From Methanosphaerula palustris E1-9c (GTDB taxonomy: Archaea > Halobacteriota > Methanomicrobia > Methanomicrobiales > Methanospirillaceae): a stretch of DNA of 64,000 nt. Under the pieces are notes generated by a model, which saw only the letters and a list, made by a program, of their open reading frames with translations, did not search any database and was not told the DNA's origin. The stretch covers positions 2,211,242 to 2,275,241 of the forward strand of contig NC_011832.1 in NCBI RefSeq assembly GCF_000021965.1, in the 5' to 3' direction. Positions 1-64,000 of this stretch are shown here, one piece after another; the first letter of the stretch is position 1; each line of letters starts with the position of its first letter. Position numbers and translations under genes: made by a program.

Positions 1-2
1 GG

Positions 3-1058
3 CTGCTGGTCACCATCTACAACCTCGCATCCTCGATGACCCAGCCGCTCTTCGGCTGGCTGGCAGATACCCGGGGGTTCATGATCCCGCTGGTGCTGAG
101 CGTCACCGGCAGCGCCGTCTTCATCTCCCTGATGGGGTTCACCGATTCGTTCCCCCTGCTGGCCCTCTGTGCCGGAATCGCCGCACTCGGCCACGGCTCG
201 TTCCACCCGATCGGCCTCTCCTGCATCAGCCGGTTCTGCACCGACCAGAATCGAGGTCGGATGCTCTCGTACTTTGTGGTCGGGGGGAACATCGGGTTCG
301 CCCTGGGTCCGGTGCTGGCCGGCATCGCCCTCGCCGTTGCAGGGCTCCAGGGAATGGCCCTGCTCCTGCTGCCAGTCCTCGTGCTGGTACCGGTTCTCCG
401 TCGGATCCACCCGGACCTCTCCAGCCGGCTGAATCCTGAGAATGAAATCCATACAGAAAGTCCCCATCCATCACACTGGCCGTTCCTGCTGCTGATGTTC
501 GCCTCGACATTTCGGGCCTGGGGGCTCTTCGGCGTGGTCGCGTTCCTGCCGTCCTACATGGTCCAACTCGGCTACCCGGTGATGAGCGCGGATCTGAGCA
601 TCTCGTTCATGCTGATCGGAGGGGTGATCGGACAGATCGCCGGTGGAAGACTCTCCGATCGCTACGGACGCAAAGAGTTCGTCCTCGCCGCCCTGGGCCT
701 CTCGATCCCCTGTTTCTACGGGTTCCTGCTCCTGCCAGGGATCTACTCGCTCGCCTCGCTCCTTCTCTTCGGGTTCTGGCTCTGGTCCACCTTCTCGGTG
801 ACCGTCGCGATGTCCCATGAACTCCTCCCGAACAACATCGGCCTCGCCTCGGGTTCGATCATGGGGGTCGTGGTCGGAGCCGGCGGCCTCGGGGTCGCCC
901 TGAACGGGATGCTCGCTGACCAGAGTTCGCTGTTGACCGCGATGATGGTGCTGCCGGTGACCATAGCGGTCAGCGTCATTCTCTTCCTGGTCACCCCGTA
1001 TCCGCTGAAGATCGGTCGGCTAGTTGCCGGCCATCTCCATCGGCATCATTCAATCTAA
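3..1058 (+). CDS. MFS transporter, fosmidomycin-resistance-like (5' end outside window)
   Basis: This is a major facilitator superfamily permease that starts before the window: the frame is open from base 3 and reads straight into a transmembrane segment. The visible 351 residues hold the TM2/TM3 motif region (QPLFGWLADTRG), many hydrophobic helices, and a second-half repeat of the cytoplasmic motif (GGRLSDRYGRKE). The LADTRG loop preceded by SxxQPLFG resembles the fosmidomycin-resistance (Fsr) branch of MFS, which are drug:H+ antiporters, but the substrate cannot be read from sequence. A downstream ATG at 36 is inside the conserved segment and is not a credible start. The gene meets corA tail-to-tail, the two stop codons overlapping. 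Confidence 0.8.
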   Translation: MLVTIYNLASSMTQPLFGWLADTRGFMIPLVLSVTGSAVFISLMGFTDSFPLLALCAGIAALGHGSFHPIGLSCISRFCTDQNRGRMLSYFVVGGNIGFALGPVLAGIALAVAGLQGMALLLLPVLVLVPVLRRIHPDLSSRLNPENEIHTESPHPSHWPFLLLMFASTFRAWGLFGVVAFLPSYMVQLGYPVMSADLSISFMLIGGVIGQIAGGRLSDRYGRKEFVLAALGLSIPCFYGFLLLPGIYSLASLLLFGFWLWSTFSVTVAMSHELLPNNIGLASGSIMGVVVGAGGLGVALNGMLADQSSLLTAMMVLPVTIAVSVILFLVTPYPLKIGRLVAGHLHRHHSI

Positions 1059-2116
1059 AGCCAGCCGCGCCGGGAGAAGTAGACCAGCATTCCAGAGGCG
1101 ATGACGATCATCACCCCCCAGAGCACCGGATACCCCCACGGGAGGGAGAGCTCCGGCATGTACTGGAAGTTCATCCCGTACACCCCGACTAGGAAGGTGA
1201 GCGGGATGAAGATGGTGGCGATCAGCGTCAGAAACTTCATGATCTGGTTCAACCGGAAGCTGACGCTGGAGAGGTAGATATCGATCATCCCGGCGATGAT
1301 ATCCCGGAACGACTCGATCGCATCGATCATCTGGACGGTGTGATCGTAGACATCCCTGATGTAGAGGATGGTCTCCTGGTGGATGAGGGGCGAGTCCGAT
1401 CGCTCCAGCGAGGAGATCACCTCGCGGAGCGGCCAGACTGACCGGCGCATGAAGATCATATCCTTCTTGAGCTGGTGGATCGCCGAGAGGGTGGCCGGGT
1501 CGGGACGGGTCAGCAGATCGTCCTCGAGGAACTCGATCTTCTCGCCGAGGTTCTCAAGGACCACGAAGTAGTTGTCGACGATCAGATCGATCAGGGCGTA
1601 GGCGAGGTAATCGCTGGGATGGGTCCGGATCCTGCCGTCCTTTCTGATCCGGTCCCTGACCGGTTCAAAGACAGCGTCCGCCGACTCCAGAAACGTGATC
1701 AGGTAGCGCTCACCAAAGATCACACTCACCTGCTCGGCCTCCATCTCAGAGTCCACACCCCTACTGGTGATCAGCTTCATCACCATGAACAGGTAGGCGT
1801 CGAACTCCTCGAACTTGGGGCGCTGCCGGGTGTGCAGGATGTCCTCGAGGATCAGGGGATGGACCTTAAAACGCACCCCAATCTGTCGTATCAGACCGAT
1901 ATCCGAGAGACCGGTCACGTTGATCCAGGTGACCTTCATCGCAGGGTCCAGGGGGGGAAGGTCGGCAATCGAGCCGATGGTCTCCTCCTCCCAGTGCTCG
2001 TCATTGTACCGGATTACCTGGATGGAGACCGTATCGGTCAGTTCCTTATCCAGTGGGACCAGCGACCCGGGGGGCATGCCCGGTCGAAGGGGCCGCTTTC
2101 GTTCCCGTTTCTTCAT
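1055..2116 (-). CDS. corA: CorA-family magnesium/cobalt transporter
   Basis: A 353-residue CorA-type divalent metal channel: a long soluble alpha/beta N-terminal part, then two C-terminal membrane helices. The family signature YGMNF sits at about residues 313-317, at the end of TM1 (about 290-316), followed by a short acidic loop (MPEL) and TM2 (about 328-348) with a basic cytoplasmic tail (SRRGW). CorA proteins form pentameric Mg2+ channels in the cytoplasmic membrane, and length and motif order are ordinary. The start is the ATG at 2116, giving a very basic N-terminus. The gene is convergent with the MFS gene and divergent from the PPOX-fold gene, so it is probably monocistronic. Confidence 0.93.
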   Translation of the reverse strand: MKKRERKRPLRPGMPPGSLVPLDKELTDTVSIQVIRYNDEHWEEETIGSIADLPPLDPAMKVTWINVTGLSDIGLIRQIGVRFKVHPLILEDILHTRQRPKFEEFDAYLFMVMKLITSRGVDSEMEAEQVSVIFGERYLITFLESADAVFEPVRDRIRKDGRIRTHPSDYLAYALIDLIVDNYFVVLENLGEKIEFLEDDLLTRPDPATLSAIHQLKKDMIFMRRSVWPLREVISSLERSDSPLIHQETILYIRDVYDHTVQMIDAIESFRDIIAGMIDIYLSSVSFRLNQIMKFLTLIATIFIPLTFLVGVYGMNFQYMPELSLPWGYPVLWGVMIVIASGMLVYFSRRGWL

Positions 2117-2251
2117 GCTCTGATCATTCGGACGATCTGCTATTTGTGTCTATACGTTCATTCGACTCAAACAAGGCGACCACCCGCAATCCGACCGGGA
2201 TTGGAGTTCTTCAAGAGATCAAAAACAACCCATTTCGGATAATTGATTCCT

Positions 2252-2307
2252 GATAATAAATAAAAGAGTTTATTAGGCATCATTCTCCAATCAACAGATG
2301 AGAACTC
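2252..2307 (+). promoter_or_regulatory. Putative promoter and leader of the PPOX-fold gene
   Basis: An A/T-rich TATA-like stretch (ATAATAAATAAAAG, about 2252-2265) lies roughly 45 bases before the ATG at 2308, which fits an archaeal TATA box with a transcription start about 25 bases downstream and a short leader. The reading is by eye only. Confidence 0.45.
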
Positions 2308-2784
2308 ATGGAGATCGTAAAGATTCCAAGGATGGAGAAGAAGGAGTATGACCTGCTGATCGAGGAGGGATATATCAGCAGGATCGCATTCCAGGGAGAG
2401 AAGTACCCGTACATCGCCCCATTTCTGTATGTGTTCGACGGCAAATTTCTGTACTTCCTCTCGACCAAGTACGGCAAGAAGATCGAATACTTCAGAAAAA
2501 GCCCTTATGTCTCAGTCGAGGTGGAACGCTACACCAGCGACCTCTCCTGCTATACCTTCGTGACGATGCAGGGGAGGCTTGAAGAGGTGGAGGATTCGAT
2601 CGAGAAGAAACTCATTCGAGAGCAGTTCATCGAACTCATCACAGAGAAACACCTCTCAAAGAACATCCTCGGTGCTCTCGGCCACTCCCCAGAGGATCCA
2701 CCTGAAGTGATCGCCAGAGAGGAACGGTCACTGGTCTGGCGGCTGATAGGGGTGAAGGATCTGGTAGCCTTGAAAAATCTCTGA
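2308..2784 (+). CDS. Pyridoxamine 5'-phosphate oxidase-fold flavin-binding protein
   Basis: A 158-residue split-barrel protein of the PNPOx-like FMN-binding family (PF12900/PF01243 type). The N-terminal MEKKEYDLLIEEG followed by ISRIAFQGEKYPYIAPF is the usual opening of this family: an alpha helix, then the first barrel strands that bind FMN. In archaea such proteins are generic flavin or F420-binding reductases or nitroimidazole-resistance-like proteins, so the substrate is unknown. The length is normal. The stop codon lies in the loop of a perfect hairpin and is the first element of the repeat array that follows. Confidence 0.82.
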   Translation: MEIVKIPRMEKKEYDLLIEEGYISRIAFQGEKYPYIAPFLYVFDGKFLYFLSTKYGKKIEYFRKSPYVSVEVERYTSDLSCYTFVTMQGRLEEVEDSIEKKLIREQFIELITEKHLSKNILGALGHSPEDPPEVIAREERSLVWRLIGVKDLVALKNL

Positions 2785-3003
2785 TGAGATTTTTCGCGTC
2801 CATTCAACTGTTCGCCCGTCCTTTCGGCCAGGCGAACAGTCTCATGGATTGAAAAATCTCTGATGAGTCCCTTCGTCATTTACTAAGATGGTCTCATAGA
2901 TTGAAAAAACTCTGATGAGTCCCTTCGTCATTTACAAAGATGGTCTCAGGGATGAGAAAAAACTCTGATGAGTCTCTTCGTCCAGGTACAGGGAAGGTCT
3001 CAT
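2769..3003 (+). repeat. Array of four structured tandem repeats 3' of the PPOX-fold gene
   Basis: Four units share the block GAAAAA(T/A)CTCTGATGAG. Two clean 52-base units (2847-2898 and 2899-2950) differ at about four positions. A diverged third unit follows (2951-3004), and a longer first unit (2769-2846) overlaps the gene's stop codon. In units 1, 2 and 4 an ATGAG at the start can pair with a CTCAT at the end (2784-2788 with 2841-2845; 2863-2867 with 2893-2897; 2968-2972 with 2999-3003). Unit 3 keeps TGAG/CTCA. The first unit encloses an extra 9-bp hairpin (2808-2816 with 2831-2839). This suggests transcribed RNA hairpins rather than coding DNA. No protein frame fits. Confidence 0.8.
2773..2794 (+). 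terminator. Perfect hairpin over the PPOX-fold stop codon
   Basis: AAAAATCTC (2773-2781) pairs exactly with GAGATTTTT (2786-2794), leaving TGAT as the loop; the stop codon TGA is in that loop. A run of five T residues closes the 3' arm, so it could act as a terminator or an mRNA 3'-end stabiliser. Confidence 0.5.
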
Positions 3004-3262
3004 GCCCGGATGGATCTCTGAAAGATTTCCATTCCATCAGCAGGTCAAGTACTCACCAGGCCGGATCGGTGATAGCATGACCCTACCAGCCACCCATTAT
3101 CAGGCCGAATGAAAAATCGGATCCCTGCCTCCCGGGACACAGTCGATACTCTTTTTTCATAGCAGATCCCATCTATGATGAGACAGGTGCGCCGTTCCGG
3201 CTGTACCTGACCGACCGGAAAGAAGCCCCGGAGAATGGGGAACAAGGTCAAGGAGCTCAATT

Positions 3263-3775
3263 GTGCCCGCATCTGCTGTTGAAAAGTTGTTGACGTTCAT
3301 CCTTCTGATAGTACTGGTCGGTGCCGTGATTCTGGCGGGCTACCTCTCCACACTGCCGGAGAAGAAAGACCCGTATACTGAGTTCTACATGCTCGGAGAG
3401 AACGGGATCGCAGAGGATTATGTGTATGACCTGAACATAGGCCAACCCAACTCGGTGATCCTCGGAGTGACCAACCATGAAAAGCGGCCGGTCACCTATA
3501 CGATCGAAGTCGCACTGGCCAACGAAGTGGTCAATCCGACGACGAACGTGACCACCATCAAGTCGGCGAAGCAGATCGATTCGTTCACGGTGAATGTACC
3601 GGACGGATCCACCTACGAGCAGCCCTACACCTTCACGGTGAACCAGCAGGGGTACAACAAACTCGAGTTCCTGCTCTTCAATGAGACGGTGCCGGCACCG
3701 ACGGTCAGCGGGATGGATCGGATCAACGCGGCCTACCGGAACGTCAACCTCTGGATCAAGGTCAACCTCTTCTGA
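3263..3775 (+). CDS. Membrane-anchored DUF1616-type protein
   Basis: A 170-residue protein with one N-terminal membrane helix (about residues 8-28) and an extracytoplasmic beta-rich domain. The segment TEFYMLGENGIAEDYVYDL, then an immunoglobulin-like stretch with GVTNHEKRPVTYTIEV, matches the DUF1616 family (PF07760) seen across methanogens and other archaea. There it often occurs near envelope or glycosylation genes, and its function is unknown. The GTG start at 3263 is preceded at a good distance by AGGAG (3251-3255). Several NxT sites (NVTT, NETV) would be available for N-glycosylation. Confidence 0.75.
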   Translation: MPASAVEKLLTFILLIVLVGAVILAGYLSTLPEKKDPYTEFYMLGENGIAEDYVYDLNIGQPNSVILGVTNHEKRPVTYTIEVALANEVVNPTTNVTTIKSAKQIDSFTVNVPDGSTYEQPYTFTVNQQGYNKLEFLLFNETVPAPTVSGMDRINAAYRNVNLWIKVNLF

Positions 3776-3815
3776 TCCACACCCCCTATTTAGTGAATGT
3801 CTGGTTCACCCGTAA

Positions 3816-4001
3816 GGGTGAAGCAGACATGAGAAGAATTCGCGAGGATTCTTCGATTATCCGGTTTCAACACACACGAGGGTGAAGCAGACATGAGAAG
3901 AATTCGCGAGGATTTTTCGATTATCCGGTTTCAACACCCACCATGAGGAAGCAGACGGGAGAAGAATCCGCAGGGGTTCTTCGATTATCTCACCATATCG
4001 A
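3816..4001 (+). repeat. 64-base tandem repeats with a GAAGAAT hairpin
   Basis: Two 64-base units (3816-3879, 3880-3943) differ at only three positions. A third, more diverged, incomplete unit runs from 3944 to about 4001. Each unit contains an inverted repeat: GAAGAAT (3833-3839) with ATTCTTC (3848-3854) in unit 1, and GAAGAA (3961-3966) with TTCTTC (3977-3982) in unit 3, where the loop has changed but the stem is kept. The array occupies the space between the convergent DUF1616 and hisH genes (3776-4091). I see no gene there. A related single copy lies near 36.45 kb. Confidence 0.8.
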
Positions 4002-4091
4002 ATCCCGGAATAAACCAATCACACAAATCTGGATTGGTCAGGAATGGTGTGTTCAATAAAAAATAAAGCTCATGAGAGCCAGAAAAAGGTC

Positions 4092-4697
4092 TCAGAGAAG
4101 ATTGATGAAGTTGCTCAGGATACGCAGCCCGGCCTGACCGCTCTTCTCAGGATGGAACTGAACCCCATAGACATTTCCCCTGCCCACCGATGAGGCGAAG
4201 TCGGTGATATAGGTGGTCGTAGTCAGAGTATGCTCCGGCTCTGTCGTCACATAGTAGGAATGGACAAAATAAACAAACTCCTGCTCGGAGAGGCCGGCGA
4301 AGAGCGGATGATCGTCCAGGTTCAGGTGGAGAGTGTTCCAGCCCATGTGCGGTACCTTCATCCCGGGCACTGCTGGAAACCGCCTGACGTCTCCAGGGAC
4401 CAGGCCGAGCCCCTGATGGTGGCCATGCTCCTCACTCGTCTCCATCAGCATCTGCATCCCGAGACAGATCCCGAGCAGCGGCGTTCTGACCGAAGCCTCC
4501 TGAATAGTCCTGCAGAGTGGGCGAAGGTGTTCCATTCCCTCGTGAAATGCACCGACACCCGGGAGTATAATCCCGTCGGCCGCGAGGATCTCCTCGGAGT
4601 CTCCAGTGATCAGAGTGACGGCCCCGGCCTTCTCCAGTCCTCTCACCACAGATCGGAGATTTCCAACCCCGTAATCAACAACTACTATCTTCTTCAC
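4092..4697 (-). CDS. hisH: Imidazole glycerol phosphate synthase subunit HisH
   Basis: HisH is the glutaminase half of IGP synthase in histidine biosynthesis: it releases ammonia from glutamine for the HisF partner. The 201-residue protein has the class I amidotransferase features: the nucleophile loop LLGICLGMQ (Cys78) and the QFHPEKS segment (His182, Glu184) completing the triad, plus the oxyanion strand PGVGAF (47-51). I place the start at the GTG at 4697 (MKKIVVVDYGVGN). It has a strong AGGTGAT ribosome-binding site just upstream, whereas the longer open frame upstream is low-complexity and overlaps the PAPS-reductase-like gene out of frame. The start lies 23 bases inside the preceding gene, so translation is probably coupled. 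HisF is not in the window. Confidence 0.93.
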   Translation of the reverse strand: MKKIVVVDYGVGNLRSVVRGLEKAGAVTLITGDSEEILAADGIILPGVGAFHEGMEHLRPLCRTIQEASVRTPLLGICLGMQMLMETSEEHGHHQGLGLVPGDVRRFPAVPGMKVPHMGWNTLHLNLDDHPLFAGLSEQEFVYFVHSYYVTTEPEHTLTTTTYITDFASSVGRGNVYGVQFHPEKSGQAGLRILSNFINLL

Positions 4698-6084
4698 CAG
4701 AATCACCTGCCCTCTTCCGCCACGATCCCGACCGGAACCAGTCCTCTGGCAACCCCTTATCCTGCTGCCAGGCTGCGATCCGATGGTTCCACTGCTCCCA
4801 GAGGTCCGGATACTCCTGCTCGATCCTGAGCAGCACCGAGAGATCGCTGGACGGACACATATAACAGCCGACCCGGTCGAACCCGGCCCGATACAGTGCA
4901 TTGTAGGGTGCTTCCTCGGCGAAGAGGTACAGCCAGACATGCAGGGCGGTCCAGTGCTGGATCGGAGCCGCCGAGAGCTGGATCGGCAGATTCGGGTTCC
5001 TCCAGACCCGCCCGCTCTTCATCCGCTTGAACGACTCATACTTCCGCTGTCCGATGAAGGAGAGGCACTCCCCCCAGCGCTCCCGGATCGCCCCGCCGAT
5101 CGGGGTCAGCTTGCAGACCTTGCAGCACCAGCGTGCATCGACGGCCGGCGGCCCCTGCTCGGTGAGCGTCTCCCAGAACGCGGCCTCACCTGAACAGGAG
5201 ACGACCTCGAGGTCATACTTCTCCTGCACATCCTTGAGATTCTGATAGGTCTCAGGGAACTCCAGCCCGGTATCGGAGAAGAGGATCGGCACCTTTCCAA
5301 GCGCCTTCTGGACGATCAGTAGCGTCACCAGGCTGTCCTTTCCGCCAGAGAACGAGACCGTCGCCGGGATGGGGTTTGCCGCGGCGACATCGCGGACGAA
5401 GGCCATCGCCATCGCCTCGTAGTTGTCGATGATCGCCTGATTGGCCCTGACCGCGTCCGCCCAGGTGGCCTCCCCGGGGATACAGGGAGCGGAGGTGTTC
5501 CTTCTGGTCCTCACGATGGCTCCCCGTTCCATGGTCCGTGCCTCGGCTGCACCGACCCGGGCACGCCCGACACCGACACACTGGTGGTCCCTGGTCATGA
5601 TGAAGACCTCATCGCCGGCCTCGACCGAATCGGCGATCCAGGCGAGCCCCGGCGCCAGTACACTGGCTCCTTCATCCCGGATCGAAGGGATCGCCCCGTC
5701 ATCGATCACCACGAACCGTTCGGTCGGCGTAAGCAGCGCCGCGGCAGCCGGCCGGGGAATCGGTTCCCATTCCTCCTTCTCCGGCAGGTACCGAATCTGG
5801 CCGACCACGGCCCCCCCGACCACGATCTCCTCCATCCGGTCCTTGTCAGGGACCTTGTTCAGCAGGGCGAGGTGCCCATCCGGGATCAGGGGTGTCCCGA
5901 AGTGAGCGGTATAGATCCGGTTGATCAGGTCGATATCGTATTCGAACGCCGGGCGCATGTCCCCGGGGGGGGTCAACGGAACGGAACGCGTCTCAGCGCC
6001 ACACCTGCACCGTCCTCCGAGCACCGGAACATGGCAGGAATCACACCAGTGGAGCTGGATCTTTCCAAGATAGAGTGAAGGCAT
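4675..6084 (-). CDS. PAPS-reductase-like PP-loop protein with zinc ribbon and PUA domain
   Basis: A 469-residue archaeal protein with three parts. An N-terminal treble-cysteine zinc ribbon (C14, C17, C26, C28) comes first, then a PUA domain at about 120-195, then a PP-loop ATPase domain of the phosphoadenosine-phosphosulfate reductase family with SGGKDS at 246-251. Cysteines at 320, 321, 324 (WCCKVC) and 407, 410 (GCYMC) resemble the iron-sulfur ligands of APS-reductase-type enzymes. PUA normally binds structured RNA, so a role in RNA thiolation is as plausible as sulfate or sulfonucleotide chemistry. Related methanogen proteins are annotated only as PAPS reductases. It overlaps hisH by 23 bases and lies behind a radical SAM gene on the same strand. 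Confidence 0.82.
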   Translation of the reverse strand: MPSLYLGKIQLHWCDSCHVPVLGGRCRCGAETRSVPLTPPGDMRPAFEYDIDLINRIYTAHFGTPLIPDGHLALLNKVPDKDRMEEIVVGGAVVGQIRYLPEKEEWEPIPRPAAAALLTPTERFVVIDDGAIPSIRDEGASVLAPGLAWIADSVEAGDEVFIMTRDHQCVGVGRARVGAAEARTMERGAIVRTRRNTSAPCIPGEATWADAVRANQAIIDNYEAMAMAFVRDVAAANPIPATVSFSGGKDSLVTLLIVQKALGKVPILFSDTGLEFPETYQNLKDVQEKYDLEVVSCSGEAAFWETLTEQGPPAVDARWCCKVCKLTPIGGAIRERWGECLSFIGQRKYESFKRMKSGRVWRNPNLPIQLSAAPIQHWTALHVWLYLFAEEAPYNALYRAGFDRVGCYMCPSSDLSVLLRIEQEYPDLWEQWNHRIAAWQQDKGLPEDWFRSGSWRKRAGDSGEEDSSC

Positions 6085-6167
6085 CTGATCAATCTTTGTG
6101 AGAAGGCAATAAAAAACAGCGGACGCTGCATATCCACGGGATCGCCGGGGAAGTGCAGGGTCAGGAT

Positions 6168-7331
6168 TCAGAGCGATCGGGATACGATGCTGCGCATCAA
6201 CGCCGTCACTCCCGGTTTCTCCTTCCTCCTCGCCGACCTCGACCCAGAGCCGGCCCCTATCATCGGGGACTCGTACATCTCCCGGTTCAGCCGGTCATTG
6301 ATCTCGGTGAAGATCCGTTTATACGCGACGCAGTGGGGGTCGACCCCGCTGATCTCACCCGGCGTGGCCGCCAACGCATTATACGGGCACCCCCCCCGAC
6401 AGTACTGGATATGGCTGCACCCGCCGCAGGCCGTATCGACATAATCCCGGTACTCAAACATCCTCTTCCCTGCCGGGGACCCGTTGAGGTCGTCCATCGT
6501 CGGATGATCCGAGACATGCCCAAGGATGTACTCCGGCATCCCGACAAAACGATAACAGGGATAGATACTCCCGTCCGGGCCGACGGCAAAGGTGTTCCCC
6601 ATGCAGTCCACATAGGTGCAGACACTCCCCCGGCGGGTGAAGACACACCGGCAGAGATCGTTGATATTCATCACCTCGATCTCGTCCCTCTTCTCGATGG
6701 CCCGATCCAGGAGATAGACGAGCAGCTCCCCGTACTCCTCCGGGTCGAGCGCCCACTGACCGGGGTCGTCAGACTTGAGAGACGGAAGGGCCGGGTGGAG
6801 CTTCAGCGTGAACCCATGCTGCAGGAAATGATCGAAGATCTCCTCACGCAACCGGACCGACTGGTTGGTGAAGGTGCAGATGAACCTGACCAGCAGTCCG
6901 TGGGCCCGTGCGATCTCGTATCCCTTCATCGTCTTTTCATAGTAGCCCCTGCCCCGCTGGGAGTCGTTGATCTCCTCGGGACCATCGATACTGGAGCCGA
7001 TCGGAACATGATAGGCAGCCAGGATCTCGGCGATCTCCGGGGTCATCAGCCAGAGGTTGGTCTGCATGGCAAACTCAGGGTTCAGGTGAGAGAGACCCTC
7101 TGAGAGGAGCGGAAGGGCCTGCCGGTAGAAGTCGGCCCCGGCCAGCAGCGGCTCTCCCCCATGGAAGGTGAATGTCACCCGGTCGTCGCGAAAGTCGTTG
7201 AGCCATGCGACGACGTCCCGAACGGTCTCGATCTTCATCACTGGAGAGGTCTCATCTGAACTCCAGCAGTAATGACACCGGGAGGGGCAGCCCAGCGTCG
7301 GGATGATCATCACATGAAAAGGATTCTTCAT
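6168..7331 (-). CDS. Radical SAM/SPASM peptide-modifying-type enzyme
   Basis: A 387-residue radical SAM enzyme with the CX3CX2C cluster (C15, C19, C22; GCPSRCHYCW), the glycine-rich TFHGGEPLL SAM motif, and a C-terminal SPASM-type cysteine set (GSVCTYVDC, GSIYPCYRF, CGGCSHIQYCRGGCPYNA). This layout is that of anaerobic sulfatase-maturase-like enzymes. I recall a methanogen subfamily described as putative peptide-modifying radical SAM enzymes, to which it looks closest. The last 30 residues are a basic, low-complexity tail. No small cysteine-rich precursor gene was found next to it: the space on either side is under 90 bases. It is on the same strand as the PAPS-reductase-like gene, 83 bases away. 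Confidence 0.82.
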   Translation of the reverse strand: MKNPFHVMIIPTLGCPSRCHYCWSSDETSPVMKIETVRDVVAWLNDFRDDRVTFTFHGGEPLLAGADFYRQALPLLSEGLSHLNPEFAMQTNLWLMTPEIAEILAAYHVPIGSSIDGPEEINDSQRGRGYYEKTMKGYEIARAHGLLVRFICTFTNQSVRLREEIFDHFLQHGFTLKLHPALPSLKSDDPGQWALDPEEYGELLVYLLDRAIEKRDEIEVMNINDLCRCVFTRRGSVCTYVDCMGNTFAVGPDGSIYPCYRFVGMPEYILGHVSDHPTMDDLNGSPAGKRMFEYRDYVDTACGGCSHIQYCRGGCPYNALAATPGEISGVDPHCVAYKRIFTEINDRLNREMYESPMIGAGSGSRSARRKEKPGVTALMRSIVSRSL

Positions 7332-7393
7332 TGCTCTTCTGTTTCTTTCAAAACAGTTTAATATTTTTTAAAAAAGGGAGAAGTGCAGTCTGA

Positions 7394-7407
7394 CCGTCAG
7401 ATGACGG
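7394..7407 (-). terminator. Hairpin and T-run after tfs
   Basis: Read on the minus strand, a 5-bp stem (CCGTC/GACGG) with a 4-base loop lies about 14 bases after the tfs stop. It is followed by a run of T residues near 7380-7370, a plausible tfs terminator ahead of the radical SAM gene. Confidence 0.4.
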
Positions 7408-7420
7408 TGTGGGGAAGCGC

Positions 7421-7732
7421 TCAGTCGTACTCGCGCCAGGTGTATCCGCACTTGACACACTTGAAGAACCGGACCTCGCTCTCATCAGCAGACCGGAGCT
7501 GCCGCATCCACCAGAACGCAAGATTGTGCTCACATTCAGGGCACTTGATGGCGAAGGTCGGTTTGGTGGCCACCTCCTGGTCCTCATCGAAGAAGATGAT
7601 CTCCTTCTCAGACCGCTTCTCTTCAATTCTCATCTGGTCAGCGCCGGTGATATCTCTGATATAACCGCAGCGTTTGCATTTTAACTGACCTGCCGATGAG
7701 ATCATCAGGCTCTTACATTGCGGACAGAACAT
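7421..7732 (-). CDS. tfs: Transcription factor S (TFIIS-like cleavage factor)
   Basis: A 103-residue archaeal TFS, the factor that reactivates backtracked RNA polymerase by stimulating transcript cleavage. The N-terminal zinc ribbon uses C3, C6, C19, C22. The C-terminal TFIIS ribbon uses C64, C67, C92, C95 and carries the catalytic acidic pair D83-E84 in RSADESEVRFFKC, as in active TFS. Length and spacing are standard. A TATA-like AT-rich stretch lies upstream around 7735-7750. Confidence 0.96.
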   Translation of the reverse strand: MFCPQCKSLMISSAGQLKCKRCGYIRDITGADQMRIEEKRSEKEIIFFDEDQEVATKPTFAIKCPECEHNLAFWWMRQLRSADESEVRFFKCVKCGYTWREYD

Positions 7733-7840
7733 AGTTAATAATATATTTCACACAACAGATTAACTCTTGGTCAGGGGTCAGAATATGTCGGAATGAAGGT
7801 GCCTGTACAGAAACGCATATGAGACCTCCGCGTCGATTCT

Positions 7841-8680
7841 ATGAGAATGATCGAATATCTGGTCCTCGCCTCAGCGATCTCGTTTCTGCTCTTTCTTATC
7901 CCCGGTCCCCATCAGCGGTACGCCGGGATCGCCGGCTGGACAGGGATGGTCGCCTTCCTTTTCACTCAGCTCCCCGACTTCTTTGCAGAGAACAACTTCG
8001 TCTACCCTCTGATGACGATCTGTTCGGTCCCCTTCCTGGTCATCACGGCCCGTCAGATCTGGAACAAGCGAGAACCGGTGATGCATCTGACCCGGGGAGC
8101 AGCGATTGCGTTTGTGATCTACGCACCCTTCGAGTACATCCGTCCGGTCGGAAACTGGCTGATCGGCCACGTGGTCGACGAGGTGAGCGCGATCCTGCTC
8201 TATCTGCAGTTCCCGTTCACAATGTTCGACTGGAACATCTTCATCAACCAGGGGTTCCGGGTCGAGATCATCCTGGCCTGCACCGGGATCCAGTCGATCG
8301 CGATCATGCTCGGGGTTGCCTGGGCGGTCAAGAGCACCTGGACCCAGAAAGGGCTTGCATTCCTGCTGATCGCACCGGTGATCTATATCCTGAACCTGCT
8401 TCGAAACGTCTTCGTGATCATGGCATACACCGAGCAGTGGTTCCCGTACCTGCCCGTGATCGCCAGCAACGGCGAATTCGGGTATGAGAGTTTCTTCTGG
8501 GCCCATAATGTGATCTGCGAATTGCTGGCCCTCGGAGTGCTGATCGTGATCGCCTTCGCCCTCTTCAAACTGATCCCGGCGCTCGGCGTGCTGGCCGACG
8601 ACCTCTTCAAGATCTACTGGGGTGAGATCAGGCGAGTTCGCGGTAAAGATACAGAATCCTCTGGACAGCAGAGAGATTAG
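7841..8680 (+). CDS. artA: Archaeosortase A
   Basis: A 279-residue polytopic membrane protein of the exosortase/archaeosortase superfamily. The catalytic cysteine is C147 in the segment ACTGIQS and the conserved arginine is R188 in LLRNVF, with the 41-residue spacing I recall for haloarchaeal ArtA. A third conserved position is supplied by H222 (WAHNVICE). Archaeosortase A recognises a C-terminal tripartite signal (PGF-type motif, membrane helix, basic tail) on secreted proteins, cleaves it, and works with archaeal phospholipid enzymes in lipid anchoring. The start is the first ATG of MRMIEYL; the ATG two codons later is equally possible. Its 3' end overlaps the CDP-alcohol phosphatidyltransferase gene by 53 bases tail-to-tail. 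Confidence 0.88.
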   Translation: MRMIEYLVLASAISFLLFLIPGPHQRYAGIAGWTGMVAFLFTQLPDFFAENNFVYPLMTICSVPFLVITARQIWNKREPVMHLTRGAAIAFVIYAPFEYIRPVGNWLIGHVVDEVSAILLYLQFPFTMFDWNIFINQGFRVEIILACTGIQSIAIMLGVAWAVKSTWTQKGLAFLLIAPVIYILNLLRNVFVIMAYTEQWFPYLPVIASNGEFGYESFFWAHNVICELLALGVLIVIAFALFKLIPALGVLADDLFKIYWGEIRRVRGKDTESSGQQRD

Positions 8681-9266
8681 TGCAGACTGCGATCACCAGG
8701 ATCGAGATCCAGATGAACCCGGTGAGCCCTCCAACGACCAGGACGAGGACCGTCTCCGGCCGGCCGAAGAAGCCGACTCCTTCCAGCGGATCATCGATCT
8801 TCCCGTTCTTCCGTTCAGAGAACCCGACCTCGGCGTAGACCACCGGCTTGATGAAGGTGTTCATCAGGGATCCGATGATCGCGATGGTGACGACCCCGAA
8901 GTCGGCGATCGGGGGAAGAACCACGAACTGGACCCATGAGATGATCTGGATCCCGCTGAGCCCCACCCCGAGGAGGACTAGCCCGTCGACATATTTGTCG
9001 ACGATCCAGTCGAAGACCGCCCCGAAGTTGGTCTTGTTGTCGGTGCGCCGTGCCACCGAACCATCGACGAGATCGAAGACCCCTGAGAGGAGGAGGAGAA
9101 TCGTCCCGGCAAAGAAGAACCTGAGAGAATAGAGCAGAGCAGCCCCCCCTCCGGAGAGGAGGGAGAGGAGGGAGAGCTGGTTCGGGGTGATCCCGAGATT
9201 GGCTGCAATTGCTGCGAGCGGCTCAAGATAATCTTTAAATCTTGGCCGTAATGCAGTAATATTCAT
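8628..9266 (-). CDS. CDP-alcohol phosphatidyltransferase (archaeal phospholipid synthase)
   Basis: A 212-residue integral membrane enzyme with the complete family motif D65-xx-D68-G69-xx-A72-R73, then G82, D86 and D90. It transfers a phospho-alcohol from a CDP-activated lipid, here probably CDP-archaeol, to an acceptor. The acceptor cannot be settled from sequence: archaetidylinositol-phosphate, archaetidylglycerol-phosphate and archaetidylserine synthases all share the motif. The gene is convergent with artA and overlaps it by 53 bases. In haloarchaea, archaetidylserine synthase (PssA) works in the same lipid-anchoring pathway as ArtA. Confidence 0.85.
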   Translation of the reverse strand: MNITALRPRFKDYLEPLAAIAANLGITPNQLSLLSLLSGGGAALLYSLRFFFAGTILLLLSGVFDLVDGSVARRTDNKTNFGAVFDWIVDKYVDGLVLLGVGLSGIQIISWVQFVVLPPIADFGVVTIAIIGSLMNTFIKPVVYAEVGFSERKNGKIDDPLEGVGFFGRPETVLVLVVGGLTGFIWISILVIAVCTNLSAVQRILYLYRELA

Positions 9267-9373
9267 ATTTATAGAATTAGCGCCCGATCCAATTTAACAG
9301 CTTGCACCATCGGAATTCCCTCACCGAATTCTCTATAACCGATCGGCTCAAAGTAACCCATTCAAGGAATCAT

Positions 9374-10078
9374 ATGCCAGACGATAACGCCAGACCGCAT
9401 GTGCTGTTGATGTCAGAGATCACCGCCGATGGAAAACTGACCCTCAAGAAAGGATCCTCGAGCAAGATCCTGATGAAGTATATGGCCCCTGAGACTGAAG
9501 TCCTGCTTCATCAGACCCGGGCAGCCTGTGACGCGATCATGGTCGGTTCGAATACGATCCGGATCGACAACTCGTTCCTGACGGTCCGGATCGTCCCGGG
9601 GGAGAGCCCGCTGCGGGTGATCCCGAGCAGCCAGGCCGATATCCCTCTCGATGCAAATGTGCTCGGTCCTGATGCCAGGACCCTGGTGGCCGTCGCTACG
9701 TCGGCACCAGAGGAGAAGATCGCAGCCATCAGGGCGAAGGGAGCAATGGTGGTGGTGGCAGGGGACGACCATGTCGACCTTTCGACCCTGATGCACCTGC
9801 TCTGGAGAGACTTTCACGTGCGCAGACTGATGATCGAGGGCGGGCCGACGCTAAACTGGCATATGCTCATTCATCAACTGGTCGACGAGATCCGGCTGAT
9901 CCATCTCCCCTTCATCGTCGGAGGGGCGGACACCCCCTCGCTGGTCGGCGGGATGCATATCGATTCAGAGGACCAGATGATCAGACTCCAGTTAAAGAAT
10001 CATTATCTCTGCGGCACCAATCTGGTGACCGAGTACGATGTGCTCTATCCTCGGGGGGACGATGGGATATCTGGATGA
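9374..10078 (+). CDS. RibD-C-type pyrimidine reductase of riboflavin/F420 precursor synthesis
   Basis: A 234-residue reductase of the DHFR-like RibD C-terminal family. In archaea the stand-alone enzyme reduces 2,5-diamino-6-ribosylamino-4(3H)-pyrimidinone 5'-phosphate with NADPH. Visible motifs are the N-terminal SEITADGKLTL, the AIMVGSNTI substrate/nucleotide segment, and RRLMIEGGPTLNW, which are typical of that family. I start at the ATG at 9374, five bases after an AAGGA, rather than at the upstream ATG at 9302, which would add 24 unrelated residues. Riboflavin supplies FAD and FMN and the deazaflavin pathway shares its intermediates. The stop overlaps the sppA start by 17 bases. Confidence 0.85.
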   Translation: MPDDNARPHVLLMSEITADGKLTLKKGSSSKILMKYMAPETEVLLHQTRAACDAIMVGSNTIRIDNSFLTVRIVPGESPLRVIPSSQADIPLDANVLGPDARTLVAVATSAPEEKIAAIRAKGAMVVVAGDDHVDLSTLMHLLWRDFHVRRLMIEGGPTLNWHMLIHQLVDEIRLIHLPFIVGGADTPSLVGGMHIDSEDQMIRLQLKNHYLCGTNLVTEYDVLYPRGDDGISG

Positions 10079-10859
10079 CCAGGTAGCAGCCATCACCAGC
10101 CCACCCCGCCGGCCGCGTTCCCGGATCCTCTGGGTTTTACTGATCGTCGTCGTTGTGATCGCCATCGTAACCCTGACCGCCATGCAGGCTCACCTCCACA
10201 CCGGCCATGTGACCGTGGTTCGGGCAGAGGGAACGCTCGTGACCGGGCTGGTCGACTCATCGGACTCCACCGGCAGCGAAGTGATCGGCAATGCCCTCCG
10301 GGCCGCCGCAGACGATCCCATGACCGACGCGATCGTCCTCCGGGTGAACAGCCCCGGCGGAACCCCGTCCGCAGCAGAGGAGATCATCGGAGATATTGAA
10401 TATGCAAAGACCAAAAAACCGGTCGTGGTCTCGATGGGGGACATCGCAACCTCGGCCGCATACCTGATCAGCGTGCATGCCGACCGGATCTATGCGAACC
10501 CCGACACCTTCACCGCGAACATCGGCACCATCTGGACCTTCTCCAACGACTCTGAATGGATGAAGAAGAAGGGGTACCAGGTGGAGGTCGTCAAGTCAGG
10601 GGAGATGAAGGACATGGGCTCGTCGTCCCGTTCATTGACCACAGAGGAACGGGACTATGCCCAGCAACTGGTGAACGCCTCGTTTGAGTCCTTCATCAGC
10701 GACGTCCTCTCCCACAGGCCTGTCAACAGGACGGCAATCGAAGACGGCAGGGTGATCCGGGGCCAGGAAGCCCTGGACCTCGGCCTAGTCGACAAACTCG
10801 GCAATCTGAACGACGCCGAGGACGCAGCCACGGACCTGGCCAGGACCCGATCCTCCTGA
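10062..10859 (+). CDS. sppA: Signal peptide peptidase SppA (archaeal short form)
   Basis: A 265-residue membrane-anchored serine protease of the SppA (S49) family that degrades leftover signal peptides. One N-terminal membrane helix (about 21-40) is followed by a single protease domain. The nucleophile is S131 (GDIATSAAYL) and the general base K183 (SGEMKDMGSSSR), spaced 52 residues apart as in bacterial short SppA. RVNSPGG at 94-100 is the oxyanion-hole strand. I start at the ATG at 10062, preceded by a G-run acting as ribosome-binding site. The eight-residue longer form is not supported. It is coupled to the reductase gene. Confidence 0.9.
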   Translation: MGYLDDQVAAITSPPRRPRSRILWVLLIVVVVIAIVTLTAMQAHLHTGHVTVVRAEGTLVTGLVDSSDSTGSEVIGNALRAAADDPMTDAIVLRVNSPGGTPSAAEEIIGDIEYAKTKKPVVVSMGDIATSAAYLISVHADRIYANPDTFTANIGTIWTFSNDSEWMKKKGYQVEVVKSGEMKDMGSSSRSLTTEERDYAQQLVNASFESFISDVLSHRPVNRTAIEDGRVIRGQEALDLGLVDKLGNLNDAEDAATDLARTRSS

Positions 10860-10872
10860 TCGGGTGTAGGGA

Positions 10873-12141
10873 TCAGATCATCATCAGGGGGTCACTCTTC
10901 ATGTACTCCCTGCAGACCGTCGTCGCATAGTGGCCGGGGGGAAGGGGGAACCTGAGGGTCAGGTCGTTCTCCTCCACCACTGCGTCGACGGTGGCGGTCA
11001 GGGCGATCGGCCGGGATGCGCCGCTGAACCTTGTTTTAACGACAGTTTCAGCCTGTTTGAAGGATACCCGATCGATCTGGTGCTCTTTTAACAGATCCTC
11101 CATCATCTGGTCCATCCTCCCCTGCGGGGTGAACGGTTCGGCGCCGGGCACAAAGAGGCCGATCCTGCACCGGCCCCGCCGGATATGCATCGTCGCCGTG
11201 GCCAGGTTCGCCTCAGTGGCGATATCGATCCTGCCATTGGTGAAGTGGAGCCGATCGCCCGGGATCGGATCCATCAGCGTTAACTCTGCCTCAAGGCGGG
11301 CTGAGAGGACCATGTTGAAGAGGTAGGACTGGAATGCACTGACCAGCATCGAGAGGAGTTTTGGGGGAAGGGCCTGCAGTGCACCCAGGTAGTCATCCGG
11401 ATGGTTGGTGAGGTGGTGGAGCATGGCCCGTTCGTACCGGAGGTGAACCGGCAGGTGGTGGAGGGCCAACTGAGGATCCCGGGTCTCCAGGTACTCGTCC
11501 CGTGCCGCCGCAACAACCGGATCCTCGTCGGGCGAACTCTTTCCGACATAGGCTCCGACCGCACCGGCGTAATCTCCCTGGATCAGGTACTCGCCGGCGA
11601 TATGGGTGATCGGACGGATCACCCCGAACCGCTGGACCCCGTAATAGTTCGGGATCCCCTGACTGCAGACCTGTGTCACCTCCTGCACTCTCTGATCGAG
11701 GTCCTCCGCGATGCAGTCCCGGATCACCACCGTGAACCGGTTCTCGATGAGTGAACCGAGCGAGAGCCCCCCGTTGGCCGAACCGATCACGGTCAGTGAG
11801 AGATCCCCGAGCGAGACTGAAGCTATCTCCTCAGGGGTGACCCCATACAGCGAGATCGTCTGGGTGGTGACCGCATGTTTATCCTTGGTCCCGGCCCACC
11901 CGATCCGTTTGTGGCTGATACCAAGGCTGGAGGCGATCTCCTTGACCGCCCGCTGCAGTTCCCAGTTCCGCTTGGTCAGGGTGCAGAGCAGGAATGGCCC
12001 CTCCCCACCCGGGAGGTCCGGTACCTCCTCGACTACGAAATCCTCAGCGGTGGTCCGGAGTCGCCCCCCGACCCCCTCGGTGCTGCTCGCATACCAGCAC
12101 ATCCCGAGCGCCTGCTCCAACGGATAGTCGGATCGCTTCAT
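10873..12141 (-). CDS. truD: tRNA pseudouridine(13) synthase TruD
   Basis: TruD converts U13 of tRNAs to pseudouridine (in archaea and eukaryotes the family, Pus7, can have further targets). The 422-residue protein has the diagnostic catalytic motif GTKDKHA with D87 as nucleophile, and the inserted TruD domain in the middle (YYGVQRFG at about 170), giving the usual archaeal length. Its ATG overlaps the pth2 stop as ATGA, so the two genes form one translationally coupled pair of tRNA genes. The gene is convergent with sppA. Confidence 0.95.
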   Translation of the reverse strand: MKRSDYPLEQALGMCWYASSTEGVGGRLRTTAEDFVVEEVPDLPGGEGPFLLCTLTKRNWELQRAVKEIASSLGISHKRIGWAGTKDKHAVTTQTISLYGVTPEEIASVSLGDLSLTVIGSANGGLSLGSLIENRFTVVIRDCIAEDLDQRVQEVTQVCSQGIPNYYGVQRFGVIRPITHIAGEYLIQGDYAGAVGAYVGKSSPDEDPVVAAARDEYLETRDPQLALHHLPVHLRYERAMLHHLTNHPDDYLGALQALPPKLLSMLVSAFQSYLFNMVLSARLEAELTLMDPIPGDRLHFTNGRIDIATEANLATATMHIRRGRCRIGLFVPGAEPFTPQGRMDQMMEDLLKEHQIDRVSFKQAETVVKTRFSGASRPIALTATVDAVVEENDLTLRFPLPPGHYATTVCREYMKSDPLMMI

Positions 12142-12500
12142 AACAGGGGCAGCCCGCCTGTGAGCCGGTCGAGGTCAGCCGATTTTGCTGGACCGAGGCC
12201 GAGCGCCGTCACGGTTCCTGGCGCCACCTCTGTCAGTCCCGCATCCTGCACCAGAGAGGTGGAGATCCCTGCCTGTTCGGCATGCACCTTCAGTTCATAG
12301 AGGGCCCGTTCACTGGGAGCCTTCAGCACCACCTTCTTCTGCCCCTCCATGAACCAGTTCTTCTTGATCCCCTTGTCTGCATGCTCTGCGGCCATCACCG
12401 CCGCATGGGCCAGTTGGGCGCACTTCTTGCCACAGCTCATCTTCAGGTCAGCACGCACGACCAGACACTGCTTGTACTTGAACTCAGGTTCCTCAGCCAT
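12138..12500 (-). CDS. pth2: Peptidyl-tRNA hydrolase, archaeal type (Pth2)
   Basis: Pth2 releases tRNA from prematurely dissociated peptidyl-tRNA. The 120-residue protein has the family segments KQCLVVRADLKMSCGKKCAQLAHAAV, with the conserved lysine and cysteines, and KVVLKAPSERAL, and ends with the TALGLGP region. The start chosen is the ATG at 12500 (MAEEPEFKYKQ). An open frame continues upstream, but the extra 14 residues do not belong to the family. The stop codon overlaps the truD start. Confidence 0.95.
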   Translation of the reverse strand: MAEEPEFKYKQCLVVRADLKMSCGKKCAQLAHAAVMAAEHADKGIKKNWFMEGQKKVVLKAPSERALYELKVHAEQAGISTSLVQDAGLTEVAPGTVTALGLGPAKSADLDRLTGGLPLL

Positions 12501-12869
12501 CACTAGATAATGGGGCGCTGACCTATCAAAGATATCCTCCAAAGCAACCGACCAAAAAACATATCCGATTGTAGATATCTAGAAAGATGTGAGAGGTCAA
12601 GCGAGGATCGATAAAAGTCAGCCCATAACAGAGAAGATCTCCTTACGCCATCCATCTGGATTCCATCAGATGACAAACGATTCCCTTCCGAATATGAAGG
12701 GACCGATCTCCGCGGCGGCCGAGAGAGGAGGGTGATGAAACAGAGTGATAAACGATGACATGAAGACAAAATGGAGAGGACAGAGAACGTCCGATCCAAC
12801 ACGGGTTCTGCATAAGCGGAGTGGGAAGATCTCCCACTCCGTTGCTCTATGTCTGGGGTCTTCCAAAAC
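12501..12869. other. Intergenic region between pth2 and the cysteine-cluster gene
   Basis: This 369-base stretch has no convincing gene in any frame. It holds the pth2 promoter region (AT-rich around 12555-12585) and a strong hairpin at 12817-12841. A GTGATGA near 12731 looks like a box C, but no box D partner is present. Confidence 0.6.
12817..12841 (-). terminator. 10-bp perfect hairpin after the cysteine-cluster gene
   Basis: CGGAGTGGGA and TCCCACTCCG form a perfect 10-bp stem around a 5-base AGATC loop, about 28 bases past the stop of the YkgJ-type gene on the minus strand. No T-run follows, so it may be an RNA 3'-end stabiliser or processing site rather than a classical terminator. Confidence 0.5.
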
Positions 12870-13583
12870 TCAGTCTGCGGGATACTCCCCGATGGTGACC
12901 GTCTGCTCCTCAAATGTACCATTATAATAGACCAGAACCGAAACAGGGGCACCTCGTAAAAAGGCACGCATCTTCTGGTCATAGACTTTTCTGACATGTT
13001 TGAGTCCAAACGCTGCGAAGTGCTCCCATACGAGTCTGAGGAACCGGAGCTGCTGGTTGAGGAAGAGCGTCTCGTACTCGCGGGTTTCGCCGGCGATCCT
13101 GCTGCATTCCAGGTCTGATAAGGGGGTGTTGTACTCCCCATGCTGGTTCAGCCCGCTGATCTGCCGCCAGTCCACATGGCCGTGCTCGTCCGGTTCACGG
13201 TGGAGCATGTAGGGATAGACCCTGCAGATCGAGAAACGCCGGTCGTAGATGGTGCACCGGTTGTTGGAGAGGAAGACACAGGTCCCGTCAGGTCGGGTTT
13301 TGAGAGCATATCCCCCGACATAGAACCTGCCGTGCTGGTCGCAGAAGTCAAAATAGGGCGCCGGCACCAGGGCCAGCGGATCGATCGCCTTCACGACGGC
13401 GGTGTCGCGATCGAGCAGAAAGACATGGTCATTGAAGGCATGGGTGCAGCATCGGCCGCAGTTGTCACAGGCAAAGCCGACCTCTCTGATGATCGCCTGC
13501 AGTTCCCGGTCATCATAGCACAACAGTGCAGCCAGTTCCTCCTCAGTGGCCCTGATCCGAACAGCGATCACATCAGCAGACAT
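12870..13583 (-). CDS. YkgJ-family cysteine-cluster protein (putative Fe-S/zinc protein)
   Basis: A 237-residue protein of the YkgJ/CxxCxxCC family (PF03692). The signature C39-xx-C42-xx-C45-C46 (ACDNCGRCC) is followed by CVFLSNNRCTIYDRRFSICRVYPYM, the second conserved cysteine group of the family. These eight or so cysteines probably bind an iron-sulfur cluster or zinc, and the biochemical role is unknown. I use the ATG at 13583 (MSADVIAVRI); upstream residues of the open frame run into the leader between tRNA-Leu and this gene and look non-coding. It lies directly behind tRNA-Leu on the same strand. Confidence 0.82.
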   Translation of the reverse strand: MSADVIAVRIRATEEELAALLCYDDRELQAIIREVGFACDNCGRCCTHAFNDHVFLLDRDTAVVKAIDPLALVPAPYFDFCDQHGRFYVGGYALKTRPDGTCVFLSNNRCTIYDRRFSICRVYPYMLHREPDEHGHVDWRQISGLNQHGEYNTPLSDLECSRIAGETREYETLFLNQQLRFLRLVWEHFAAFGLKHVRKVYDQKMRAFLRGAPVSVLVYYNGTFEEQTVTIGEYPAD

Positions 13584-13651
13584 TGGACTCCCCGGGGAAC
13601 GAAACGAGACGCACCGCTCGGACTTCAAACAGAACAATAGAAGACAACAAA

Positions 13652-13736
13652 TGCGAGGGAGGCGATTCGAACGCCCGAACACCTGCGTGACTAGGCCCTG
13701 AACCTAGCGCCTTTGACCTGGCTCGGCAACCCTCGC
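13652..13736 (-). tRNA. tRNA-Leu (CAG)
   Basis: A type II tRNA with a 7-bp acceptor stem (GCGAGGG with CCCTCGC), discriminator A, a TTCGAAT T-loop, a long variable arm and an anticodon loop TTCAGGG giving CAG, hence leucine. Length is 85 without the CCA, which is not encoded. No intron. Confidence 0.95.
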
Positions 13737-13894
13737 GCCTGATAATTTAACACGCGCAAATAGATAAAGGTAGTTGTTCGATTTGAATGAACCCGGGAGA
13801 CGGAGCGTTAACCTCCACCCTTCCACAAGGAGAGGATCATCTGTCGTTTCAGGGCATCCATGTTTATACCCTTCCACTCCTCCCTCAGTTTACC

Positions 13895-13950
13895 CCAGTA
13901 TATAAATGAATATAATAAAGGTTTGCATTAGTATTATACTATATAAAGCA
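13895..13950 (+). promoter_or_regulatory. TBP promoter region with two TATA-like boxes
   Basis: Two good TATA-like sequences, TATATAAAT near 13899-13907 and TATATAAAG near 13940-13948, precede the tbp ATG at 13965. The second is so close that a transcript from it would be nearly leaderless; no clear Shine-Dalgarno is present before the ATG. Dual start use is possible. Confidence 0.5.
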
Positions 13951-13964
13951 TCATAGATAGATGG

Positions 13965-14519
13965 ATGGAAGAGAAGAGATACGACTCACTCAAGATCGAG
14001 AATATCGTCGCGTCAGGAGTGATCGCTGACTCGATAGATCTCGTCGAGGTCTCAAAGAAGATAGCGAGCTGTGAGCTCAACACCAAGCGTTTCCCTGGAG
14101 CGGTGTTCAGGATCGAGAAACCAAAGATCGCCTCTCTTATCTTTTCTTCGGGTAAGGTGGTGCTGACCGGGATTCGGAACGATCAGGCACTGGTCGATGG
14201 CCTGAAGATCATCATGGCTTCGCTCAAAGAGGCAGGGGTGGATACCTATGATGTGCCGCGTGTTGCAGTCACCAACATTGTCTGTTCATATGATATCGGC
14301 AAGTACATCAACCTGAACAAGGTCGTGATCACCTTAAACCTTGAGAACATCGAGTACGAGCCTGAACAGTTCCCGGGTCTGGTCTACCGGATCAAAGAGC
14401 CGAAGATCGTGGCCCTGCTCTTCAGTTCAGGGAAGATCATCCTGACCGGTGGCAAGACCATCGAAGACATCAAGCGCGGACTCGACTTTTTGGAGCAGAA
14501 ACTCGAATCGATTATGTGA
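13965..14519 (+). CDS. tbp: TATA-box-binding protein
   Basis: TBP is the general archaeal initiation factor that binds promoter TATA boxes. The 184-residue protein is an internal duplication: the first repeat contains NTKRFPGAVFRIEKPKIASLIFSSGKVVLTG and the second YEPEQFPGLVYRIKEPKIVALLFSSGKIILTG, the saddle strands with the intercalating phenylalanines. Length is normal and there is only a short acidic C-terminus. The stop is immediately followed by the stop of the convergent Lhr helicase gene. Confidence 0.98.
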   Translation: MEEKRYDSLKIENIVASGVIADSIDLVEVSKKIASCELNTKRFPGAVFRIEKPKIASLIFSSGKVVLTGIRNDQALVDGLKIIMASLKEAGVDTYDVPRVAVTNIVCSYDIGKYINLNKVVITLNLENIEYEPEQFPGLVYRIKEPKIVALLFSSGKIILTGGKTIEDIKRGLDFLEQKLESIM

Positions 14520-17213
14520 TCACCAGAACTGGTGAGTCTGCACATAGTGACGCTCTGCCTTTAAAATTTCACGATAGAACGGATCGCCCTCGGTCAGGGT
14601 TGCGAGGATCCGGGACGCATGTTCCGGCCCGACCCCCCTCCCGGAGAGGGCGATGACCGCTTTTTTCCCGCTTGAGAGGACGATGTTTGCCGTCCTGATC
14701 AATTTCACCTCGACTGCCCGCTCCTCTGCGTTCTTATTCTTCTTGTTCGCTATCGCATAGAGCGGCTCGTCCCACGGTTTCAACGCAGCGATCAACTTTG
14801 CCCCGCAATTCGGGCAGACCGGCTGGTCGGGAACCCGGCTGACCTTCGTCCTGCTCTTCCACATTCTACAGTGCATGCAGCAGAGGATCACATCCTGCTC
14901 CTCGATCCGCCGTCTGATCGTGCCGAGTACCGCCGGGTCCACTGAAGCAGGGGTGATCAGGTCACGGGATGAGAAGAGGCCTGCCGCTCCGAGGATGCTG
15001 ACCCTGCCGATCGTGACCTCGATCGAGCCGGCCTTCAGATCCCCAATCACCCGGGACGCCCCCTCGACGTCCATGTAGGCCGAGAAGAGTTCACGGTACG
15101 CCTCCTGCTGGATCACGGTCTTATCGAAGAGTTCGGAGAGGCGGTGGATACTGATCCGCTCGAAGTCGGCATCGGCGTCGATCGCACCGAACTTCTTGGC
15201 CACCTGCACCAGTTTCCATTTGTACAGCGCCGTTCGTTTCAGTCCTATCTCAAGGATCCCCTGGATATAGGACGGTTCCAGGGAGAAGAGCGTCTCCTTC
15301 ACCTCAGCGGCCCGAACCGATCCCGGAAGGCGGAGGAGCACCCGGTAAGCGTCGATCTCGATCCCGACCGAGGTTCCGTATCGGGCAGAGAGGAGGAGGG
15401 AGAGGACCCGGCCGATCACCTCGTTGGCCCTGTGGCCGGCACAGATGTTGCAGATCACCCCCTCGTCGGTGTTCTCGAGAGTGATCAGACGGTCGGTCGG
15501 AACGACCGAGCGGTTCTTATCCATCTCCGAGAGGAACGTATCGACATAGGCGATGGACCGCCGGCTGTCGGTGTAGGACTCCACCTGCCGGGACCCCCGG
15601 AGGTGCCCGACCTCCTGAGCCACCTCGAACGGGACCGGGATCTGCTCCCCCTCCCAGGAGGGGAGCTCTCCCTTGGCCTTGGTCGCCGGCTCGACGATCA
15701 ACCGGCCATCCTCGATGTCGAGCACCCGCCAGAGCTGTCCCTTGGTGATGAAGACCGCCCCCGTGGTGACCCAGCCGACCACGAACGACTCGTCGAGCGT
15801 CCCGACCGTCCTCCGCGAGACCATGTCGAAGACCGGCACCTTCCGCTCGTCCGGGATCATCGAGAGGTTCGCGGTCAGGTAGCGTCGGGCCCGGCCGGTG
15901 GTGATCACCAGATCCCCTTCGAGCCTGATCAGCCGGTGGAGGGCCATCTGTTCGCAGACCTGATCGAGCAGAGGGCCGGTGCCGGCGAATGGGGCGGTTC
16001 GTTCGAGGATCGCCCGGATCGCCGTCCGGGAGATCTCACCGTATTCGACCGCAATCGCGGCGACCTGATTGGCCAGGACGTCACCTGCACCTCGGGGAAT
16101 CCTGACCTTCTCAACCTCGTTCGCCTTGGCCCGTCGGGCGATCACCAGCGACTCGAGCAGGTCGTCGAACCCGGTGGCGAGGACCGTCCCGTGCGAGACC
16201 CGGTCCATCCGGTGTCCGGCCCGGCCGACCCGCTGGATCAGCCGCGAGACCTCCCGCGGGGAACTGAACTGTACCACCTGCTCGACATACCCGATATCGA
16301 TCCCGAGCTCCATCGATGAGGTGCAGATCAGGGTGGTGATCTCACCATTCCGGAACCGTTCCTCGGCGGCGATCCGGACCTCCTTTGAGAGCGAACCATG
16401 ATGGACCTCGAGATCCCCCCGGTCATAGAGGAGGTGACCGAGCGCTTCGGCGGTCACCCGGGTGTTGGTGAAGACGAGATGCGAACCGGGTGTCGCAAGC
16501 GCCTGTTCCACACATCGCGCCTGCCTTGACAGTTTCTCCCCTGCATAGACCACGGTGAGGTCGAGGTACTTGGAGATCGGCACCTGGACGATCGCAGCCG
16601 AACGACCCGCCCCGGAGAGGAACGCAGCGATCTCCTCTGGATTACCGACCGTGGCCGAGAGACCGATCCGTTGAAAGTTCCCGGCATAGACCGCCAGCCG
16701 CTCCAGCGCCACAGAAAGTTGAGCTCCCCGCTTAGAGCCGGCCAGTTCATGGATCTCGTCGACGATCACGTACCGAACCTTCGCGAGGTGCTTGCGGAGC
16801 TGGCTGCCCATGAAGAGCGCCTGCAGGGTCTCCGGGGTGGTGATCAGCAGATCCGGCGGGGAGAGGGACTGTTTTCTCCGTTCGGATGTCGACGTGTCCC
16901 CATGCCGAACTCCAACCGTCAGCCCGAGCTCGCGGCACCACCACTCCATCCGCCCGAGAATGTCCCGGTTCAGGGCACGGAGCGGGGTGATGTACAGGGC
17001 CTGAAACCCTCCACCCTCCCCCGAGAGCATCCCGCCGAAGACCGGGAGCATCGCACTCTCGGTCTTGCCGGTGCCGGTCGGAGCGATCACCAGCAGGTGC
17101 TTCCCTTTGACGAGCAGCGGGATCGACTGCTCCTGGGCAGGGGAGAGGTCCTCGAAACCCCGCTTTGACAGGCAGGCGCGAACCCGGGGATGAAGCAGAT
17201 CAGTGGCGGGCAT
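14520..17213 (-). CDS. Lhr-family superfamily 2 ATP-dependent helicase
   Basis: An 897-residue large helicase-related (Lhr) protein. The two RecA domains carry Walker A APTGTGKTES (44-53), TPLRALNRD (motif Ia), TTPETLQALF (motif Ib), the DEIH box at 152-155, and SATVGN; motif VI lies in QRVGRAGHR. A winged helix and the Lhr-specific beta domain follow, and a C-terminal zinc-ribbon-like cysteine set (CCMHCRMW ... CPNCGAKL) ends it. Lhr proteins unwind branched DNA and RNA:DNA hybrids and are linked to repair. Start at the ATG at 17213; the longer frame upstream reads through the metallophosphoesterase gene and is low-complexity. It overlaps that gene by 14 bases and is the last gene of a three-gene operon. 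Confidence 0.93.
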   Translation of the reverse strand: MPATDLLHPRVRACLSKRGFEDLSPAQEQSIPLLVKGKHLLVIAPTGTGKTESAMLPVFGGMLSGEGGGFQALYITPLRALNRDILGRMEWWCRELGLTVGVRHGDTSTSERRKQSLSPPDLLITTPETLQALFMGSQLRKHLAKVRYVIVDEIHELAGSKRGAQLSVALERLAVYAGNFQRIGLSATVGNPEEIAAFLSGAGRSAAIVQVPISKYLDLTVVYAGEKLSRQARCVEQALATPGSHLVFTNTRVTAEALGHLLYDRGDLEVHHGSLSKEVRIAAEERFRNGEITTLICTSSMELGIDIGYVEQVVQFSSPREVSRLIQRVGRAGHRMDRVSHGTVLATGFDDLLESLVIARRAKANEVEKVRIPRGAGDVLANQVAAIAVEYGEISRTAIRAILERTAPFAGTGPLLDQVCEQMALHRLIRLEGDLVITTGRARRYLTANLSMIPDERKVPVFDMVSRRTVGTLDESFVVGWVTTGAVFITKGQLWRVLDIEDGRLIVEPATKAKGELPSWEGEQIPVPFEVAQEVGHLRGSRQVESYTDSRRSIAYVDTFLSEMDKNRSVVPTDRLITLENTDEGVICNICAGHRANEVIGRVLSLLLSARYGTSVGIEIDAYRVLLRLPGSVRAAEVKETLFSLEPSYIQGILEIGLKRTALYKWKLVQVAKKFGAIDADADFERISIHRLSELFDKTVIQQEAYRELFSAYMDVEGASRVIGDLKAGSIEVTIGRVSILGAAGLFSSRDLITPASVDPAVLGTIRRRIEEQDVILCCMHCRMWKSRTKVSRVPDQPVCPNCGAKLIAALKPWDEPLYAIANKKNKNAEERAVEVKLIRTANIVLSSGKKAVIALSGRGVGPEHASRILATLTEGDPFYREILKAERHYVQTHQFW

Positions 17214-17970
17214 CTTCCTCCAGCGAGCAGTACGGGCCGATGAAGGTCCCGTCTGCGAGAAAGACCTCTGCCTCGTCCCTGATGATCGCCCGCGAGACCG
17301 GGCTGGACGGGTCACCGACGATCTTCGTGATGTCGAAGCCGGAGAGTTCATTGAAGGCTGGCATCAGCAGCGCCCGGGTCTGATTCAGGCCGGTACTGCC
17401 GGGTTCATCGGACCTTCCAGCACCCCACAGGGCACGCTCATCGAGCGGGGCCCGCAGATAGGCCGGCATCCTCGCCGCGCACCCGACCTCGTCGATCAGG
17501 GAGACGACCGGGTGGTGATGACCGATGATGATCAGGTGGCCGGCGAGCGCCGGGTCAGGGATCGTGTGCCCGTGCAGGTAGCCGACCCCGTCGATCACCG
17601 CCCCGGTGGCAGGGAGCAGTTCCCCTTCTTCGAGGAAGCGTTCAAGCCCGGCATCGTGGTTGCCGGGGATAACCTGCAGGAATGCAGCATCACGAAACGC
17701 AGCCAGAACTGCCGGGAGTTCCCGGTACTCCTGCCGGGTCGTCAGCGGAATCGACTGCTTCACGTCCCCGAGCAGCAGCAGCCGGTCGGGTTTCAGGTCT
17801 CGAACCAGCGCGAGCACCCGCTCGGCACGCTCCTTTGACCTGCTCTGAAGATGATATCCATGGCGGGCCAGATTCGATTCGATCCCGAAGTGGAGATCGG
17901 CGATCACCAGGGTTTCCTCATTACCCTTTACGAGCAGTGCCGGCCCGCTCTCGATGAATGAGAGGTGCAT
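17200..17970 (-). CDS. SbcD/Mre11-related archaeal metallophosphoesterase
   Basis: A 256-residue calcineurin-like phosphoesterase of the archaeal SbcD-related group. Metal-binding motifs are all present: D25 and H27 (IADLHFG), GD in LLLLGDVKQ, GNHD near residue 104, and GHHHP near 150. The family cleaves phosphodiester bonds, often in nucleic acids. It is encoded between an OB-fold protein (one base upstream) and an Lhr helicase (14-base overlap), an arrangement that suggests a joint role in processing damaged or branched DNA. Confidence 0.88.
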   Translation of the reverse strand: MHLSFIESGPALLVKGNEETLVIADLHFGIESNLARHGYHLQSRSKERAERVLALVRDLKPDRLLLLGDVKQSIPLTTRQEYRELPAVLAAFRDAAFLQVIPGNHDAGLERFLEEGELLPATGAVIDGVGYLHGHTIPDPALAGHLIIIGHHHPVVSLIDEVGCAARMPAYLRAPLDERALWGAGRSDEPGSTGLNQTRALLMPAFNELSGFDITKIVGDPSSPVSRAIIRDEAEVFLADGTFIGPYCSLEEDARH

Positions 17971-17971
17971 C

Positions 17972-18685
17972 TCAGATCAGCCGGATCTTCCCTTTCACCG
18001 GGTTGTAACAGTCCCCCCCAGCAAGCATGGCCATGATCGTCTGCTCGATCACGGTGGTCGACAGGCCGGCCTCCTCAGCTGCAACAGTCAGGTCCGCGAC
18101 GGCCATCCCCTTCTGATCCCCTGCCTCAAGGATCCGGGTTAACACATCTGTGGGATCCTCCTCCACCAGGGTTGCCAGGTCCGGAGGCTGCACCAGATTC
18201 AGGACGCGCCCGATCAGAGCCGCCAGTTCCCGGACCCCGTCCCGGTCCAGCGAGGAGGGGGTCTCCAGCCGTTTCGCGGTTTCATCGGCCGTACTGATCA
18301 CCCAGAGATCACGGACCGCCCGGGTGACCGGGGTGATCTCGTCCGGTCTGATGAACACCTGCCTCCCATCCTGGGCCGGCAGCATCGCCTTTCCGATCAC
18401 CGTCACGAAGGCCGGAAGGGAGAGATGCTCCACGGCAGCGGTCAACGCCGGATGGGGACCGTACCAGGCCAGTTCAAAGACACCGGTGCCATCGGAGAGG
18501 CGGGCCACAAAGAGCCCTTTTTCGTCGTCCTGCACCTCGGTCAGGGCGCCGGCGACGAAGAGCGTCCGACAGCAGAGCCCGGTCGGGGTCACCACCCCGC
18601 CATCCTGATTTCCTGGAGAGAGGGATGGTGCTGATGCTCGTTGGAACTCTGCTGCAAATACCCGGTGTGCCGTTTCTATCGCCAT
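17972..18685 (-). CDS. OB-fold nucleic-acid-binding protein (RPA-associated type)
   Basis: A 237-residue protein resembling archaeal RPA-family/RPA-associated proteins (COG3390 group). An N-terminal OB fold spans about 35-130 (FVAGALTEVQDDE, RLSDGTGVFELAWYG). It is followed by a helical linker and a C-terminal winged-helix-like segment (about 175-235: AVADLTVAAEEAGLSTTVIEQ ... GGDCYNPVKGKIRLI), the layout of RPA32. It is probably an ssDNA-binding accessory factor. It is the first gene of the operon with the metallophosphoesterase and Lhr helicase and is divergent from rfcS-mcm. Confidence 0.78.
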   Translation of the reverse strand: MAIETAHRVFAAEFQRASAPSLSPGNQDGGVVTPTGLCCRTLFVAGALTEVQDDEKGLFVARLSDGTGVFELAWYGPHPALTAAVEHLSLPAFVTVIGKAMLPAQDGRQVFIRPDEITPVTRAVRDLWVISTADETAKRLETPSSLDRDGVRELAALIGRVLNLVQPPDLATLVEEDPTDVLTRILEAGDQKGMAVADLTVAAEEAGLSTTVIEQTIMAMLAGGDCYNPVKGKIRLI

Positions 18686-18734
18686 TCATACCCTCTCTTC
18701 CACATCCATCCTACTTCTCAGCAGGTCGACCAGA

Positions 18735-18751
18735 CCTGAAGAATCTTCAGG
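18735..18751. other. Short perfect hairpin in the divergent replication-gene promoter region
   Basis: CCTGAAG-AAT-CTTCAGG, a 7-bp inverted repeat, sits in the 202-base space between the divergent OB-fold operon and rfcS-mcm. It could be an operator shared by both, or a leader hairpin of either. Confidence 0.3.
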
Positions 18752-18887
18752 GTTCGTCTGATCTTCACGTACAGCCTAGTTCACCTTTTGCGGTAATAGG
18801 TTCTCCTGTCAGGGACCCTGCACCACCTGCGAGAGGATGAGCACGATGAGATCATTTTCTACCCTTGAACGATAAATGGTGTGTAGC

Positions 18888-19868
18888 ATGGATGCTGATG
18901 ATCATACCATATGGATCGAACGATACAGACCCACCCGTCTGGCAGATATCGTCGGTCAGGATGAGATCACCGAACGGTTGATCTCCTATGTGAAGGGGCG
19001 GTCTCTGCCCCACCTCCTCTTCACCGGATCTGCAGGTATCGGGAAGACCACGGCCGCCGTGGCCCTCGCCAGAGAGTTCTTCGGTGAGGCCTGGCATATC
19101 AACTTCCGGGAGATGAACGCCTCGGACGAGCGCGGGATCGATGTGGTCAGAAACCAGATCAAACAGTTCGCCAGGACCTCCCCCCTCGAAGGGGCCGAGT
19201 TCAAGATCCTCTTCCTGGACGAGGCCGATGCGCTGACCACCGACGCTCAGGCCGCGCTCCGGCGAACGATGGAGACCTACTCCCGCGGGTGCAGGTTCAT
19301 TCTCTCGTGCAACTACTCCTCCAAGATCATCGATCCGATACAGAGCAGGTGCGCGATCTACCGGTTCCGACCCCTGACACCGGAGGCGATCAGCGAAGAG
19401 ATCGGTAAGATCGCAGGAAAGGAGGGTATCACCGTCACCCCCGATGCGATCGAAGCGATCGTATACATCGCACAGGGAGACATGCGGAAGGCGATCAATG
19501 CGCTGCAGGGGGCTTCGATCGTCTCAAAGTCGATCGACCAGGAGATGGTCTATGCGATCACCTCCAGCGCACGCCCGGATGAGATCGAGGAACTCCTCGG
19601 CCTGATCCTGGTGGGAGATTTTGAAGGGGCTGAAGCAGTCCTGCTCGCCCTGATGCACACCCGCGGGATCGCGCCGGCCGAACTGCTCGGGCAGGTCTAC
19701 CGGGCCCTGAGCGGAAGGAGCATGGAGCGGGAGTTGAAGGTGGCCCTGATCGGTCACCTCGGTGAGACCGACTTCCGGCTGAGTGAAGGGGCTTCGCCCG
19801 ACCTGCAGATGGAGGCGCTGCTCGCCCGGTGCGTGGAGAGCGTTATCGCCCAGCAGGAGAACAACTGA
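18888..19868 (+). CDS. rfcS: Replication factor C small subunit
   Basis: RfcS is the small subunit of the archaeal clamp loader that opens PCNA and loads it on primed DNA. The 326-residue protein starts with the family opening IWIERYRP and has Walker [10 protein letters not shown] (47-55), the DEAD Walker B (FLDEADALT), and the SRC box ([10 protein letters not shown]). It has no intein, unlike many archaeal copies. I chose the ATG at 18888, which has GGTGT five bases upstream; the ATG at 18876 is possible and would add four residues. Its stop overlaps the mcm start (ATGA). Confidence 0.96.
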
Positions 19869-22800
19869 TGAGTGGACCCGAGGATGAGTTCGCAGAGATC
19901 AGCGACCGGGTCGCCGAATGGTCACGATTCTTAAAGACCCGGTACAAGAAGGAACTGACAGAACTCCTTCGTGAGTACCCGCACAAACGATCCCTGGTGA
20001 TCGACTATCACCAGGTCGAGTCCTTTGGAAAGCCGGGTCTCCGGATGGCCGATGAGATCCTTGAGAACCCCGGCAAGGTGATCGAGGACCTCCGGGACGC
20101 CATCAAGACCCAGCACGTGGTCAAGACCAGGAAGAACGAGCAGATCCCCAGGGAGATCAACCTCCGGTTCATCAATCTGCCGCAAAAGATCTGCGCCCGG
20201 GACATTCGGTCCGAACAGATCAACAAGATGCTCAGTGTCGAGGGGATCCTCAGAAAGACCACCGAGGTGCGTCCCCGGATCGTGGAGGCGATCTTCCGCT
20301 GCCCTGCCGGCCATATGACCAGACGGATGCAGGAGTACGGGCGGTTCATCGAGCCTGAGCAGTGCGGGACCGAGGGGTGCACCTTCCGGAAGCTGCAGCT
20401 GATGGCCAAACGCTCCCGGTTCATCGATGCCCAGAAGGTCAGGATCCAGGAGTCCCCGGAAGGGCTCCGCGGGGGGCAGCAGCCCCAGACTCTCGACGTC
20501 GACGTCACCGACGACATCACCGGGACCGTCGCCCCCGGCGACCGGGTGGTGATCAATGGGATCCTTCGCTCCCAGCAGCGGGTCACCTACGGGACGAAGA
20601 GCACCACCTTCGATATCTATCTGGAGTGCAACTCGATCGAGGTGGCCGAGAAGGAGTTCGAGGAGGTGAACATCACCGAGAAGGACGAGGAGGAGATCAT
20701 CCGCCTCTCCACAGACCCGACCATCTATCGGAAGATCGTCCACTCGATCGCCCCGACGATCTATGGGAATGAGGATGTGAAGGAGGCGATCGCACTGCAG
20801 CTCTTCGGCGGGATCACCAAGGAGATGCCCGATGGGAGCCGGCTGCGTGGAGATATCCATGTGCTCCTGATCGGAGATCCAGGTATAGCAAAGAGTCAGA
20901 TCCTCCGGTATGTCGTGAACCTCTCACCGCGAGGGATCTACACCAGCGGTCAGTCCTCGACCTCTGCCGGGCTGACGGCCACCGCCGTCAAGGACGAGTT
21001 TGGTGACGGCAGGTGGACCCTCGAGGCCGGTGCGCTGGTCCTCGCCGACATGGGGATCGCCGCCGTCGATGAGATGGACAAGATGCAGAAGGAGGACCGG
21101 TCGGCCCTGCACGAGGCGATGGAGCAGCAGTGTTATGATGACCAAACGGAGATCCTCACGGAAAAGGGTTGGAAATTTTTCAAAGATCTGGGGAAGAATG
21201 AACGGGTAGCATCATTAACCCAGGATGGATTCCTCACGTACGAAATCCCTTCCCAGCATGTCATATCAGATTACGACGGGCAGATGTATTATATCAAGTC
21301 CAGGCAGGTGAACCTCGCGGTAACCCCGAATCATAACATGTATGTGAACCTGAATAAACGGGCAAACGATTGGGAAGGATTCAAACTTATCCGGATGGAC
21401 GAACTGCCGATTAATAAGCGGATGCGGTTTAAAAAGAACGCAAAATGGCAGGGGGATACCGTAGCAACCCATACAGTTCCCGGGATAATCAAATTCGGCA
21501 ATCAGAACTGTAAGGGATATGAGACCGAACCGATCATCGTAAAAATGGATGACTGGCTGGAGTTTCTGGGATATTTCTTATCAGAAGGAAGCGTCCAGAA
21601 ACACTGGGAAACGGGGGTACCGTACCGGGTTAACATATCCCAGAAGATCCCAGAATCCACGGAGATCATAAGAATATGTCTCGAAAAACTGCCGTTTAAC
21701 TATTCTTATGATGGGGCAAATTTCTCAATTAACTCCAAACAGTTAGCCGGGCACCTTGTAGAATTTGGGAAATGCCACGAAAAATACGTACCGGCGTATG
21801 CAAAACAGGTACCCCCCGAACAGATCCAGATACTCCTGAATGCGTTAGTATTGGGGGATGGCTGGACGAGAAAAACAACCAGACAGACGGTATACATCAC
21901 CTCTTCAAAAAGACTGGCAGATGATGTAACAGAGTTACTTCTAAAAATTGGCTGGTCTGGGAATATCTATTGTCAGCATCATGCCGGGGATACGATAAAG
22001 GATCCACGAGGTATAGAGACGAGATACACCCATGGGATCTGGGAAGTGTCTTTTATCCGTGACGGAGTGAATGAGCCAAATATCAATACCAATGGGGAAA
22101 AACACATCCAGATCAAGCCATATTCAGGAAAAATCTACTGCGTGGAAGTTCCCGAGCATCTGCTGTATGTAAGAAGAGACGGGATTCCAGTTTGGTGCGG
22201 AAACACCATCAGTGTGGCCAAAGCCGGGATCACCGCGACCTTAAAGACCCGGTGTGCCCTGCTCGGAGCGGCCAACCCCAAGCTCGGCCGGTTCGATGAG
22301 TATGCCGATATCGGAGAGCAGATCAACATGCCCCCTTCGCTCCTCTCCCGGTTCGACCTGATCTTCATCCTGACCGACAAGCCGGATCACAAACGGGACG
22401 AGGCGATCGCCGACTTCATCATCAGGTCACACGGGGTGGGCGAACTGATCGCCCAGCACAGCCGGGATCCAATCGAGGGCGTGACCGACGAGTACATCAC
22501 CCAGCAACTCGCCCCGGTCACCCCGGACATCGACGCCGGCATGCTGCGGAAGTACATCGCCTATGCAAAGCGGACCTGTTTCCCGATCCTCAGCACTGAA
22601 GCGAAGGAGACCCTGATCGCCTACTACATGAAACTCCGTGACCTGGCCGACTCCAACAAGCCGGTCCCGGTGACGGCACGGCAGCTCGAGGCACTGGTCA
22701 GGCTGGCCGAGGCCAGCGCACGGGTCAGGCTGAGCAAGTCTATCGAGAACTCAGATGCCGAACGGGTCGTGAAGATCGTCGACACCTGTCTGCGGCAGGT

Positions 22801-23062
22801 GGCCTACGATGCCAAGACCGGCACCTTCGATATCGACAAGGTCGCGACCGGGATCTCCAAGGGGAAGCGGGACATGATCCGGATGATCAAGGATGTGATC
22901 CGGGAGAACGGCGATGTCAGTGGTAGAGCCCAGATCCAGCAGGTGATCGACCTCGTCGCCCAGCAGGGGTTCGGCAAGGACGAAGTGAAGAAACAGATCG
23001 ATGCCTTCCTCCGGAGTGGCGAAGCGATGGAGCCCAAGAACGGGGTCATCAAACTGATCTGA
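19868..23062 (+). CDS. mcm: MCM replicative helicase with an intein
   Basis: The archaeal MCM helicase unwinds DNA at the fork as a homohexamer. The ORF of 1064 residues includes a 358-residue intein, leaving a 706-residue MCM. Visible parts are the N-terminal DNA-binding domain with a zinc motif (CPAGHMTRRM ... CGTEGC), Walker A GDPGIAKSQ near 335-343, Walker B (ADMGIAAVDEMDK), the sensor/arginine finger regions after the intein (LLSRFDLIFILTD), and a C-terminal winged helix. The start overlaps rfcS by four bases, so expression of clamp loader and helicase is coupled. The intein interrupts the highly conserved segment just after Walker B. Confidence 0.97.
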   Translation: MSGPEDEFAEISDRVAEWSRFLKTRYKKELTELLREYPHKRSLVIDYHQVESFGKPGLRMADEILENPGKVIEDLRDAIKTQHVVKTRKNEQIPREINLRFINLPQKICARDIRSEQINKMLSVEGILRKTTEVRPRIVEAIFRCPAGHMTRRMQEYGRFIEPEQCGTEGCTFRKLQLMAKRSRFIDAQKVRIQESPEGLRGGQQPQTLDVDVTDDITGTVAPGDRVVINGILRSQQRVTYGTKSTTFDIYLECNSIEVAEKEFEEVNITEKDEEEIIRLSTDPTIYRKIVHSIAPTIYGNEDVKEAIALQLFGGITKEMPDGSRLRGDIHVLLIGDPGIAKSQILRYVVNLSPRGIYTSGQSSTSAGLTATAVKDEFGDGRWTLEAGALVLADMGIAAVDEMDKMQKEDRSALHEAMEQQCYDDQTEILTEKGWKFFKDLGKNERVASLTQDGFLTYEIPSQHVISDYDGQMYYIKSRQVNLAVTPNHNMYVNLNKRANDWEGFKLIRMDELPINKRMRFKKNAKWQGDTVATHTVPGIIKFGNQNCKGYETEPIIVKMDDWLEFLGYFLSEGSVQKHWETGVPYRVNISQKIPESTEIIRICLEKLPFNYSYDGANFSINSKQLAGHLVEFGKCHEKYVPAYAKQVPPEQIQILLNALVLGDGWTRKTTRQTVYITSSKRLADDVTELLLKIGWSGNIYCQHHAGDTIKDPRGIETRYTHGIWEVSFIRDGVNEPNINTNGEKHIQIKPYSGKIYCVEVPEHLLYVRRDGIPVWCGNTISVAKAGITATLKTRCALLGAANPKLGRFDEYADIGEQINMPPSLLSRFDLIFILTDKPDHKRDEAIADFIIRSHGVGELIAQHSRDPIEGVTDEYITQQLAPVTPDIDAGMLRKYIAYAKRTCFPILSTEAKETLIAYYMKLRDLADSNKPVPVTARQLEALVRLAEASARVRLSKSIENSDAERVVKIVDTCLRQVAYDAKTGTFDIDKVATGISKGKRDMIRMIKDVIRENGDVSGRAQIQQVIDLVAQQGFGKDEVKKQIDAFLRSGEAMEPKNGVIKLI
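21131..22204 (+). mobile_element. Intein with LAGLIDADG homing endonuclease in MCM
   Basis: In-frame insertion between HEAMEQQ and TISVAKAG of MCM. The intein starts with Cys (CYDDQTEILTEKGWKFF, block A) and carries the block B TPNHNMYV. It holds two LAGLIDADG-type motifs (LGYFLSEGSVQ and LNALVLGDGWTRK) and ends with block F/G HLLYVRRDGIPVWCGN before Thr+1. The penultimate residue is Gly rather than the usual His. Codons are visibly richer in A/T than in the flanking MCM. It is 358 residues, so the endonuclease domain appears whole. Splicing residues Cys1, Asn358 and Thr+1 are intact. Confidence 0.96.
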
Positions 23063-23093
23063 TCCCCGTACTCTGGTCGAATATTTCTTTTTT

Positions 23094-24017
23094 TCAGGTG
23101 ACCAGCTCTGCGATCATCGGAATCGTGATGATGCAGAAGAGGGTCGAGATGAAGACCCCCTGCGAGGCGAGCTCGGCGTCTGATTTGTATTCCTCTGCCA
23201 GCAGCACCGCATTGGCCGCAGACGGCATCGCCGCCAGGATCACCGGAACGCCGAGCATCAACGGGTCGGTGATGAAGGACCGGAGGATCGCCCAGGTGAG
23301 CAGCGGCATCACCAGCAACCGCATGGCGCTGACCACGTAGATCCGCCAGTTGGAGAAGATCGACTTCAGAGCCATCTCAGCCAGCACCCCCCCGATCACG
23401 ATCATCGAGAGGGGCGTCGTCAGATCCCCGAGGAGGGTGACGGCACCGCCGATCGGTCCGGGCAGGGTGAACGAGGTCAGGAAGAAGATCAACCCGATGA
23501 CCACCGCCGTAACCCCGGGGTTCAGCAGAATCTTCGGATCGAGGTCGGAGAGTCCGCCCCCGGTTCGCTTCAGCATCAGAATCCCAACGGTGAAGATGAG
23601 CAGGTTGAACGGAAGCATATACATCGAAGCATAGAAGAGGGCACCCTTCCCGAAGATCGCCGAGATGACCGGGAAGCCCATGAACGCAACATTTGGAAAT
23701 GCAAGCAGGAACTGGTAGGTTCCACTCCCCAGACCGGTTACGCCGAGGAGGCGGGGCAGAGGCCAGGCTACGACGAATGCGATCAGATAGAAGACGAGCG
23801 CGAGCAGCAGCACCTCCTCCCCCTGACCTAACAACTGATCGGTGAACGGCACCTGCAGGGATTCGATGATCATCGCCGGCAGGGCGAACCGGACCAGAAA
23901 CGAGGTGAGCCCCTGGATCCCCTGCCGATCGAGGGCCCCCGATACCCGTGCCCAGTAGCCGACGACCAGCAGCAGAAAGAGGATCACAATCTGATCCAGC
24001 ACGGTAAAGAAATCCAT
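23094..24017 (-). CDS. AEC-family permease (auxin efflux carrier-like)
   Basis: A 307-residue membrane protein of the auxin efflux carrier family (PF03547) with ten predicted helices. The N-terminal half contains ALPAMIIESL and FPNVAFMGFPV, and the C-terminal half MPSAANAVLLAEEY, both typical of AEC carriers. In prokaryotes such proteins move dicarboxylates or similar anions, and the substrate is unknown here. I start at the ATG at 24017 (MDFFTV); a TTG three codons upstream is also open. The gene converges on mcm with about 30 bases between. Confidence 0.82.
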   Translation of the reverse strand: MDFFTVLDQIVILFLLLVVGYWARVSGALDRQGIQGLTSFLVRFALPAMIIESLQVPFTDQLLGQGEEVLLLALVFYLIAFVVAWPLPRLLGVTGLGSGTYQFLLAFPNVAFMGFPVISAIFGKGALFYASMYMLPFNLLIFTVGILMLKRTGGGLSDLDPKILLNPGVTAVVIGLIFFLTSFTLPGPIGGAVTLLGDLTTPLSMIVIGGVLAEMALKSIFSNWRIYVVSAMRLLVMPLLTWAILRSFITDPLMLGVPVILAAMPSAANAVLLAEEYKSDAELASQGVFISTLFCIITIPMIAELVT

Positions 24018-24113
24018 CTGTATCAAGAAAGAACGCAGAGACGGGATATAAGGGCATGGAATGCTGCAGCACCGGAGAACCTATTTATTCCCTTTTCCCG
24101 AATAGTACCCCCT

Positions 24114-24395
24114 ATGGTGAAACAGGTTTCAGCAGCCCATATCCTGGTGAAGACGAAGGATCAGGCAGAGGATCTGAAGAAACAGATCAGTGCAGGCGGG
24201 AACTTCGGCGAGCTCGCAAAGAAGTATTCGGAATGCCCGTCTGGAAAAAAAGGCGGAGAACTCGGCTGGTTTGGGAAAGGAATGATGGTGCCGGAGTTTG
24301 AGAAGGTGGCCTTTGAAGGGAAGGAGGGCGACGTCGTCGGCCCGGTGAAGACCCAGTTCGGATTCCACCTCATCAAGATCCTCGGACAGAAGTAA
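24114..24395 (+). CDS. Parvulin-type peptidyl-prolyl isomerase
   Basis: A compact 93-residue parvulin consisting of only the rotamase domain: AAHILVKTKDQAEDL at the start, GGELGWFGKGMMVPEFEKVAF in the middle and TQFGFHLIKIL at the end, which include the two active-site histidines and the hydrophobic proline pocket. It has no signal peptide and is probably cytosolic, assisting protein folding. It stands alone between two minus-strand genes. A TATA-like CTATTTATTCC lies about 40 bases before the ATG. Confidence 0.93.
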   Translation: MVKQVSAAHILVKTKDQAEDLKKQISAGGNFGELAKKYSECPSGKKGGELGWFGKGMMVPEFEKVAFEGKEGDVVGPVKTQFGFHLIKILGQK

Positions 24396-24452
24396 CCCTA
24401 TCACTATCAGAAGACCGGGAAGAACTCCCGGCATTTCTTTTTTATCCCCGGA

Positions 24453-26327
24453 TCAGACGATCCGAAACTTCTTATTGGCTGCCGTGGATTCCATCGCAAC
24501 TCTGGAGACGTTCTCGATCATCCGGCTGATCTCATCGATCGCAGCGGTCGACTGTTCAGTCGCCGAGGCGGCGTCGGCGGCCTCCTGTTCGGTGCTCTTC
24601 ACCATATTCACCATCTCCTGCACCTGCATCGTGATCTCCTCGACCGTGGCTGCCTGCTCTTCTGAAGCCCCCGCCACCTCCTCGGTATTCGCTGCGATCT
24701 TCTCGATAGCCTGCACAATCCGATTGAAGGAGACGAGGGTCTCTCCGATCACCTTCGTCCCGTCTGCGACGGTCTTTCCGGCCTCGCCCATTGCGACCGT
24801 CGCCTGACTGGACAGTTTTCGAAGCCCGTCGATCATCTCTTCGATACTCTCTGCTGAGTGCTTGGACTCAAGGGCAAGCGACTTCACCTCGGCAGCAACC
24901 ACGGCAAAGCCGCGACCGGCTTCCCCTGCCCGGGCCGCTTCGATCGCCGCGTTCAATGCAAGCAGGTTGGTCTGGGTGGCGAGATCCCGGATCAGTCCGA
25001 CGATCTTTCCAATCTCATTCATCTGTCCGTCAATCCGGGAAACCAGGTGAATAGACTCGTCTGATGAGGTCTTGATCCCACCCATACTCTCTTCCGCACT
25101 CGATGCAAGGCGTGCCCCCTCCTTGGAGAGGGTGTTGGTCTCCTTGGCAAGGATCGAGACCGACTCGATGCTGGAGGTAGCCTCCTCAACAGCCGCGGAC
25201 ATATCCTCCATCCCCTTGAGGACCACGATCATGCTGGAACTGACCCGCTCAGTATTCTCGCTGACGTGAGAGACAGAGAGGGCCACCTGCTGGGAACCGC
25301 CTGCCACCTGTTCAGCCCCAGCATTCGCCTCCTCCGCTGAGGCCGCCAGCTCATCCATAGCCTGGGTGACTGCTGCGACCATCCCCTTGATCGCTGCGAC
25401 CGCTGCGTTCAGATCCTGTTTGACCTGGCCCAGCGGATCGCCAGCCCTGACTATCACCTCACAGGTCAGATCCCCTGCTGCAAGCCCAGCCAGCCCAGCC
25501 GCCAGTTCGCCTGCACTAGCCTTGAGGAGTTCATCATCAGAACGCTTCCTGGTGACATCGTTGTAGACACTGAAGATGTCGGTTACCGTTCCATCCAGGT
25601 CAAAGAGCGGGGTGTTGTAGGCTTCAAGGGTGAAGATGCCGTTTGGGTACTCGATAATGAGATCGCCACGGGTGTTCTTCTTCTCCCGCACCAGGGTCCG
25701 GAGTCCCTCACCTGAACTGGACAGGATCTTCAGGTCCTGGGCCTTCATCCGCATCGCTGCCATGGCGTCATACCCGGACAGGGCAAGAAACGCTCTATTC
25801 ACCTGGCGAACCTGCATCTCTGCATCCCAGACGATGATTGGAAATGGATTCTCCTGGATCATGGCATCAGCACGCTTTCGAGCCACCATCGCCTCGTCAA
25901 CAAGCCGTCTGCGTGTCGTGATGTCATGAAGATAGACATGCAACAGGGGGGTTCCTGCATCCATGACCTGCGTGAGGGTCACCTCGGCATCGACGATGCT
26001 GCGGTCCTGCCGGCGGAGCAACCACTCAAAGGTCTGAGGGGTTCCCTTTGCTGCAGCAGCCACATACGCGGCGAGCCGTTCCTCTGCCCGGACCCCATCA
26101 GCCTGCCGCTCTGCAGAGAGCATGATAAGGGGAGATCCTCTGAGTTCACTTCCGGATGAATATCCAAGCAGGGTTAAAGCCCCGGCGTTCAGGTCGACGC
26201 AGTGCCCGTTCTCGAAGAGGAGAATCCCGGCAGGGGCCGCATCGAGCAACAACCGCCTCCGCCGCAGTTCCTGTTCATCCCCTACCCCTGCCGTACCTGT
26301 TACCGATTCTCTCATCACCACGTCCAA
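24453..26327 (-). CDS. Cytoplasmic methyl-accepting chemotaxis protein with two PAS domains
   Basis: A 624-residue chemoreceptor with no membrane segment. An N-terminal PAS domain (about 25-135) is followed by a second PAS domain (about 150-265, ending with VYNDVTRKR), a HAMP-like linker, and a full MCP signalling domain from about 330. The hairpin tip [20 protein letters not shown] ends the conserved CheW/CheA contact region. There is no CheR-tethering pentapeptide at the C-terminus. It should sense an internal redox, light or metabolic signal through PAS. No che or archaellum genes are in the window. The ATG at 26327 or the one four codons later may be used. Confidence 0.9.
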
Positions 26328-26540
26328 TGCTCCTTTTTTCCGATGCCAGAACCATTACCCGCTGCAGGGGCTCGGCACCAGTGATCTCGATCAGATTATT
26401 ACATCAGGACGGGTTAAATCTTCTGGGCAGCGGAGATGAACCGTAACTTCTGTTCAGGTCAGAATCGAATGTTCTGGGGAGAGGGCACCGGTTTTATAGT
26501 CGGAGATTCAATAGTGCACCTTCATCAGAGAGAGGATCAG

Positions 26541-26987
26541 ATGGAGAAGATGGCTGATGCCGGGGATGTGACCCTCAGACAGGTGCGTCAATGGGACTGC
26601 ACCAATATTATCGAACTGTACATTGCAGGTGGATGGTGGAACGAGGAGCGGGACGCGTCCTCGATCCAGCCACTGATCACCGGGAGTTTCGCGTTTGTGG
26701 TGGCTGTGGAGTCCAGCTCAGGTCGGGCAGTCGGGATGGGGCGGGTGATCGCCGACGGGGTCTCGGACGCCTATCTACAGGACGTCGTCGTTCTGCCCTC
26801 ATATCGGAAGCAGGGGATCGGCCGGCGGATCGTCGCAGAACTGATCCAGGTCTGCACGGCTGCAGGAATCTCATGGATAGGATTGATCGCCGAACCGGGG
26901 AGTGCTGGTCTCTACGCAGCACTCGGGTTCACACCACTCGCCGGGCACCTTCCGATGCTCTATCGGCCCGGAGGCCCTCATGCTTGA
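26541..26987 (+). CDS. GNAT-family N-acetyltransferase
   Basis: A 148-residue GNAT acetyltransferase. The acetyl-CoA-binding motif A is clear (LQDVVVLPSYRKQGIGRRIVAEL), followed by the motif B region SAGLYAALGFTPL. The acceptor is unknown. I start at the ATG at 26541, six bases after AGAGGATC. The upstream open frame adds 35 unlikely residues. A TTTTATA box lies near 26491. Its stop overlaps the start of the DUF2156 gene by eight bases, so the pair is coupled. Confidence 0.85.
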   Translation: MEKMADAGDVTLRQVRQWDCTNIIELYIAGGWWNEERDASSIQPLITGSFAFVVAVESSSGRAVGMGRVIADGVSDAYLQDVVVLPSYRKQGIGRRIVAELIQVCTAAGISWIGLIAEPGSAGLYAALGFTPLAGHLPMLYRPGGPHA

Positions 26988-27876
26988 TCTCGACGACTTC
27001 AAGCCGGTCACCTTAGACGATCAGGAGATCTTCCGGGAGCAGTACCGGCAGTATCCGCAGGTGCACAGTGACAACACCTTCACCAACATCGTCTGCTGGA
27101 ACCATTATGCTCACTACCAGTACGCCACCCTGCGGGGATCCCTGGTCATCCTCTCCACCATCGACGGGAAGACCGCGTTTCGCGATCCGATAGGTCCCCG
27201 CGATCCGGAACTCTTCGACCGCGTGCTGGAACTCGCCGGCGAGGTGGAGCAGAAGCGGCCGTTCTATATCCTGAACCCGTCGACCATCGCCTGGCTTCGG
27301 GAATACCGACCCGACCTGACCCTTCACCCGGACAGGGATGATGCCGAATATGTCTACCTTCGATCAGACCTCGCCGACCTGCCGGGGAAGGATTATCTCT
27401 CCATCCGCCGACAGTTGAACCGGTTCAACAAGCACTGCACCTCCACCGTCGAGGCGATCACCGCGGCGAACCTCGAGGAGGTCAGGACCTTTCTGAATCG
27501 CTGGTGCCTCTGGAAGAACTGCGATGCTCAGGAGATCCTCTCCAGCGAACGGGATGCCGTCTTCTATGCGATCGCTCATTTCCAGCGCCTCGAACTCTCC
27601 GGACTGGTGGTCAAGGTCGACGGGGAGATCGGGGCGATGGCCATCTATGAACAGATGACGCCCGACACCGCCCTGGTTCACTATGAGAAAGGACTGCCTG
27701 ACTGCGAGGGGATCTACAAGGCGATCAACGTCGAAACCGCCCGACACCTCCCGGAGTCCTGCACCTATGTTAACCGCGAGTCCGACATCGGGCTGCCAGG
27801 CCTCCGCGAGGCCAAGACCAGGTACCATCCGCACCACATGATCGATGCCTGGTATATCAAGCCGGAAGACTTCTGA
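26980..27876 (+). CDS. DUF2156 / LPG-synthase C-terminal-like protein
   Basis: A 298-residue protein of the DUF2156 family (PF09924), whose fold is a tandem GNAT domain related to the catalytic part of lysyl-phosphatidylglycerol synthases and FemX-like aminoacyltransferases. Visible family traits are the N-terminal YPQVHSDNTFTNIVCWNHY, the central segment LSIRRQLNRFNKH, and the C-terminal YVNRESDIGLPGLREAKTRYHPHHM. The substrate is not known. The start ATG lies within the last codons of the GNAT gene, and the two together may act on one substrate. Confidence 0.85.
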   Translation: MLDLDDFKPVTLDDQEIFREQYRQYPQVHSDNTFTNIVCWNHYAHYQYATLRGSLVILSTIDGKTAFRDPIGPRDPELFDRVLELAGEVEQKRPFYILNPSTIAWLREYRPDLTLHPDRDDAEYVYLRSDLADLPGKDYLSIRRQLNRFNKHCTSTVEAITAANLEEVRTFLNRWCLWKNCDAQEILSSERDAVFYAIAHFQRLELSGLVVKVDGEIGAMAIYEQMTPDTALVHYEKGLPDCEGIYKAINVETARHLPESCTYVNRESDIGLPGLREAKTRYHPHHMIDAWYIKPEDF

Positions 27877-28009
27877 ACGCCCCAACTGGAAGTTTGAACA
27901 TGAGAGAGGATACGCAATTATATGTCCTTTGAGAGAGGTATCAGTACAGAGATCCTGTTGCCAGGTGCTGGCAGTGCAGGGATACCAATCGATCACCAGA
28001 GGTAAATTC

Positions 28010-28375
28010 ATGAGTGCAATTTCTCCAAAGATACAGAACCAGATTGCAATGCTGCAGCAGGTGCAGCAGCAGATGCAGACGATCATGTCACAGAAGACCC
28101 AGTACGAGATGGAGATCAGAGAGAACCGACGTGCAGAGGAGGAACTGAATGACGTTCCCCAGGAATCAGCGGTCTTTATGAACGTCGGAACCGTGATGAT
28201 GCAGAAGCCCAAAGAGAAGGTGATCGCATCGCTGCAGGAGAAGGCAGAGTCTCTGGAACTCAGGGTCAAGTCCCTTGAGAAGCAGGAGAAGATGATGCAG
28301 GCCAAGTTCGAGCAGTTGCAGGCTCAAGTCAAGGAGGCGCTGGAAGGGGGAAACAGACCCCCGAACGCCGCCTGA
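28010..28375 (+). CDS. pfdB: Prefoldin beta subunit
   Basis: Prefoldin is the jellyfish-shaped chaperone that hands unfolded proteins to the thermosome. The 121-residue beta subunit shows two coiled-coil arms rich in Gln, Glu and Lys (KIQNQIAMLQQVQQQMQ and ESLELRVKSLEKQEKMM) flanking the beta hairpin SAVFMNVGTVMMQKPKEKV. Start at the ATG at 28010, seven bases after AGAGGT; the longer frame upstream reads through the leader. A TATA-like AATTATATG near 27916 could be its promoter. The gene is followed by a T-rich run. Confidence 0.94.
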   Translation: MSAISPKIQNQIAMLQQVQQQMQTIMSQKTQYEMEIRENRRAEEELNDVPQESAVFMNVGTVMMQKPKEKVIASLQEKAESLELRVKSLEKQEKMMQAKFEQLQAQVKEALEGGNRPPNAA

Positions 28376-28405
28376 ATCTCTTTTTTTAAAAAATAAAAAA
28401 CTGTT
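28376..28405. terminator. T-rich then A-rich run between convergent pfdB and leuA-like genes
   Basis: CTCTTTTTTTAAAAAATAAAAAAC after the pfdB stop gives a T-run for the plus strand (28379-28387) and, on the minus strand, a T-run for the convergent isopropylmalate-synthase-family gene. It probably serves as a bidirectional terminator. Confidence 0.55.
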
Positions 28406-28418
28406 CAACCGCGCTAGT

Positions 28419-29906
28419 TCAGAGCCGGTAGAGCAGGTTGATCGCATTCACCATCGCTTCTGTCGAGGTGAGGACGATATCGTCCCCTGAAGCCCCGGCA
28501 TCGACGATCCGTCCCTTCTGGTCCTCGACCGCGATCGTGACATGGCAGATCGCATCGGACCCTCCCGATATCGCTTCGATCCGGAAGTCCTTCAGCCGGA
28601 CCTCGGCAGGAAGGAACGTGCCGATGGCGTTCAGAGCGGCGTCCACCGGGCCGTTGCCGACACAGCTGACCACCCGTTCCTCCCCTTGCCAGATCGCACG
28701 GACACTGGCGGTCGGGATCATATGGTTTCCGGTCATGATTGCGATATCCGCAAGGTCCATCGCCTTCGGCCCTTCCTCGATCCCGAGCACCCCTTCACCG
28801 ATCGCATAGAGGTCGGAGTCGGTGACTCTCTTCCCCTTGTCCGCGATCGCCTTCACCTTCTCGACGATCAGGTTCAGCTGCTGATCGGTTGTCTCAAGGT
28901 GGGCATCGAGGAGCATCTGCCTGACGGCGTGTCTGCCCACATGCTTGCCGAGCGTCAGCCGGCGCCGGTGCCCGACCATCTCAGGGGTCATGATCCCCGG
29001 TTCGAATGTGGCCGAATTGGCGAGTACCCCCTGCGAGTGAATCCCGGATTCATGGGAGAACGCATTCTCCCCGACGACCGGCTGCATCGGCGGCATTGAA
29101 ATCCCCGAGAACCGTGAGACCAGCGTCGAGGTCTCGACGATCTTCTCGGTCCTGATCCCGGTCTTGATCCCGTAGATCGATTCGAGGACCATCACAGTCT
29201 GCGCGAGATCGGCATTGCCGGCCCTTTCCCCGATGCCGTTTACCGTCACTTGAACCTGCCGTGCCCCGGCCTCGACGGCCAGGGTGGTATTGGCCACCGC
29301 AAGTCCGAAATCGTTGTGGCAGTGGACATCAATTATCGGGTCGACCTCCGATGCGATCCCGCGGACCATGGCTGCCATCGACGTCGGAGAGGCGATCCCG
29401 ACGGTGTCGGGGAGGTTGATGATCGTCGCCCCTGCGGCGGCAGCGGCCTTGCAGACCTCAAGCAGATAGGCCGGCTCGGTCCTGGTCGCGTCCATCGGCG
29501 AGAACATGCACTGGTCGTGATGCTCCCGAACATACTCGATGATCGCAGAGGTGCTGGCCAGCACCTGCTCGCGGGTCTTCTTGATCGTATTGACCCGCTG
29601 GATATCGGATGTCGGAATGAAGACATGCACCAGATCGACGTCACAGTCAAGACAGGCGTCCACATCGGACTTCAGGGCACGAGCAAGGCCGCAGATCTCC
29701 GCGTCCAGATTCATGGCCGCGATAGCCCGAACCGACTCGCGCTCACCGGCAGACGAGGCAGGGAACCCGGCCTCGATCGTATGGACTCCCAGATCGGAGA
29801 GCTGCACTGCGATGCTGTGCTTCTGTGCTGTACTAAATGAGACCCCAGGGGTCTGCTCACCATCCCGAAGGGTGGTATCGAAAACAGTGATCATAGGTTG
29901 ATCCAC
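28419..29906 (-). CDS. leuA: 2-isopropylmalate synthase family enzyme (LeuA/CimA)
   Basis: A 495-residue acetyl-CoA-dependent Claisen-condensing enzyme. The TIM barrel starts with TVFDTTLRDGEQTPGVSFS and holds the metal site VDVHCHNDFGLA-type segment (IIDVHCHNDFGLAVANT) and GIGERAGNADL. The C-terminal third is the LeuA regulatory dimer domain (from about 385), so the enzyme is probably feedback-inhibited. In methanogens this family covers isopropylmalate, citramalate and homocitrate synthases; the regulatory domain and length suggest LeuA or CimA rather than AksA. I cannot decide between those two. The leader contains an inverted repeat. Confidence 0.85.
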   Translation of the reverse strand: MDQPMITVFDTTLRDGEQTPGVSFSTAQKHSIAVQLSDLGVHTIEAGFPASSAGERESVRAIAAMNLDAEICGLARALKSDVDACLDCDVDLVHVFIPTSDIQRVNTIKKTREQVLASTSAIIEYVREHHDQCMFSPMDATRTEPAYLLEVCKAAAAAGATIINLPDTVGIASPTSMAAMVRGIASEVDPIIDVHCHNDFGLAVANTTLAVEAGARQVQVTVNGIGERAGNADLAQTVMVLESIYGIKTGIRTEKIVETSTLVSRFSGISMPPMQPVVGENAFSHESGIHSQGVLANSATFEPGIMTPEMVGHRRRLTLGKHVGRHAVRQMLLDAHLETTDQQLNLIVEKVKAIADKGKRVTDSDLYAIGEGVLGIEEGPKAMDLADIAIMTGNHMIPTASVRAIWQGEERVVSCVGNGPVDAALNAIGTFLPAEVRLKDFRIEAISGGSDAICHVTIAVEDQKGRIVDAGASGDDIVLTSTEAMVNAINLLYRL

Positions 29907-29927
29907 GTTTTTACCGGTGAAGAAAAC

Positions 29928-29958
29928 AATTCCCCACAGGAGTTGTTATGCGTTGCAT
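29928..29958 (-). promoter_or_regulatory. Possible operator/leader hairpins of the leuA-like gene
   Basis: Two dyads lie between the TATA-rich region (about 29980-29990) and the start at 29906: an imperfect ACAATTCC/GGAGTTGT stem (about 29928-29947) and ATGC-GTT-GCAT (29948-29958). The latter is near the expected transcription start and could be a repressor site. Confidence 0.3.
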
Positions 29959-30069
29959 ACAGAGAATTATAGATCTTCTTTATATTAATATTCATCAGCC
30001 CCAGCACAGGTTCCCCAAAAGGAGCGATATGTTTAATTACTCTCTATTCCAAGTTAGTTAGGGCAGTGA

Positions 30070-30174
30070 CCCGCCTTAACTCAGACTGGTAGAGTGCGCG
30101 GCTGTAGTATGATTTACCGTTCAGGTAAACGCGCGGCTACCGCGATGTCCCCGGTTCGATTCCGGGAGGCGGGA
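30070..30174 (+). tRNA. tRNA-Tyr (GTA) with a 31-base intron
   Basis: The acceptor stem is CCCGCCT/AGGCGGG with discriminator A; the C1-G72 pair is the archaeal tRNA-Tyr identity pair. The anticodon loop reads CTGTAG, giving anticodon GTA. It is interrupted after position 37 by 30108-30138, an intron with a TTTACC/GGTAAA hairpin that sets up the bulge-helix-bulge splice site. The anticodon stem is CGCGG (30097-30101) with CCGCG (30140-30144). CCA is not encoded. Confidence 0.93.
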
Positions 30175-30199
30175 CATCTGAGAAAACTCAACAACAAGT

Positions 30200-30272
30200 G
30201 CCCAGGTAGTGTAGTGGCCTATCATGATGCCCTGTCACGGCATCGACTCGGATTCGAATTCCGACCTGGGCG
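30200..30272 (+). tRNA. tRNA-Asp (GTC)
   Basis: The acceptor stem GCCCAGG/CCTGGGC with discriminator G, anticodon loop CTGTCAC (anticodon GTC) on a GATGC-type stem, and T-loop TTCGAAT give a 73-base tRNA-Asp without intron or encoded CCA. It lies 25 bases behind tRNA-Tyr and is probably cotranscribed. T-runs at 30279-30304 could terminate both. Confidence 0.95.
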
Positions 30273-30556
30273 TCACTCAATTTTCCGGTATTTTTATTTT
30301 TTAGATCTTCAAAAAAATCGATCTTCATATGTGTCTTTTTCAGATTAAATTCTCCCCAAAGACCAGCGCCGGGGAAGTATCGATCCATTATTAGAACGAG
30401 TCTCAGGTATGTGGACCAGTTCAAATTCCCGAATCAATCGATTCTCTCGTGCGCTCCTCGCAGGGGGAGAGAGGGATCACCCTACCTGCGTTATTTTCAG
30501 TTCGATTCCGATCTCCTCACACTCCCTGGAAAACCCGGGTGATAAACGTTCAAGAC

Positions 30557-31894
30557 TCACTCTCCAGGATTCGCATCCCATTCCACCAACGGTGGTCCTC
30601 CCCGATCGTATCCCATTGTATCCAGGACAGCAAGCCAGTCAAAATCGGAGAGGCTCTCCGGTGTCAGCGGAAAGTAACTGGAGTTCTTCCTGCTCCCCGA
30701 GCGGATGGGAATGGCACCCATATCAGGGGCGGGAAGCCCCTGCCCCCGATGGGTCGGGATGAATCGCGCCGGCCCCGCCACGGCGGTCAGCCGCGCCTCA
30801 AGCGTGTTGGCTTCGGGCCGGCCGATGCCGTTGGCCTCGGAGGTGCCCACCGCCGAACCGATGACAGCATACCGCGGGCCGAACATCGTGTCGAGGTGCG
30901 CCCCCGCCGGCCACCAGGTGAGGAGGGTGGGGCCCAACTGCCACGCCGCCCGTCCCCGCCGCAGGTGGCTGTTATGTCCGAAGGCCAGTACCTTCCCCCG
31001 ACCGTGCTCGCGGGAGACGAGGTATGCCAGGTTCTCCGCCATCATCGCATCGCGTATGCCGAGGAGGAAGGCGGTCCGTTCGCCCCCGCCCGGGCGTGCC
31101 ACCGCCGCATGGTAGTTCAACAGCTGCCGGGCTGTCGAGGCATAGTGAACGGCTTCCAGATAGCGCCATTCGTCGCTCTTCGCCACCAGATCGGGACGGT
31201 GCACCTGCAGTTCCTCGATGAGGTCCTCGGTCTCGATCCGGAGCGAGGTCACGGCCGGCGACAGGCCGATCGATCGGGCAGGATCCATCATGGCAGCCGG
31301 GTTCTCCCAGTCGGCATCCTGTCCCAGGAGGCGGTCGATCCGTTCGCGACAATCACGGTTGCCGGCGCCATCGATCGAATCGAGGTAATCGAGAACAAAC
31401 TGCAGGAGCTGGCGCGGACTGTCGCTGTGGGTCATCTCGGTCGGGCTGTCGAAGCCGTAGAACCTGAGTTTGACACGATGGGACGGATCGGCATTGTACT
31501 GGCGCATCCACTCCACGAGCTCCCGGTTCGCCTCAAACCGGCCAAAACCATGACTGAAACCGGCCTCCTGCACGGCCTCGTACGATGCCGGGCCACAACC
31601 GGCGACGTATTCGTTCACAAGGCGGGCCCGGGGGAAACTGCTCTCAAGGGCGATAGCGCTGTATCCGTGCTCCTCAACCAGACGCCGGAAGAGCCGGTTG
31701 CGGAGGAGAAGGATCTCCCTGCCGCCGTGAAGCGCTTCTCCAAAGCCGAGCAGGTCCACAGGGCTGTCAGGGGAAGCGACTGTCCTGTCGACAGCGGTCT
31801 CGAAGTTCTCGATAGAATCGAGTGAGAACGGAATCGCTTCATGACAGATCCAGTCGTCAAGGCTGACATAGGCCGGGTTGGGACGTTTTTTCAT
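30557..31894 (-). CDS. Erythromycin esterase family hydrolase
   Basis: A 445-residue member of the erythromycin-esterase family (PF05139). The expected motifs are GFGEALHGG with the catalytic Glu and His near residue 55, ALESSFPRA, and VLAFGHNSHLRRG near residue 310, all part of the metal-free esterase active site. The native substrate of archaeal members is unknown; macrolide resistance is not implied. A very strong AAGGAG ribosome-binding site precedes the ATG at 31894. The gene stands alone between a tRNA pair and a fused transporter gene, and its codons look particularly G/C-rich, so recent transfer is possible but not shown. Confidence 0.88.
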   Translation of the reverse strand: MKKRPNPAYVSLDDWICHEAIPFSLDSIENFETAVDRTVASPDSPVDLLGFGEALHGGREILLLRNRLFRRLVEEHGYSAIALESSFPRARLVNEYVAGCGPASYEAVQEAGFSHGFGRFEANRELVEWMRQYNADPSHRVKLRFYGFDSPTEMTHSDSPRQLLQFVLDYLDSIDGAGNRDCRERIDRLLGQDADWENPAAMMDPARSIGLSPAVTSLRIETEDLIEELQVHRPDLVAKSDEWRYLEAVHYASTARQLLNYHAAVARPGGGERTAFLLGIRDAMMAENLAYLVSREHGRGKVLAFGHNSHLRRGRAAWQLGPTLLTWWPAGAHLDTMFGPRYAVIGSAVGTSEANGIGRPEANTLEARLTAVAGPARFIPTHRGQGLPAPDMGAIPIRSGSRKNSSYFPLTPESLSDFDWLAVLDTMGYDRGGPPLVEWDANPGE

Positions 31895-32061
31895 CGTTCA
31901 AATCTCCTTGTCATCAGGGCGGTTCAATATTATTCAGAGATATCCCGTTTTTCGTCGACAGCATGGAGTTCATCACCCCGTTACCGTTCATACCCTTGTA
32001 AGCGGCCGTCGGCACCCTTCTCTTTCTTTATGTCAGCACTAGCAGGACCCGAACGAGACCT

Positions 32062-34356
32062 TCAGGTCTCCCAGTGCAGCACGTTCCGCACCACAGACCA
32101 GCGTGGCTCGGTCAATCCGGCATCCTTCCCCAGGATCCAGTAATTGTACTTTTCGTTCAGGTTCCCGTAGTCCTTCTCCATCTTGAGCCAGTAATTGAGC
32201 GACATCAGATAGGTATCACTACTATTCTGGGCCACAGCATACCCATACATCATCTGGTACGAGTCGTTAGGCTCGATGATGGCCACGTCGTAGAACGGGT
32301 ACTGCATGGTCATCGTATACCCCTCCTCAGCCGTGGTGATGAGGGCATCCGCCTTCTTCTCCACGAAGAACTCCTCCTCTGAGTCGATTGGAACGATCGT
32401 CGCTCCAGGAAGCATCTGTGCAGCCACCTTCACCAGCGCCGTGTTGTTGAAGACCGCGACCCGGAGACCCTTCATCTTCTTCACGTTCTCCAACTTCGAA
32501 AACTCCGCCTTTTGTTCGTCAGGCACCACGAACGACATGTGAACAGTGACGTACGAGTCGGTGAACTTCATCTCATCAAGCCTCTCCGGTGTGACTGCAA
32601 CCGAGGACATGACGATGTCGCAGTAGCCGCTGTTGAGGGAATCAGCGAGGGTCGCCCCAGTGATAGGGACGAACTCGACCCTGGTGACATTGACGAACCG
32701 GGCCAGATCATAGGCCATCTGTACATCATATCCCACCAGATCACCCTTTCCGTTGAAGAAGACAAAGGGGATATTATTGCTGTTATACCCCACCCGAAGC
32801 ACACCCCGCTCCCGGATCTGTTTGACATCCTCCCCTCCTCCACCCAAGTCATAGGGACCGAGGGGCGGAACATCCTCAACACGCGAATAGACTGTAGTAT
32901 TTATACCCACATCCACCCTCGCCCCATTCAAATCGAGAGGAAGATCCATCTGAGAGATCTGATCGTTCCCATGATAGGTGTTGGCCAGCAACAAAGCGAA
33001 ACCCATCTTCAGACCTCCAATCATGATAAAGGTCAGCAAGAGAATGAGCACGACTGATGGGATCATCCTTCGCCACCGCATCCGGCCCCGGTTCGTGATG
33101 AGGGCGATGCTGATGGTGGAGAACGAGAAGATCGACATACAGGAGAGGGCAGCCACAAAGCACTGACGCAAGATCCCCATGCTGATATACAGGTTGTACG
33201 CGTCTGCAGGGAGGTGCATCAGATTCAGAAGCGATACCACCGAGAGTTTGGATGAACCGAAGAAGGTGGGAATCCCCACGGCAATGAGTTGCACCTGCTG
33301 CATTAGATCCGACGGGCTCTGATAAAGCCAGGCCACGAAGAGGATGAAGAGAAAGGGGGTGATCCCGCCCAGCAGCGGAAAGGTATAAGCCACCGGTACC
33401 AGGATCTCGCTGTACGACCGGACGTCCCTCCAGTCAGGGGCCTGTTCCTGCATCTCCCCAGTCCAGTCCTCTTGGGGAAGGTCATCAGGCCGGTCCGCAT
33501 TCCCACCCGCACCGCTGCTTACAGGAATCCCCGACGGCCCCTCGAAGAGTTTCCTGACACCTTCGATGATCAGCGGCAGGGTGATGAACTCACTGCCGGT
33601 CGAGAATGCAAGAACCACAGCTCTGGACGAGGCGGCGAGGATGTCCCGATAGCGGAAGGTGGTGAAACAGGTGATCAGCAGGGGCAGGACAACGAGGCCG
33701 AGCAGGACAGTGGCCGCGGCAAGGGAGACCAGGTAGACCTGAAGATCCAGAAAACCCTCAAAGGTCATGGTTCCTGCCGTGCTGGCGGTGATGACGAAGA
33801 CACCGATGGGAAAGGTCCGGGACAGGATGCTCGTCATGCGTGTGAGCGCGCCCAGCAGGATCCTGAGCGAACTCAGGATAGGTCCGCTCCCATCATCCAT
33901 CATCAGGGCGAAGCCCAGGAACAGGCAGAAGAGCACAGTGGCCGGGATTATCCCCTCTGACAATGACTGGAAGGGGTTGGAGGGTATGAACTGGTCGATG
34001 ATGTTGAAACCGACCGTCTCGGTCAGGTCCTGTGCGCTGAAGAATGAGGCAGCCTCCCGAGGAGGGAACGCCCATTGAAATGAAAAAAATATCCCGACAC
34101 CGATAGCCCAGAACAGGAGCAGGACCAATCCCGCTTTCACGGCGATCGCCCGTGCACTGTCCCTCTTCAGGCTCCCGATTCCGACGATAAGGGAGAGCAC
34201 CACGGAAGGGAGGATGGTGATCTGCCAGATCTTGATGAATGCATCGCTGAATGGTTTCAGAACCGAGCAGAGATCCCCAAAGAACAGACCAGCGAGCGCT
34301 CCGAGGATAAAACCCAGCAATATCCAGATGGTCAGGTTCAGGCTGCGCAATCTCAT
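32062..34356 (-). CDS. SDF/DAACS symporter fused to a family-3 solute-binding domain
   Basis: A 764-residue fusion. Residues 1 to about 445 form a sodium/proton dicarboxylate or amino-acid symporter of the DAACS family, with the helices, the serine-rich AFSTGSEFITLPLI motif where the family has SSSATLP, and a hydrophilic insertion at about 270-320 (VSSGAGGNADRPDDLPQ). A further membrane helix (about 435-460) leads into an extracytoplasmic linker. Residues 509 to about 745 are a periplasmic-type family-3 solute-binding domain (RGVLRVGYNSNNIPF, GYCDIVMSSVAVTPER). Both domains suggest amino acids or dicarboxylates as substrate. No ABC partner genes are nearby. The start is the only in-frame ATG before the first helix, and no strong ribosome site is visible. 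Confidence 0.85.
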   Translation of the reverse strand: MRLRSLNLTIWILLGFILGALAGLFFGDLCSVLKPFSDAFIKIWQITILPSVVLSLIVGIGSLKRDSARAIAVKAGLVLLLFWAIGVGIFFSFQWAFPPREAASFFSAQDLTETVGFNIIDQFIPSNPFQSLSEGIIPATVLFCLFLGFALMMDDGSGPILSSLRILLGALTRMTSILSRTFPIGVFVITASTAGTMTFEGFLDLQVYLVSLAAATVLLGLVVLPLLITCFTTFRYRDILAASSRAVVLAFSTGSEFITLPLIIEGVRKLFEGPSGIPVSSGAGGNADRPDDLPQEDWTGEMQEQAPDWRDVRSYSEILVPVAYTFPLLGGITPFLFILFVAWLYQSPSDLMQQVQLIAVGIPTFFGSSKLSVVSLLNLMHLPADAYNLYISMGILRQCFVAALSCMSIFSFSTISIALITNRGRMRWRRMIPSVVLILLLTFIMIGGLKMGFALLLANTYHGNDQISQMDLPLDLNGARVDVGINTTVYSRVEDVPPLGPYDLGGGGEDVKQIRERGVLRVGYNSNNIPFVFFNGKGDLVGYDVQMAYDLARFVNVTRVEFVPITGATLADSLNSGYCDIVMSSVAVTPERLDEMKFTDSYVTVHMSFVVPDEQKAEFSKLENVKKMKGLRVAVFNNTALVKVAAQMLPGATIVPIDSEEEFFVEKKADALITTAEEGYTMTMQYPFYDVAIIEPNDSYQMMYGYAVAQNSSDTYLMSLNYWLKMEKDYGNLNEKYNYWILGKDAGLTEPRWSVVRNVLHWET

Positions 34357-34767
34357 GGTCTAATTCCCATTTTTTCCCGTTCCATGACCACTCCACACAG
34401 GTCACTGCGACAGCACCGGAAACGAGGATTATGACAGTACTGGCCACCTGCGTCTGAATTCGGCTTCCTTCAGATGTCTGGCCAGGCTGATAAATAATGC
34501 AGATATTTCATTTTTCATCATATAACCGTTCCCGCTTCGATAGGCCAGGTTTGATCGCTCCAGGCGTGTCGACACCTAAGAGCCATCTGATGGAATTGAA
34601 TAGGCACAGGCCGGTCCAATGGTCTCCTTTCAGAAGTTTGCTTCCCCCCAATACCCTTCTCCATTGAAGGCCCGAGGAACTACCGATATGATGACAAAAA
34701 ATTCCAAAGAACATAAATACTCAGATTTCCCAAATGTTGGATCATTACAACCATGGGGAAATACAGT
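34357..34767. other. Intergenic region, divergent promoters
   Basis: About 410 bases without a credible gene between the fused symporter and the rubrerythrin-like gene. AT-rich stretches near 34488-34535 probably belong to the symporter promoter, and CATAAATAC (34712-34720) is a TATA-like box for the rubrerythrin-like gene. Confidence 0.5.
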
Positions 34768-35223
34768 ATGGACGCACAGGATTATCGATCGATCATCGAA
34801 TCGGCTATCACCAATGAAGTTGAGGCATACAGTTTTTACCAGCGAATCTCAGAGACCGTTCAGGATGCAAATCTGAAGACGCTCTTCAAAGAACTCGCTG
34901 ATGAGGAGACGGGACACCGAAGACTGCTTCAGGGCTTCATCAACCGTGAACCAACGGCACTGCACTTCGACGCAAAGAAGAACTACAAGATTGGAGAGAT
35001 GCTTGAGACCCCCGCGCTGACGGCTGACTTAAAGCCTGTCGACGGCCTGGTGATCGCAATCAAGAAGGAACTCTCAGCGATGCAGATGTACACCCAGTTC
35101 GCAAACCTGACCACCGACGAAGAGGAGAAGAAGATGTTCCTCGAACTCGCCAAGATGGAAGGGGGTCACAAGGCACGCCTTGAGGACCTGTACACGAACA
35201 TGGCATTTCCTGAATCCTGGTAA
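34768..35223 (+). CDS. Rubrerythrin/ferritin-like diiron protein
   Basis: A 151-residue four-helix ferritin-like protein. The diiron ligands are visible as an ITNEVEAYSFY helix, EETGHRRLL, a second ELSAMQMY helix and EGGHKARLED, the two ExxH-type pairs of rubrerythrins. There is no C-terminal rubredoxin domain, so electrons must come from another protein. The family typically reduces hydrogen peroxide in anaerobes. I choose the ATG at 34768 (MDAQDYR), where homologues usually begin and where a G-run lies upstream; an ATG at 34753 would add five residues. It is single, with a TATA-like box about 55 bases upstream and a T-run (35250-35257) downstream. Confidence 0.85.
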   Translation: MDAQDYRSIIESAITNEVEAYSFYQRISETVQDANLKTLFKELADEETGHRRLLQGFINREPTALHFDAKKNYKIGEMLETPALTADLKPVDGLVIAIKKELSAMQMYTQFANLTTDEEEKKMFLELAKMEGGHKARLEDLYTNMAFPESW

Positions 35224-35365
35224 CAACCTTTTCAGATAAAATCAGATTCCTTTTTTATACAATCGTTCAGATGTCACCTATATGTACCTGAGGAATCAAA
35301 TAGATAGAGCATATCTTCATGATACAAAAAGTCCCTAAAAACCAGGGATTCTGGGAGTAGGTTTA

Positions 35366-36355
35366 ATGGAAACTGTAAAATTAGGCCGCCTAAAGATCTG
35401 GGCCGCAATGATTATTCTGTTCTGCGGGGTCTGTATCGGGCTGGCCACACCGATATCAGCCACCGTACAGATCTATCCACTGGGGGATTCTATCACGTAT
35501 GGTGATGTCCACGACGGTCAGAACTTCCCAAGTTATCGATACTGGCTCTGGAACGATCTGAAGAGCAAAGGGTTCGATGTCGACTTTATCGGCAGCCAGC
35601 ACGGCCCCGATTACGGGCTCGTCTACGACACCGACAACGACGGCCATGCCGGGTACACCTCGGCGCGTGAACTGGCAGAACTCCCCACCTGGCTGCCGGG
35701 ACTGAAACCGGATATCGTGCTCCTCCATCTGGGAACTAACGATGTGCTCGAAGGGGTGCCACAGGCTACGACCATCGGAAACATCGGAGCGATCATCACT
35801 GAACTGCGGGCAGTGAACCCACAGGTGAAGATCATGCTCGCAGAGATCATCCCGACCAGTGTCAACAAGACCAATGAGCAGATCGTCTCTCTCAATACAG
35901 GGTTTGCAGGGCTGCAGCAGCAGATGAGTACTGATGCATCACCGATCATCCTGGTCGACCAGTACACCGGCTATGACGGTGAACATGACAACCAGGACGG
36001 AGGGGTGCACCCTGCAGAAACTGGAGAGATGAAGATCGCCGCCAAATGGTCTGCAGCACTTGTATCGCTCCTCTCACAGCCCACAATCCAGCCCACCATA
36101 GCGGTGACAACAGTGGCACCCGTCGTGACCACAGTAGCACCGGTGGCGACCCAGACAACCACAACGACCTCTGATGACTGGAGTGGATTCGGGAAATCGT
36201 TCGGCTCCTCAAGCGGTTTCGGATCCTTCGGGAGTTCCTCGTCCTTCCAGAGCGGAGGAAACGCTCTCGGTGTCGTGGTGTCATCCTCCCAATCCATCAT
36301 CGCTTCGATCGGCTCCACATGGGGCGGCTTTGGTGGCAGGACCACCGTATTTTAA
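35366..36355 (+). CDS. Secreted SGNH/GDSL hydrolase with low-complexity tail
   Basis: A 329-residue secreted esterase. A signal peptide (about 1-32) is followed by an SGNH hydrolase domain: GDSIT with nucleophile S42, the GTND block with N125, and D211-GGVH215 completing the triad. It resembles carbohydrate esterase family 3 acetylxylan esterases. After about 235 comes a threonine/valine-rich linker, then a Gly/Ser/Phe tail (GFGKSFGSSSGFGSFGSSSS) and a hydrophobic stretch ending RTTVF. The tail has no PGF motif or basic end. An AGGT ribosome site precedes the ATG. It probably acts on acetylated polysaccharides at the cell surface. Confidence 0.85.
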   Translation: METVKLGRLKIWAAMIILFCGVCIGLATPISATVQIYPLGDSITYGDVHDGQNFPSYRYWLWNDLKSKGFDVDFIGSQHGPDYGLVYDTDNDGHAGYTSARELAELPTWLPGLKPDIVLLHLGTNDVLEGVPQATTIGNIGAIITELRAVNPQVKIMLAEIIPTSVNKTNEQIVSLNTGFAGLQQQMSTDASPIILVDQYTGYDGEHDNQDGGVHPAETGEMKIAAKWSAALVSLLSQPTIQPTIAVTTVAPVVTTVAPVATQTTTTTSDDWSGFGKSFGSSSGFGSFGSSSSFQSGGNALGVVVSSSQSIIASIGSTWGGFGGRTTVF

Positions 36356-36452
36356 CCCCTTTTTTTGAGAGCAGGAGGATATTCAATGGGTACCCGCTCA
36401 ACAGAATGGTTCTGGTCAAAATCCCAACCGTTGTAGAATTTACGATTCGCCG

Positions 36453-36512
36453 TAAAGCAGAAATGGAATTGAGAAGAATCCGAAAGGAGTCTTCAACTGT
36501 CTCAAACGCATC
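36453..36512. repeat. Isolated copy of the GAAGA-hairpin repeat
   Basis: TAAAGCAGAAATGGAATTGAG followed by the GAAGA (36473-36477)/TCTTC (36490-36494) hairpin, then CAACTGTCTCAAACGC, aligns by eye with the 64-base units at 3.8-4.0 kb (GTGAAGCAGACATGAG, hairpin, CGATTATCCGGTTTCAACAC). It again lies between convergent genes. Confidence 0.5.
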
Positions 36513-36580
36513 TCATTGAGAATAGACCAACTGCAAATGTTTGTCTACGATAAGGAAAGGAACGTATGTTCAACACGATT

Positions 36581-36611
36581 AAAAAAAAAAATTCAGGCCG
36601 GAGGTGCCGGC
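36581..36611 (-). terminator. Intrinsic-type terminator overlapping the lysS stop codon
   Basis: On the minus strand a GCCGG/CCGGC stem with a 5-base loop (36597-36611) covers the last lysS codons. The stop codon follows directly (36593-36595), then a run of 11 T residues (36591-36581). Stem, stop and T-run fit an archaeal terminator. Confidence 0.75.
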
Positions 36612-38128
36612 TTTTCTTGCGATTCGTCCTCATTTGGAGGTGCATCTGCGACTGGTTTCTTCATCGACGGGAAGAGGATCACCTCCTTGATCGAGGTGTT
36701 GTTGGTCAGCAGCATTACCACCCGGTCGACACCAAACCCGACACCACCGGTTGGGGGCATCCCGTACCCAAGCGCGTTGATGAAGTCGTAGTCGACCATC
36801 TGGGCTTCGAGATCCCCGGACAACCTCTTTCTGTCCTGAGCCTCGAGCCGGTTCATCTGATCGATGGGATCGTTCAGTTCTGAGAAACCATTGGCGATCT
36901 CCATCCCGTTGATGAAGAGTTCGAACCGTTCGGTGAACCCCTCCTTGGATCTGTGCCGCTTGGCGAGCGGGGAGTTCTCAATGGGGAAGTCGTGGACGAA
37001 GGTCGGCTGGATCAGTTGCTTCTCTGCGAAGAACTCGAAGAAGAGAACCAGGAACTCCCGGGGGGAGGCGGCCTTCTCGTACTCGGGGACGGCGTGTTCG
37101 ATCGCAAAAGCCTGCAGTTCTTCGAGCGAGGTGGCAAGGACATCGATCCCTGCATACTCCCTGACTGCCTCCTCCATCGTGATCCGCCGCCACGGTCCTG
37201 CAAAGGAGATGACAACCTCATCGAACGTGACCTGGTCACACCCATGGATGGCATTGACCAGTGAGGAGAGGAACTCCTCCATCAGGTCCATCATGTCGTT
37301 GTAATCCCGGTACGCCTCATAGATCTCGATCAATGTGAACTCCGGGTTATGACTGGTGTCGATGTCCTCATTCCGGAAATTCTTCCCGATCTCAAAGATC
37401 TTCTCAAACCCGCCGACCAGTAGCCGCTTCAGGTATAACTCCGTAGCGATCCGGAGGAAGAAGGTCTGATCGAGGAAGTTGTGATAGGTGGTGAACGGTC
37501 GTGCATTCGCACCACCATAGACCGGTTGGAGCGTCGGAGTCTCAAACTCGAGGAAACCCCGTTCGCCCAGGAACTGCCGGATCAGCGAAATGATCCTGGA
37601 CCGAACACGAAATGTCTCCCGGGCCTTCTCATTCATGATAAGATCCACGTACCGCTGTCGGTACCGGGTCTCGGTGTCCTTGAGCCCATGGAACTTCTCC
37701 GGGAGCGGGCAGAGCGACTTGGTGAGCAGGGTCAACTGGTCTACCCAGAGGGTGATCTCCCCGAGTTTGGTCCGGAAGAGATGACCACTGACCCCGATGA
37801 TATCTCCGCGGTCGATCTGCTCGGTGAAGAGAGAGAATTGTTCCTCACCTACATCGTTCTTTCTGATATAGAGTTGGATCCGGCCCTGTTCATCCCCAAG
37901 GTCGGCGAAGACGGTCTTCCCATGGTTGCGAATCGTGTAGATCCGGCCTGCGATCTTGACCGACTCCTCGCTCTTCTCATGACCGATGTCAGCGAAGCGG
38001 GACTTGATCTCGCAGATTGAGGTGGTCCGGTCAAAACTGTACGGATAGAGTTGGTGATGCCCTGCTGACAGGGCCTCGATCTTCTCAAGTCTGCCTGCAT
38101 CAAAATTCAGGCTCTCATGTGGACACAT
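36593..38128 (-). CDS. lysS: Lysyl-tRNA synthetase, class II
   Basis: Charges tRNA-Lys. The 511-residue protein is the class II (bacterial/eukaryotic) type: an N-terminal OB anticodon-binding domain (KIAGRIYTIRNHGKTVFADL), class II motif 1 near 185-215 (FLEFETPTLQPVYGGANARPF), motif 2 (FRNEDIDTSHNPEFTLIE), and motif 3 near the end (GVGFGVDRVVM). Most archaea instead use the unrelated class I LysRS, so this gene is probably of bacterial origin. The C-terminus has a short charged tail (DAPPNEDESQEKP). A terminator overlaps the stop. Confidence 0.96.
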   Translation of the reverse strand: MCPHESLNFDAGRLEKIEALSAGHHQLYPYSFDRTTSICEIKSRFADIGHEKSEESVKIAGRIYTIRNHGKTVFADLGDEQGRIQLYIRKNDVGEEQFSLFTEQIDRGDIIGVSGHLFRTKLGEITLWVDQLTLLTKSLCPLPEKFHGLKDTETRYRQRYVDLIMNEKARETFRVRSRIISLIRQFLGERGFLEFETPTLQPVYGGANARPFTTYHNFLDQTFFLRIATELYLKRLLVGGFEKIFEIGKNFRNEDIDTSHNPEFTLIEIYEAYRDYNDMMDLMEEFLSSLVNAIHGCDQVTFDEVVISFAGPWRRITMEEAVREYAGIDVLATSLEELQAFAIEHAVPEYEKAASPREFLVLFFEFFAEKQLIQPTFVHDFPIENSPLAKRHRSKEGFTERFELFINGMEIANGFSELNDPIDQMNRLEAQDRKRLSGDLEAQMVDYDFINALGYGMPPTGGVGFGVDRVVMLLTNNTSIKEVILFPSMKKPVADAPPNEDESQEKPAPPA

Positions 38129-38329
38129 ATTTCCGATTTCTCCCCGGATTGTGCTATAAACAGCTGGCAGAAAGTCCGGTCTTGGCCATATAACTGTGGC
38201 TATTGCAGTAATATAATTCCCCTTACGAGGTATTAATACCTACAGCAGCCGGATTATGAAGATCCCAGTGATAATGCGGAACGTATATGCAACAGGCACG
38301 AGAACAGAGTAACATTGAGGTTGAGGTAC

Positions 38330-38680
38330 ATGGAAGAAATCGATCAGAGCGGAGAGACCGGTGGAGAACTGAGTCCAGAGAAGTGTAGAACATTGATCCA
38401 GAACAAGGGGGACCGGTGCACCATCATCGATGTCAGAACCCGTGATGAGTATGACGAGGGACATTTGCAGGGGGCGATCAACATGGACCTGTTAAACGGT
38501 GAATTGTCTGCAGGGGTCAATACCCTCAAAAAAAACATCCCCTATGTGGTTTACTGCAGACGAGGTAATCGGGGGAAGAAGGCGATGGACCTCCTCCAGT
38601 CAGCCGGGTTTTCCGAAGTCTATAACATCAGTGGTGGCTATGAACAATGGAAGGCTGCCGGACTTCCAACCATCCTATGA
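38330..38680 (+). CDS. Single-domain rhodanese-like protein
   Basis: A 116-residue rhodanese domain (thiosulfate:acceptor sulfurtransferase fold). The active-site cysteine is C76 in VVYCRRGNRG, and the family segments TIIDVRTRDEYDEGHLQGAIN and ISGGYEQWKAAGLP are present. No signal peptide is visible, so it is cytosolic. It may carry persulfide sulfur for cofactor or tRNA thiolation. I use the ATG at 38330, preceded by GAGG; a TTG at 38315 is possible. It converges with the beta-propeller gene, the two overlapping by six bases. Confidence 0.9.
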   Translation: MEEIDQSGETGGELSPEKCRTLIQNKGDRCTIIDVRTRDEYDEGHLQGAINMDLLNGELSAGVNTLKKNIPYVVYCRRGNRGKKAMDLLQSAGFSEVYNISGGYEQWKAAGLPTIL

Positions 38681-39886
38681 AGATCGTTTAACCCTGATCA
38701 GCAGCGCAGTGATTACAAGAAGACTACAGACGACTCCAGGAGATGGAGATTCTGTGGAATGGGTGGTCGGATAGGTGACGATTCCACCGGACGTGGTATT
38801 CGTCGTTGTTGTTGTCGTCTGCCCATTCGTCTGGCCTGCCTCTACTGGCCGGGCTTCTCCCGGGAAGAGGGCCACTGTCCCGGTGCTGGTCCCTGCACCC
38901 AGGTACCACCCGTCCGGAGAGAAACCCAGCGCAGTGACCGAAGACGGAAGTTTCGTCTTCCAGAAGAGATATCCACTGTTCCCAAAGAGCATCAGCGAAC
39001 CATCCTCCGTGCCGGCCGCTATCAGGGCCCCATCCGCGGTGACAGACACTGATGTAATCGGAGAACCGGCCGGATAGGTCCACTGCGGCCAGGCAGCGCT
39101 GTTGAGGTAGATCAGGGTCCCTTTCTCGTCCCCGGCAATGGCGAAGGTGCCGTTGACCGGGACCGCGACCGTGGTGATGGCATTTCCTTTATAGTACCGC
39201 CCCATCTCCACCCCGGTGCGGTTGCAGATGAGCACCCCCGAAGTACCACCGGCAGCCACCATGCTGCCGTTCCAGGTCATGCCAAGTGAGACCGGGCGAA
39301 TGAAACCAAGGCGCCAGAGATCATGTCCGGACCCGTCAAAGGCATAGAGACCATCTATATCAGAGACCACATTCATGCTCCCATTCTCTGACATAGCAGC
39401 GGCCCAGATCACGTTGGACCCGCTGGAGAGGGAGGTCAGTTCACCCTGGTGGATCAGGCCTCCGTTCTTATCGATGCCGGCGATCACCCCTTTTTTGGTA
39501 CCCGCGACGATCTGACTCGCATTGGGAGTCATCGCCACGCAGGAGGTTGATAGGAGCGGAAGAACCCAGATATCATGCCCGCTGACATCGAGCATGTGAA
39601 CACCGTCATCCATTGCAGCAGCGACCAGATCCCCGCTTCGATTAACCGCGACACCCTCGGTCTTCCAGGTCACACCCATCTGCTGGCCACTCTGGTTGAA
39701 GAGATAGAGATGTTCCCCACCAACAGCGATAGTGGTTGCATTTCCAGATATTGCCAATGATGAGACCGTTTTATCGGTTGTCTCGGTCCAGATCGGCTCC
39801 TGAGCCTGCACACTTGAGATGGATACAAGGATGAGGAGAAGCGAGACGAAAACCAGTAAAAAAGCACGTCCGATCATATTCTTCAT
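38675..39886 (-). CDS. Secreted PQQ/WD40-like beta-propeller with C-terminal sorting-like tail
   Basis: A 403-residue exported protein. A signal peptide (first ~29 residues, ending SSVQAQ) leads to a beta-propeller with repeated blades of the type ATTIAVGGEHLYLFNQSG, VAAAMDDGVHMLDVSG, IAAGTEDGSLMLFGNSG and LGAGTSTGTVALF. A Thr/Gly linker (TTTTTTNTTSGG) then precedes STESPSPG, a hydrophobic helix (VVCSLLVITALLI) and a basic end RVKRSS. That tripartite end resembles archaeosortase (PGF-CTERM-type) signals, though the F is replaced by V. ArtA is encoded elsewhere in the window. I start at the ATG at 39886; further upstream the open frame is unlikely. The function of the propeller is unknown. Confidence 0.72.
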   Translation of the reverse strand: MKNMIGRAFLLVFVSLLLILVSISSVQAQEPIWTETTDKTVSSLAISGNATTIAVGGEHLYLFNQSGQQMGVTWKTEGVAVNRSGDLVAAAMDDGVHMLDVSGHDIWVLPLLSTSCVAMTPNASQIVAGTKKGVIAGIDKNGGLIHQGELTSLSSGSNVIWAAAMSENGSMNVVSDIDGLYAFDGSGHDLWRLGFIRPVSLGMTWNGSMVAAGGTSGVLICNRTGVEMGRYYKGNAITTVAVPVNGTFAIAGDEKGTLIYLNSAAWPQWTYPAGSPITSVSVTADGALIAAGTEDGSLMLFGNSGYLFWKTKLPSSVTALGFSPDGWYLGAGTSTGTVALFPGEARPVEAGQTNGQTTTTTTNTTSGGIVTYPTTHSTESPSPGVVCSLLVITALLIRVKRSS

Positions 39887-40136
39887 CCAAATCTGTACAG
39901 CATATATCGTCAGAAATTGTCTGTAACTACTCTGACGGCAGGGATAAAAAGGGATATGGTCTGATTTCATAGGACAGTTGGGAGGTACGTTCAATAATCG
40001 ACCTTGTGACGGTCAGGGACGGTCTGCACCAGCATTAAAAAATAGATGATGGTCAATCCCCCAGCCTGCGTACGATGAATAAGGAAACCGATACCACTGG
40101 GCGAAACCAGCGCGAGGATGCCAGAGGAGACCCCCA

Positions 40137-41063
40137 TCAGGGGATAACCTCAGCAGCCCTATTCCACTGAATCGATCGGTACAGGAAGAACCCGACCACG
40201 ATGAATGTGATCAGTGGAGAGAGCCAGGATGGGGATTTGATGCCGAACGCATCCAGTACCATGATCCCCCCGAGGAAGAGGATCGAGTACATGGCACCAT
40301 TCTTTAGGAGCGGGTACCGCCTGATCCGATCGATGTTTCCAATCGTCAGTTCACGCACCACCAGCGCTCCGATCCCGTTTCCGATCATGATCAGCGGGAC
40401 CAGGAGGGTGAAGGCGAAGGCCCCGACCACCCCATCGATCGAGAAGGTGGCATCGATCACCTCGAGGTAGAAGAGTTTGCTCAGATCGGTCAGGTGACCG
40501 CCACTCAGCCGCTTCTCCTGCACCTCGGCATTCTGTTTGAACCCGTTCACGATGAAGAACGCAGTCGACCCCACGACGGCACCAAAGGCCATCATCGGAT
40601 CTGTTTTCAGGGCGAACCAGACGATCCCGGTGAGGAGGAGGGAGATAACCGCATAGAACCAGACCCCCTTGCTCTGGATGAACCGCTCGCCCCGGAGCCC
40701 ATAGTGCTTATGCTCGACGAAGAGCCAGTTGAAGAAGAGGAAGAGCAGGAATGTCCCTCCGGCGATCAACAGGATCGGAGAGGATCGTTCGATCGCCTCG
40801 AGGACCATCGGATCGCTGCTGAACATCGCGGTGAAGGCCTGAATCGGCCCGAGCGAGGGAGTTGCCATCCAGACGATCAACCAGGGGAGCAGTCCCCTGA
40901 CCACAAAGACCGCGATGAGCAGACCCCAGACCAGGAACCAGCGTCGGGCCTTCTCCCCCATCGAAGAGAGCACCTCTGCATTGATGATTGCATTATCGAT
41001 ACTGCTGACGGTCTCAAAGAGGACCAGCCCACCGATAACGACGAGAATACTCAGAATATCCAT
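40137..41063 (-). CDS. DUF475 / TerC-like integral membrane protein
   Basis: A 308-residue polytopic membrane protein of the DUF475 family (PF04332), related to TerC-type putative metal exporters. Conserved acidic membrane motifs are visible: FETVSSIDNAIINAEVL in the first helix and EVIDATFSIDGVVGAFAF in a later one, which form a metal-binding pair in the TerC superfamily. It has about eight to nine helices. A role in metal efflux is inferred from the family. It is transcribed divergently from the HPS-RraA gene. Confidence 0.82.
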   Translation of the reverse strand: MDILSILVVIGGLVLFETVSSIDNAIINAEVLSSMGEKARRWFLVWGLLIAVFVVRGLLPWLIVWMATPSLGPIQAFTAMFSSDPMVLEAIERSSPILLIAGGTFLLFLFFNWLFVEHKHYGLRGERFIQSKGVWFYAVISLLLTGIVWFALKTDPMMAFGAVVGSTAFFIVNGFKQNAEVQEKRLSGGHLTDLSKLFYLEVIDATFSIDGVVGAFAFTLLVPLIMIGNGIGALVVRELTIGNIDRIRRYPLLKNGAMYSILFLGGIMVLDAFGIKSPSWLSPLITFIVVGFFLYRSIQWNRAAEVIP

Positions 41064-41170
41064 AACAGTACCGTGATCAATTCATCCTGGTTTCATATGA
41101 ACCTTGACCCTGTGAGAATCTCTGCAGACACCCACAATCTCTAACAGGAGGGTGTACGTAACTGTACTGC

Positions 41171-42457
41171 ATGACCAGGCCGATTCTTCAGGTGGCACTC
41201 GACCTCCTCGAACTTCCGCGAGCGCTTGCGATCGCAGATGAAGCAGTACAGGGGGGGGCAGACTGGATTGAGGCAGGGACGCCGCTGATCAAGAGCGAGG
41301 GAATGGAAGCCGTCAGGGCTTTGCGGGACCGGTTCCCAACGCATCCGATCGTGGCAGATATGAAGATCGCAGACACCGGGACGATTGAGGTCGAGATGGC
41401 GGCCAAGGCCGGGGCCAGTATCGTCTGCATCCTCGGGGATGCCGACGACGTGGTGATCAGAGAAGCGGTCAGGGCGGCCAGGCTCTATGGGATCCGACTG
41501 ATGGCAGACCTGATCAATGTCGTTGACCCGGTCGGACGATCCGCCGAACTGGCCGGCCTTGGGGTCACGATCATCAATGCCCATGTCGGGATCGATCAGC
41601 AGATGATCGGACGACAGTCGATCGACCTGCTCAGGCAGATCCGGGAGACGACCACAGTCCAGATCGCAGTGGCCGGCGGACTCGATGCCGTGACTGCGGC
41701 CGAGACGGTCAGGCATGGCGCCGATATTGTGATCGTCGGTGGCGGGATCATCAGATCCGGGGACGTGACGGGGGCTGCGACCAGAGTCCGGGCGGCTATC
41801 GACAACCCGGATCTGGCCCCCAAGAAAAAGAAGAGTCTGGATGACGAGATCCGGGAGATCCTCATGACCGTCTCGGCACCGAATATCACCGATGCGATGC
41901 ACCGGAAAGGGTCGATGGTGGGGCTCTTCTCCCTCTGCGGAGATGTGAAGATGGTCGGAAAGGCGGTCACCGTCCAGACGATCGCAGGGGACTGGGCCAA
42001 ACCGGTCGAAGCGATCGATCATGCAGAGGCCGGCGACGTACTGGTGATCAACAACGATTCCTGCACCCATGTCGCACCCTGGGGGGAACTGGCGACCCGG
42101 AGTGCCCTGAACCGCGGGATCACCGGAGTGGTGATCGACGGCGCGGTCAGAGACGTGGACGACATCCGAAAGCTTCGTTTCCCCCTCTTTGCGAAGGCGA
42201 CCCAGCCGAATGCCGGTGAACCGAAGGGGCTCGGGGAGATCAATGCCGAGATCCTCTGTGGCGGGCAGTACGTCAATCCTGGCGACTGGATCGTCGGGGA
42301 TGAGAGCGGCGTCGTGGTGATCCCGGCTGAGCGGGCCTACGAGGTGGCCCGCAGGGCGCTGGAGGTGAAGAAGACCGAGGAGCGGATCAGGGCAGAGATC
42401 GAGCGGGGAGCTACGCTCTCGTCCATATCAGAACTCTTAAAATGGGAGAAGAAGTAG
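41171..42457 (+). CDS. Fused 3-hexulose-6-phosphate synthase / RraA-like protein
   Basis: A 428-residue two-domain protein. Residues 1 to about 215 are a 3-hexulose-6-phosphate synthase, an OMP-decarboxylase-fold enzyme with the DxKxxD catalytic triad at D63, K65 and D68 ([13 protein letters not shown]). In methanogens it makes or removes formaldehyde and links hexulose phosphate to ribulose 5-phosphate. After a charged linker ([10 protein letters not shown]) a RraA-like domain (about 225-425) carries [14 protein letters not shown] and the ALNRG segment. RraA inhibits RNase E in bacteria, but related proteins are aldolases, so an enzymatic role is likely. The ATG at 41171 is the only sensible start. 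Confidence 0.92.
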
Positions 42458-42459
42458 AT

Positions 42460-42894
42460 TCAGGAGAAGGCTTTCGCCTGGAGTAACTCCTTTTTTCCAG
42501 CGAGAACTGCCTCGATCGCCTGCTCCACCTGATCGACCCTGAGGATCAGGACTGCTCCGTCCTTACCACTGTATGCGTAGGAGTACTCGATATTGATCCC
42601 GGCATCCCCGAGCAGGGTCGCGATATCAAAGAGACCGCCGGGCTCGTCCCGCATCGCGACCGCGATCACCTCGGTGAACGCGACATTGAAGCCGAGATCG
42701 GTCAGCCGGGTGAAGGCACGGTCAGGATGATCGACCAGCGCCCGCACCACCCCAAAGCCGTTCGCCTCGGCGATGCTGAAGGCGAAGATGTTCACCTTCT
42801 CCTCTTCAAGGGCATGGGCAATCGCTGCCAGTCTGCCCGGTCGGTTCTCTGAAAAGATCGAGATCTGCCTGATGATATACTGCTTCTGATCCAT
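42460..42894 (-). CDS. ACT-domain protein
   Basis: A 144-residue protein made of two ACT domains (about 6-68 and 72-140), a fold that senses small ligands such as amino acids. FSENRPGRLAAIAHALEEE is the canonical ACT opening, repeated as MRDEPGGLFDIATLLGDAGIN. It is encoded right behind two phenylacetate-CoA-ligase-like genes, with no gap (its ATG abuts the ligase stop). It likely regulates or reports on aromatic amino acid levels in that operon. It meets the HPS-RraA gene tail-to-tail with two bases between. Confidence 0.88.
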   Translation of the reverse strand: MDQKQYIIRQISIFSENRPGRLAAIAHALEEEKVNIFAFSIAEANGFGVVRALVDHPDRAFTRLTDLGFNVAFTEVIAVAMRDEPGGLFDIATLLGDAGINIEYSYAYSGKDGAVLILRVDQVEQAIEAVLAGKKELLQAKAFS

Positions 42895-44196
42895 CTATAA
42901 CACCCTCTTGTCGATGACCCGCTTGGCTTTTCCTTCAAACCTGGGCAGCGAGCCGGGCTCGACCAGTTCGACCTCCGCTGCCACGTTCAATGCGTTCTTC
43001 AGCCTGTACTCGACCTTCCGCCGGATCGCCATCAGGTCGTTGATCTTGTCGCTGAACGCCCCGCTCTGCAGTTCGACCTGCAGCAGCAGCGTGTCCAGGT
43101 TCTTCTTCCGGTCGACGATGATCTGGAAGTGCTCCCCCCCGACCTCGGGGATGGAGAGGAGCGTGTGCTCGATCTGCGACGGGAAGACATTGATCCCGCG
43201 GATGATCAGCATATCGTCGACCCTCCCCTGGATCCGGTCGATCCGCGGATGGGTCCGGCCGCAAGCACAGACCGAGTCGTCCATCGAGGTGATGTCCCCG
43301 ATCCGATACCGAATCATCGGGAGCGCCTCCTTCTGGAGCATCGTGATCGTCAGTTCGCCCTTCTCCCCACAGGGGAGCACCTCCCCGGTATCAGGATCGA
43401 GCACCTCGATCAGGGCCAGATCGCTCCAGATATGAACCCCCTGCTGCTCGACGCAGTCGGTGAACATCGGCCCCGAGAGTTCACTGGTCCCATAGATGTT
43501 GTAGGCCTTGATCCCGAGCCACTCCTGCATGTGGTCGCGCATCCGTTCAGACCAGGGCTCGGCGCCGAGGACCCCGACCCTCAGGTCGGTATCGTTCTTG
43601 ATACTGACCCCCATCTTCTCGGCGACCTCCCCCATGTGGAGCAGGTACGACGGGGTGCAGGCGATCGCCGTGGTGTGGAGATCCTGCATCAGTTCGATCT
43701 GCCGCTCGGTGTTGCCGACGCTGCTCGGAAGGACGGTCGCACCGATCCGCTCAGCCCCATAGTGGAGACCGAGGCCCCCGGTGAAGAGGCCGTAGCCGTA
43801 CGAGACCTGCATGATGTCGCCGCGCCCGAGACCGCAGGAGGAGAGCCCGCGTGCCAGCGAGATGGTCCAGTGCTCGAGGTCCTGGGCGGTATAACCGACG
43901 ACCGTCGGCTTACCGGTGGTCCCTGAGGAGACATGATAACGGACCAGTTCCTCCTGTGAGGCCGTGAAGAGCCGGTCGGGATAGTTATCGCGCAGGTCAC
44001 GCTTGAACATGCACGGGAGTTTCTGCACGTCAGCGAGGGATCCGATATCGTCCGGGTGAACCTTCGCCTCCTTCATCCGATCATGGTAGAACGGGGAGAA
44101 GGCATACAGTCGGCAGACCAGGGTCTTGAGCAGCCGGTACTGCTGCCGCTTTTGCTCATCTATCGGCATCTCCTCGATCCGCGGATCCCACTTCAT
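42895..44196 (-). CDS. Phenylacetate-CoA ligase-like AMP-forming synthetase (copy 2)
   Basis: A 433-residue adenylate-forming enzyme of the PaaK group. The ATP-binding P-loop-like segment is YHVSSGTTGKPTVVGYT, followed by YNIYGTSELSGPMF and the C-terminal RVDDMLIIRGINVFPSQIE with the small C-terminal lid domain. It activates an aryl acid as its CoA thioester; in methanogens, aryl acetates feed the indolepyruvate:ferredoxin oxidoreductase route to aromatic amino acids. It is a close paralogue of the gene just upstream, which it overlaps by ATGA, and is followed by the ACT gene. Confidence 0.9.
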   Translation of the reverse strand: MKWDPRIEEMPIDEQKRQQYRLLKTLVCRLYAFSPFYHDRMKEAKVHPDDIGSLADVQKLPCMFKRDLRDNYPDRLFTASQEELVRYHVSSGTTGKPTVVGYTAQDLEHWTISLARGLSSCGLGRGDIMQVSYGYGLFTGGLGLHYGAERIGATVLPSSVGNTERQIELMQDLHTTAIACTPSYLLHMGEVAEKMGVSIKNDTDLRVGVLGAEPWSERMRDHMQEWLGIKAYNIYGTSELSGPMFTDCVEQQGVHIWSDLALIEVLDPDTGEVLPCGEKGELTITMLQKEALPMIRYRIGDITSMDDSVCACGRTHPRIDRIQGRVDDMLIIRGINVFPSQIEHTLLSIPEVGGEHFQIIVDRKKNLDTLLLQVELQSGAFSDKINDLMAIRRKVEYRLKNALNVAAEVELVEPGSLPRFEGKAKRVIDKRVL

Positions 44197-45485
44197 ATCA
44201 GATCCCCCCGCCGATCGATCACCCGTTTCGTCTTCCCCTCGAAACGGGGAAGCGACCCGGGCTCGACCAGCCTGACCGTGGTCCTCAACTCGAGCGTATC
44301 CTTAAGGACACCCATCACCCGCTTCTGGATCCTGGCGAGGTCCTGCAGCTCCCCGCTGAAGTACTCCCGGCTCATCTCCACCTCGATTGTCATCTCATCG
44401 AGATGGTTCTTCCGGTCGACATAGACCATGAACTGATCCCCCACCTCAGGCAGTCCGAGCAGCACGTCCTCGATCTGGGACGGAAAGACATTGATCCCGC
44501 GGATGATCAGCATGTCGTCACTCCTGCCGGTGATCCGGGCGATCTTCTTCATCCGGCCGCAGACGCACCCGTCCTCCATCAGCATCGTGATATCCCCGGT
44601 CCGATATCTGAGGAGAGGCATCGCCTCCTTGACGAGTGGGGTCACCACCATCTCGCCCCGCTCCTCCGGGCCGAGCACCTCCCCTGTCTTCGGGTCGATG
44701 ATCTCGACGAGGTAACTGTCATGCCAGATGTGGAGCCCATCCTTCTCCGGGCATTCAAAGGCCACTCCCGGCCCGAAGAGTTCGCTCATCCCATAGGAGT
44801 CATAGGCCGAGAGTTCGAGGCGATCCTCAAGCTCCCGGCGCATCGTCTCGGACCAGGACTCGGCCCCAAAGATCCCGGTCTTGAGCGAGTCGAGGGTGAC
44901 CCCCATCTCCTCAGCCACCTCAGCGATATGCAGTGCATACCCCGGGGTGCAGTGGATCGCGGTCACGCCGAAGTCACGGATCATCTCGATCTGTCGCCGG
45001 GTATTCCCGGTGCCGGCCGGGACCACCGTCAACCCTGCCTTCTCGGCCCCGGCATGGAGACCGAGACCTCCCGTAAAGAGACCGTAGTTGACCGAGTTCT
45101 GAAAGACGTCACCCTCCCCAAGGCCGATCATCGTCAGGTTTCGTGCGATCAGGTCAGACCAGGTTTCCAGGTCGTTGCGAGTATACCCGACGACCGTCGG
45201 TTTCCCGGTGGTGCCGGAGGTGGCATGGATCCGAACAACCTTACTGAGAGGGACGGCGAGGAATCCGAACGGGTACCCCCCACGGAGGTCCTGCTTTTTC
45301 GTGAACGGGATCTTCTGCAGGTCATCAAGTGACTGGATCGCCTCCGGCCGAAGCCCGGCCTCTTCGAACCTGGCACGGTAAAATGGTATCTTCTGGACCT
45401 GCTGTACCGTCTCCTTCAACTTCTTGAGCTGATGCGAGGCGAGTTCTGCCGGCCCCATCGTCTCTACAGACTTATTCCAGAACAT
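44193..45485 (-). CDS. Phenylacetate-CoA ligase-like AMP-forming synthetase (copy 1)
   Basis: A 430-residue PaaK-type ligase, first gene of the three-gene operon. It shares with copy 2 the segments IHATSGTTGKPTVVGYTRND, YDSYGMSELFGPG and RSDDMLIIRGINVFPSQIE. CVCGRMKK is a zinc-type cysteine pair typical of this clade. The two copies differ throughout, so they are old paralogues, possibly with different substrates (phenyl- versus indole- or hydroxyphenyl-acetate). No indolepyruvate oxidoreductase genes are adjacent. Confidence 0.9.
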   Translation of the reverse strand: MFWNKSVETMGPAELASHQLKKLKETVQQVQKIPFYRARFEEAGLRPEAIQSLDDLQKIPFTKKQDLRGGYPFGFLAVPLSKVVRIHATSGTTGKPTVVGYTRNDLETWSDLIARNLTMIGLGEGDVFQNSVNYGLFTGGLGLHAGAEKAGLTVVPAGTGNTRRQIEMIRDFGVTAIHCTPGYALHIAEVAEEMGVTLDSLKTGIFGAESWSETMRRELEDRLELSAYDSYGMSELFGPGVAFECPEKDGLHIWHDSYLVEIIDPKTGEVLGPEERGEMVVTPLVKEAMPLLRYRTGDITMLMEDGCVCGRMKKIARITGRSDDMLIIRGINVFPSQIEDVLLGLPEVGDQFMVYVDRKNHLDEMTIEVEMSREYFSGELQDLARIQKRVMGVLKDTLELRTTVRLVEPGSLPRFEGKTKRVIDRRGDLI

Positions 45486-45603
45486 AGAACACTCACTGGT
45501 ATGGTGCTGGTTGGAAGGCCAGGACCGACCCTCTCTGCACCAGGACTACCTGATCAATTATATGACAATTCTCTATGATAAGTCCCATCCCATGAACAGG
45601 GAC

Positions 45604-47133
45604 TCAGACCTGCCCCCGATACTCAGACGGGATTCGATCGAGGAGCATTCCCTCGACGATCACCGGCATCAGCCGGCGCCCCTCTTCGACGGCCATCTTC
45701 AGCCTCCAGTCGCGATCGGCATAGATCGTAAAGATCGGGTCTCCAGCGTTCACCTGCTCCCCTTTCTTCGCATGGAGGAGGAGGCCGGCACCATGATCGT
45801 GCGGAGCGCCGGCGATTCGGGCGAGGCTGACCAGCGCCCGATTGTTCAACTCGATGATGTACCCAGTGTTCTGAGCGTTCACAACGAATTCGAACTCCCC
45901 GGGTTTGATGCTCTCCGACGTGACGGCCGGGTCCCCCCCCTGGATCTCGATGATCTGGCGGAGCTTCCGAAGCGCTTTTCCGCTCCGCAGAATCTCTTCT
46001 GCCATCTGGTACCCCTGCCCCTTTGCGGCCTTACCGGACATCTCCAGCGCGATCCCTGCCAGCGAGAGGCTCTTCTGGATCAACGACCTGGGCTCATCTC
46101 CGCCCTCGAGGATGGCCAGCGCCTCCCGCACCTCGAGGTTCGGCCCGATCGTCCGTCCGACCGGGGAATCTCCATAGGTCAGGGCGCACTCCACCCGGAT
46201 CCCGAGCCGCTCACCGAGCTCGATGAACTCCCGGGCCATCTTCCTCCCCTCCGCCATATCAGGGACCTTGGTCGAGGATCCAACTGGTATGTCGATCACC
46301 ACCAGATCGGCACCGACCGCGAACTTCTTCGCCATCACCGAGGCGAGCATCTGCCCGCGGGCGTCGATCTTGAACGGGTACTCGACGACGATGATCTTAT
46401 CGTCGGCTGGAGCGATGTTGGTCGCACCCCCCCAGACGATCACCCCGCCGACCTTTTCGGTCATCTGCTGAACCTCAACCGCAGAGAACTCCACCGGCGC
46501 CAGCACCTCCATCAGATCGGCCGTCCCTGCAGCCCCGGTGATCGCCCGGGAACTGGTCTTTGGGATCTTCAGCCCGCTGGCCGCGATGATCGGGACGATC
46601 AGCAGGGAGATCTTGTTGCCCGGGACGCCACCGACCGAATGCTTGTCCACAATTGGGTGGTTACTGAACTTCAGCCGGTCCCCCGACTCGACCATCGCGT
46701 GGGTCAGGTACTCGACCTCATCCATATCGAGACCATTGATGTAACAGGCGGTCACATAGGCTGATAGTTCAGCCTGGGAGAGAGAATCGTTGACGATATC
46801 CTGGATGATCTGACGTGTATCATCCTTGGTCAATTTCTCATGGTTCATCTTCTTCTTGATCAGGTCAAGGGCGAGCGGCTTCTTCGCCTCCCAGACCTCG
46901 ACCTCAGTTCCATCGACCAACAAAAGGGTCCTGTTGGTGAGTCCATAGATGCCAATCACTCCAACAGGGATCATCGTCGTGGTGATATCCACCACAGCCG
47001 GAGTTGATAGCCCACTGGCATGGTTCATGATCTGCACTCGATCGCCTTCGAGAACACCGACCATCCGCGCATCAGAGGCGTTCAAGAGAACCCCGCGGTC
47101 GGCGATATCCAGAATCTTTGCAGAATACTTCAT
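45604..47133 (-). CDS. deoA: AMP phosphorylase
   Basis: A 509-residue archaeal member of the thymidine-phosphorylase family. It phosphorolyses AMP (also CMP, UMP) to ribose 1,5-bisphosphate, the first step of the archaeal AMP pathway that ends with type III RuBisCO. An N-terminal archaea-specific beta domain (about 1-85) precedes the phosphorylase core, with the signature [12 protein letters not shown] at 163-174 and the phosphate-binding [14 protein letters not shown]. The ATG at 47133 (MKYSAKILD) was chosen over one six codons upstream because homologues begin here. The other pathway genes are not in the window. Confidence 0.9.
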
Positions 47134-47288
47134 ACCTAAACCATCCTGCATATTGAATCAGACGCCATAATCATACAGTATAATCGCTGAACGTGGAACC
47201 TACTTATGTGCACCGGTTCCCGCTACCGGGCAGGAATTGAGGGTTTGAGACCATAAGCATTAATAGAACATTCAGTAATGTATTGGTA

Positions 47289-49811
<2,523 letters not shown>

Positions 49812-49830
<19 letters not shown>

Positions 49831-50855
49831 CGATTCGGGAACTTCTCCGCGAGAATTGCATCCCCCTCGCCGATCGGTTCGAGGCCAGCCGCCCGCATAT
49901 CGGCATCGACCATGATCCTGACCAGGTCGGTGAAGGTGATCTTCGGAGCCCAGTTCAGTTCCTTCTTCGCTTTGGTCGGGTCAGCGATCAGCGACTCCAC
50001 CTCGGTCGGCCGGAAGTATCGGGGATCGATCTTCACATGCTCCTCGACCTTCAACCCGGCATAGGCAAAGGATTCATCGAGGAAATCCTGTACCGAGTAG
50101 GATGTTCCGGTTCCCATTACGAAATCATCGGCACGGTCCTGCTGCAGGATCCGCCACATCGCCTCGACGTACTCTGGAGAAAAACCCCAGTCACGCCGTG
50201 CTTCGAGGTTCCCCAGGTAGAGAAACTCCTCCTTCTTCGCCCGAATCCTGGCGATGGCCCGCGTGATCTTCCGGGTCACGAAGGTGCCGCCCCGGCGGGG
50301 AGACTCGTGGTTGAAGAGGATCCCGTTGCTGGCGAAGATGTTGTACCCGTCCCGGTAGTTCCGGGTCATCCAGTAGGCATACAGTTTGGCACAGGCGTAC
50401 GGGCTGCGGGGCTGGAATGGTGTCGTCTCGGACTGTGGGGGTGCAGACGAACCGAAGAGTTCACTGGACGAGGCCTGGTAGAACCGGACATTGTTGTTGG
50501 ACCGCCTGACCGCCTCGAGGATTCTGGCAGTCCCAAGGCCAGTCACATTCCCGGTGTACTCAGGGGTGTCGAAGCTGACCCGGACATGGCTCTGCGCTCC
50601 GAGATGATAGACCTCGTCGGGCTTGAGATTGTACATGATGTTGTTGATCTGTTCGGAATCTGAGAGATCCCCGTAATGGAGAAAGAGTTTTGTCTCGGCG
50701 TCGTGGAGATCGGTGTAGATATGATCAATTCTACCTGTGTTGAAGGTCGAGGCCCTTCTGATGATTCCATGCACCTCGTATCCCTTGCTGAGCAGCAACT
50801 CGGCGAGGTATGACCCGTCCTGTCCTGTAATTCCCGTTATCAATGCAGTCTTCAT
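49812..50855 (-). CDS. gmd: GDP-mannose 4,6-dehydratase
   Basis: A 347-residue SDR enzyme making GDP-4-keto-6-deoxymannose. The NADP site [29 protein letters not shown] and the catalytic [15 protein letters not shown] region are the Gmd hallmarks, along with [14 protein letters not shown] strong AGGTGATTT ribosome site precedes the ATG. Together with the epimerase-reductase two genes downstream it forms the GDP-fucose pathway. Confidence 0.95.
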
Positions 50856-50987
50856 GATAAATCACCTGTATAATCGAAAACCGGGTCTTTGAGAGATGAG
50901 ATGAATGCAGAGGACTCTGATTCAGGTCTGGTCTTCTTAAAGATCCGGTTCACCCCGACGGAAGGTTTCCTACAGTACTCACTCTTA

Positions 50988-51614
50988 TCAGACATCTTTG
51001 TTGTGATCGACCGGAGATCCCTCTTCAGGTTCCGGTGTCTGAGAGATCTCTCGGATCACCCGGGCAGGGTTGCCGGCGATCACCAGATGCCCTTCAGGAA
51101 AACTCTTGGTGACGACGCTCCCCGCACCGACGACGATATAATCCCCAAGGGTCACCCCGGGCAGAATCACCGCGTTCATACCGATCCAGCAGTGGGACCC
51201 GATCGATACATCCTTCCCTGGCAGATTCCGGTCCAGATTGGTGGGATCATGGTTCGAAGTGATCAGCCCGACATTCGAAGCGATCCATGTCCCGCTCCCA
51301 ATCGTGATCGATCCCAGAAAATTCTGGAAGTATTTGCCTCCCCCCTCATTGAACATATTGATGTCATCGAGATCGAAGGTGATATTGTAGGGCACCGAGA
51401 TCGTATTCAATGGTGAAACCGGCCAGGGGATGGTGCTGTTGAACCGGAGGATCTTCTGCCAGAGGATCCCGCGAAACACCCACCGCCAGCCATCGATCGA
51501 GTCATCGAAGTACCGTCCGCGGAGGTACCGTCTGTCGTAAAAGACCGATCCAAAAACTGTGAAGACCCGAACCAGGATGGAGAAGAGCCGCCGTTTCGTC
51601 TCTCGTGAAACCAT
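50988..51614 (-). CDS. Left-handed beta-helix acetyltransferase (WcaF/CatB-like)
   Basis: A 208-residue hexapeptide-repeat acyltransferase. The repeat VSIGSHCWIGMNAVILPGVTLGDYIVVGAGSVVTKS is the classical isoleucine-patch, and the family catalytic histidine lies in the SNHDPTN segment. The N-terminus is hydrophobic and may dock to the membrane. Position in the sugar cluster suggests acetylation of a glycan or nucleotide sugar. Confidence 0.85.
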   Translation of the reverse strand: MVSRETKRRLFSILVRVFTVFGSVFYDRRYLRGRYFDDSIDGWRWVFRGILWQKILRFNSTIPWPVSPLNTISVPYNITFDLDDINMFNEGGGKYFQNFLGSITIGSGTWIASNVGLITSNHDPTNLDRNLPGKDVSIGSHCWIGMNAVILPGVTLGDYIVVGAGSVVTKSFPEGHLVIAGNPARVIREISQTPEPEEGSPVDHNKDV

Positions 51615-51684
51615 AACGCTCAGTACTGTTCAGCATCAGAACTGATAAGGGTCACGATTTGATGCCAGGCCCCGCTCAATAAGG

Positions 51685-51712
51685 TCAGAAGAAAAAAATT
51701 GAGAAAAAAATG
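51685..51712 (-). terminator. T-runs downstream of the dehydrogenase gene
   Basis: On the minus strand, two T-runs (TTTTTTTCTCAATTTTTTT type, 51690-51710) begin about ten bases after the dehydrogenase stop. They form a U-rich archaeal-type terminator region separating it from the acetyltransferase gene. Confidence 0.5.
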
Positions 51713-51720
51713 AGAGAGCG

Positions 51721-52974
51721 TTAGAGCCGGGTATAGCAAACCTTGCAGGCTGGATCGGCCCACTGCTTGCGCATTCCCTTCACATCGATGACGACCGGGG
51801 TGCCGTTGCTCATCTTTTCAACCCCTTCAAGGGTCAGCGACTTGAAGGCATCATGCGGAACATTGATGATGATACAGTCAGCCTTGAACCCGTTCAGATC
51901 CTTAAGAGGCTTCACACCAAACTGGTTGATGTCGGCCTCTGAAAGGAGTGGATCATACCCATAGACATCAGCACGGAACTCCCGAAGTTCCTTGATCATC
52001 TCATGGGACGGGCTCTCCCGGGTGTCAGGCACATTCTCCTTGTAGGTGAGCCCGAGGATCAGCACCTTCGAGTCCCGGATCACCTTGCCGGCGTCGTTCA
52101 TCCCCTTGATAGCCAGTTCTGCGACATGCTTGGGCATGAAGTCGTTGATCGCACGGCCGGCGAGGATCACCTGAGGGTGGTACCCGAGCTCCTCTGCCTT
52201 GTAGACGAGGTAGTAGGGGTCGACCGGAATACAGTGACCGCCGACCAGACCTGGACGGTAATGGTGGAAGTTCCACTTGGTTCCCGCCGCCTCGAGGACA
52301 GCCTGGGTGTCGAGACCCATCTTCTGGAAGATCAGCGAGAGCTCGTTCATCAGGGCGATGTTCAGGTCACGCTGGATGTTTTCGATCACCTTGGCAGCCT
52401 CAGCCGTCCGGATGTTCTCTGCACGGTAGACCGTGGTCACGAGGCTGTACAGCGAGGCGAGTGTTTCGAGGGTCTCCTCATCCATCCCTGAGACGATCTT
52501 CGTGATCTTTGGAAGGATGTGTTCCTCGTCACCAGGGTTGATCCGCTCAGGTGAGTACCCGATCTTGAACTCCTTTCCGCAGGTAAACCCAGACATCTTC
52601 TCGATCATCGGGGCCATGAGTTCCTCAGTCACCCCAGGGTAGACCGTGGATTCGAGGACCACGATGGCACCCTTCTTGATATGTTTCCCAATAGTCTCAG
52701 CCGCTGAAATCACCGGCATCAGGTCAGGATCCTTGGCCTTGGTCACCGGTGTCGGCACGGCAATGATGATGATGTCAGCCTCCCCAATATGAGAGGGATC
52801 AGTGGTTGCCTGGACCTTGTTCCCAGGGGTCTCGTTGATGATCCCGATCTTCCGTGCGTCGATATCAAATCCAATCGTCTTCAGATGATGCGAGAAGGCT
52901 TCTGCCAGTGGATAGCCCACATACCCGAGGCCGACTACACAGACGGTCTTATCAGTTACTGATTTCTGAACCAT
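51721..52974 (-). CDS. wecC: UDP-N-acetyl-D-mannosamine dehydrogenase-like nucleotide-sugar dehydrogenase
   Basis: A 417-residue UDP-sugar 6-dehydrogenase. The NAD site VVGLGYVGYPLAEAFS, the catalytic GGHCIPVDPYYL (Cys and Lys region), the LKNV-like LGLTYKENVPDTRESPS and the C-terminal domain match the WecC/UDP-ManNAc dehydrogenase group, making UDP-ManNAcA. UDP-glucose dehydrogenase is the alternative. The substrate's 2-epimerase gene is not in the window. The start overlaps the upstream epimerase gene by 19 bases. Confidence 0.88.
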   Translation of the reverse strand: MVQKSVTDKTVCVVGLGYVGYPLAEAFSHHLKTIGFDIDARKIGIINETPGNKVQATTDPSHIGEADIIIIAVPTPVTKAKDPDLMPVISAAETIGKHIKKGAIVVLESTVYPGVTEELMAPMIEKMSGFTCGKEFKIGYSPERINPGDEEHILPKITKIVSGMDEETLETLASLYSLVTTVYRAENIRTAEAAKVIENIQRDLNIALMNELSLIFQKMGLDTQAVLEAAGTKWNFHHYRPGLVGGHCIPVDPYYLVYKAEELGYHPQVILAGRAINDFMPKHVAELAIKGMNDAGKVIRDSKVLILGLTYKENVPDTRESPSHEMIKELREFRADVYGYDPLLSEADINQFGVKPLKDLNGFKADCIIINVPHDAFKSLTLEGVEKMSNGTPVVIDVKGMRKQWADPACKVCYTRL

Positions 52975-53870
52975 TGTATCGTCTCTTCTAATCCCTGTAG
53001 TAAGGTGAACCCGGGTTCATAATTAAGGTGCTCTTTGGCCAGGGTGTAATCTGCCAGAGAATCCCGTACATCCCCGGATCTGGGTGCATCATAGATCAGT
53101 TCGCGGCGTTCGCCGATGATCTCCATGATCTGGTCGGCCAGCACATTCAGGCTGACCCGCCGATCACAGGCGATATTGAAGATCCCCTCACTCGAGGACT
53201 CCATCGCAAGGATATTGGCATGAACCACGTCCCGAATGAAGGTGAAATCCCGGGTCTGCTCCCCATCACCATGGATGATCGGAGATTCATGGTTCAGGAT
53301 CTTCGTAATAAAGTTCGGTATCACCGCAGCGTACTGCGACTTGGGATCCTGCCTTGGACCAAAGACATTGAAGTAGCGCAGGCAGGTCATCTTCAACCCG
53401 TACAGTGACGAGAAAACATTGAAATAGTGCTCCCCGGTCAATTTGGTGACCGCGTACGGAGACATCGGCGCCGGGGTCATACTCTCGCGCTTGGGCAGCG
53501 TCGGAGTATCTCCGTACACCGACGACGAAGAGGCGAACATGATCTTCTTGACCCCCTGGTCGCGTGCGGCCATCAGCACGTTCAGAGTTCCACCGATGTT
53601 CACCTCGTTGGTCGCGACCGGATTCTCGACTGATCGCTGCACCGAAGGAAGGGCGGCCTCGTGAAAGACATAGTCAACCCCGGAAAAGACCCGGTTCACC
53701 AGGGAAAGATCGGTGATGCTCCCTTTTATAAACTCGACGTCGAGCCCCTTGAGATTTATCTCTCGTCCAGTTGAGAGATCATCGAGCACGATCACCTGAT
53801 GCTTTTTGCTCAGTTCCTCAGCAAGGTTCGAGCCGATAAAACCCGCTCCACCGGTAACGACGACTTTCAT
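52956..53870 (-). CDS. NAD-dependent UDP-sugar 4-epimerase (GalE-like)
   Basis: A 304-residue SDR epimerase. The Rossmann VVTGGAGFIGSNLAEEL, the VFHEAALPSVQRSV segment, SSSVYGD, and the YxxxK pair in MSPYAVTKLTGEHY indicate an extended-SDR 4-epimerase such as UDP-GlcNAc/GalNAc or UDP-glucose 4-epimerase. It is the first gene of the sugar cluster. Upstream lies a TATA-like AT stretch inside a GCGATA/TATCGC dyad (53889-53907). Confidence 0.87.
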   Translation of the reverse strand: MKVVVTGGAGFIGSNLAEELSKKHQVIVLDDLSTGREINLKGLDVEFIKGSITDLSLVNRVFSGVDYVFHEAALPSVQRSVENPVATNEVNIGGTLNVLMAARDQGVKKIMFASSSSVYGDTPTLPKRESMTPAPMSPYAVTKLTGEHYFNVFSSLYGLKMTCLRYFNVFGPRQDPKSQYAAVIPNFITKILNHESPIIHGDGEQTRDFTFIRDVVHANILAMESSSEGIFNIACDRRVSLNVLADQIMEIIGERRELIYDAPRSGDVRDSLADYTLAKEHLNYEPGFTLLQGLEETIQWFRNQ

Positions 53871-53888
53871 TGTACAAGGTATACAATT

Positions 53889-53907
53889 GCGATATTAAAG
53901 GTATCGC
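53889..53907 (-). promoter_or_regulatory. Dyad over the TATA region of the sugar-cluster promoter
   Basis: GCGATA (53889-53894) and TATCGC (53902-53907) flank TTAAAGG, overlapping the only TATA-like sequence ahead of the epimerase gene (start 53870). A repressor bound here would block TBP. Seen by eye only. Confidence 0.3.
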
Positions 53908-53982
53908 CGTTTTTTACAGAGTATAACCAAACAGAAGAGTGGGTGACCGGTTTCACCCGTTAGCGCGACAGAGATTGGGACC

Positions 53983-54435
53983 CTACCGCTCGATGGCCTC
54001 GATATGGACAGCGGCCTTCTCAGCCAGTGCCTTTCGCCCTTTCAACGCGGCGATCTCGGTGACGGCCTCAAGCAGATGGACCGACTCCTCAAGATATGAG
54101 AGGATATCTGCCGGAAAGATCTCGATCCCATACTCGCCGGCGAGCGTCTGGCTGATCTGCCGGTGATCGAGCCCCTCCTCGCGGAGTTCGAGGAGCGTTC
54201 GGGCGAACCTGCGTTCAGGACAGCCGCAATGCGGAGACTTCTTGCATCCACACCGGACAAAGTCCTCGAGGAATGCGAGGATCTGGTCACGGGTGCGTCC
54301 ATCCAGCAGGTCGAGGTTCACCTCACCGTTCAGGGCTTCAAGCATGTTCCCATGAAAGGCCCGATCCGAGAGCCGGCAACCTGAGACTCGCTCGATCTTC
54401 CGGGCATGAATCAATCGTGCTTTATCGGCGATCAC
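53983..54435 (-). CDS. Archaeal cysteine-containing protein of unknown function
   Basis: A 150-residue protein. A cysteine group FVRCGCKKSPHCGCPER in the middle probably binds zinc or an iron-sulfur cluster; the C-terminal half is helical (LEESVHLLEAVTEIAALKGRKALAEK). It may be related to the DUF5814 region attached to some archaeal superfamily 2 helicases, but I am not sure. Its ATG overlaps the DUF2150 gene's stop (ATGA), so the two are expressed together. Confidence 0.6.
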   Translation of the reverse strand: MIADKARLIHARKIERVSGCRLSDRAFHGNMLEALNGEVNLDLLDGRTRDQILAFLEDFVRCGCKKSPHCGCPERRFARTLLELREEGLDHRQISQTLAGEYGIEIFPADILSYLEESVHLLEAVTEIAALKGRKALAEKAAVHIEAIER

Positions 54436-55070
54436 GAACTTTCCCCGGGCTCCTCATCGAACTTCTTTAAGGACTTGAAGGCTTCTCCCATCGTCTCGAT
54501 CTCGATCAGCCACTCATCGAAGAGCGTCGGGTTCTCAAGGTCATCCTTGACAAACTTACTGCAACAGGTTGCCCCATTGATCACAGAGGCCCCAATATTG
54601 GAGGCGCAGTCAAGAGCATCTTCGAGTTGATCCTCAGGAAGTGATTTTCCCTTCTTCACCAGCACCTTCAGGTCGGTCTCGAACGCCCCTTCCATGAACC
54701 GCCTGCAGGAGGCGAAGAGGACCAGCATCGTCAGCTGGATCGGCCCGACAAACTCCTCCAGTTTCCCCTCAGGCAGCGGTGACATCACGATCGCCTCTAC
54801 CGCAGTGAGTTTATCCAGGGCATCCTCCTTGGAGAACCGTTCGTTCTGCCAGAGTTTTATGATCTTCAAGACAGAGAGCGTGATATCTTCGCTGAAGATG
54901 TACAGCATCGCGAGCCCTTCGGGCATCTGTTCACTCTCAGAATCCCCTTCAAAGTCTGCCTCGTTCAGCGAGGTGAGCCAGTTGGTCCACCGCTCTTCAT
55001 TATAGAAGATATAGAAGAGTTTCTGTGGCTCCTGATCTTTTGTCTTCCCTTTCTCCGCTCTCCGTGCCAT
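54432..55070 (-). CDS. DUF2150 family protein
   Basis: A 212-residue archaeal protein matching DUF2150 (PF09920) as I recall it: YIFYNEERWTNWLTSLNEADF at the start and a helical, acidic body with conserved cysteines (FASCRRFM, DCASNIGA, GATCCSKF). Function unknown. It is soluble with no signal peptide. The highly charged N-terminus (ARRAEKGKTKDQEP) and acidic C-terminus frame a compact helical domain. It is coupled with the cysteine-containing gene downstream. Confidence 0.75.
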   Translation of the reverse strand: MARRAEKGKTKDQEPQKLFYIFYNEERWTNWLTSLNEADFEGDSESEQMPEGLAMLYIFSEDITLSVLKIIKLWQNERFSKEDALDKLTAVEAIVMSPLPEGKLEEFVGPIQLTMLVLFASCRRFMEGAFETDLKVLVKKGKSLPEDQLEDALDCASNIGASVINGATCCSKFVKDDLENPTLFDEWLIEIETMGEAFKSLKKFDEEPGESS

Positions 55071-55227
55071 TCTGGTACTCTTTTCCCTGACCTTTTAAAG
55101 ATTTTTTCCCCAATCTCCCTGTCAGGATGTACATCAGGTGCGCTACAAGGGGCGACGTGAACAGAAAAAATGGGAAAAAGTGAGAGGTATGAACCGACCT
55201 TCAGATCAGTGATATACCATACCGTCG

Positions 55228-55773
55228 TTATTTTTTCCGGGACGGAATTTGCTTTTTATACCGTTCAAGGAGTTCAGGGCTCTGGAGTCTGCGGATCTGG
55301 ACCGCATTGACCACCGGATCTCCGATAGCTACATATCGCCGGATCACCTGACCGAGCACCTCGACGACATCCCCGGCCTTCACATCCTCCTGGGGAGAGG
55401 TGAACATCTTCACCGAGATCTCGCCGGTCCGGTCAGCGATCAGGTATTGAGGCCGGTTCAGGAACTTGAAGTAACATCGTTCGACAACGCCTTCGATCCT
55501 GATCGGCTTTCCATTCAGATTTTCGTTGATCGTATTGATCTTGACCGATTTCGCCTCTTCCTCATACATCGGGATCATCGAGACATAGGTGCTCTGGCTC
55601 ATATAGTTGAGCACCATCGGAATGATCAACAGCAGGATCAACGTCGGGAAACCCCAGATCAACAGGTGCGTATCCCCGGTCACTCCAACGGTATACAGCA
55701 AAAGAAAAGTGAGGATCAGAAAGACAGCGATCACAAGGATCGAGACCCTCACATTGATTGTACCGATCTTCAT
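55228..55773 (-). CDS. Membrane-anchored OB-fold protein
   Basis: A 181-residue protein with two N-terminal membrane helices (about 9-30 and 38-58) and a soluble OB-fold domain with the segment KPIRIEGVVERCYFKF, AGDVVEVLGQVIRRYVAIGDPVV and a basic C-terminus. The domain resembles the nucleic-acid-binding OB (tRNA-anti) family found in archaeal membrane proteins of unknown function, or a DUF-type nucleotide-binding OB. I choose the ATG at 55773 since earlier residues overlap the fdhC stop region and look non-coding. It lies just downstream of fdhC. Confidence 0.7.
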   Translation of the reverse strand: MKIGTINVRVSILVIAVFLILTFLLLYTVGVTGDTHLLIWGFPTLILLLIIPMVLNYMSQSTYVSMIPMYEEEAKSVKINTINENLNGKPIRIEGVVERCYFKFLNRPQYLIADRTGEISVKMFTSPQEDVKAGDVVEVLGQVIRRYVAIGDPVVNAVQIRRLQSPELLERYKKQIPSRKK

Positions 55774-55784
55774 CGGATAGACTC

Positions 55785-56672
55785 TTACTTTAATGCCTGA
55801 ATTTCTTTTCTGAATGCAACCCAGTACAGGATCCCAACAAAGAGAAGACCGCCGACGATATTTCCGAGGGTGGCTACAATGATGTTGTTGGTCCACATCG
55901 TGACCCAGGTCAGTGATGCCGAGGCTGCAGAGGGAACGAGGCTCTGTGTGAAGAGACCTGCCGGGATGAAGTACATGTTTGCAACACAGTGCTCGAACCC
56001 GATGGAGACGAAGGCCATGATCGGGAACCAGATCCCAAAGAACTTACCGATCAGGTCGTCAGCGCATATCCCGAGCAGGACTGCCAGGTTGACGAGCCAG
56101 TTACATCCAACTGCTTTGAGGAAGAGAGACCACATGCCAGCTGCACCGACATAACTGACCTTTGTGGTCGCAATTGCAATCGCTCTGGTTCCAAACGCGG
56201 TGATGCTGGCAGTGCCTGCTGCATCCCAGGTTGTGAACGGTCCATAAGCCATGATATATGCAAATACAAGGGACCCGAGCAGGTTGCCGATATAGACCCA
56301 GAGCCAGAGGTTCAAAACATTACCCCAACTGACTTTGTGGATGAATGCAGCCATGGGAGCGAGCATTGCATCACCGGTGAAGAGTTCTGCACCGCACAGG
56401 ATTGTGATGATCAGCCCGACAGGGAAGACTGCACCCAGAATCAACTGACCGATACCTGGAGCTGCAAATCCTGCGTTGACGAATCCCGCATCGGTCGCAA
56501 CCTTTCCGGCTACGATGCCGGTGCTGCAGACTGTTGCAAGGGCTGCGCCCATTGCAATATACGCCCCTGACATAAAGCCACGGAGCACCATGTTCCATGC
56601 TGGCAGTCCGACCTTATACTTGCCGGCATCCCCTGCCTTCGCAACAATTGCTACTGGTGGATGAAAAACCAT
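55785..56672 (-). CDS. fdhC: Formate/nitrite transporter FNT family (FdhC)
   Basis: A 295-residue FNT channel with six membrane helices. Conserved family segments: KAGDAGKYKVGL, GFMSGAYIAMGAAL, GAVFPVGLIITILCGAELFTGDA and GFEHCVANMYFIPAGLF, the last carrying the pore histidine. FdhC imports formate, a methanogenesis substrate of Methanomicrobiales. The start is the ATG at 56672, where AGAGGTG sits 8 bases upstream; the 19-residue-longer frame is rejected. Formate dehydrogenase genes are not in the window. The 470-base AT-rich region upstream may hold a long leader. Confidence 0.93.
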   Translation of the reverse strand: MVFHPPVAIVAKAGDAGKYKVGLPAWNMVLRGFMSGAYIAMGAALATVCSTGIVAGKVATDAGFVNAGFAAPGIGQLILGAVFPVGLIITILCGAELFTGDAMLAPMAAFIHKVSWGNVLNLWLWVYIGNLLGSLVFAYIMAYGPFTTWDAAGTASITAFGTRAIAIATTKVSYVGAAGMWSLFLKAVGCNWLVNLAVLLGICADDLIGKFFGIWFPIMAFVSIGFEHCVANMYFIPAGLFTQSLVPSAASASLTWVTMWTNNIIVATLGNIVGGLLFVGILYWVAFRKEIQALK

Positions 56673-57142
56673 ACTTAATACACCTCTCTGAATCGTACTC
56701 CCTATACCAGCAACATCATATGGGTGCAATGGTCATAGGTCATTCTAAAAATCCTTTGTGGAGTTATTAATATCTTTCTAATTGTCGATCAACTCAGGAT
56801 CGTTCCGAAAAATTGAGATGTCCCCAATTCAGACCCAATTAACATTAACACATTAATTTTATTAAATAATCAATAATTTATAAAAGAGACGATGATCGAG
56901 GAAAATAGGCAACATCTCGGTTGAACCAGTAAAAATTGACTGTTTTTTATGACCGCGCGAAATCGATTACTCCAAGAGGAGGCATTTCTCATTGAGCACC
57001 CATATCAACAGATAACCCCATTTTCGGAGTCCTTTGATATACTCATACTTCAGGATACACCCCTCACCTAAGACCCCTCACCACGAGCCAATACCCATTT
57101 GATGAAAAACAGAAGAAGTGGTAAAAAAGAAGTTCTCCGTGA
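56673..57142. other. AT-rich intergenic region between fdhC and the beta-helix gene
   Basis: About 470 bases with no credible gene. TTTATAAAT-type TATA boxes on the minus strand near 56874-56882 lie about 200 bases before fdhC, so a long leader is possible. T-runs on the minus strand near 57100-57130 probably terminate the beta-helix gene. Confidence 0.6.
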
Positions 57143-60100
57143 TCAGGAGAACTGGAGATAGTCGAGAGTCATGGTTCCCAGAGGCTTCAGCGTCAGGGTA
57201 TGAGTCCCTGCCGGGATCGCCACTGGCTTCTGTGTCTGGGTCAGGGCACAGGTCTGTGTACCCGGTACCTCAAGGGTGCAGAGGTCCGCACCATCGAGTT
57301 GAACCAGGACCCTGGTCTTCTCCTGGGAGGATGCCTGCAGAGCCACGGTGTAGTTCCCAGCAACAGGAGCATTGACCGCATAGGCGAGCCAGGTGTCCTT
57401 CGTCAGATTGTTGACCAGGTAGCCTTTCTCAACCGTTGAGTAGTGGACTGGAACGAGATCGTTCCGGTACTGCCCGCCGGTGCTGTTCAAGGTGTTCATA
57501 TGATACCCAATTCCCTCTCCGCCATCCTTAAAGTTCTCGGCCTCTATCCGCCCTGGGAGGGTGTAGCCGGCCGGTTGCGGCACATAGGTGGGGGCACCTG
57601 CAGGCGCAGGTGCATCAGTCACTGTCGCAACAGGAGTAACTGTCTGGATGACCGTGGTGTTCACCGCTACTGTTGTTGGCACGGCCGTGGTTTGCACTGT
57701 CGTGATGGCAGCCGCCGTGGTGGCAGCCGTCTGGACGGTGGTAACATTCTGGACCGGAGCAGACTGAGTGATCACCGGTAGCGGCGTGCTCACCGAGATC
57801 TGAGTCTGCGTCTCCACCGGCGCAGAGGTGGTCGGCATTGCAACGGTCTGGACCATGGTGACTGACGGTGTTGTCAGGTTCGCCTGAGTTGTGGTCTCAA
57901 CCTGAGCTGGCTGCCCCGTTGTCACCATCGGTACCGCTTCAGCGACCGTCGGCAGTGAGGTCGGCTCTACAACCGTCTGATTCGCTGTTACCTCCAGGAG
58001 GGCAGCACCCTGGGTCAACCCATGGGTCTTGAACTGGATCCAGTTCAGATTCTGGTATCCACCTGCCATCAGTTTCAGCACATGCGGCCCCGCAGCGAGG
58101 GACACCTGCTTAGTGACCGTCGTATAGGTGTCGTATGACCCAGTGTTGGGAACCACCACCTGACAGACTGAAGAACCATCCACCTGGAGGTTCATCGTCG
58201 TACCCGACTGCGGGCTTGAAACCCTGAACAGTACATCGTAGAGGGTCGTGCTCTGCACATTCACTGTATATTTGAGCCATTCGCCGGCCCGGATATAACT
58301 GACCACCGGGCTGTTTTCACCATTGCTGTACTCGATATCGACATCGTCGTTGCGGTACTGCCCACCGGTGTTTCCCGGGGTGGTATCGTAGTACCCGACG
58401 CCTTCGCCGCCATTGTTGTAGTCTTCGGCCTCGATCACACCCGGGATGACTCCATTACCATATGACTTGGGAATCGGCACTGGCAGCAGAGTGCTGGTGG
58501 AGATCGGAGTCGTGGTCTGCGTCGCAGTCGTGGTCGTAGTCGCCGCTCCACCCGAGGGCTGGAACCTCATGAATTCCAGGTTATCGTAACCATTGAAGTT
58601 TATCCGGATCTGGTGGAGTCCGGCCGGCAGTGAGATCTGCTGGACCACAGTCGTATACGTGTCAAACGATCCAGTGTTCGGCACATTCACCATACAGGCG
58701 TCCATGCCATCCACCTGAACCACAAACGAGGTCCCACTCTTCGGTGTGGATACCCTGAAGGAGACATCAAAGACGCCGGCTGCAGCCACGTTTGCAGTAT
58801 ACCGGATCCATTCGCCAGGTCTGACATACGAGAGCACATTGGTTCCCTCTGCAGCGGAGTATTCGATATCCACATCGTCACTCCGGTACTGTCCACCCTG
58901 ATTGCCAGGAGTGGTGTCGTGATAGGCCACACCCTCGCCACCATCGTCATAGTTCTCCGCCAGGATAGTACCCGGGATGTTCGTCCCACCATGCGTCGAC
59001 GGTGGAGAGGTCGCTGTTGTCGCAACTGTTGTCGTTGCGACGGTGGTGACTGTTGTAGTCGGCAGTGGAGTATCGGTGTGTGTGGTGAAGACCATCGTTG
59101 CTAGGTTATGATACCCAGTGGTGGTCACCTTCATCTGATGCGTACCGGCGAGCACATAGACCGGCATCTTCACAGTCGTATAGGTGTCAAAGGAACCAGT
59201 GTTCGGCACAACCACCGTGGTGATTGGGATATCATCCATCGTGACGGTGAACGAGTTCCCATCGGTCGCACTGGAGACCTTGAATGTCGCATCATAGACA
59301 CCTGCAGTTCCAACGGTCACGGTATAAGCAAGCCATTCGCCAGGTCTCATATATCCAACCACTGGTCCGTCTGTACCGGTACTGTATTCAAGATCTACAT
59401 CATCGGACCTGTAGGCTCCACCCTGGTTTCCAGAGGTGGTGTCATGATACCCAACACCTTCACCGCCAGTATTATAGTCAGCGGCCAGGATAGTACCCGG
59501 AATCACTGATGTCCCAAAGGCTACCGGTGTCGGTATCTGAGTCACGGTCTGACCAGGCAGTGGGATCGTAACAATCGTCGTTGTCGTCGGGTTCGATGTT
59601 GGATCTGGTGTGATCGTGGTCGTCGGATCTGTAGCGATATAGCCGTTGATCGAGATCTGGTTGTTTGCGCAGTTGTGATAGGTGATCACCTTTGCTGGAT
59701 CGACACCGCTCACATAGATCTCAAAGGTACAGTCTGTAACCGGCCATGGATCGTTTGGATGATCCTCACGGAGACCTAAGGAGATACTCCCTGTCGACTG
59801 CTTCGGATTGATCAACTTGAAGTTCTTCACCACAACGCCATCTGAACCCCAAGCATAGATCCCATATGTGCGTGCATTCTTGCTGACACAATTATTCAAC
59901 TGGATGTTTGTACCAGTACGGAACTGGAACGCGTAGTTCGAACCGTCATCTGAGCAGTTGTTCAGAATTACATCCTGCGCACTCTGCCAGACCCAGAACC
60001 CGTTGTTCCGGTTATTAATGGCGACGCAGTTGTTGAGAGTGACCCCGCAGCTCAGGTAATACCCTGAAAGATAGAACCGCGTTGGATCGGTATTTCGCCA

Positions 60101-60931
60101 GCCATTATTGACACTGACACAGTTGGTCAAGACACTGTTCTTCTGAACCGGCAGATCCATATTCGGGTCGTCGCCACTGACAAAGTTCGGCTCAAAATAG
60201 AACCCTGACTCCCAGTTGTCCTCTGCCCTGCAGTTGGTGACCTGCAGGTCATAGAGATCGGCCCCTTCGTGGAAGTCAAAGCCGACCGCCCAGATCTTGC
60301 CGGAACCAGAGTTTCCACACCGGAGTGCGAGGCAATTGACGAACCGGATATTCTTCGTCGTCCGGGGTGAGTTCATTCCGTTCACATTGAATCCAGTCGA
60401 GCCGACATCGATCGCCTGGCAGTCGACGAACTCGATATCCTCACAGACCCTGCCATTGGCCCAGACAAAGAACATCCCATTGACTGTCGGTGCGGTCTTC
60501 TTGGAGTTCTGGATCACCACATTATGGACCTTGATATGACTGGCCTGGATCATCAACCATCCGCGGGTAGTGATCTGGAGATCCTGGACCGTGGTATAGT
60601 CATGTGCAATATCAATACGAGCGTCGTAATCTCCGCTCATGCTGATAATTGTCTTGTTGGGACCCTGCCCCTTCAGCACCGAGTTGCCCGTCGTTAGGAT
60701 CGTTCCATCTGTGTGAAATGTCCCTTCAGTCAACTGTACCGTCCCTCCTGAAGCAAGTGCAGCATTGATCTGCGACTGGTCACCAGAACCATCACAGACA
60801 TACTGAGCCGACGCCTTCGACGACGCACTACTATCTGATGCCGCAACGATCGTTGTTGCGGCTGCTGCCTGTATCAGACAGAATAAGGAGAGGATAATGA
60901 GGAAGATTCGTTTTTTGGATCGTATATTCAT
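57143..60931 (-). CDS. Large secreted right-handed beta-helix protein with four CBM6-like modules
   Basis: A 1262-residue exported protein. A signal peptide (1-26) is followed by a right-handed parallel beta-helix (about 45-435; QSQINAALASGGTVQLTEGTF and repeated NCVSVNN/NCVAINN coils), typical of polysaccharide lyases or adhesins. Four homologous CBM6/CBM35-like modules follow at about 477-617, 652-791, 829-968 and 1124-1262, each opening with IPGxIxAExYxxGGEGVGYxD and containing the D-V-D/RPGEW aromatic site. Linkers are Thr/Pro/Val-rich, the longest about 975-1110. No membrane anchor or sortase tail is present. It probably binds or degrades cell-surface or environmental glycan. Codons in the linkers are repetitive. 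Confidence 0.88.
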   Translation of the reverse strand: MNIRSKKRIFLIILSLFCLIQAAAATTIVAASDSSASSKASAQYVCDGSGDQSQINAALASGGTVQLTEGTFHTDGTILTTGNSVLKGQGPNKTIISMSGDYDARIDIAHDYTTVQDLQITTRGWLMIQASHIKVHNVVIQNSKKTAPTVNGMFFVWANGRVCEDIEFVDCQAIDVGSTGFNVNGMNSPRTTKNIRFVNCLALRCGNSGSGKIWAVGFDFHEGADLYDLQVTNCRAEDNWESGFYFEPNFVSGDDPNMDLPVQKNSVLTNCVSVNNGWRNTDPTRFYLSGYYLSCGVTLNNCVAINNRNNGFWVWQSAQDVILNNCSDDGSNYAFQFRTGTNIQLNNCVSKNARTYGIYAWGSDGVVVKNFKLINPKQSTGSISLGLREDHPNDPWPVTDCTFEIYVSGVDPAKVITYHNCANNQISINGYIATDPTTTITPDPTSNPTTTTIVTIPLPGQTVTQIPTPVAFGTSVIPGTILAADYNTGGEGVGYHDTTSGNQGGAYRSDDVDLEYSTGTDGPVVGYMRPGEWLAYTVTVGTAGVYDATFKVSSATDGNSFTVTMDDIPITTVVVPNTGSFDTYTTVKMPVYVLAGTHQMKVTTTGYHNLATMVFTTHTDTPLPTTTVTTVATTTVATTATSPPSTHGGTNIPGTILAENYDDGGEGVAYHDTTPGNQGGQYRSDDVDIEYSAAEGTNVLSYVRPGEWIRYTANVAAAGVFDVSFRVSTPKSGTSFVVQVDGMDACMVNVPNTGSFDTYTTVVQQISLPAGLHQIRINFNGYDNLEFMRFQPSGGAATTTTTATQTTTPISTSTLLPVPIPKSYGNGVIPGVIEAEDYNNGGEGVGYYDTTPGNTGGQYRNDDVDIEYSNGENSPVVSYIRAGEWLKYTVNVQSTTLYDVLFRVSSPQSGTTMNLQVDGSSVCQVVVPNTGSYDTYTTVTKQVSLAAGPHVLKLMAGGYQNLNWIQFKTHGLTQGAALLEVTANQTVVEPTSLPTVAEAVPMVTTGQPAQVETTTQANLTTPSVTMVQTVAMPTTSAPVETQTQISVSTPLPVITQSAPVQNVTTVQTAATTAAAITTVQTTAVPTTVAVNTTVIQTVTPVATVTDAPAPAGAPTYVPQPAGYTLPGRIEAENFKDGGEGIGYHMNTLNSTGGQYRNDLVPVHYSTVEKGYLVNNLTKDTWLAYAVNAPVAGNYTVALQASSQEKTRVLVQLDGADLCTLEVPGTQTCALTQTQKPVAIPAGTHTLTLKPLGTMTLDYLQFS

Positions 60932-61384
60932 CTAACACCCTCTGATTACTACAGGAACGTATCTCTATAAGTAGTTTCTTATTTATTTTACATCGTAATT
61001 TGATATCAATTGCAACAATTTAAGCCGAATATGTGTTTATATTCAAAATAATGACTTGAATTTGATTAATTTTTAAAAATAAAAGTATATATACAATAAA
61101 TTTTTTTATTACAGAAAACTCGCCATAAATTCCATTAATACTCGATTAAAGAACAGATTTTGGATTATTTCTCTCCTGTAGTTACCCACACATCAAGATG
61201 ACCCGAACCATCCAGGTATGCGCCCCGAGATAAGAATGAGAGATAGACGACAGTCTGGACAATAATATATAGAGGAATCTGAGGAGATGAAAGGACCAGA
61301 TTGACGGGAAAAAACCGACGATATGAGGGACATCTTTATATTTTTTAGAAGATAGTTCTGTTAACGAAAATTTCGGCGATAAAT
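60932..61384. other. AT-rich intergenic region with divergent promoters
   Basis: This 453-base stretch is strongly A/T-rich (60950-61150) and holds no gene I can support. It should carry the beta-helix gene promoter and the Mmp11-operon promoter; TTTATATTTTTT (about 61333-61344) is a TATA-like box about 45 bases before the ATG at 61385. Confidence 0.55.
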
Positions 61385-62341
61385 ATGATAACCTATACAC
61401 CAGAACAGGTGAGAGAGCGTTTTGGACCGCTCTTCTCAAAGAAGTTCCTTGTGATGGTCGACGAACTGGCCGGCATGGCTGAGATCTTGGAGCAGTGTCG
61501 GTCCAGAGGTACCATCGAGTGGGATGCGATGAACAGATCCAGAGCCGGGGGTGCCGTCATCACCTGTGCCGTCGAAGGAGCGGCGATGACAATCCATGCC
61601 AGGATAGGCATCTATCCAGTGAACTTCGGTTCTGCTGGAGACGCCATCGGCGGGCAGGCCCTGGAGGGTGTGGAAGTGAACGATAATGAGGTCGTCACGA
61701 TCTGGCGAGGGATCGCCGGCGCCGGCGTCGGGATCGCTGCCTGCCTCCCCCAGGCCCCGGGCGTGATTCGAGCGGAATACCCGGAAGAGGAGGACCTCCA
61801 TGTCGGCGGGGCCCGGATCAACCATGTCCGGATCGTCTCCCCCCGGTACGAGAAGATCACAATCGGGATCGACGACACCGACACTAAAACTGAAGGTGCC
61901 ACCTGGGTGATGGCCCTTCAGTGTGCCGAGGCCTGTTCCATCCCAGGGGTCGAATTCCTGAACATGCGGCTGATTCAGTTGAACCCGGACGTCCCGAACA
62001 AGACCACCAACTGCGTCGGTTCCGCCCTGAACTTTGCGGTCCTCCCCGGGAAGGTAGAGGCCCTCCTCGAGTTTGTCAGGGAGTATGTGCTGGCCCACAC
62101 GCACAGTGATGAGGCTGGGATCGCCTGCTACTCAGGCATAATTTTGCCTGATCATGACGATCTTGCAGCCCGCGTGAAGACCGAGATCCTGACGGTCGAT
62201 CAGGCGACAGCCGGGGCAGAGGTATGTGGGATCCGATTCCTCATACCCGCCCCAACAAAGGGACGCATCGGGGCCCTCGGCGCAGTTCTCTGGGCAAACA
62301 AAGGCGTGGAGGCGGCAGGGCTCTATGGCGAACATCTCTGA
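61385..62341 (+). CDS. Mmp11-related protein with DDTDT motif (paralogue)
   Basis: A 318-residue protein of unknown function that resembles methanogenesis marker protein 11, encoded next to it, over the central part. Both contain the GIDDTDT motif (D163-T167 here) followed by EGATW, a nucleotide/metal-binding signature also seen in the tRNA-Ile agmatinyl transferase TiaS, and the segment KTTNCVGSAL. The N-terminal 55 residues differ from Mmp11. A TATA-like box is upstream. Its stop overlaps the mmp11 start by 17 bases. It may use ATP to modify a cofactor or RNA, but this is inference. Confidence 0.8.
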   Translation: MITYTPEQVRERFGPLFSKKFLVMVDELAGMAEILEQCRSRGTIEWDAMNRSRAGGAVITCAVEGAAMTIHARIGIYPVNFGSAGDAIGGQALEGVEVNDNEVVTIWRGIAGAGVGIAACLPQAPGVIRAEYPEEEDLHVGGARINHVRIVSPRYEKITIGIDDTDTKTEGATWVMALQCAEACSIPGVEFLNMRLIQLNPDVPNKTTNCVGSALNFAVLPGKVEALLEFVREYVLAHTHSDEAGIACYSGIILPDHDDLAARVKTEILTVDQATAGAEVCGIRFLIPAPTKGRIGALGAVLWANKGVEAAGLYGEHL

Positions 62342-63218
62342 CCCGTACACGACGACCTACGCGAAGATCGCGGCGGTCACCGATCCGACCACCAATCAGG
62401 TCGAATTGATCGAGTTCTTCGACTGCATCGGTGGGGCAATGTGGTGTGGCCACCATTATACCCAGAGCCCGCTCGTCACCTCGACCAGGGTCGTCGGGTC
62501 CACGATGCGATACCTCCTCAAAGAGGGAAAGGTCACGCTCGACCTGGTGGGATCGCGGTTCCCGGCAGGGATCTCAGAGGTCGCGGTCGCCGGCGAGGAG
62601 GTCGGGATCACCTATATCGGCATGGGTGGTGGCGGTGTCGGCGCGGCCTGTGCACGATCGAACGCAGCAGGCGTGATCAGGAGCAGGAGCGACCCGGCCG
62701 GCGGAGGAAAGGTCGCGAGTGCGACGATCTGGGTGCCGGCCCGACAGCGGGTACTGATCGGTGTCGATGACACCGATACCCCTGAGGCCGGGGCCACCTG
62801 GACCCTCGCCCATAACATCGCAAAGGAGGTCGAAGACAGAGAGTCCATATACCTCTCCCATACGATCGTCCAGCTCTTTCCGGTCCCGTTCCGGACCAAG
62901 AACTGCGTCGGGCTGGTCTGTGAGTTCGCGACCACCGACCCTGCAGGGCTGACCAGCCGGTTCAAAGCACTGGTCGAAGAGTACACTCTCTCCGACGAGA
63001 CCGGGATGGCCGTCTTCACCGGATTCGATCCCGCCCCACTCAGGCCGTTTGGTGAACAGGTGAAACGCGGCCAGGTCAGTTGGGACGATCTGCAACAGAT
63101 CAAGGATGAACGGTTGAAGATCGTCCTGAACGGACGGGGGGCGATCGGTGCGGTGGCGGCGATCCCATTCTCAACGAGATATGAGGAGGCGCTCGAACTA
63201 TGGAATGGACACGGCTGA
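62325..63218 (+). CDS. mmp11: Methanogenesis marker protein 11
   Basis: A 297-residue protein matching Mmp11, a family found essentially only in methanogens. It opens with SDPYTTTYAKIAAVTD and has FFDCIGGAMWCGHHY, GMGGGGVGAACARSNAAGV, and the IGVDDTDT motif at 146-152 with AGATW. Function is unknown; the DDTDT/GATW signature is shared with TiaS-type nucleotide-binding enzymes. I start at the ATG at 62325, inside the paralogue's last codons; a longer open frame from 62226 is not supported. Its last 19 bases overlap the radical SAM gene. Confidence 0.9.
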   Translation: MANISDPYTTTYAKIAAVTDPTTNQVELIEFFDCIGGAMWCGHHYTQSPLVTSTRVVGSTMRYLLKEGKVTLDLVGSRFPAGISEVAVAGEEVGITYIGMGGGGVGAACARSNAAGVIRSRSDPAGGGKVASATIWVPARQRVLIGVDDTDTPEAGATWTLAHNIAKEVEDRESIYLSHTIVQLFPVPFRTKNCVGLVCEFATTDPAGLTSRFKALVEEYTLSDETGMAVFTGFDPAPLRPFGEQVKRGQVSWDDLQQIKDERLKIVLNGRGAIGAVAAIPFSTRYEEALELWNGHG

Positions 63219-64000
63219 AGGCAGAACTCCTCACGGCCGGAGGTGTCAGGGTGGAAGGTGAGCCAATCGACCGGTTCACCTCCTCATCGGCAGCCGGCCC
63301 GGGCGCAGGAGGAAGCGGTTCAGTCTTCTTCTCAGACGGAACCCACCGGGTCAGGCTCGGTCTGAACCAGAAGAGCACGATCACCCTCATTCACCAGGGG
63401 AATGGCGAGGCACGCCTCCATAGGGGAGATGAGATTATCACAGGCAGGATCGAGGAGATCGGACTCCACTGCCCCAGACAGGCTTACATCACCGTGACCG
63501 GTTCCTGCAGTTTTCAGTGCAGGTACTGTCCGGTACCCTCCCTCAAGGGGAGACGAAAGACCGCTGGCGAGGTGGTCGCGATGATCGAAGTGGTCGCTGA
63601 CCGAATCGATGCGATCTCGATCACCAGCGGAGTTCTCTCCACCTGCGAAGAGGAGGAGGATTACATCTGTACAGCAATCCTCCCCCAACTTCAGCGGTTC
63701 AACCTTCCGATAGGCGTCTCGATCTACCCGACCGAGAGAACTCCCGGCCGGCTGCACGCCCTCGGGATCGCAGAAGTGAAGTTCAACATCGAAACCGCTA
63801 CCGACGAACTCTTCTCAGAGAACTGCCCCGGGCTTGAACGGAGTGCAATTAAAAAGGCACTGACCGACTCGGTTCCTCTATTTGGCAGGGGACATGTCTT
63901 CTCCAACCTGATCGTCGGGCTCGGGGAGAGCGACGAGGAGATCTATACCTGTATCGACGAGTTGACCAGAGCCGGTGTGGTTCCGTGCCTTCGCCCACTG
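63200..64000 (+). CDS. Radical SAM enzyme (3' end outside window)
   Basis: The open frame begins with ATG at 63200, overlapping mmp11 by 19 bases, and runs for 267 codons to the last base of the window. After an N-terminal domain of about 90 residues (EGEPIDRFTSSSAAGPG ... GRIEEIGLHCP) comes a radical SAM core: C103-xxx-C107-xx-C110 (TGSCSFQCRYCPVP), then ITSGVL and a SAM-binding region with FNIETATDELFSENCPG and LIVGLGESDEEIYT. It does not resemble the McrA-modifying Mmp10 sequence as I recall it. Its presence in the Mmp11 operon suggests a linked, unknown modification. The C-terminal domain is not visible. Confidence 0.88.
   Translation, partial: MEWTRLKAELLTAGGVRVEGEPIDRFTSSSAAGPGAGGSGSVFFSDGTHRVRLGLNQKSTITLIHQGNGEARLHRGDEIITGRIEEIGLHCPRQAYITVTGSCSFQCRYCPVPSLKGRRKTAGEVVAMIEVVADRIDAISITSGVLSTCEEEEDYICTAILPQLQRFNLPIGVSIYPTERTPGRLHALGIAEVKFNIETATDELFSENCPGLERSAIKKALTDSVPLFGRGHVFSNLIVGLGESDEEIYTCIDELTRAGVVPCLRPL

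Follow-up and report, generated by a model that had tools for sequence, protein, structure and literature searches.

What does a protein do that carries, in one polypeptide, a glutamate-transporter-type membrane domain (SDF) and a family-3 solute-binding domain (SBP)? A gene of this kind is present in Methanosphaerula palustris E1-9c, within a 64,000-nucleotide stretch of contig NC_011832.1 that we analyzed as a whole (hereafter the window). A preliminary description, made from the window's DNA, had regarded the product as a sodium or proton symporter served by its own tethered receptor. The gene reads from ATG to stop as 764 uninterrupted codons; the coordinates in that description were correct, the strand, on which it was silent, is minus, and no stop lies between the two domains. 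In a Pfam scan of the 764-residue chain, SDF (180.6 bits, cut-off 27.9) and SBP_bac_3 (72 bits, cut-off 26.4) scored above cut-off, and no further family did. The border between the domains had been placed near residue 509, and in the AlphaFold2 model the SBP elements begin at residue 510. The additional helix noted ahead of the SBP was also predicted, with block means of approximately 70–90 pLDDT. An assembly artefact in the window was considered and rejected: the frame is open and a second genome has a full-length homolog with 70% identity. Coordinates of all features are given in the table.

Table. Features of the SDF-SBP fusion gene, with positions counted from the first nucleotide of the window
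Feature	Position	Strand	Evidence
Whole fusion gene, 764 aa	32062..34356	(-)	ATG at 34356, stop 32064-32062
SDF (glutamate-transporter fold) domain, residues 8-415	33112..34335	(-)	Pfam PF00375 E 6.3e-53; VIA-align Z 36.2 to 9bgy
HP1 hairpin region, altered serine motif AFSTGSEFITLP, residues ~252-272	33541..33603	(-)	Model hairpin H236-253/H257-272 and alignments
TM7 motif YTFPLLG, residues ~320-330	33367..33399	(-)	Alignments; TINMDGT in GltPh-type proteins; P327 in 27/27 fusions
HP2 region and P383-x-D385 motif, residues ~365-385	33202..33264	(-)	Canonical HP2 tip minus six residues; D385 invariant
Extra transmembrane helix TM9, residues 428-457	32986..33075	(-)	AlphaFold2 model; positively charged loop precedes
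Family-3 solute-binding domain, residues 520-741	32134..32799	(-)	Pfam PF00497 E 5.3e-20; Foldseek TM (target) 0.89 to 5t0w_A
Conserved C-terminal tail PRWSVVRNVLHW, residues 751-762	32071..32106	(-)	R752-W753-S754 in 26/27; remaining one ends at contig edge

The preliminary description had suggested a search for this domain order in other archaea and bacteria, and the same fusion was found scattered through both. We collected 28 near-complete fusions. One with masked sequence (L058) was left out of the residue counts and later alignments, which therefore include 27 proteins, and another cut by a contig end (L065) was also left out of the trees and the full-length alignment, which include 26. 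Broken copies and fragments (L003, L004, L028, L029, L030, L032, L053, L054, L062 and L063) were kept outside these counts. Both Pfam domains were present in all 26 members of the full-length alignment, including the window's protein (SDF matches at E ≤ 0.001), indicating that the fusion is not a chance event. Members were found in methanogens, Gammaproteobacteria and Auribacterota. A contig scan with two peptide patterns yielded 13 loci, with L033 removed as an SBP-only match; these loci are a biased sample because both patterns were taken from the SDF half.

Within individual taxa the fusion was sparse. It was present as a whole in 3 of 61 genomes of relatives (the window's genome included), one of these three with an in-frame TAA, and a relic was found in another genome. 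With a profile built from ten fusions, the window's phylum gave matches in 7 of 392 genomes and the genus of G401 in 2 of 30, one of the two being broken. The same profile matched in 10 of 369 genomes of the class to which a Pseudoalteromonas locus belongs and in 4 of 44 genomes of the phylum represented by an Auribacterota locus; both of these counts take in the genome of the respective reference locus, and some of their matches are fragments at contig edges. With a profile of 24 fusions, matches were found in 9 of 199 genomes of the window's order, all in one family. The fusion is thus rare and patchy, yet extends across Archaea and Bacteria. Two copies approximately 15 kb apart were observed in Methanothrix sp. 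bin.308 (L024 and L026, with a third copy, L052, in the same genome) and in an archaeal genome, G304 (L038 and L043). Carriage on phages or plasmids was rejected as the main explanation. None of 13 partially matching phage records covered 80% of the query, and the matches listed (five) were all to the SBP half; among 263 matching plasmid records, two covered 80% of the query, one of which was a 0.9 Mb replicon.

The two halves have co-evolved. Distances in the SDF and SBP trees of the 26 fusions were strongly correlated (Mantel r 0.887; none of 5000 permutations was as high, the maximum being 0.44), and 13 of 23 splits were common to both trees, including the one that separates the archaeal fusion group from the rest. 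Such matching trees suggest one old fusion that was inherited as a unit. When 185 genomes of the class containing the bacterial homolog L027 were searched with a profile of this SDF subfamily, all three matches at E ≤ 1e-40 were inside fused ORFs, so that a lone form of this SDF type is absent from that sample. Purifying selection acts on both halves: dN/dS values for SDF and SBP were 0.18 and 0.16 in the pair L002-L038, 0.25 and 0.12 in L023-L039, and 0.25 and 0.35 in L066-L067, while in the fourth pair, L027-L031, dS was at or near saturation.

These values bear on the idea that the gene is decaying or non-functional in the window's genome. Broken copies do occur in relatives (G004, G350, G417, G026 and the genome of L030) and include one TAA, a frame change, two TGA codons, a relic and scattered fragments, so the gene is dispensable and can be lost. 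In G004 (L003, 1498-3759), the frame is broken by a single TAA in the TM8-TM9 loop, between SDF and SBP, and in G350 (L028, 6001-8254) it changes in the SDF-SBP linker, beside short base runs; both breaks may be true splits, decay or assembly errors. The relic in G026 (L004, 1525-1845) is a short ORF in which part of the SBP is fused straight onto the conserved C-terminal tail. However, the window's frame is intact, dN/dS was 0.12–0.35 in three of four pairs of relatives, and the invariant residues are common to Archaea and Bacteria. We consider decay in the window's genome extremely improbable.

The membrane half keeps its fold. The AlphaFold2 model of the window's protein, obtained with an input of 24 fusions, had a mean pLDDT of 76.8 and a pTM of 0.65. 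In VIA-align comparisons, residues 6-421 of this predicted model matched an ancestral aspartate transporter (9bgy; Z 36.2, 363 aligned residues, rmsd 3.1) and GltPh (6uwl; Z 32.0, 363 aligned residues, rmsd 3.5). With the whole model, the best 50 matches were all SDF chains, and the SBP half was judged by Foldseek. In both models, that of the window's protein and that of L027, TM7, HP1 and HP2 retain their helix breaks. By profile and fold, this half is a homolog of the DAACS/SDF family.

A different picture emerged from its residues, which we compared with those of 23 other SDFs (20 separate SDF loci, out of 32 places, and three others). GltPh numbering is used, and we take N310, D312, D394, R397, N401 and D405 to be sodium or substrate sites. 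The equivalent of N310 is Pro in all 27 fusions and Asn in 20 of the 23 comparison proteins. D312 was absent from every fusion; the comparison proteins had Asp in 5 cases and Asn in 16. The register of TM8 is uncertain because the hhalign and HMMER alignments end before it, and the following counts should be read with this limit: D394 was kept in 1 of 27 fusions versus 22 of 23 comparison SDFs, R397 in 1 versus 20, N401 in none versus all 23, and D405 in none versus 21. Two multiple alignments disagree in register, and neither restores the canonical ligands; whatever the register, residues 394-420 of the window's protein contain no Asp, Glu or Asn. At site Na3, where TM3 contributes a Thr/Ser pair, 26 of 27 fusions have Trp as the second residue. 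The serine-rich HP1 motif and the NMDGT-type TM7 motif, presumably hallmarks of DAACS/SDF proteins, were replaced by AFSTGSEFITLP and FPLLGG, respectively. Residues P327, W343, D385, N127, Q45 and T232 were invariant in all 27 fusions.

With the canonical sodium and amino-acid ligands missing, a GltPh-type sodium symporter appears unlikely. The altered serine motif reported in the preliminary description is indeed in the sequence, but the assignment to an ordinary sodium or proton symporter in which that motif alone was changed was not supported, as the canonical ligands are gone family-wide. The corresponding explanation, an ordinary sodium- or proton-coupled DAACS symporter in which the tethered SBP serves to raise affinity, agrees with the strong Pfam match (E 6.3e-53) and the glutamate-transporter fold; what speaks against it is that essentially all fusions have lost sodium sites 1 and 3 as well as the Asp, Arg and Asn of the substrate site, while most separate SDFs keep these ligands, including one encoded in the same gene run as a fusion in G647. 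We therefore regard it as very unlikely. Because its defining residues were tested and found absent, the protein should not be classified among functional DAACS symporters, and a record annotation of one homolog, 'cation:dicarboxylase symporter family transporter', is a label that may mislead for SDF-SBP fusions.

Divergent SDFs were also observed outside the fusions. Genome G056, of the same order, encodes two separate SDFs (L107, 1160-2776, and L108, 1146-2897, both on the minus strand) that diverge at several canonical sites, have an altered TM7 motif, FSRxG, and carry N-terminal extensions of approximately 140–185 residues without a Pfam match. They perhaps represent another divergent SDF type, and loss of canonical residues is thus not unique to the fusions.

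With almost every canonical side chain for sodium and substrate lost, the membrane core of the fusion family might not transport at all. One possibility of this kind is an SBP-gated pore, in which ligand binding to the outer domain would let an anion, or the ligand, pass passively through an SDF trimer that is itself incapable of transport. Apart from the missing ion-coupling and substrate residues, such a pore would be consistent with an HP2 gate tip that is six residues shorter in all 27 fusions, measured against three canonical proteins, and with the small number of polar core residues conserved across the fusions. EAATs also conduct chloride. However, both models keep the regions where helices of the elevator transport domain break, and we know of no ligand-gated channel of such build. 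A pore therefore seems unlikely to us, though worth bearing in mind.

The preliminary description had placed the binding domain outside the cell, and charge distribution supports this. Summed over 28 proteins, the loop between TM8 and the extra helix TM9 contained 81 Lys/Arg versus 4 Asp/Glu, and the linker from TM9 to the SBP contained 119 Lys/Arg versus 202 Asp/Glu. A positively charged TM8-TM9 loop would be cytoplasmic by the positive-inside rule, which puts the SBP on the extracellular side; the charge analysis gave no sign of a cytoplasmic C-terminal domain, which had been named as an observation that would speak against the fused receptor. The model of L027 has the same layout, with its extra helix at residues 399-429. 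The N terminus comprises approximately 7 residues and the C terminus is outside; in Pfam and the model there is no cytoplasmic output domain.

No gene partner was evident at these loci. The window's fusion gene stands alone: an erythromycin-esterase-family gene follows 167 bases downstream on the same strand, a rubrerythrin-like gene lies upstream in divergent orientation, and six neighboring ORFs that were scanned are unrelated to TRAP components. We compared the ORFs surrounding 29 fusion loci, each with all others. Once antisense copies of the fusion itself and hits between closely related genomes were set aside, no conserved neighbor emerged; this gives no sign of an obligate partner and fits a self-contained protein. 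The sole repeat beyond near relatives was HlyD, at three gammaproteobacterial loci, two of which also had a DUF2955 gene (L034, by record annotation, and L098, by Pfam). A link through an operon or partner to aromatic-acid efflux was considered and judged too weak, with HlyD at 3 of 29 loci and DUF2955 at two. G647 is one of the three HlyD loci; the separate canonical SDF encoded there retains the canonical residues. In L098 (1433-9142), a same-strand run consists of genes for a canonical SDF, a PerM-like protein, a small ORF, HlyD, a DUF2955/FUSC-like protein and then the fusion. Elsewhere in the window, a PAS-MCP chemoreceptor is encoded at 24453-26327 (minus strand), and a related ORF occurs near the fusion in L021, both within 6 kb. 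In addition, an MCM helicase gene at 19829-23062 (plus strand) had its P-loop match in two stretches and a LAGLIDADG_3 match at residues 669-719, and looks like a helicase interrupted by an intein.

Topology and neighborhood together bear on a role as a receptor or sensor, in which the SDF half would anchor the protein or itself sense, and the SBP would report an extracellular ligand to another protein. Family-3 domains act as sensors in other proteins, the histidine kinase EvgS being among the solved matches of the SBP half, and the chemoreceptor genes of the window and L021 are less than 6 kb from the fusion. On the other hand, the protein has no cytoplasmic domain that could relay a signal, given its short N terminus and external C terminus, the 29 loci have no conserved kinase or receptor neighbor, and an elevator fold would be an unlikely choice for a mere anchor. 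We consider this role quite improbable.

The SBP half has both the two-lobe family-3 fold and the Pfam profile. Its closest folds were ancestors of cyclohexadienyl dehydratase (CDT): in Foldseek, the predicted model matched AncCDT-1 (5t0w_A) with a TM (target) of 0.89, rmsd 2.3 and 29% identity. SBPs of GlnP were among the sequence matches. R592 occupies the position that we take to bind the α-carboxylate in amino-acid binders, and an equivalent Arg was present in 21 of 27 fusions. At the position of the Asp that presumably binds the α-amino group (a criterion for amino-acid binders, not for the whole family), the window's protein has T675 and the others have Thr, Ser, Pro or further residues; Asp was found in none of the 27. 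Two residues beyond, a family-specific Glu, E677, was present in 26 of 27. A catalytic SBP of the CDT type was rejected, because the catalytic Glu, by our alignment, falls on the variable E678 (Glu in 13 of 27) and not on the conserved E677. Because the carboxylate Arg is usually kept and the amino-group Asp is not, we expect the ligand to be an organic acid or an amino-acid-like compound.

Our preferred reading, to which we give about even chances, is an elevator transporter in a single chain that depends on its own binding domain and takes up a small solute, either an organic acid or an amino-acid-like compound. The extracellular SBP_bac_3-type domain would capture the solute and, tethered via TM9 to the SDF-fold domain, would pass it to the outward-facing transport domain, whose elevator movement would bring it inside. 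As the membrane half is devoid of canonical sodium and amino-acid ligands, specificity probably now lies with the SBP. Any energy coupling would be non-canonical, with the invariant D385 as a candidate site for protons; alternatively, the protein might be a facilitated uniporter. In favor of a single-chain transporter are the presence of both domains in all aligned members, the concordant trees, the kept helix breaks, the outside location of the SBP and the lack of a conserved partner. Function as an SBP-dependent carrier is a claim separate from DAACS homology, and we infer it from this combination of features, together with import as the direction of transport, hand-over from the SBP and a trimeric assembly.

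An account of an SDF-SBP fusion was not found in the open-access literature, and the fusion may represent an unrecognised class of binding-protein-dependent transporter. More specifically, and rather tentatively, it could add another class to the secondary transporters that depend on a binding protein (TRAP, TTT and TAXI-GltS), and the first to be based on the SLC1/SDF fold; specificity would then reside wholly in the tethered SBP, and the elevator would work without the canonical sodium mechanism, with a different coupling. The TAXI-GltS report states that TRAP and TTT were previously the only secondary transporter families known with a soluble SBP, and its authors suspect that some feature of the elevator mechanism permits the use of SBPs, an idea that further classes would test (PMC12344293). 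If an SDF-fold member proves true, it would offer such a test, with well-studied mechanics and the SBP in one chain. The fusion is also a natural experiment on what becomes of the glutamate-transporter fold after its sodium and amino-acid sites are lost.

Several known systems share one half or one principle with the fusion. GltPh, GltTk and AncInt (DAACS/SDF, TC 2.A.23) have the same membrane fold; in contrast to them, the fusion has no NMDGT motif, has a shortened HP2 tip, has lost the TM8 ligands and has gained TM9 and the SBP. The SBP half resembles family-3 SBPs, AncCDT-1 and cyclohexadienyl dehydratase in fold, and differs in that the amino-group Asp is replaced and E677 is family-specific. 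Some ABC importers, such as GlnP and OpuA, have SBPs covalently tethered to the membrane part, as the fusion does; however, no ABC permease or ATPase domain was found in its chain by Pfam. Closer in the proposed role are TRAP transporters (e.g., SiaPQM), in which an SBP feeds an elevator-type secondary carrier, and the comparison with a one-chain TRAP system drawn in the preliminary description is fair as an idea, although the chain contains neither the Q and M membrane proteins nor the DctP/TAXI-type SBP that TRAP systems have. TRAP, TTT and TAXI-GltS are all functional parallels, and none has the SDF fold. Among them, TAXI-GltS is nearest. In that system, a secondary carrier of presumed elevator type cooperates with an SBP, to which it is fused in Lachnospiraceae; the carrier belongs to the ESS family (TC 2.A.27, sodium/glutamate symporter family), the SBP is of TAXI type, and it is N-terminal (PMC12344293). 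The fusion differs in having an SDF fold, a family-3 SBP that is C-terminal behind an added helix, and a core that has lost its canonical ligands, and neither the TAXI SBP nor the GltS profile of Pfam matched its chain. By analogy with TAXI-GltS, an SBP linked or fused to an elevator symporter is a plausible arrangement for the SDF-SBP fusion as well.

Follow-up and report, generated by a model that had tools for sequence, protein, structure and literature searches.

A probable coenzyme B operon of Methanomicrobia unites aks genes with Mmp11, a marker protein carrying a TiaS-type kinase domain

Homologues of AksA, AksD, AksE and AksF are encoded, together with five uncharacterised genes, in a single predicted operon that very probably serves as a coenzyme B operon. 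Coenzyme B (CoB), or 7-mercaptoheptanoylthreonine phosphate, donates electrons to methyl-coenzyme M reductase, which makes it indispensable to all methane-producing archaea; a C7 aldehyde is the precursor of its thiol, and Methanomicrobium mobile is a CoB auxotroph. The published pathway has 2-oxosuberate and its semialdehyde as intermediates and leaves some steps unassigned (PMC3087415), and it was still called unknown in 2025 (PMC12068725). The operon joins the five uncharacterised proteins with the known aks genes, suggests a candidate step for each of them, and so supplies candidates for the missing CoB reactions. If the assignments proposed below are correct, a methanogenesis marker protein would gain a function, and the TiaS kinase fold would be extended from RNA to small molecules.

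Organization of the operon

The window analyzed is the whole 64,000-nucleotide stretch G000:C1:2211242-2275241. At its end, three open reading frames follow one another on the plus strand: gene A (61385-62341; 318 aa), an Mmp11 paralogue with an N-terminal Mmp11 domain and a TiaS-like TCKD kinase domain; gene B (62325-63218; 297 aa), encoding Mmp11; and rSAM, which starts at 63200 and runs beyond 64000, with 267 of its 323 aa inside the window. The third product matches PF04055 and carries the CxxxCxxC motif, and is thus a radical SAM protein, as had been proposed from the sequence alone. The overlaps noted in that sequence-only reading, 17 bases between A and B and 19 between B and rSAM, are indeed present on the plus strand, and the window edge had hidden the remainder of the operon. 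The edge falls inside rSAM, whose stop lies outside, at the equivalent of 64171 (full gene L002:2442-3413, where L002 is the host-genome locus and window positions equal L002 positions plus 60758).

Six further genes lie past the window on the same strand as rSAM, encoding an IorA-like TPP enzyme (L002:3410-4579), AksA (L002:4554-5687), AksD (L002:5687-6907), AksE (L002:6907-7377), a DUF7714/XcbA-like protein (L002:7374-8177) and AksF (L002:8174-9139). The resulting nine-gene order, A-B-rSAM-TPP-AksA-AksD-AksE-DUF7714-AksF, shows an overlap at every junction. The earlier suggestion of a methanogen cofactor pathway was therefore of the right kind, as the downstream aks genes point to coenzyme B as the cofactor concerned. 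The four Aks homologues occur together and AksA is of the short type, as expected of a coenzyme B operon; the clade of the operon AksA has a support of 100/99, and the single Aks members score below the strictest equivalog cut-offs. Just past the operon lies a gene for the archaeosine radical SAM protein RaSEA (L002:10007-10999; TIGR01210, 310.8 bits), apparently unrelated, and a 1262-aa predicted secreted protein with internal repeats is encoded divergently from the operon, on the minus strand, at window positions 57143-60931.

Conservation within Methanomicrobia

Of the 61 Methanomicrobia genomes sampled, 60 contain Mmp11 above cut-off, and rSAM likewise occurs in 60. When coordinates were compared by eye, B directly adjoined rSAM in 59 of the 60 genomes carrying them, the exception being G025, where approximately 3 kb separates the two, so that their association is not a matter of chance. 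Moreover, the order B-rSAM-TPP-AksA-AksD-AksE-DUF7714-AksF was conserved in 20 loci from 20 genera, with one exception (L049) in which DUF7714 and A have been relocated yet still flank the locus. Paralogue A was intact in 41 of the 61 genomes, and it heads the operon in only part of the loci; in G037 it is split by stops (L211:3537-4492), apparently as a pseudogene, with B, rSAM and all aks genes intact. DUF7714 was detected in 157 of the 159 genomes of the class, being missing only from G060 and G186. In G060 (94% completeness), Mmp11 above cut-off, rSAM and DUF7714 are all absent, as if a contig were missing, and neither genome was therefore taken as evidence. In one locus, rSAM and the TPP enzyme are fused into a single ORF of 719 aa (L052:7589-9748).

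A naturally reduced form of the locus was found in four Methanocorpusculum-like genomes (L203, L204, L205 and L207), in which the locus consists only of A-B-rSAM-DUF7714, having lost a block made up of TPP, AksA, AksD, AksE and AksF; their sister genomes (L206, L208, L210, L211 and L212) keep all. This joint loss suggests that the TPP enzyme and the Aks proteins make the C7 precursor together, in which case the four retained genes (A, B, rSAM and DUF7714) may act after that precursor or independently of it. A published comparison of environmental and host-associated Methanocorpusculum reported homocitrate synthase, homoisocitrate and homoaconitase genes as enriched in the environmental group (PMC10035134).

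Mmp11 neighbours in other lineages

We then focused on the surroundings of Mmp11 in other archaea, where its partners among the aks genes differ from lineage to lineage. In Methanocella paludicola (name inferred), B-rSAM is followed, after a gap of approximately 2.6 kb, by TPP, AksA on the opposite strand, and AksD-AksE-AksF-DUF7714; in Methanocella arvoryzae (name inferred) the arrangement is B, TPP, AksA and AksD-AksE-AksF-DUF7714, and locus L164 reads TPP-AksA-AksD-AksE-AksF-DUF7714. Mmp11 and AksA overlap by 4 bases in Methanofastidiosia, where a TPP enzyme of the acetolactate-synthase type comes next; AksE overlaps Mmp11 in ANME-2; and in Methanobacteriaceae the aks genes lie upstream, as AksD-AksE-AksF-...-Mmp11. 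Methanosarcina and Methanothrix carry AksE-DUF7714-AksF apart from Mmp11. Altogether, linkage between Mmp11 and aks genes recurs independently in at least five lineages, and the fact that the aks partners differ between lineages is strong evidence for a part of Mmp11 in methanogen CoB metabolism.

The expectation that rSAM would stand beside Mmp11 throughout the methanogens held in part. The two genes adjoin in Methanomicrobiales, Methanocella paludicola, Archaeoglobi, Methylarchaceae and others, but in Methanosarcinales Mmp11 is followed by the TPP enzyme, with rSAM elsewhere in the genome, and in Methanocaldococcus, which has Mmp11, a search covering 79% of the genome found neither an rSAM nor a TPP ortholog. 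DUF7714 was not found in Methanocaldococcus either. Hence rSAM, the TPP enzyme and DUF7714 are not universal partners of Mmp11. Conversely, 17 genomes contain rSAM without Mmp11 above cut-off. An Mmp11-rSAM pair also occurs in a metagenome-assembled genome labelled Actinomycetota (fen_680; L097:5593-7631), which transfer or a binning error could explain.

Another recurrent neighbour is Mmp4/MtxX, a protein related to phosphate acyltransferases, whose gene lies beside or near Mmp11 or A in L068, L071, L075, L076, L077 and L086. Across 119 Halobacteriota genomes, co-occurrence of Mmp11 and Mmp4 amounted to 58/59 versus 3/60, a comparison whose P value ignores kinship. Kinase and acyltransferase genes lying side by side point tentatively to acyl-phosphate chemistry.

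Mmp11 and its paralogue carry a TiaS-type kinase domain

Gene B was assigned to Mmp11 by profile search (TIGR03280, 331.5 bits; cut-off 255.8), while A, with 182.4 bits, is a distinct paralogue below that cut-off. Literature searches retrieved no paper on the function of Mmp11. Both proteins match TiaS_TCKD (Pfam PF22641) above cut-off (50.5 bits for A), and sequence profiles built from each of them find TiaS. Together with the alignments, this bears out the proposal that A and B are paralogues sharing a TiaS-related DDTDT...GATW signature. On the plus strand, the signature of A (IGIDDTDTKTEGATWV region) occupies 61862-61909, with D163, T165, T173 and W174 invariant in the A family, and that of B 62755-62802. 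In an alignment of 26 diverse Mmp11 sequences, D148, T150, D151 and G156-W159 are invariant, including the GATW threonine T158, and D149 is nearly so. This threonine aligns without gaps with Thr18 of TiaS, the catalytic residue that is autophosphorylated in that enzyme; in the ungapped comparison with 4rvz, query t161 stands opposite T18, and the K/R-T-x-N and GRGxIGA motifs are kept.

Structure prediction pointed in the same direction. The AlphaFold model of B is confident (pLDDT 91.2, pTM 0.90), and in a Foldseek search of the PDB its top eight matches, the sole ones with E <0.001, were all TiaS, led by 3amt_A (E 6.7e-9, prob 1.00). The DDTDT half is the part that superposes on the TiaS kinase domain, so the proposed kinship withstood the comparison that could have overturned it.

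Kinase fold and motifs in common with TiaS raise the question of whether Mmp11 is itself an RNA-modifying enzyme, an alternative the sequence-only reading had entertained. The resemblance is nevertheless confined to the TCKD: against the TiaS equivalog NF040849 (cut-off 600), scores reached 36.9 and 21.2 bits over profile positions 2-152 of 422. Moreover, separate TiaS-like proteins of approximately 420-440 aa are encoded in many of the genomes carrying Mmp11, and the operon partners are metabolic enzymes. Given this domain architecture and these neighbours, we set RNA modification aside as very improbable.

A third Mmp11-like paralogue of the host (L169:9005-10123; G000:C1 near 2119253) is fused behind a winged-helix DNA-binding domain and scores 102 bits against TIGR03280. 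Comparable matches of 90-130 bits are present in most Methanomicrobia. This protein is possibly a regulator that senses a substrate of the pathway.

Archaeoglobi and possible alternative roles of Mmp11

The idea that Mmp11 is restricted to methanogens was not borne out, as Ferroglobus (G079) and the Geoglobus-like genome G154 carry it; together with G104, which represents a third lineage of Archaeoglobi, they contain Mmp11, rSAM and Mmp4. In these three genomes AksA was not found, LeuA and CimA being the only relatives present, as in Archaeoglobi lacking Mmp11, and DUF7714 was not found. The simple rule that Mmp11 means coenzyme B was rejected on these grounds. A genome can thus keep the Mmp11-rSAM-Mmp4 module while lacking the Aks route, and in Archaeoglobi this module may serve coenzyme M, a thiol step shared by the two coenzymes, or an imported C7 precursor.

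These genomes bear on two further explanations. One is that Mmp11 takes part in maturation of MCR or F430, or in another methanogen function, and that its place in the operon reflects shared regulation only. Mmp11 owes its status as a methanogenesis marker to its distribution, and another such marker, Mmp10, modifies MCR, which provides a precedent. The retention of Mmp11 by Archaeoglobi without AksA makes this less likely, Geoglobus ahangari having been reported to lack MCR (PMC4600277), and in the loci examined Mmp11 repeatedly adjoins aks and TPP genes; we consider this explanation improbable.

The other explanation traces Mmp11, rSAM and Mmp4 back to an older module that served coenzyme M, or a thiol step common to coenzymes M and B, and that methanogens later recruited into the CoB operon. 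Besides the retention of the trio by these non-methanogenic Archaeoglobi, it draws on ComDE, which is present in Ferroglobus and Geoglobus and passes its cut-off in none of the Mmp11-negative archaeoglobus genomes, and on Geoglobus, where the B-rSAM pair adjoins the coenzyme M genes for cysteate synthase and ComDE. In addition, Methanomicrobia show a tendency for paralogue A and ComDE to occur together (12/2 versus 3/6, p 0.023), and at L170:7609-10178 a gene for a COG1900/Mmp16-like protein with CBS domains lies directly upstream of a member of the operon rSAM family. However, the Mmp11-positive genomes G104 and G124 have no ComDE above cut-off, 8 of 23 Methanomicrobia retain Mmp11-rSAM although ComDE is missing, and the main coenzyme M synthase of M. 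acetivorans is Mmp16 (PMC12068725). The recurrent aks linkage described above also argues against it, and we regard an original coenzyme M or shared thiol module as unlikely, albeit less so than a role in MCR or F430 maturation.

A candidate pathway to coenzyme B

Returning to coenzyme B, we favour a model in which the operon supplies the pathway through the steps below, and regard it, taken as a whole, as reasonably likely. AksA, AksD, AksE and AksF, the enzymes of CoB chain elongation, build 2-oxosuberate, from which the TPP enzyme would form the C7 semialdehyde by decarboxylation. Members of the TPP family share an invariant Glu and a TPP-type motif and, in the alignment, end ahead of the ferredoxin region of IorA; the absence of this region and of IorB is as expected of a plain decarboxylase, and the enzyme is probably a 2-oxosuberate decarboxylase.

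The DUF7714/XcbA-like protein, the LipA/BioB-like rSAM, or both, could act in or around the step that turns the aldehyde into the thiol. The DUF7714 assignment (PF24830) is clear, with 279 bits against a gathering score of 25; the protein has six invariant cysteines in the alignment, and its model (pLDDT 91.1) gave no fold match in the PDB, so that the model suggests no mechanism. The rSAM family, for its part, has a second invariant cysteine motif, CxxCxxC, at the C-terminus. A place near thiol formation is a tentative proposal for rSAM and an equally tentative one for DUF7714. COG1900 proteins (Mmp16/L-ASST), suspected of forming the CoB thiol in Methanosarcina (PMC12068725), compete with both for this step.

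For the last steps, the TiaS-type kinase domain of Mmp11 and paralogue A would spend ATP. In TiaS, the carbonyl of the cytidine is phosphorylated and can then be displaced by an amine; by analogy, the carboxylate would be activated for coupling to threonine, and the other ATP-dependent step of the pair would be the phosphorylation of threonine. In genomes with a single Mmp11, one of the two ATP steps would fall to another enzyme, with Mmp4 as a candidate partner. That the Mmp11 pair are the ATP-dependent coupling and phosphorylating enzymes is plausible, though we put it forward with reserve. The wider proposal, that TiaS-type TCKD kinases act outside RNA modification and complete the CoB pathway with the TPP enzyme, DUF7714 and rSAM in Methanomicrobia, is slightly more tentative still.

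Comparison with known systems

The TPP enzyme resembles IorA in its TPP-enzyme domains and CxxCP, but it is without the C-terminal ferredoxin part, and no IorB partner is encoded in the operon. In agreement, it scores 139 bits where the IOR alpha cut-off is 650.9, and the Methanosarcina form also stays below, with 314.6 bits over IOR_alpha 6-534 (profile 595). The radical SAM protein belongs to a LipA/BioB/HydE-like group: it has the CxxxCxxC core in common with lipoyl synthase, biotin synthase and LipS2, and its nearest solved relatives are the structures of LipA and BioB. It differs from LipS2 lipoyl synthase (NF053743), scoring 54.3 bits against a cut-off of 270, and its members in Archaeoglobi and Methylarchaceae are nearest to TIGR04043 (MSMEG_0568). 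Extra Methanocella copies of rSAM are located near genes named ThiI-like by eye from their sequence (L160:7183-10268 and L161:9553-11790). The DUF7714 protein matches the model of XcbA, of bacterial coenzyme M synthesis, over nearly its full length, yet with 42.2 to 78.5 bits it remains under the NF052538 cut-off of 150.

Mmp11 shares with TiaS (3AMT, 4RVZ) the TCKD kinase fold, the DDTD motif, the Thr18 position, K/R-T-x-N and GRGxIGA. Unlike TiaS, this protein of approximately 300 aa has its TCKD at the C-terminus, behind a separate N-terminal domain, and the remaining regions of TiaS are absent. Compared with the AksADEF chain-elongation pathway, all four enzymes are present, with a short AksA free of the regulatory domain, and the operon goes beyond that pathway by its five uncharacterised genes: two of Mmp11 type, rSAM, the TPP enzyme and DUF7714. 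Finally, with B as a full member of TIGR03280 and A below its cut-off, the Mmp11 family is here tied to what is very probably a coenzyme B operon.
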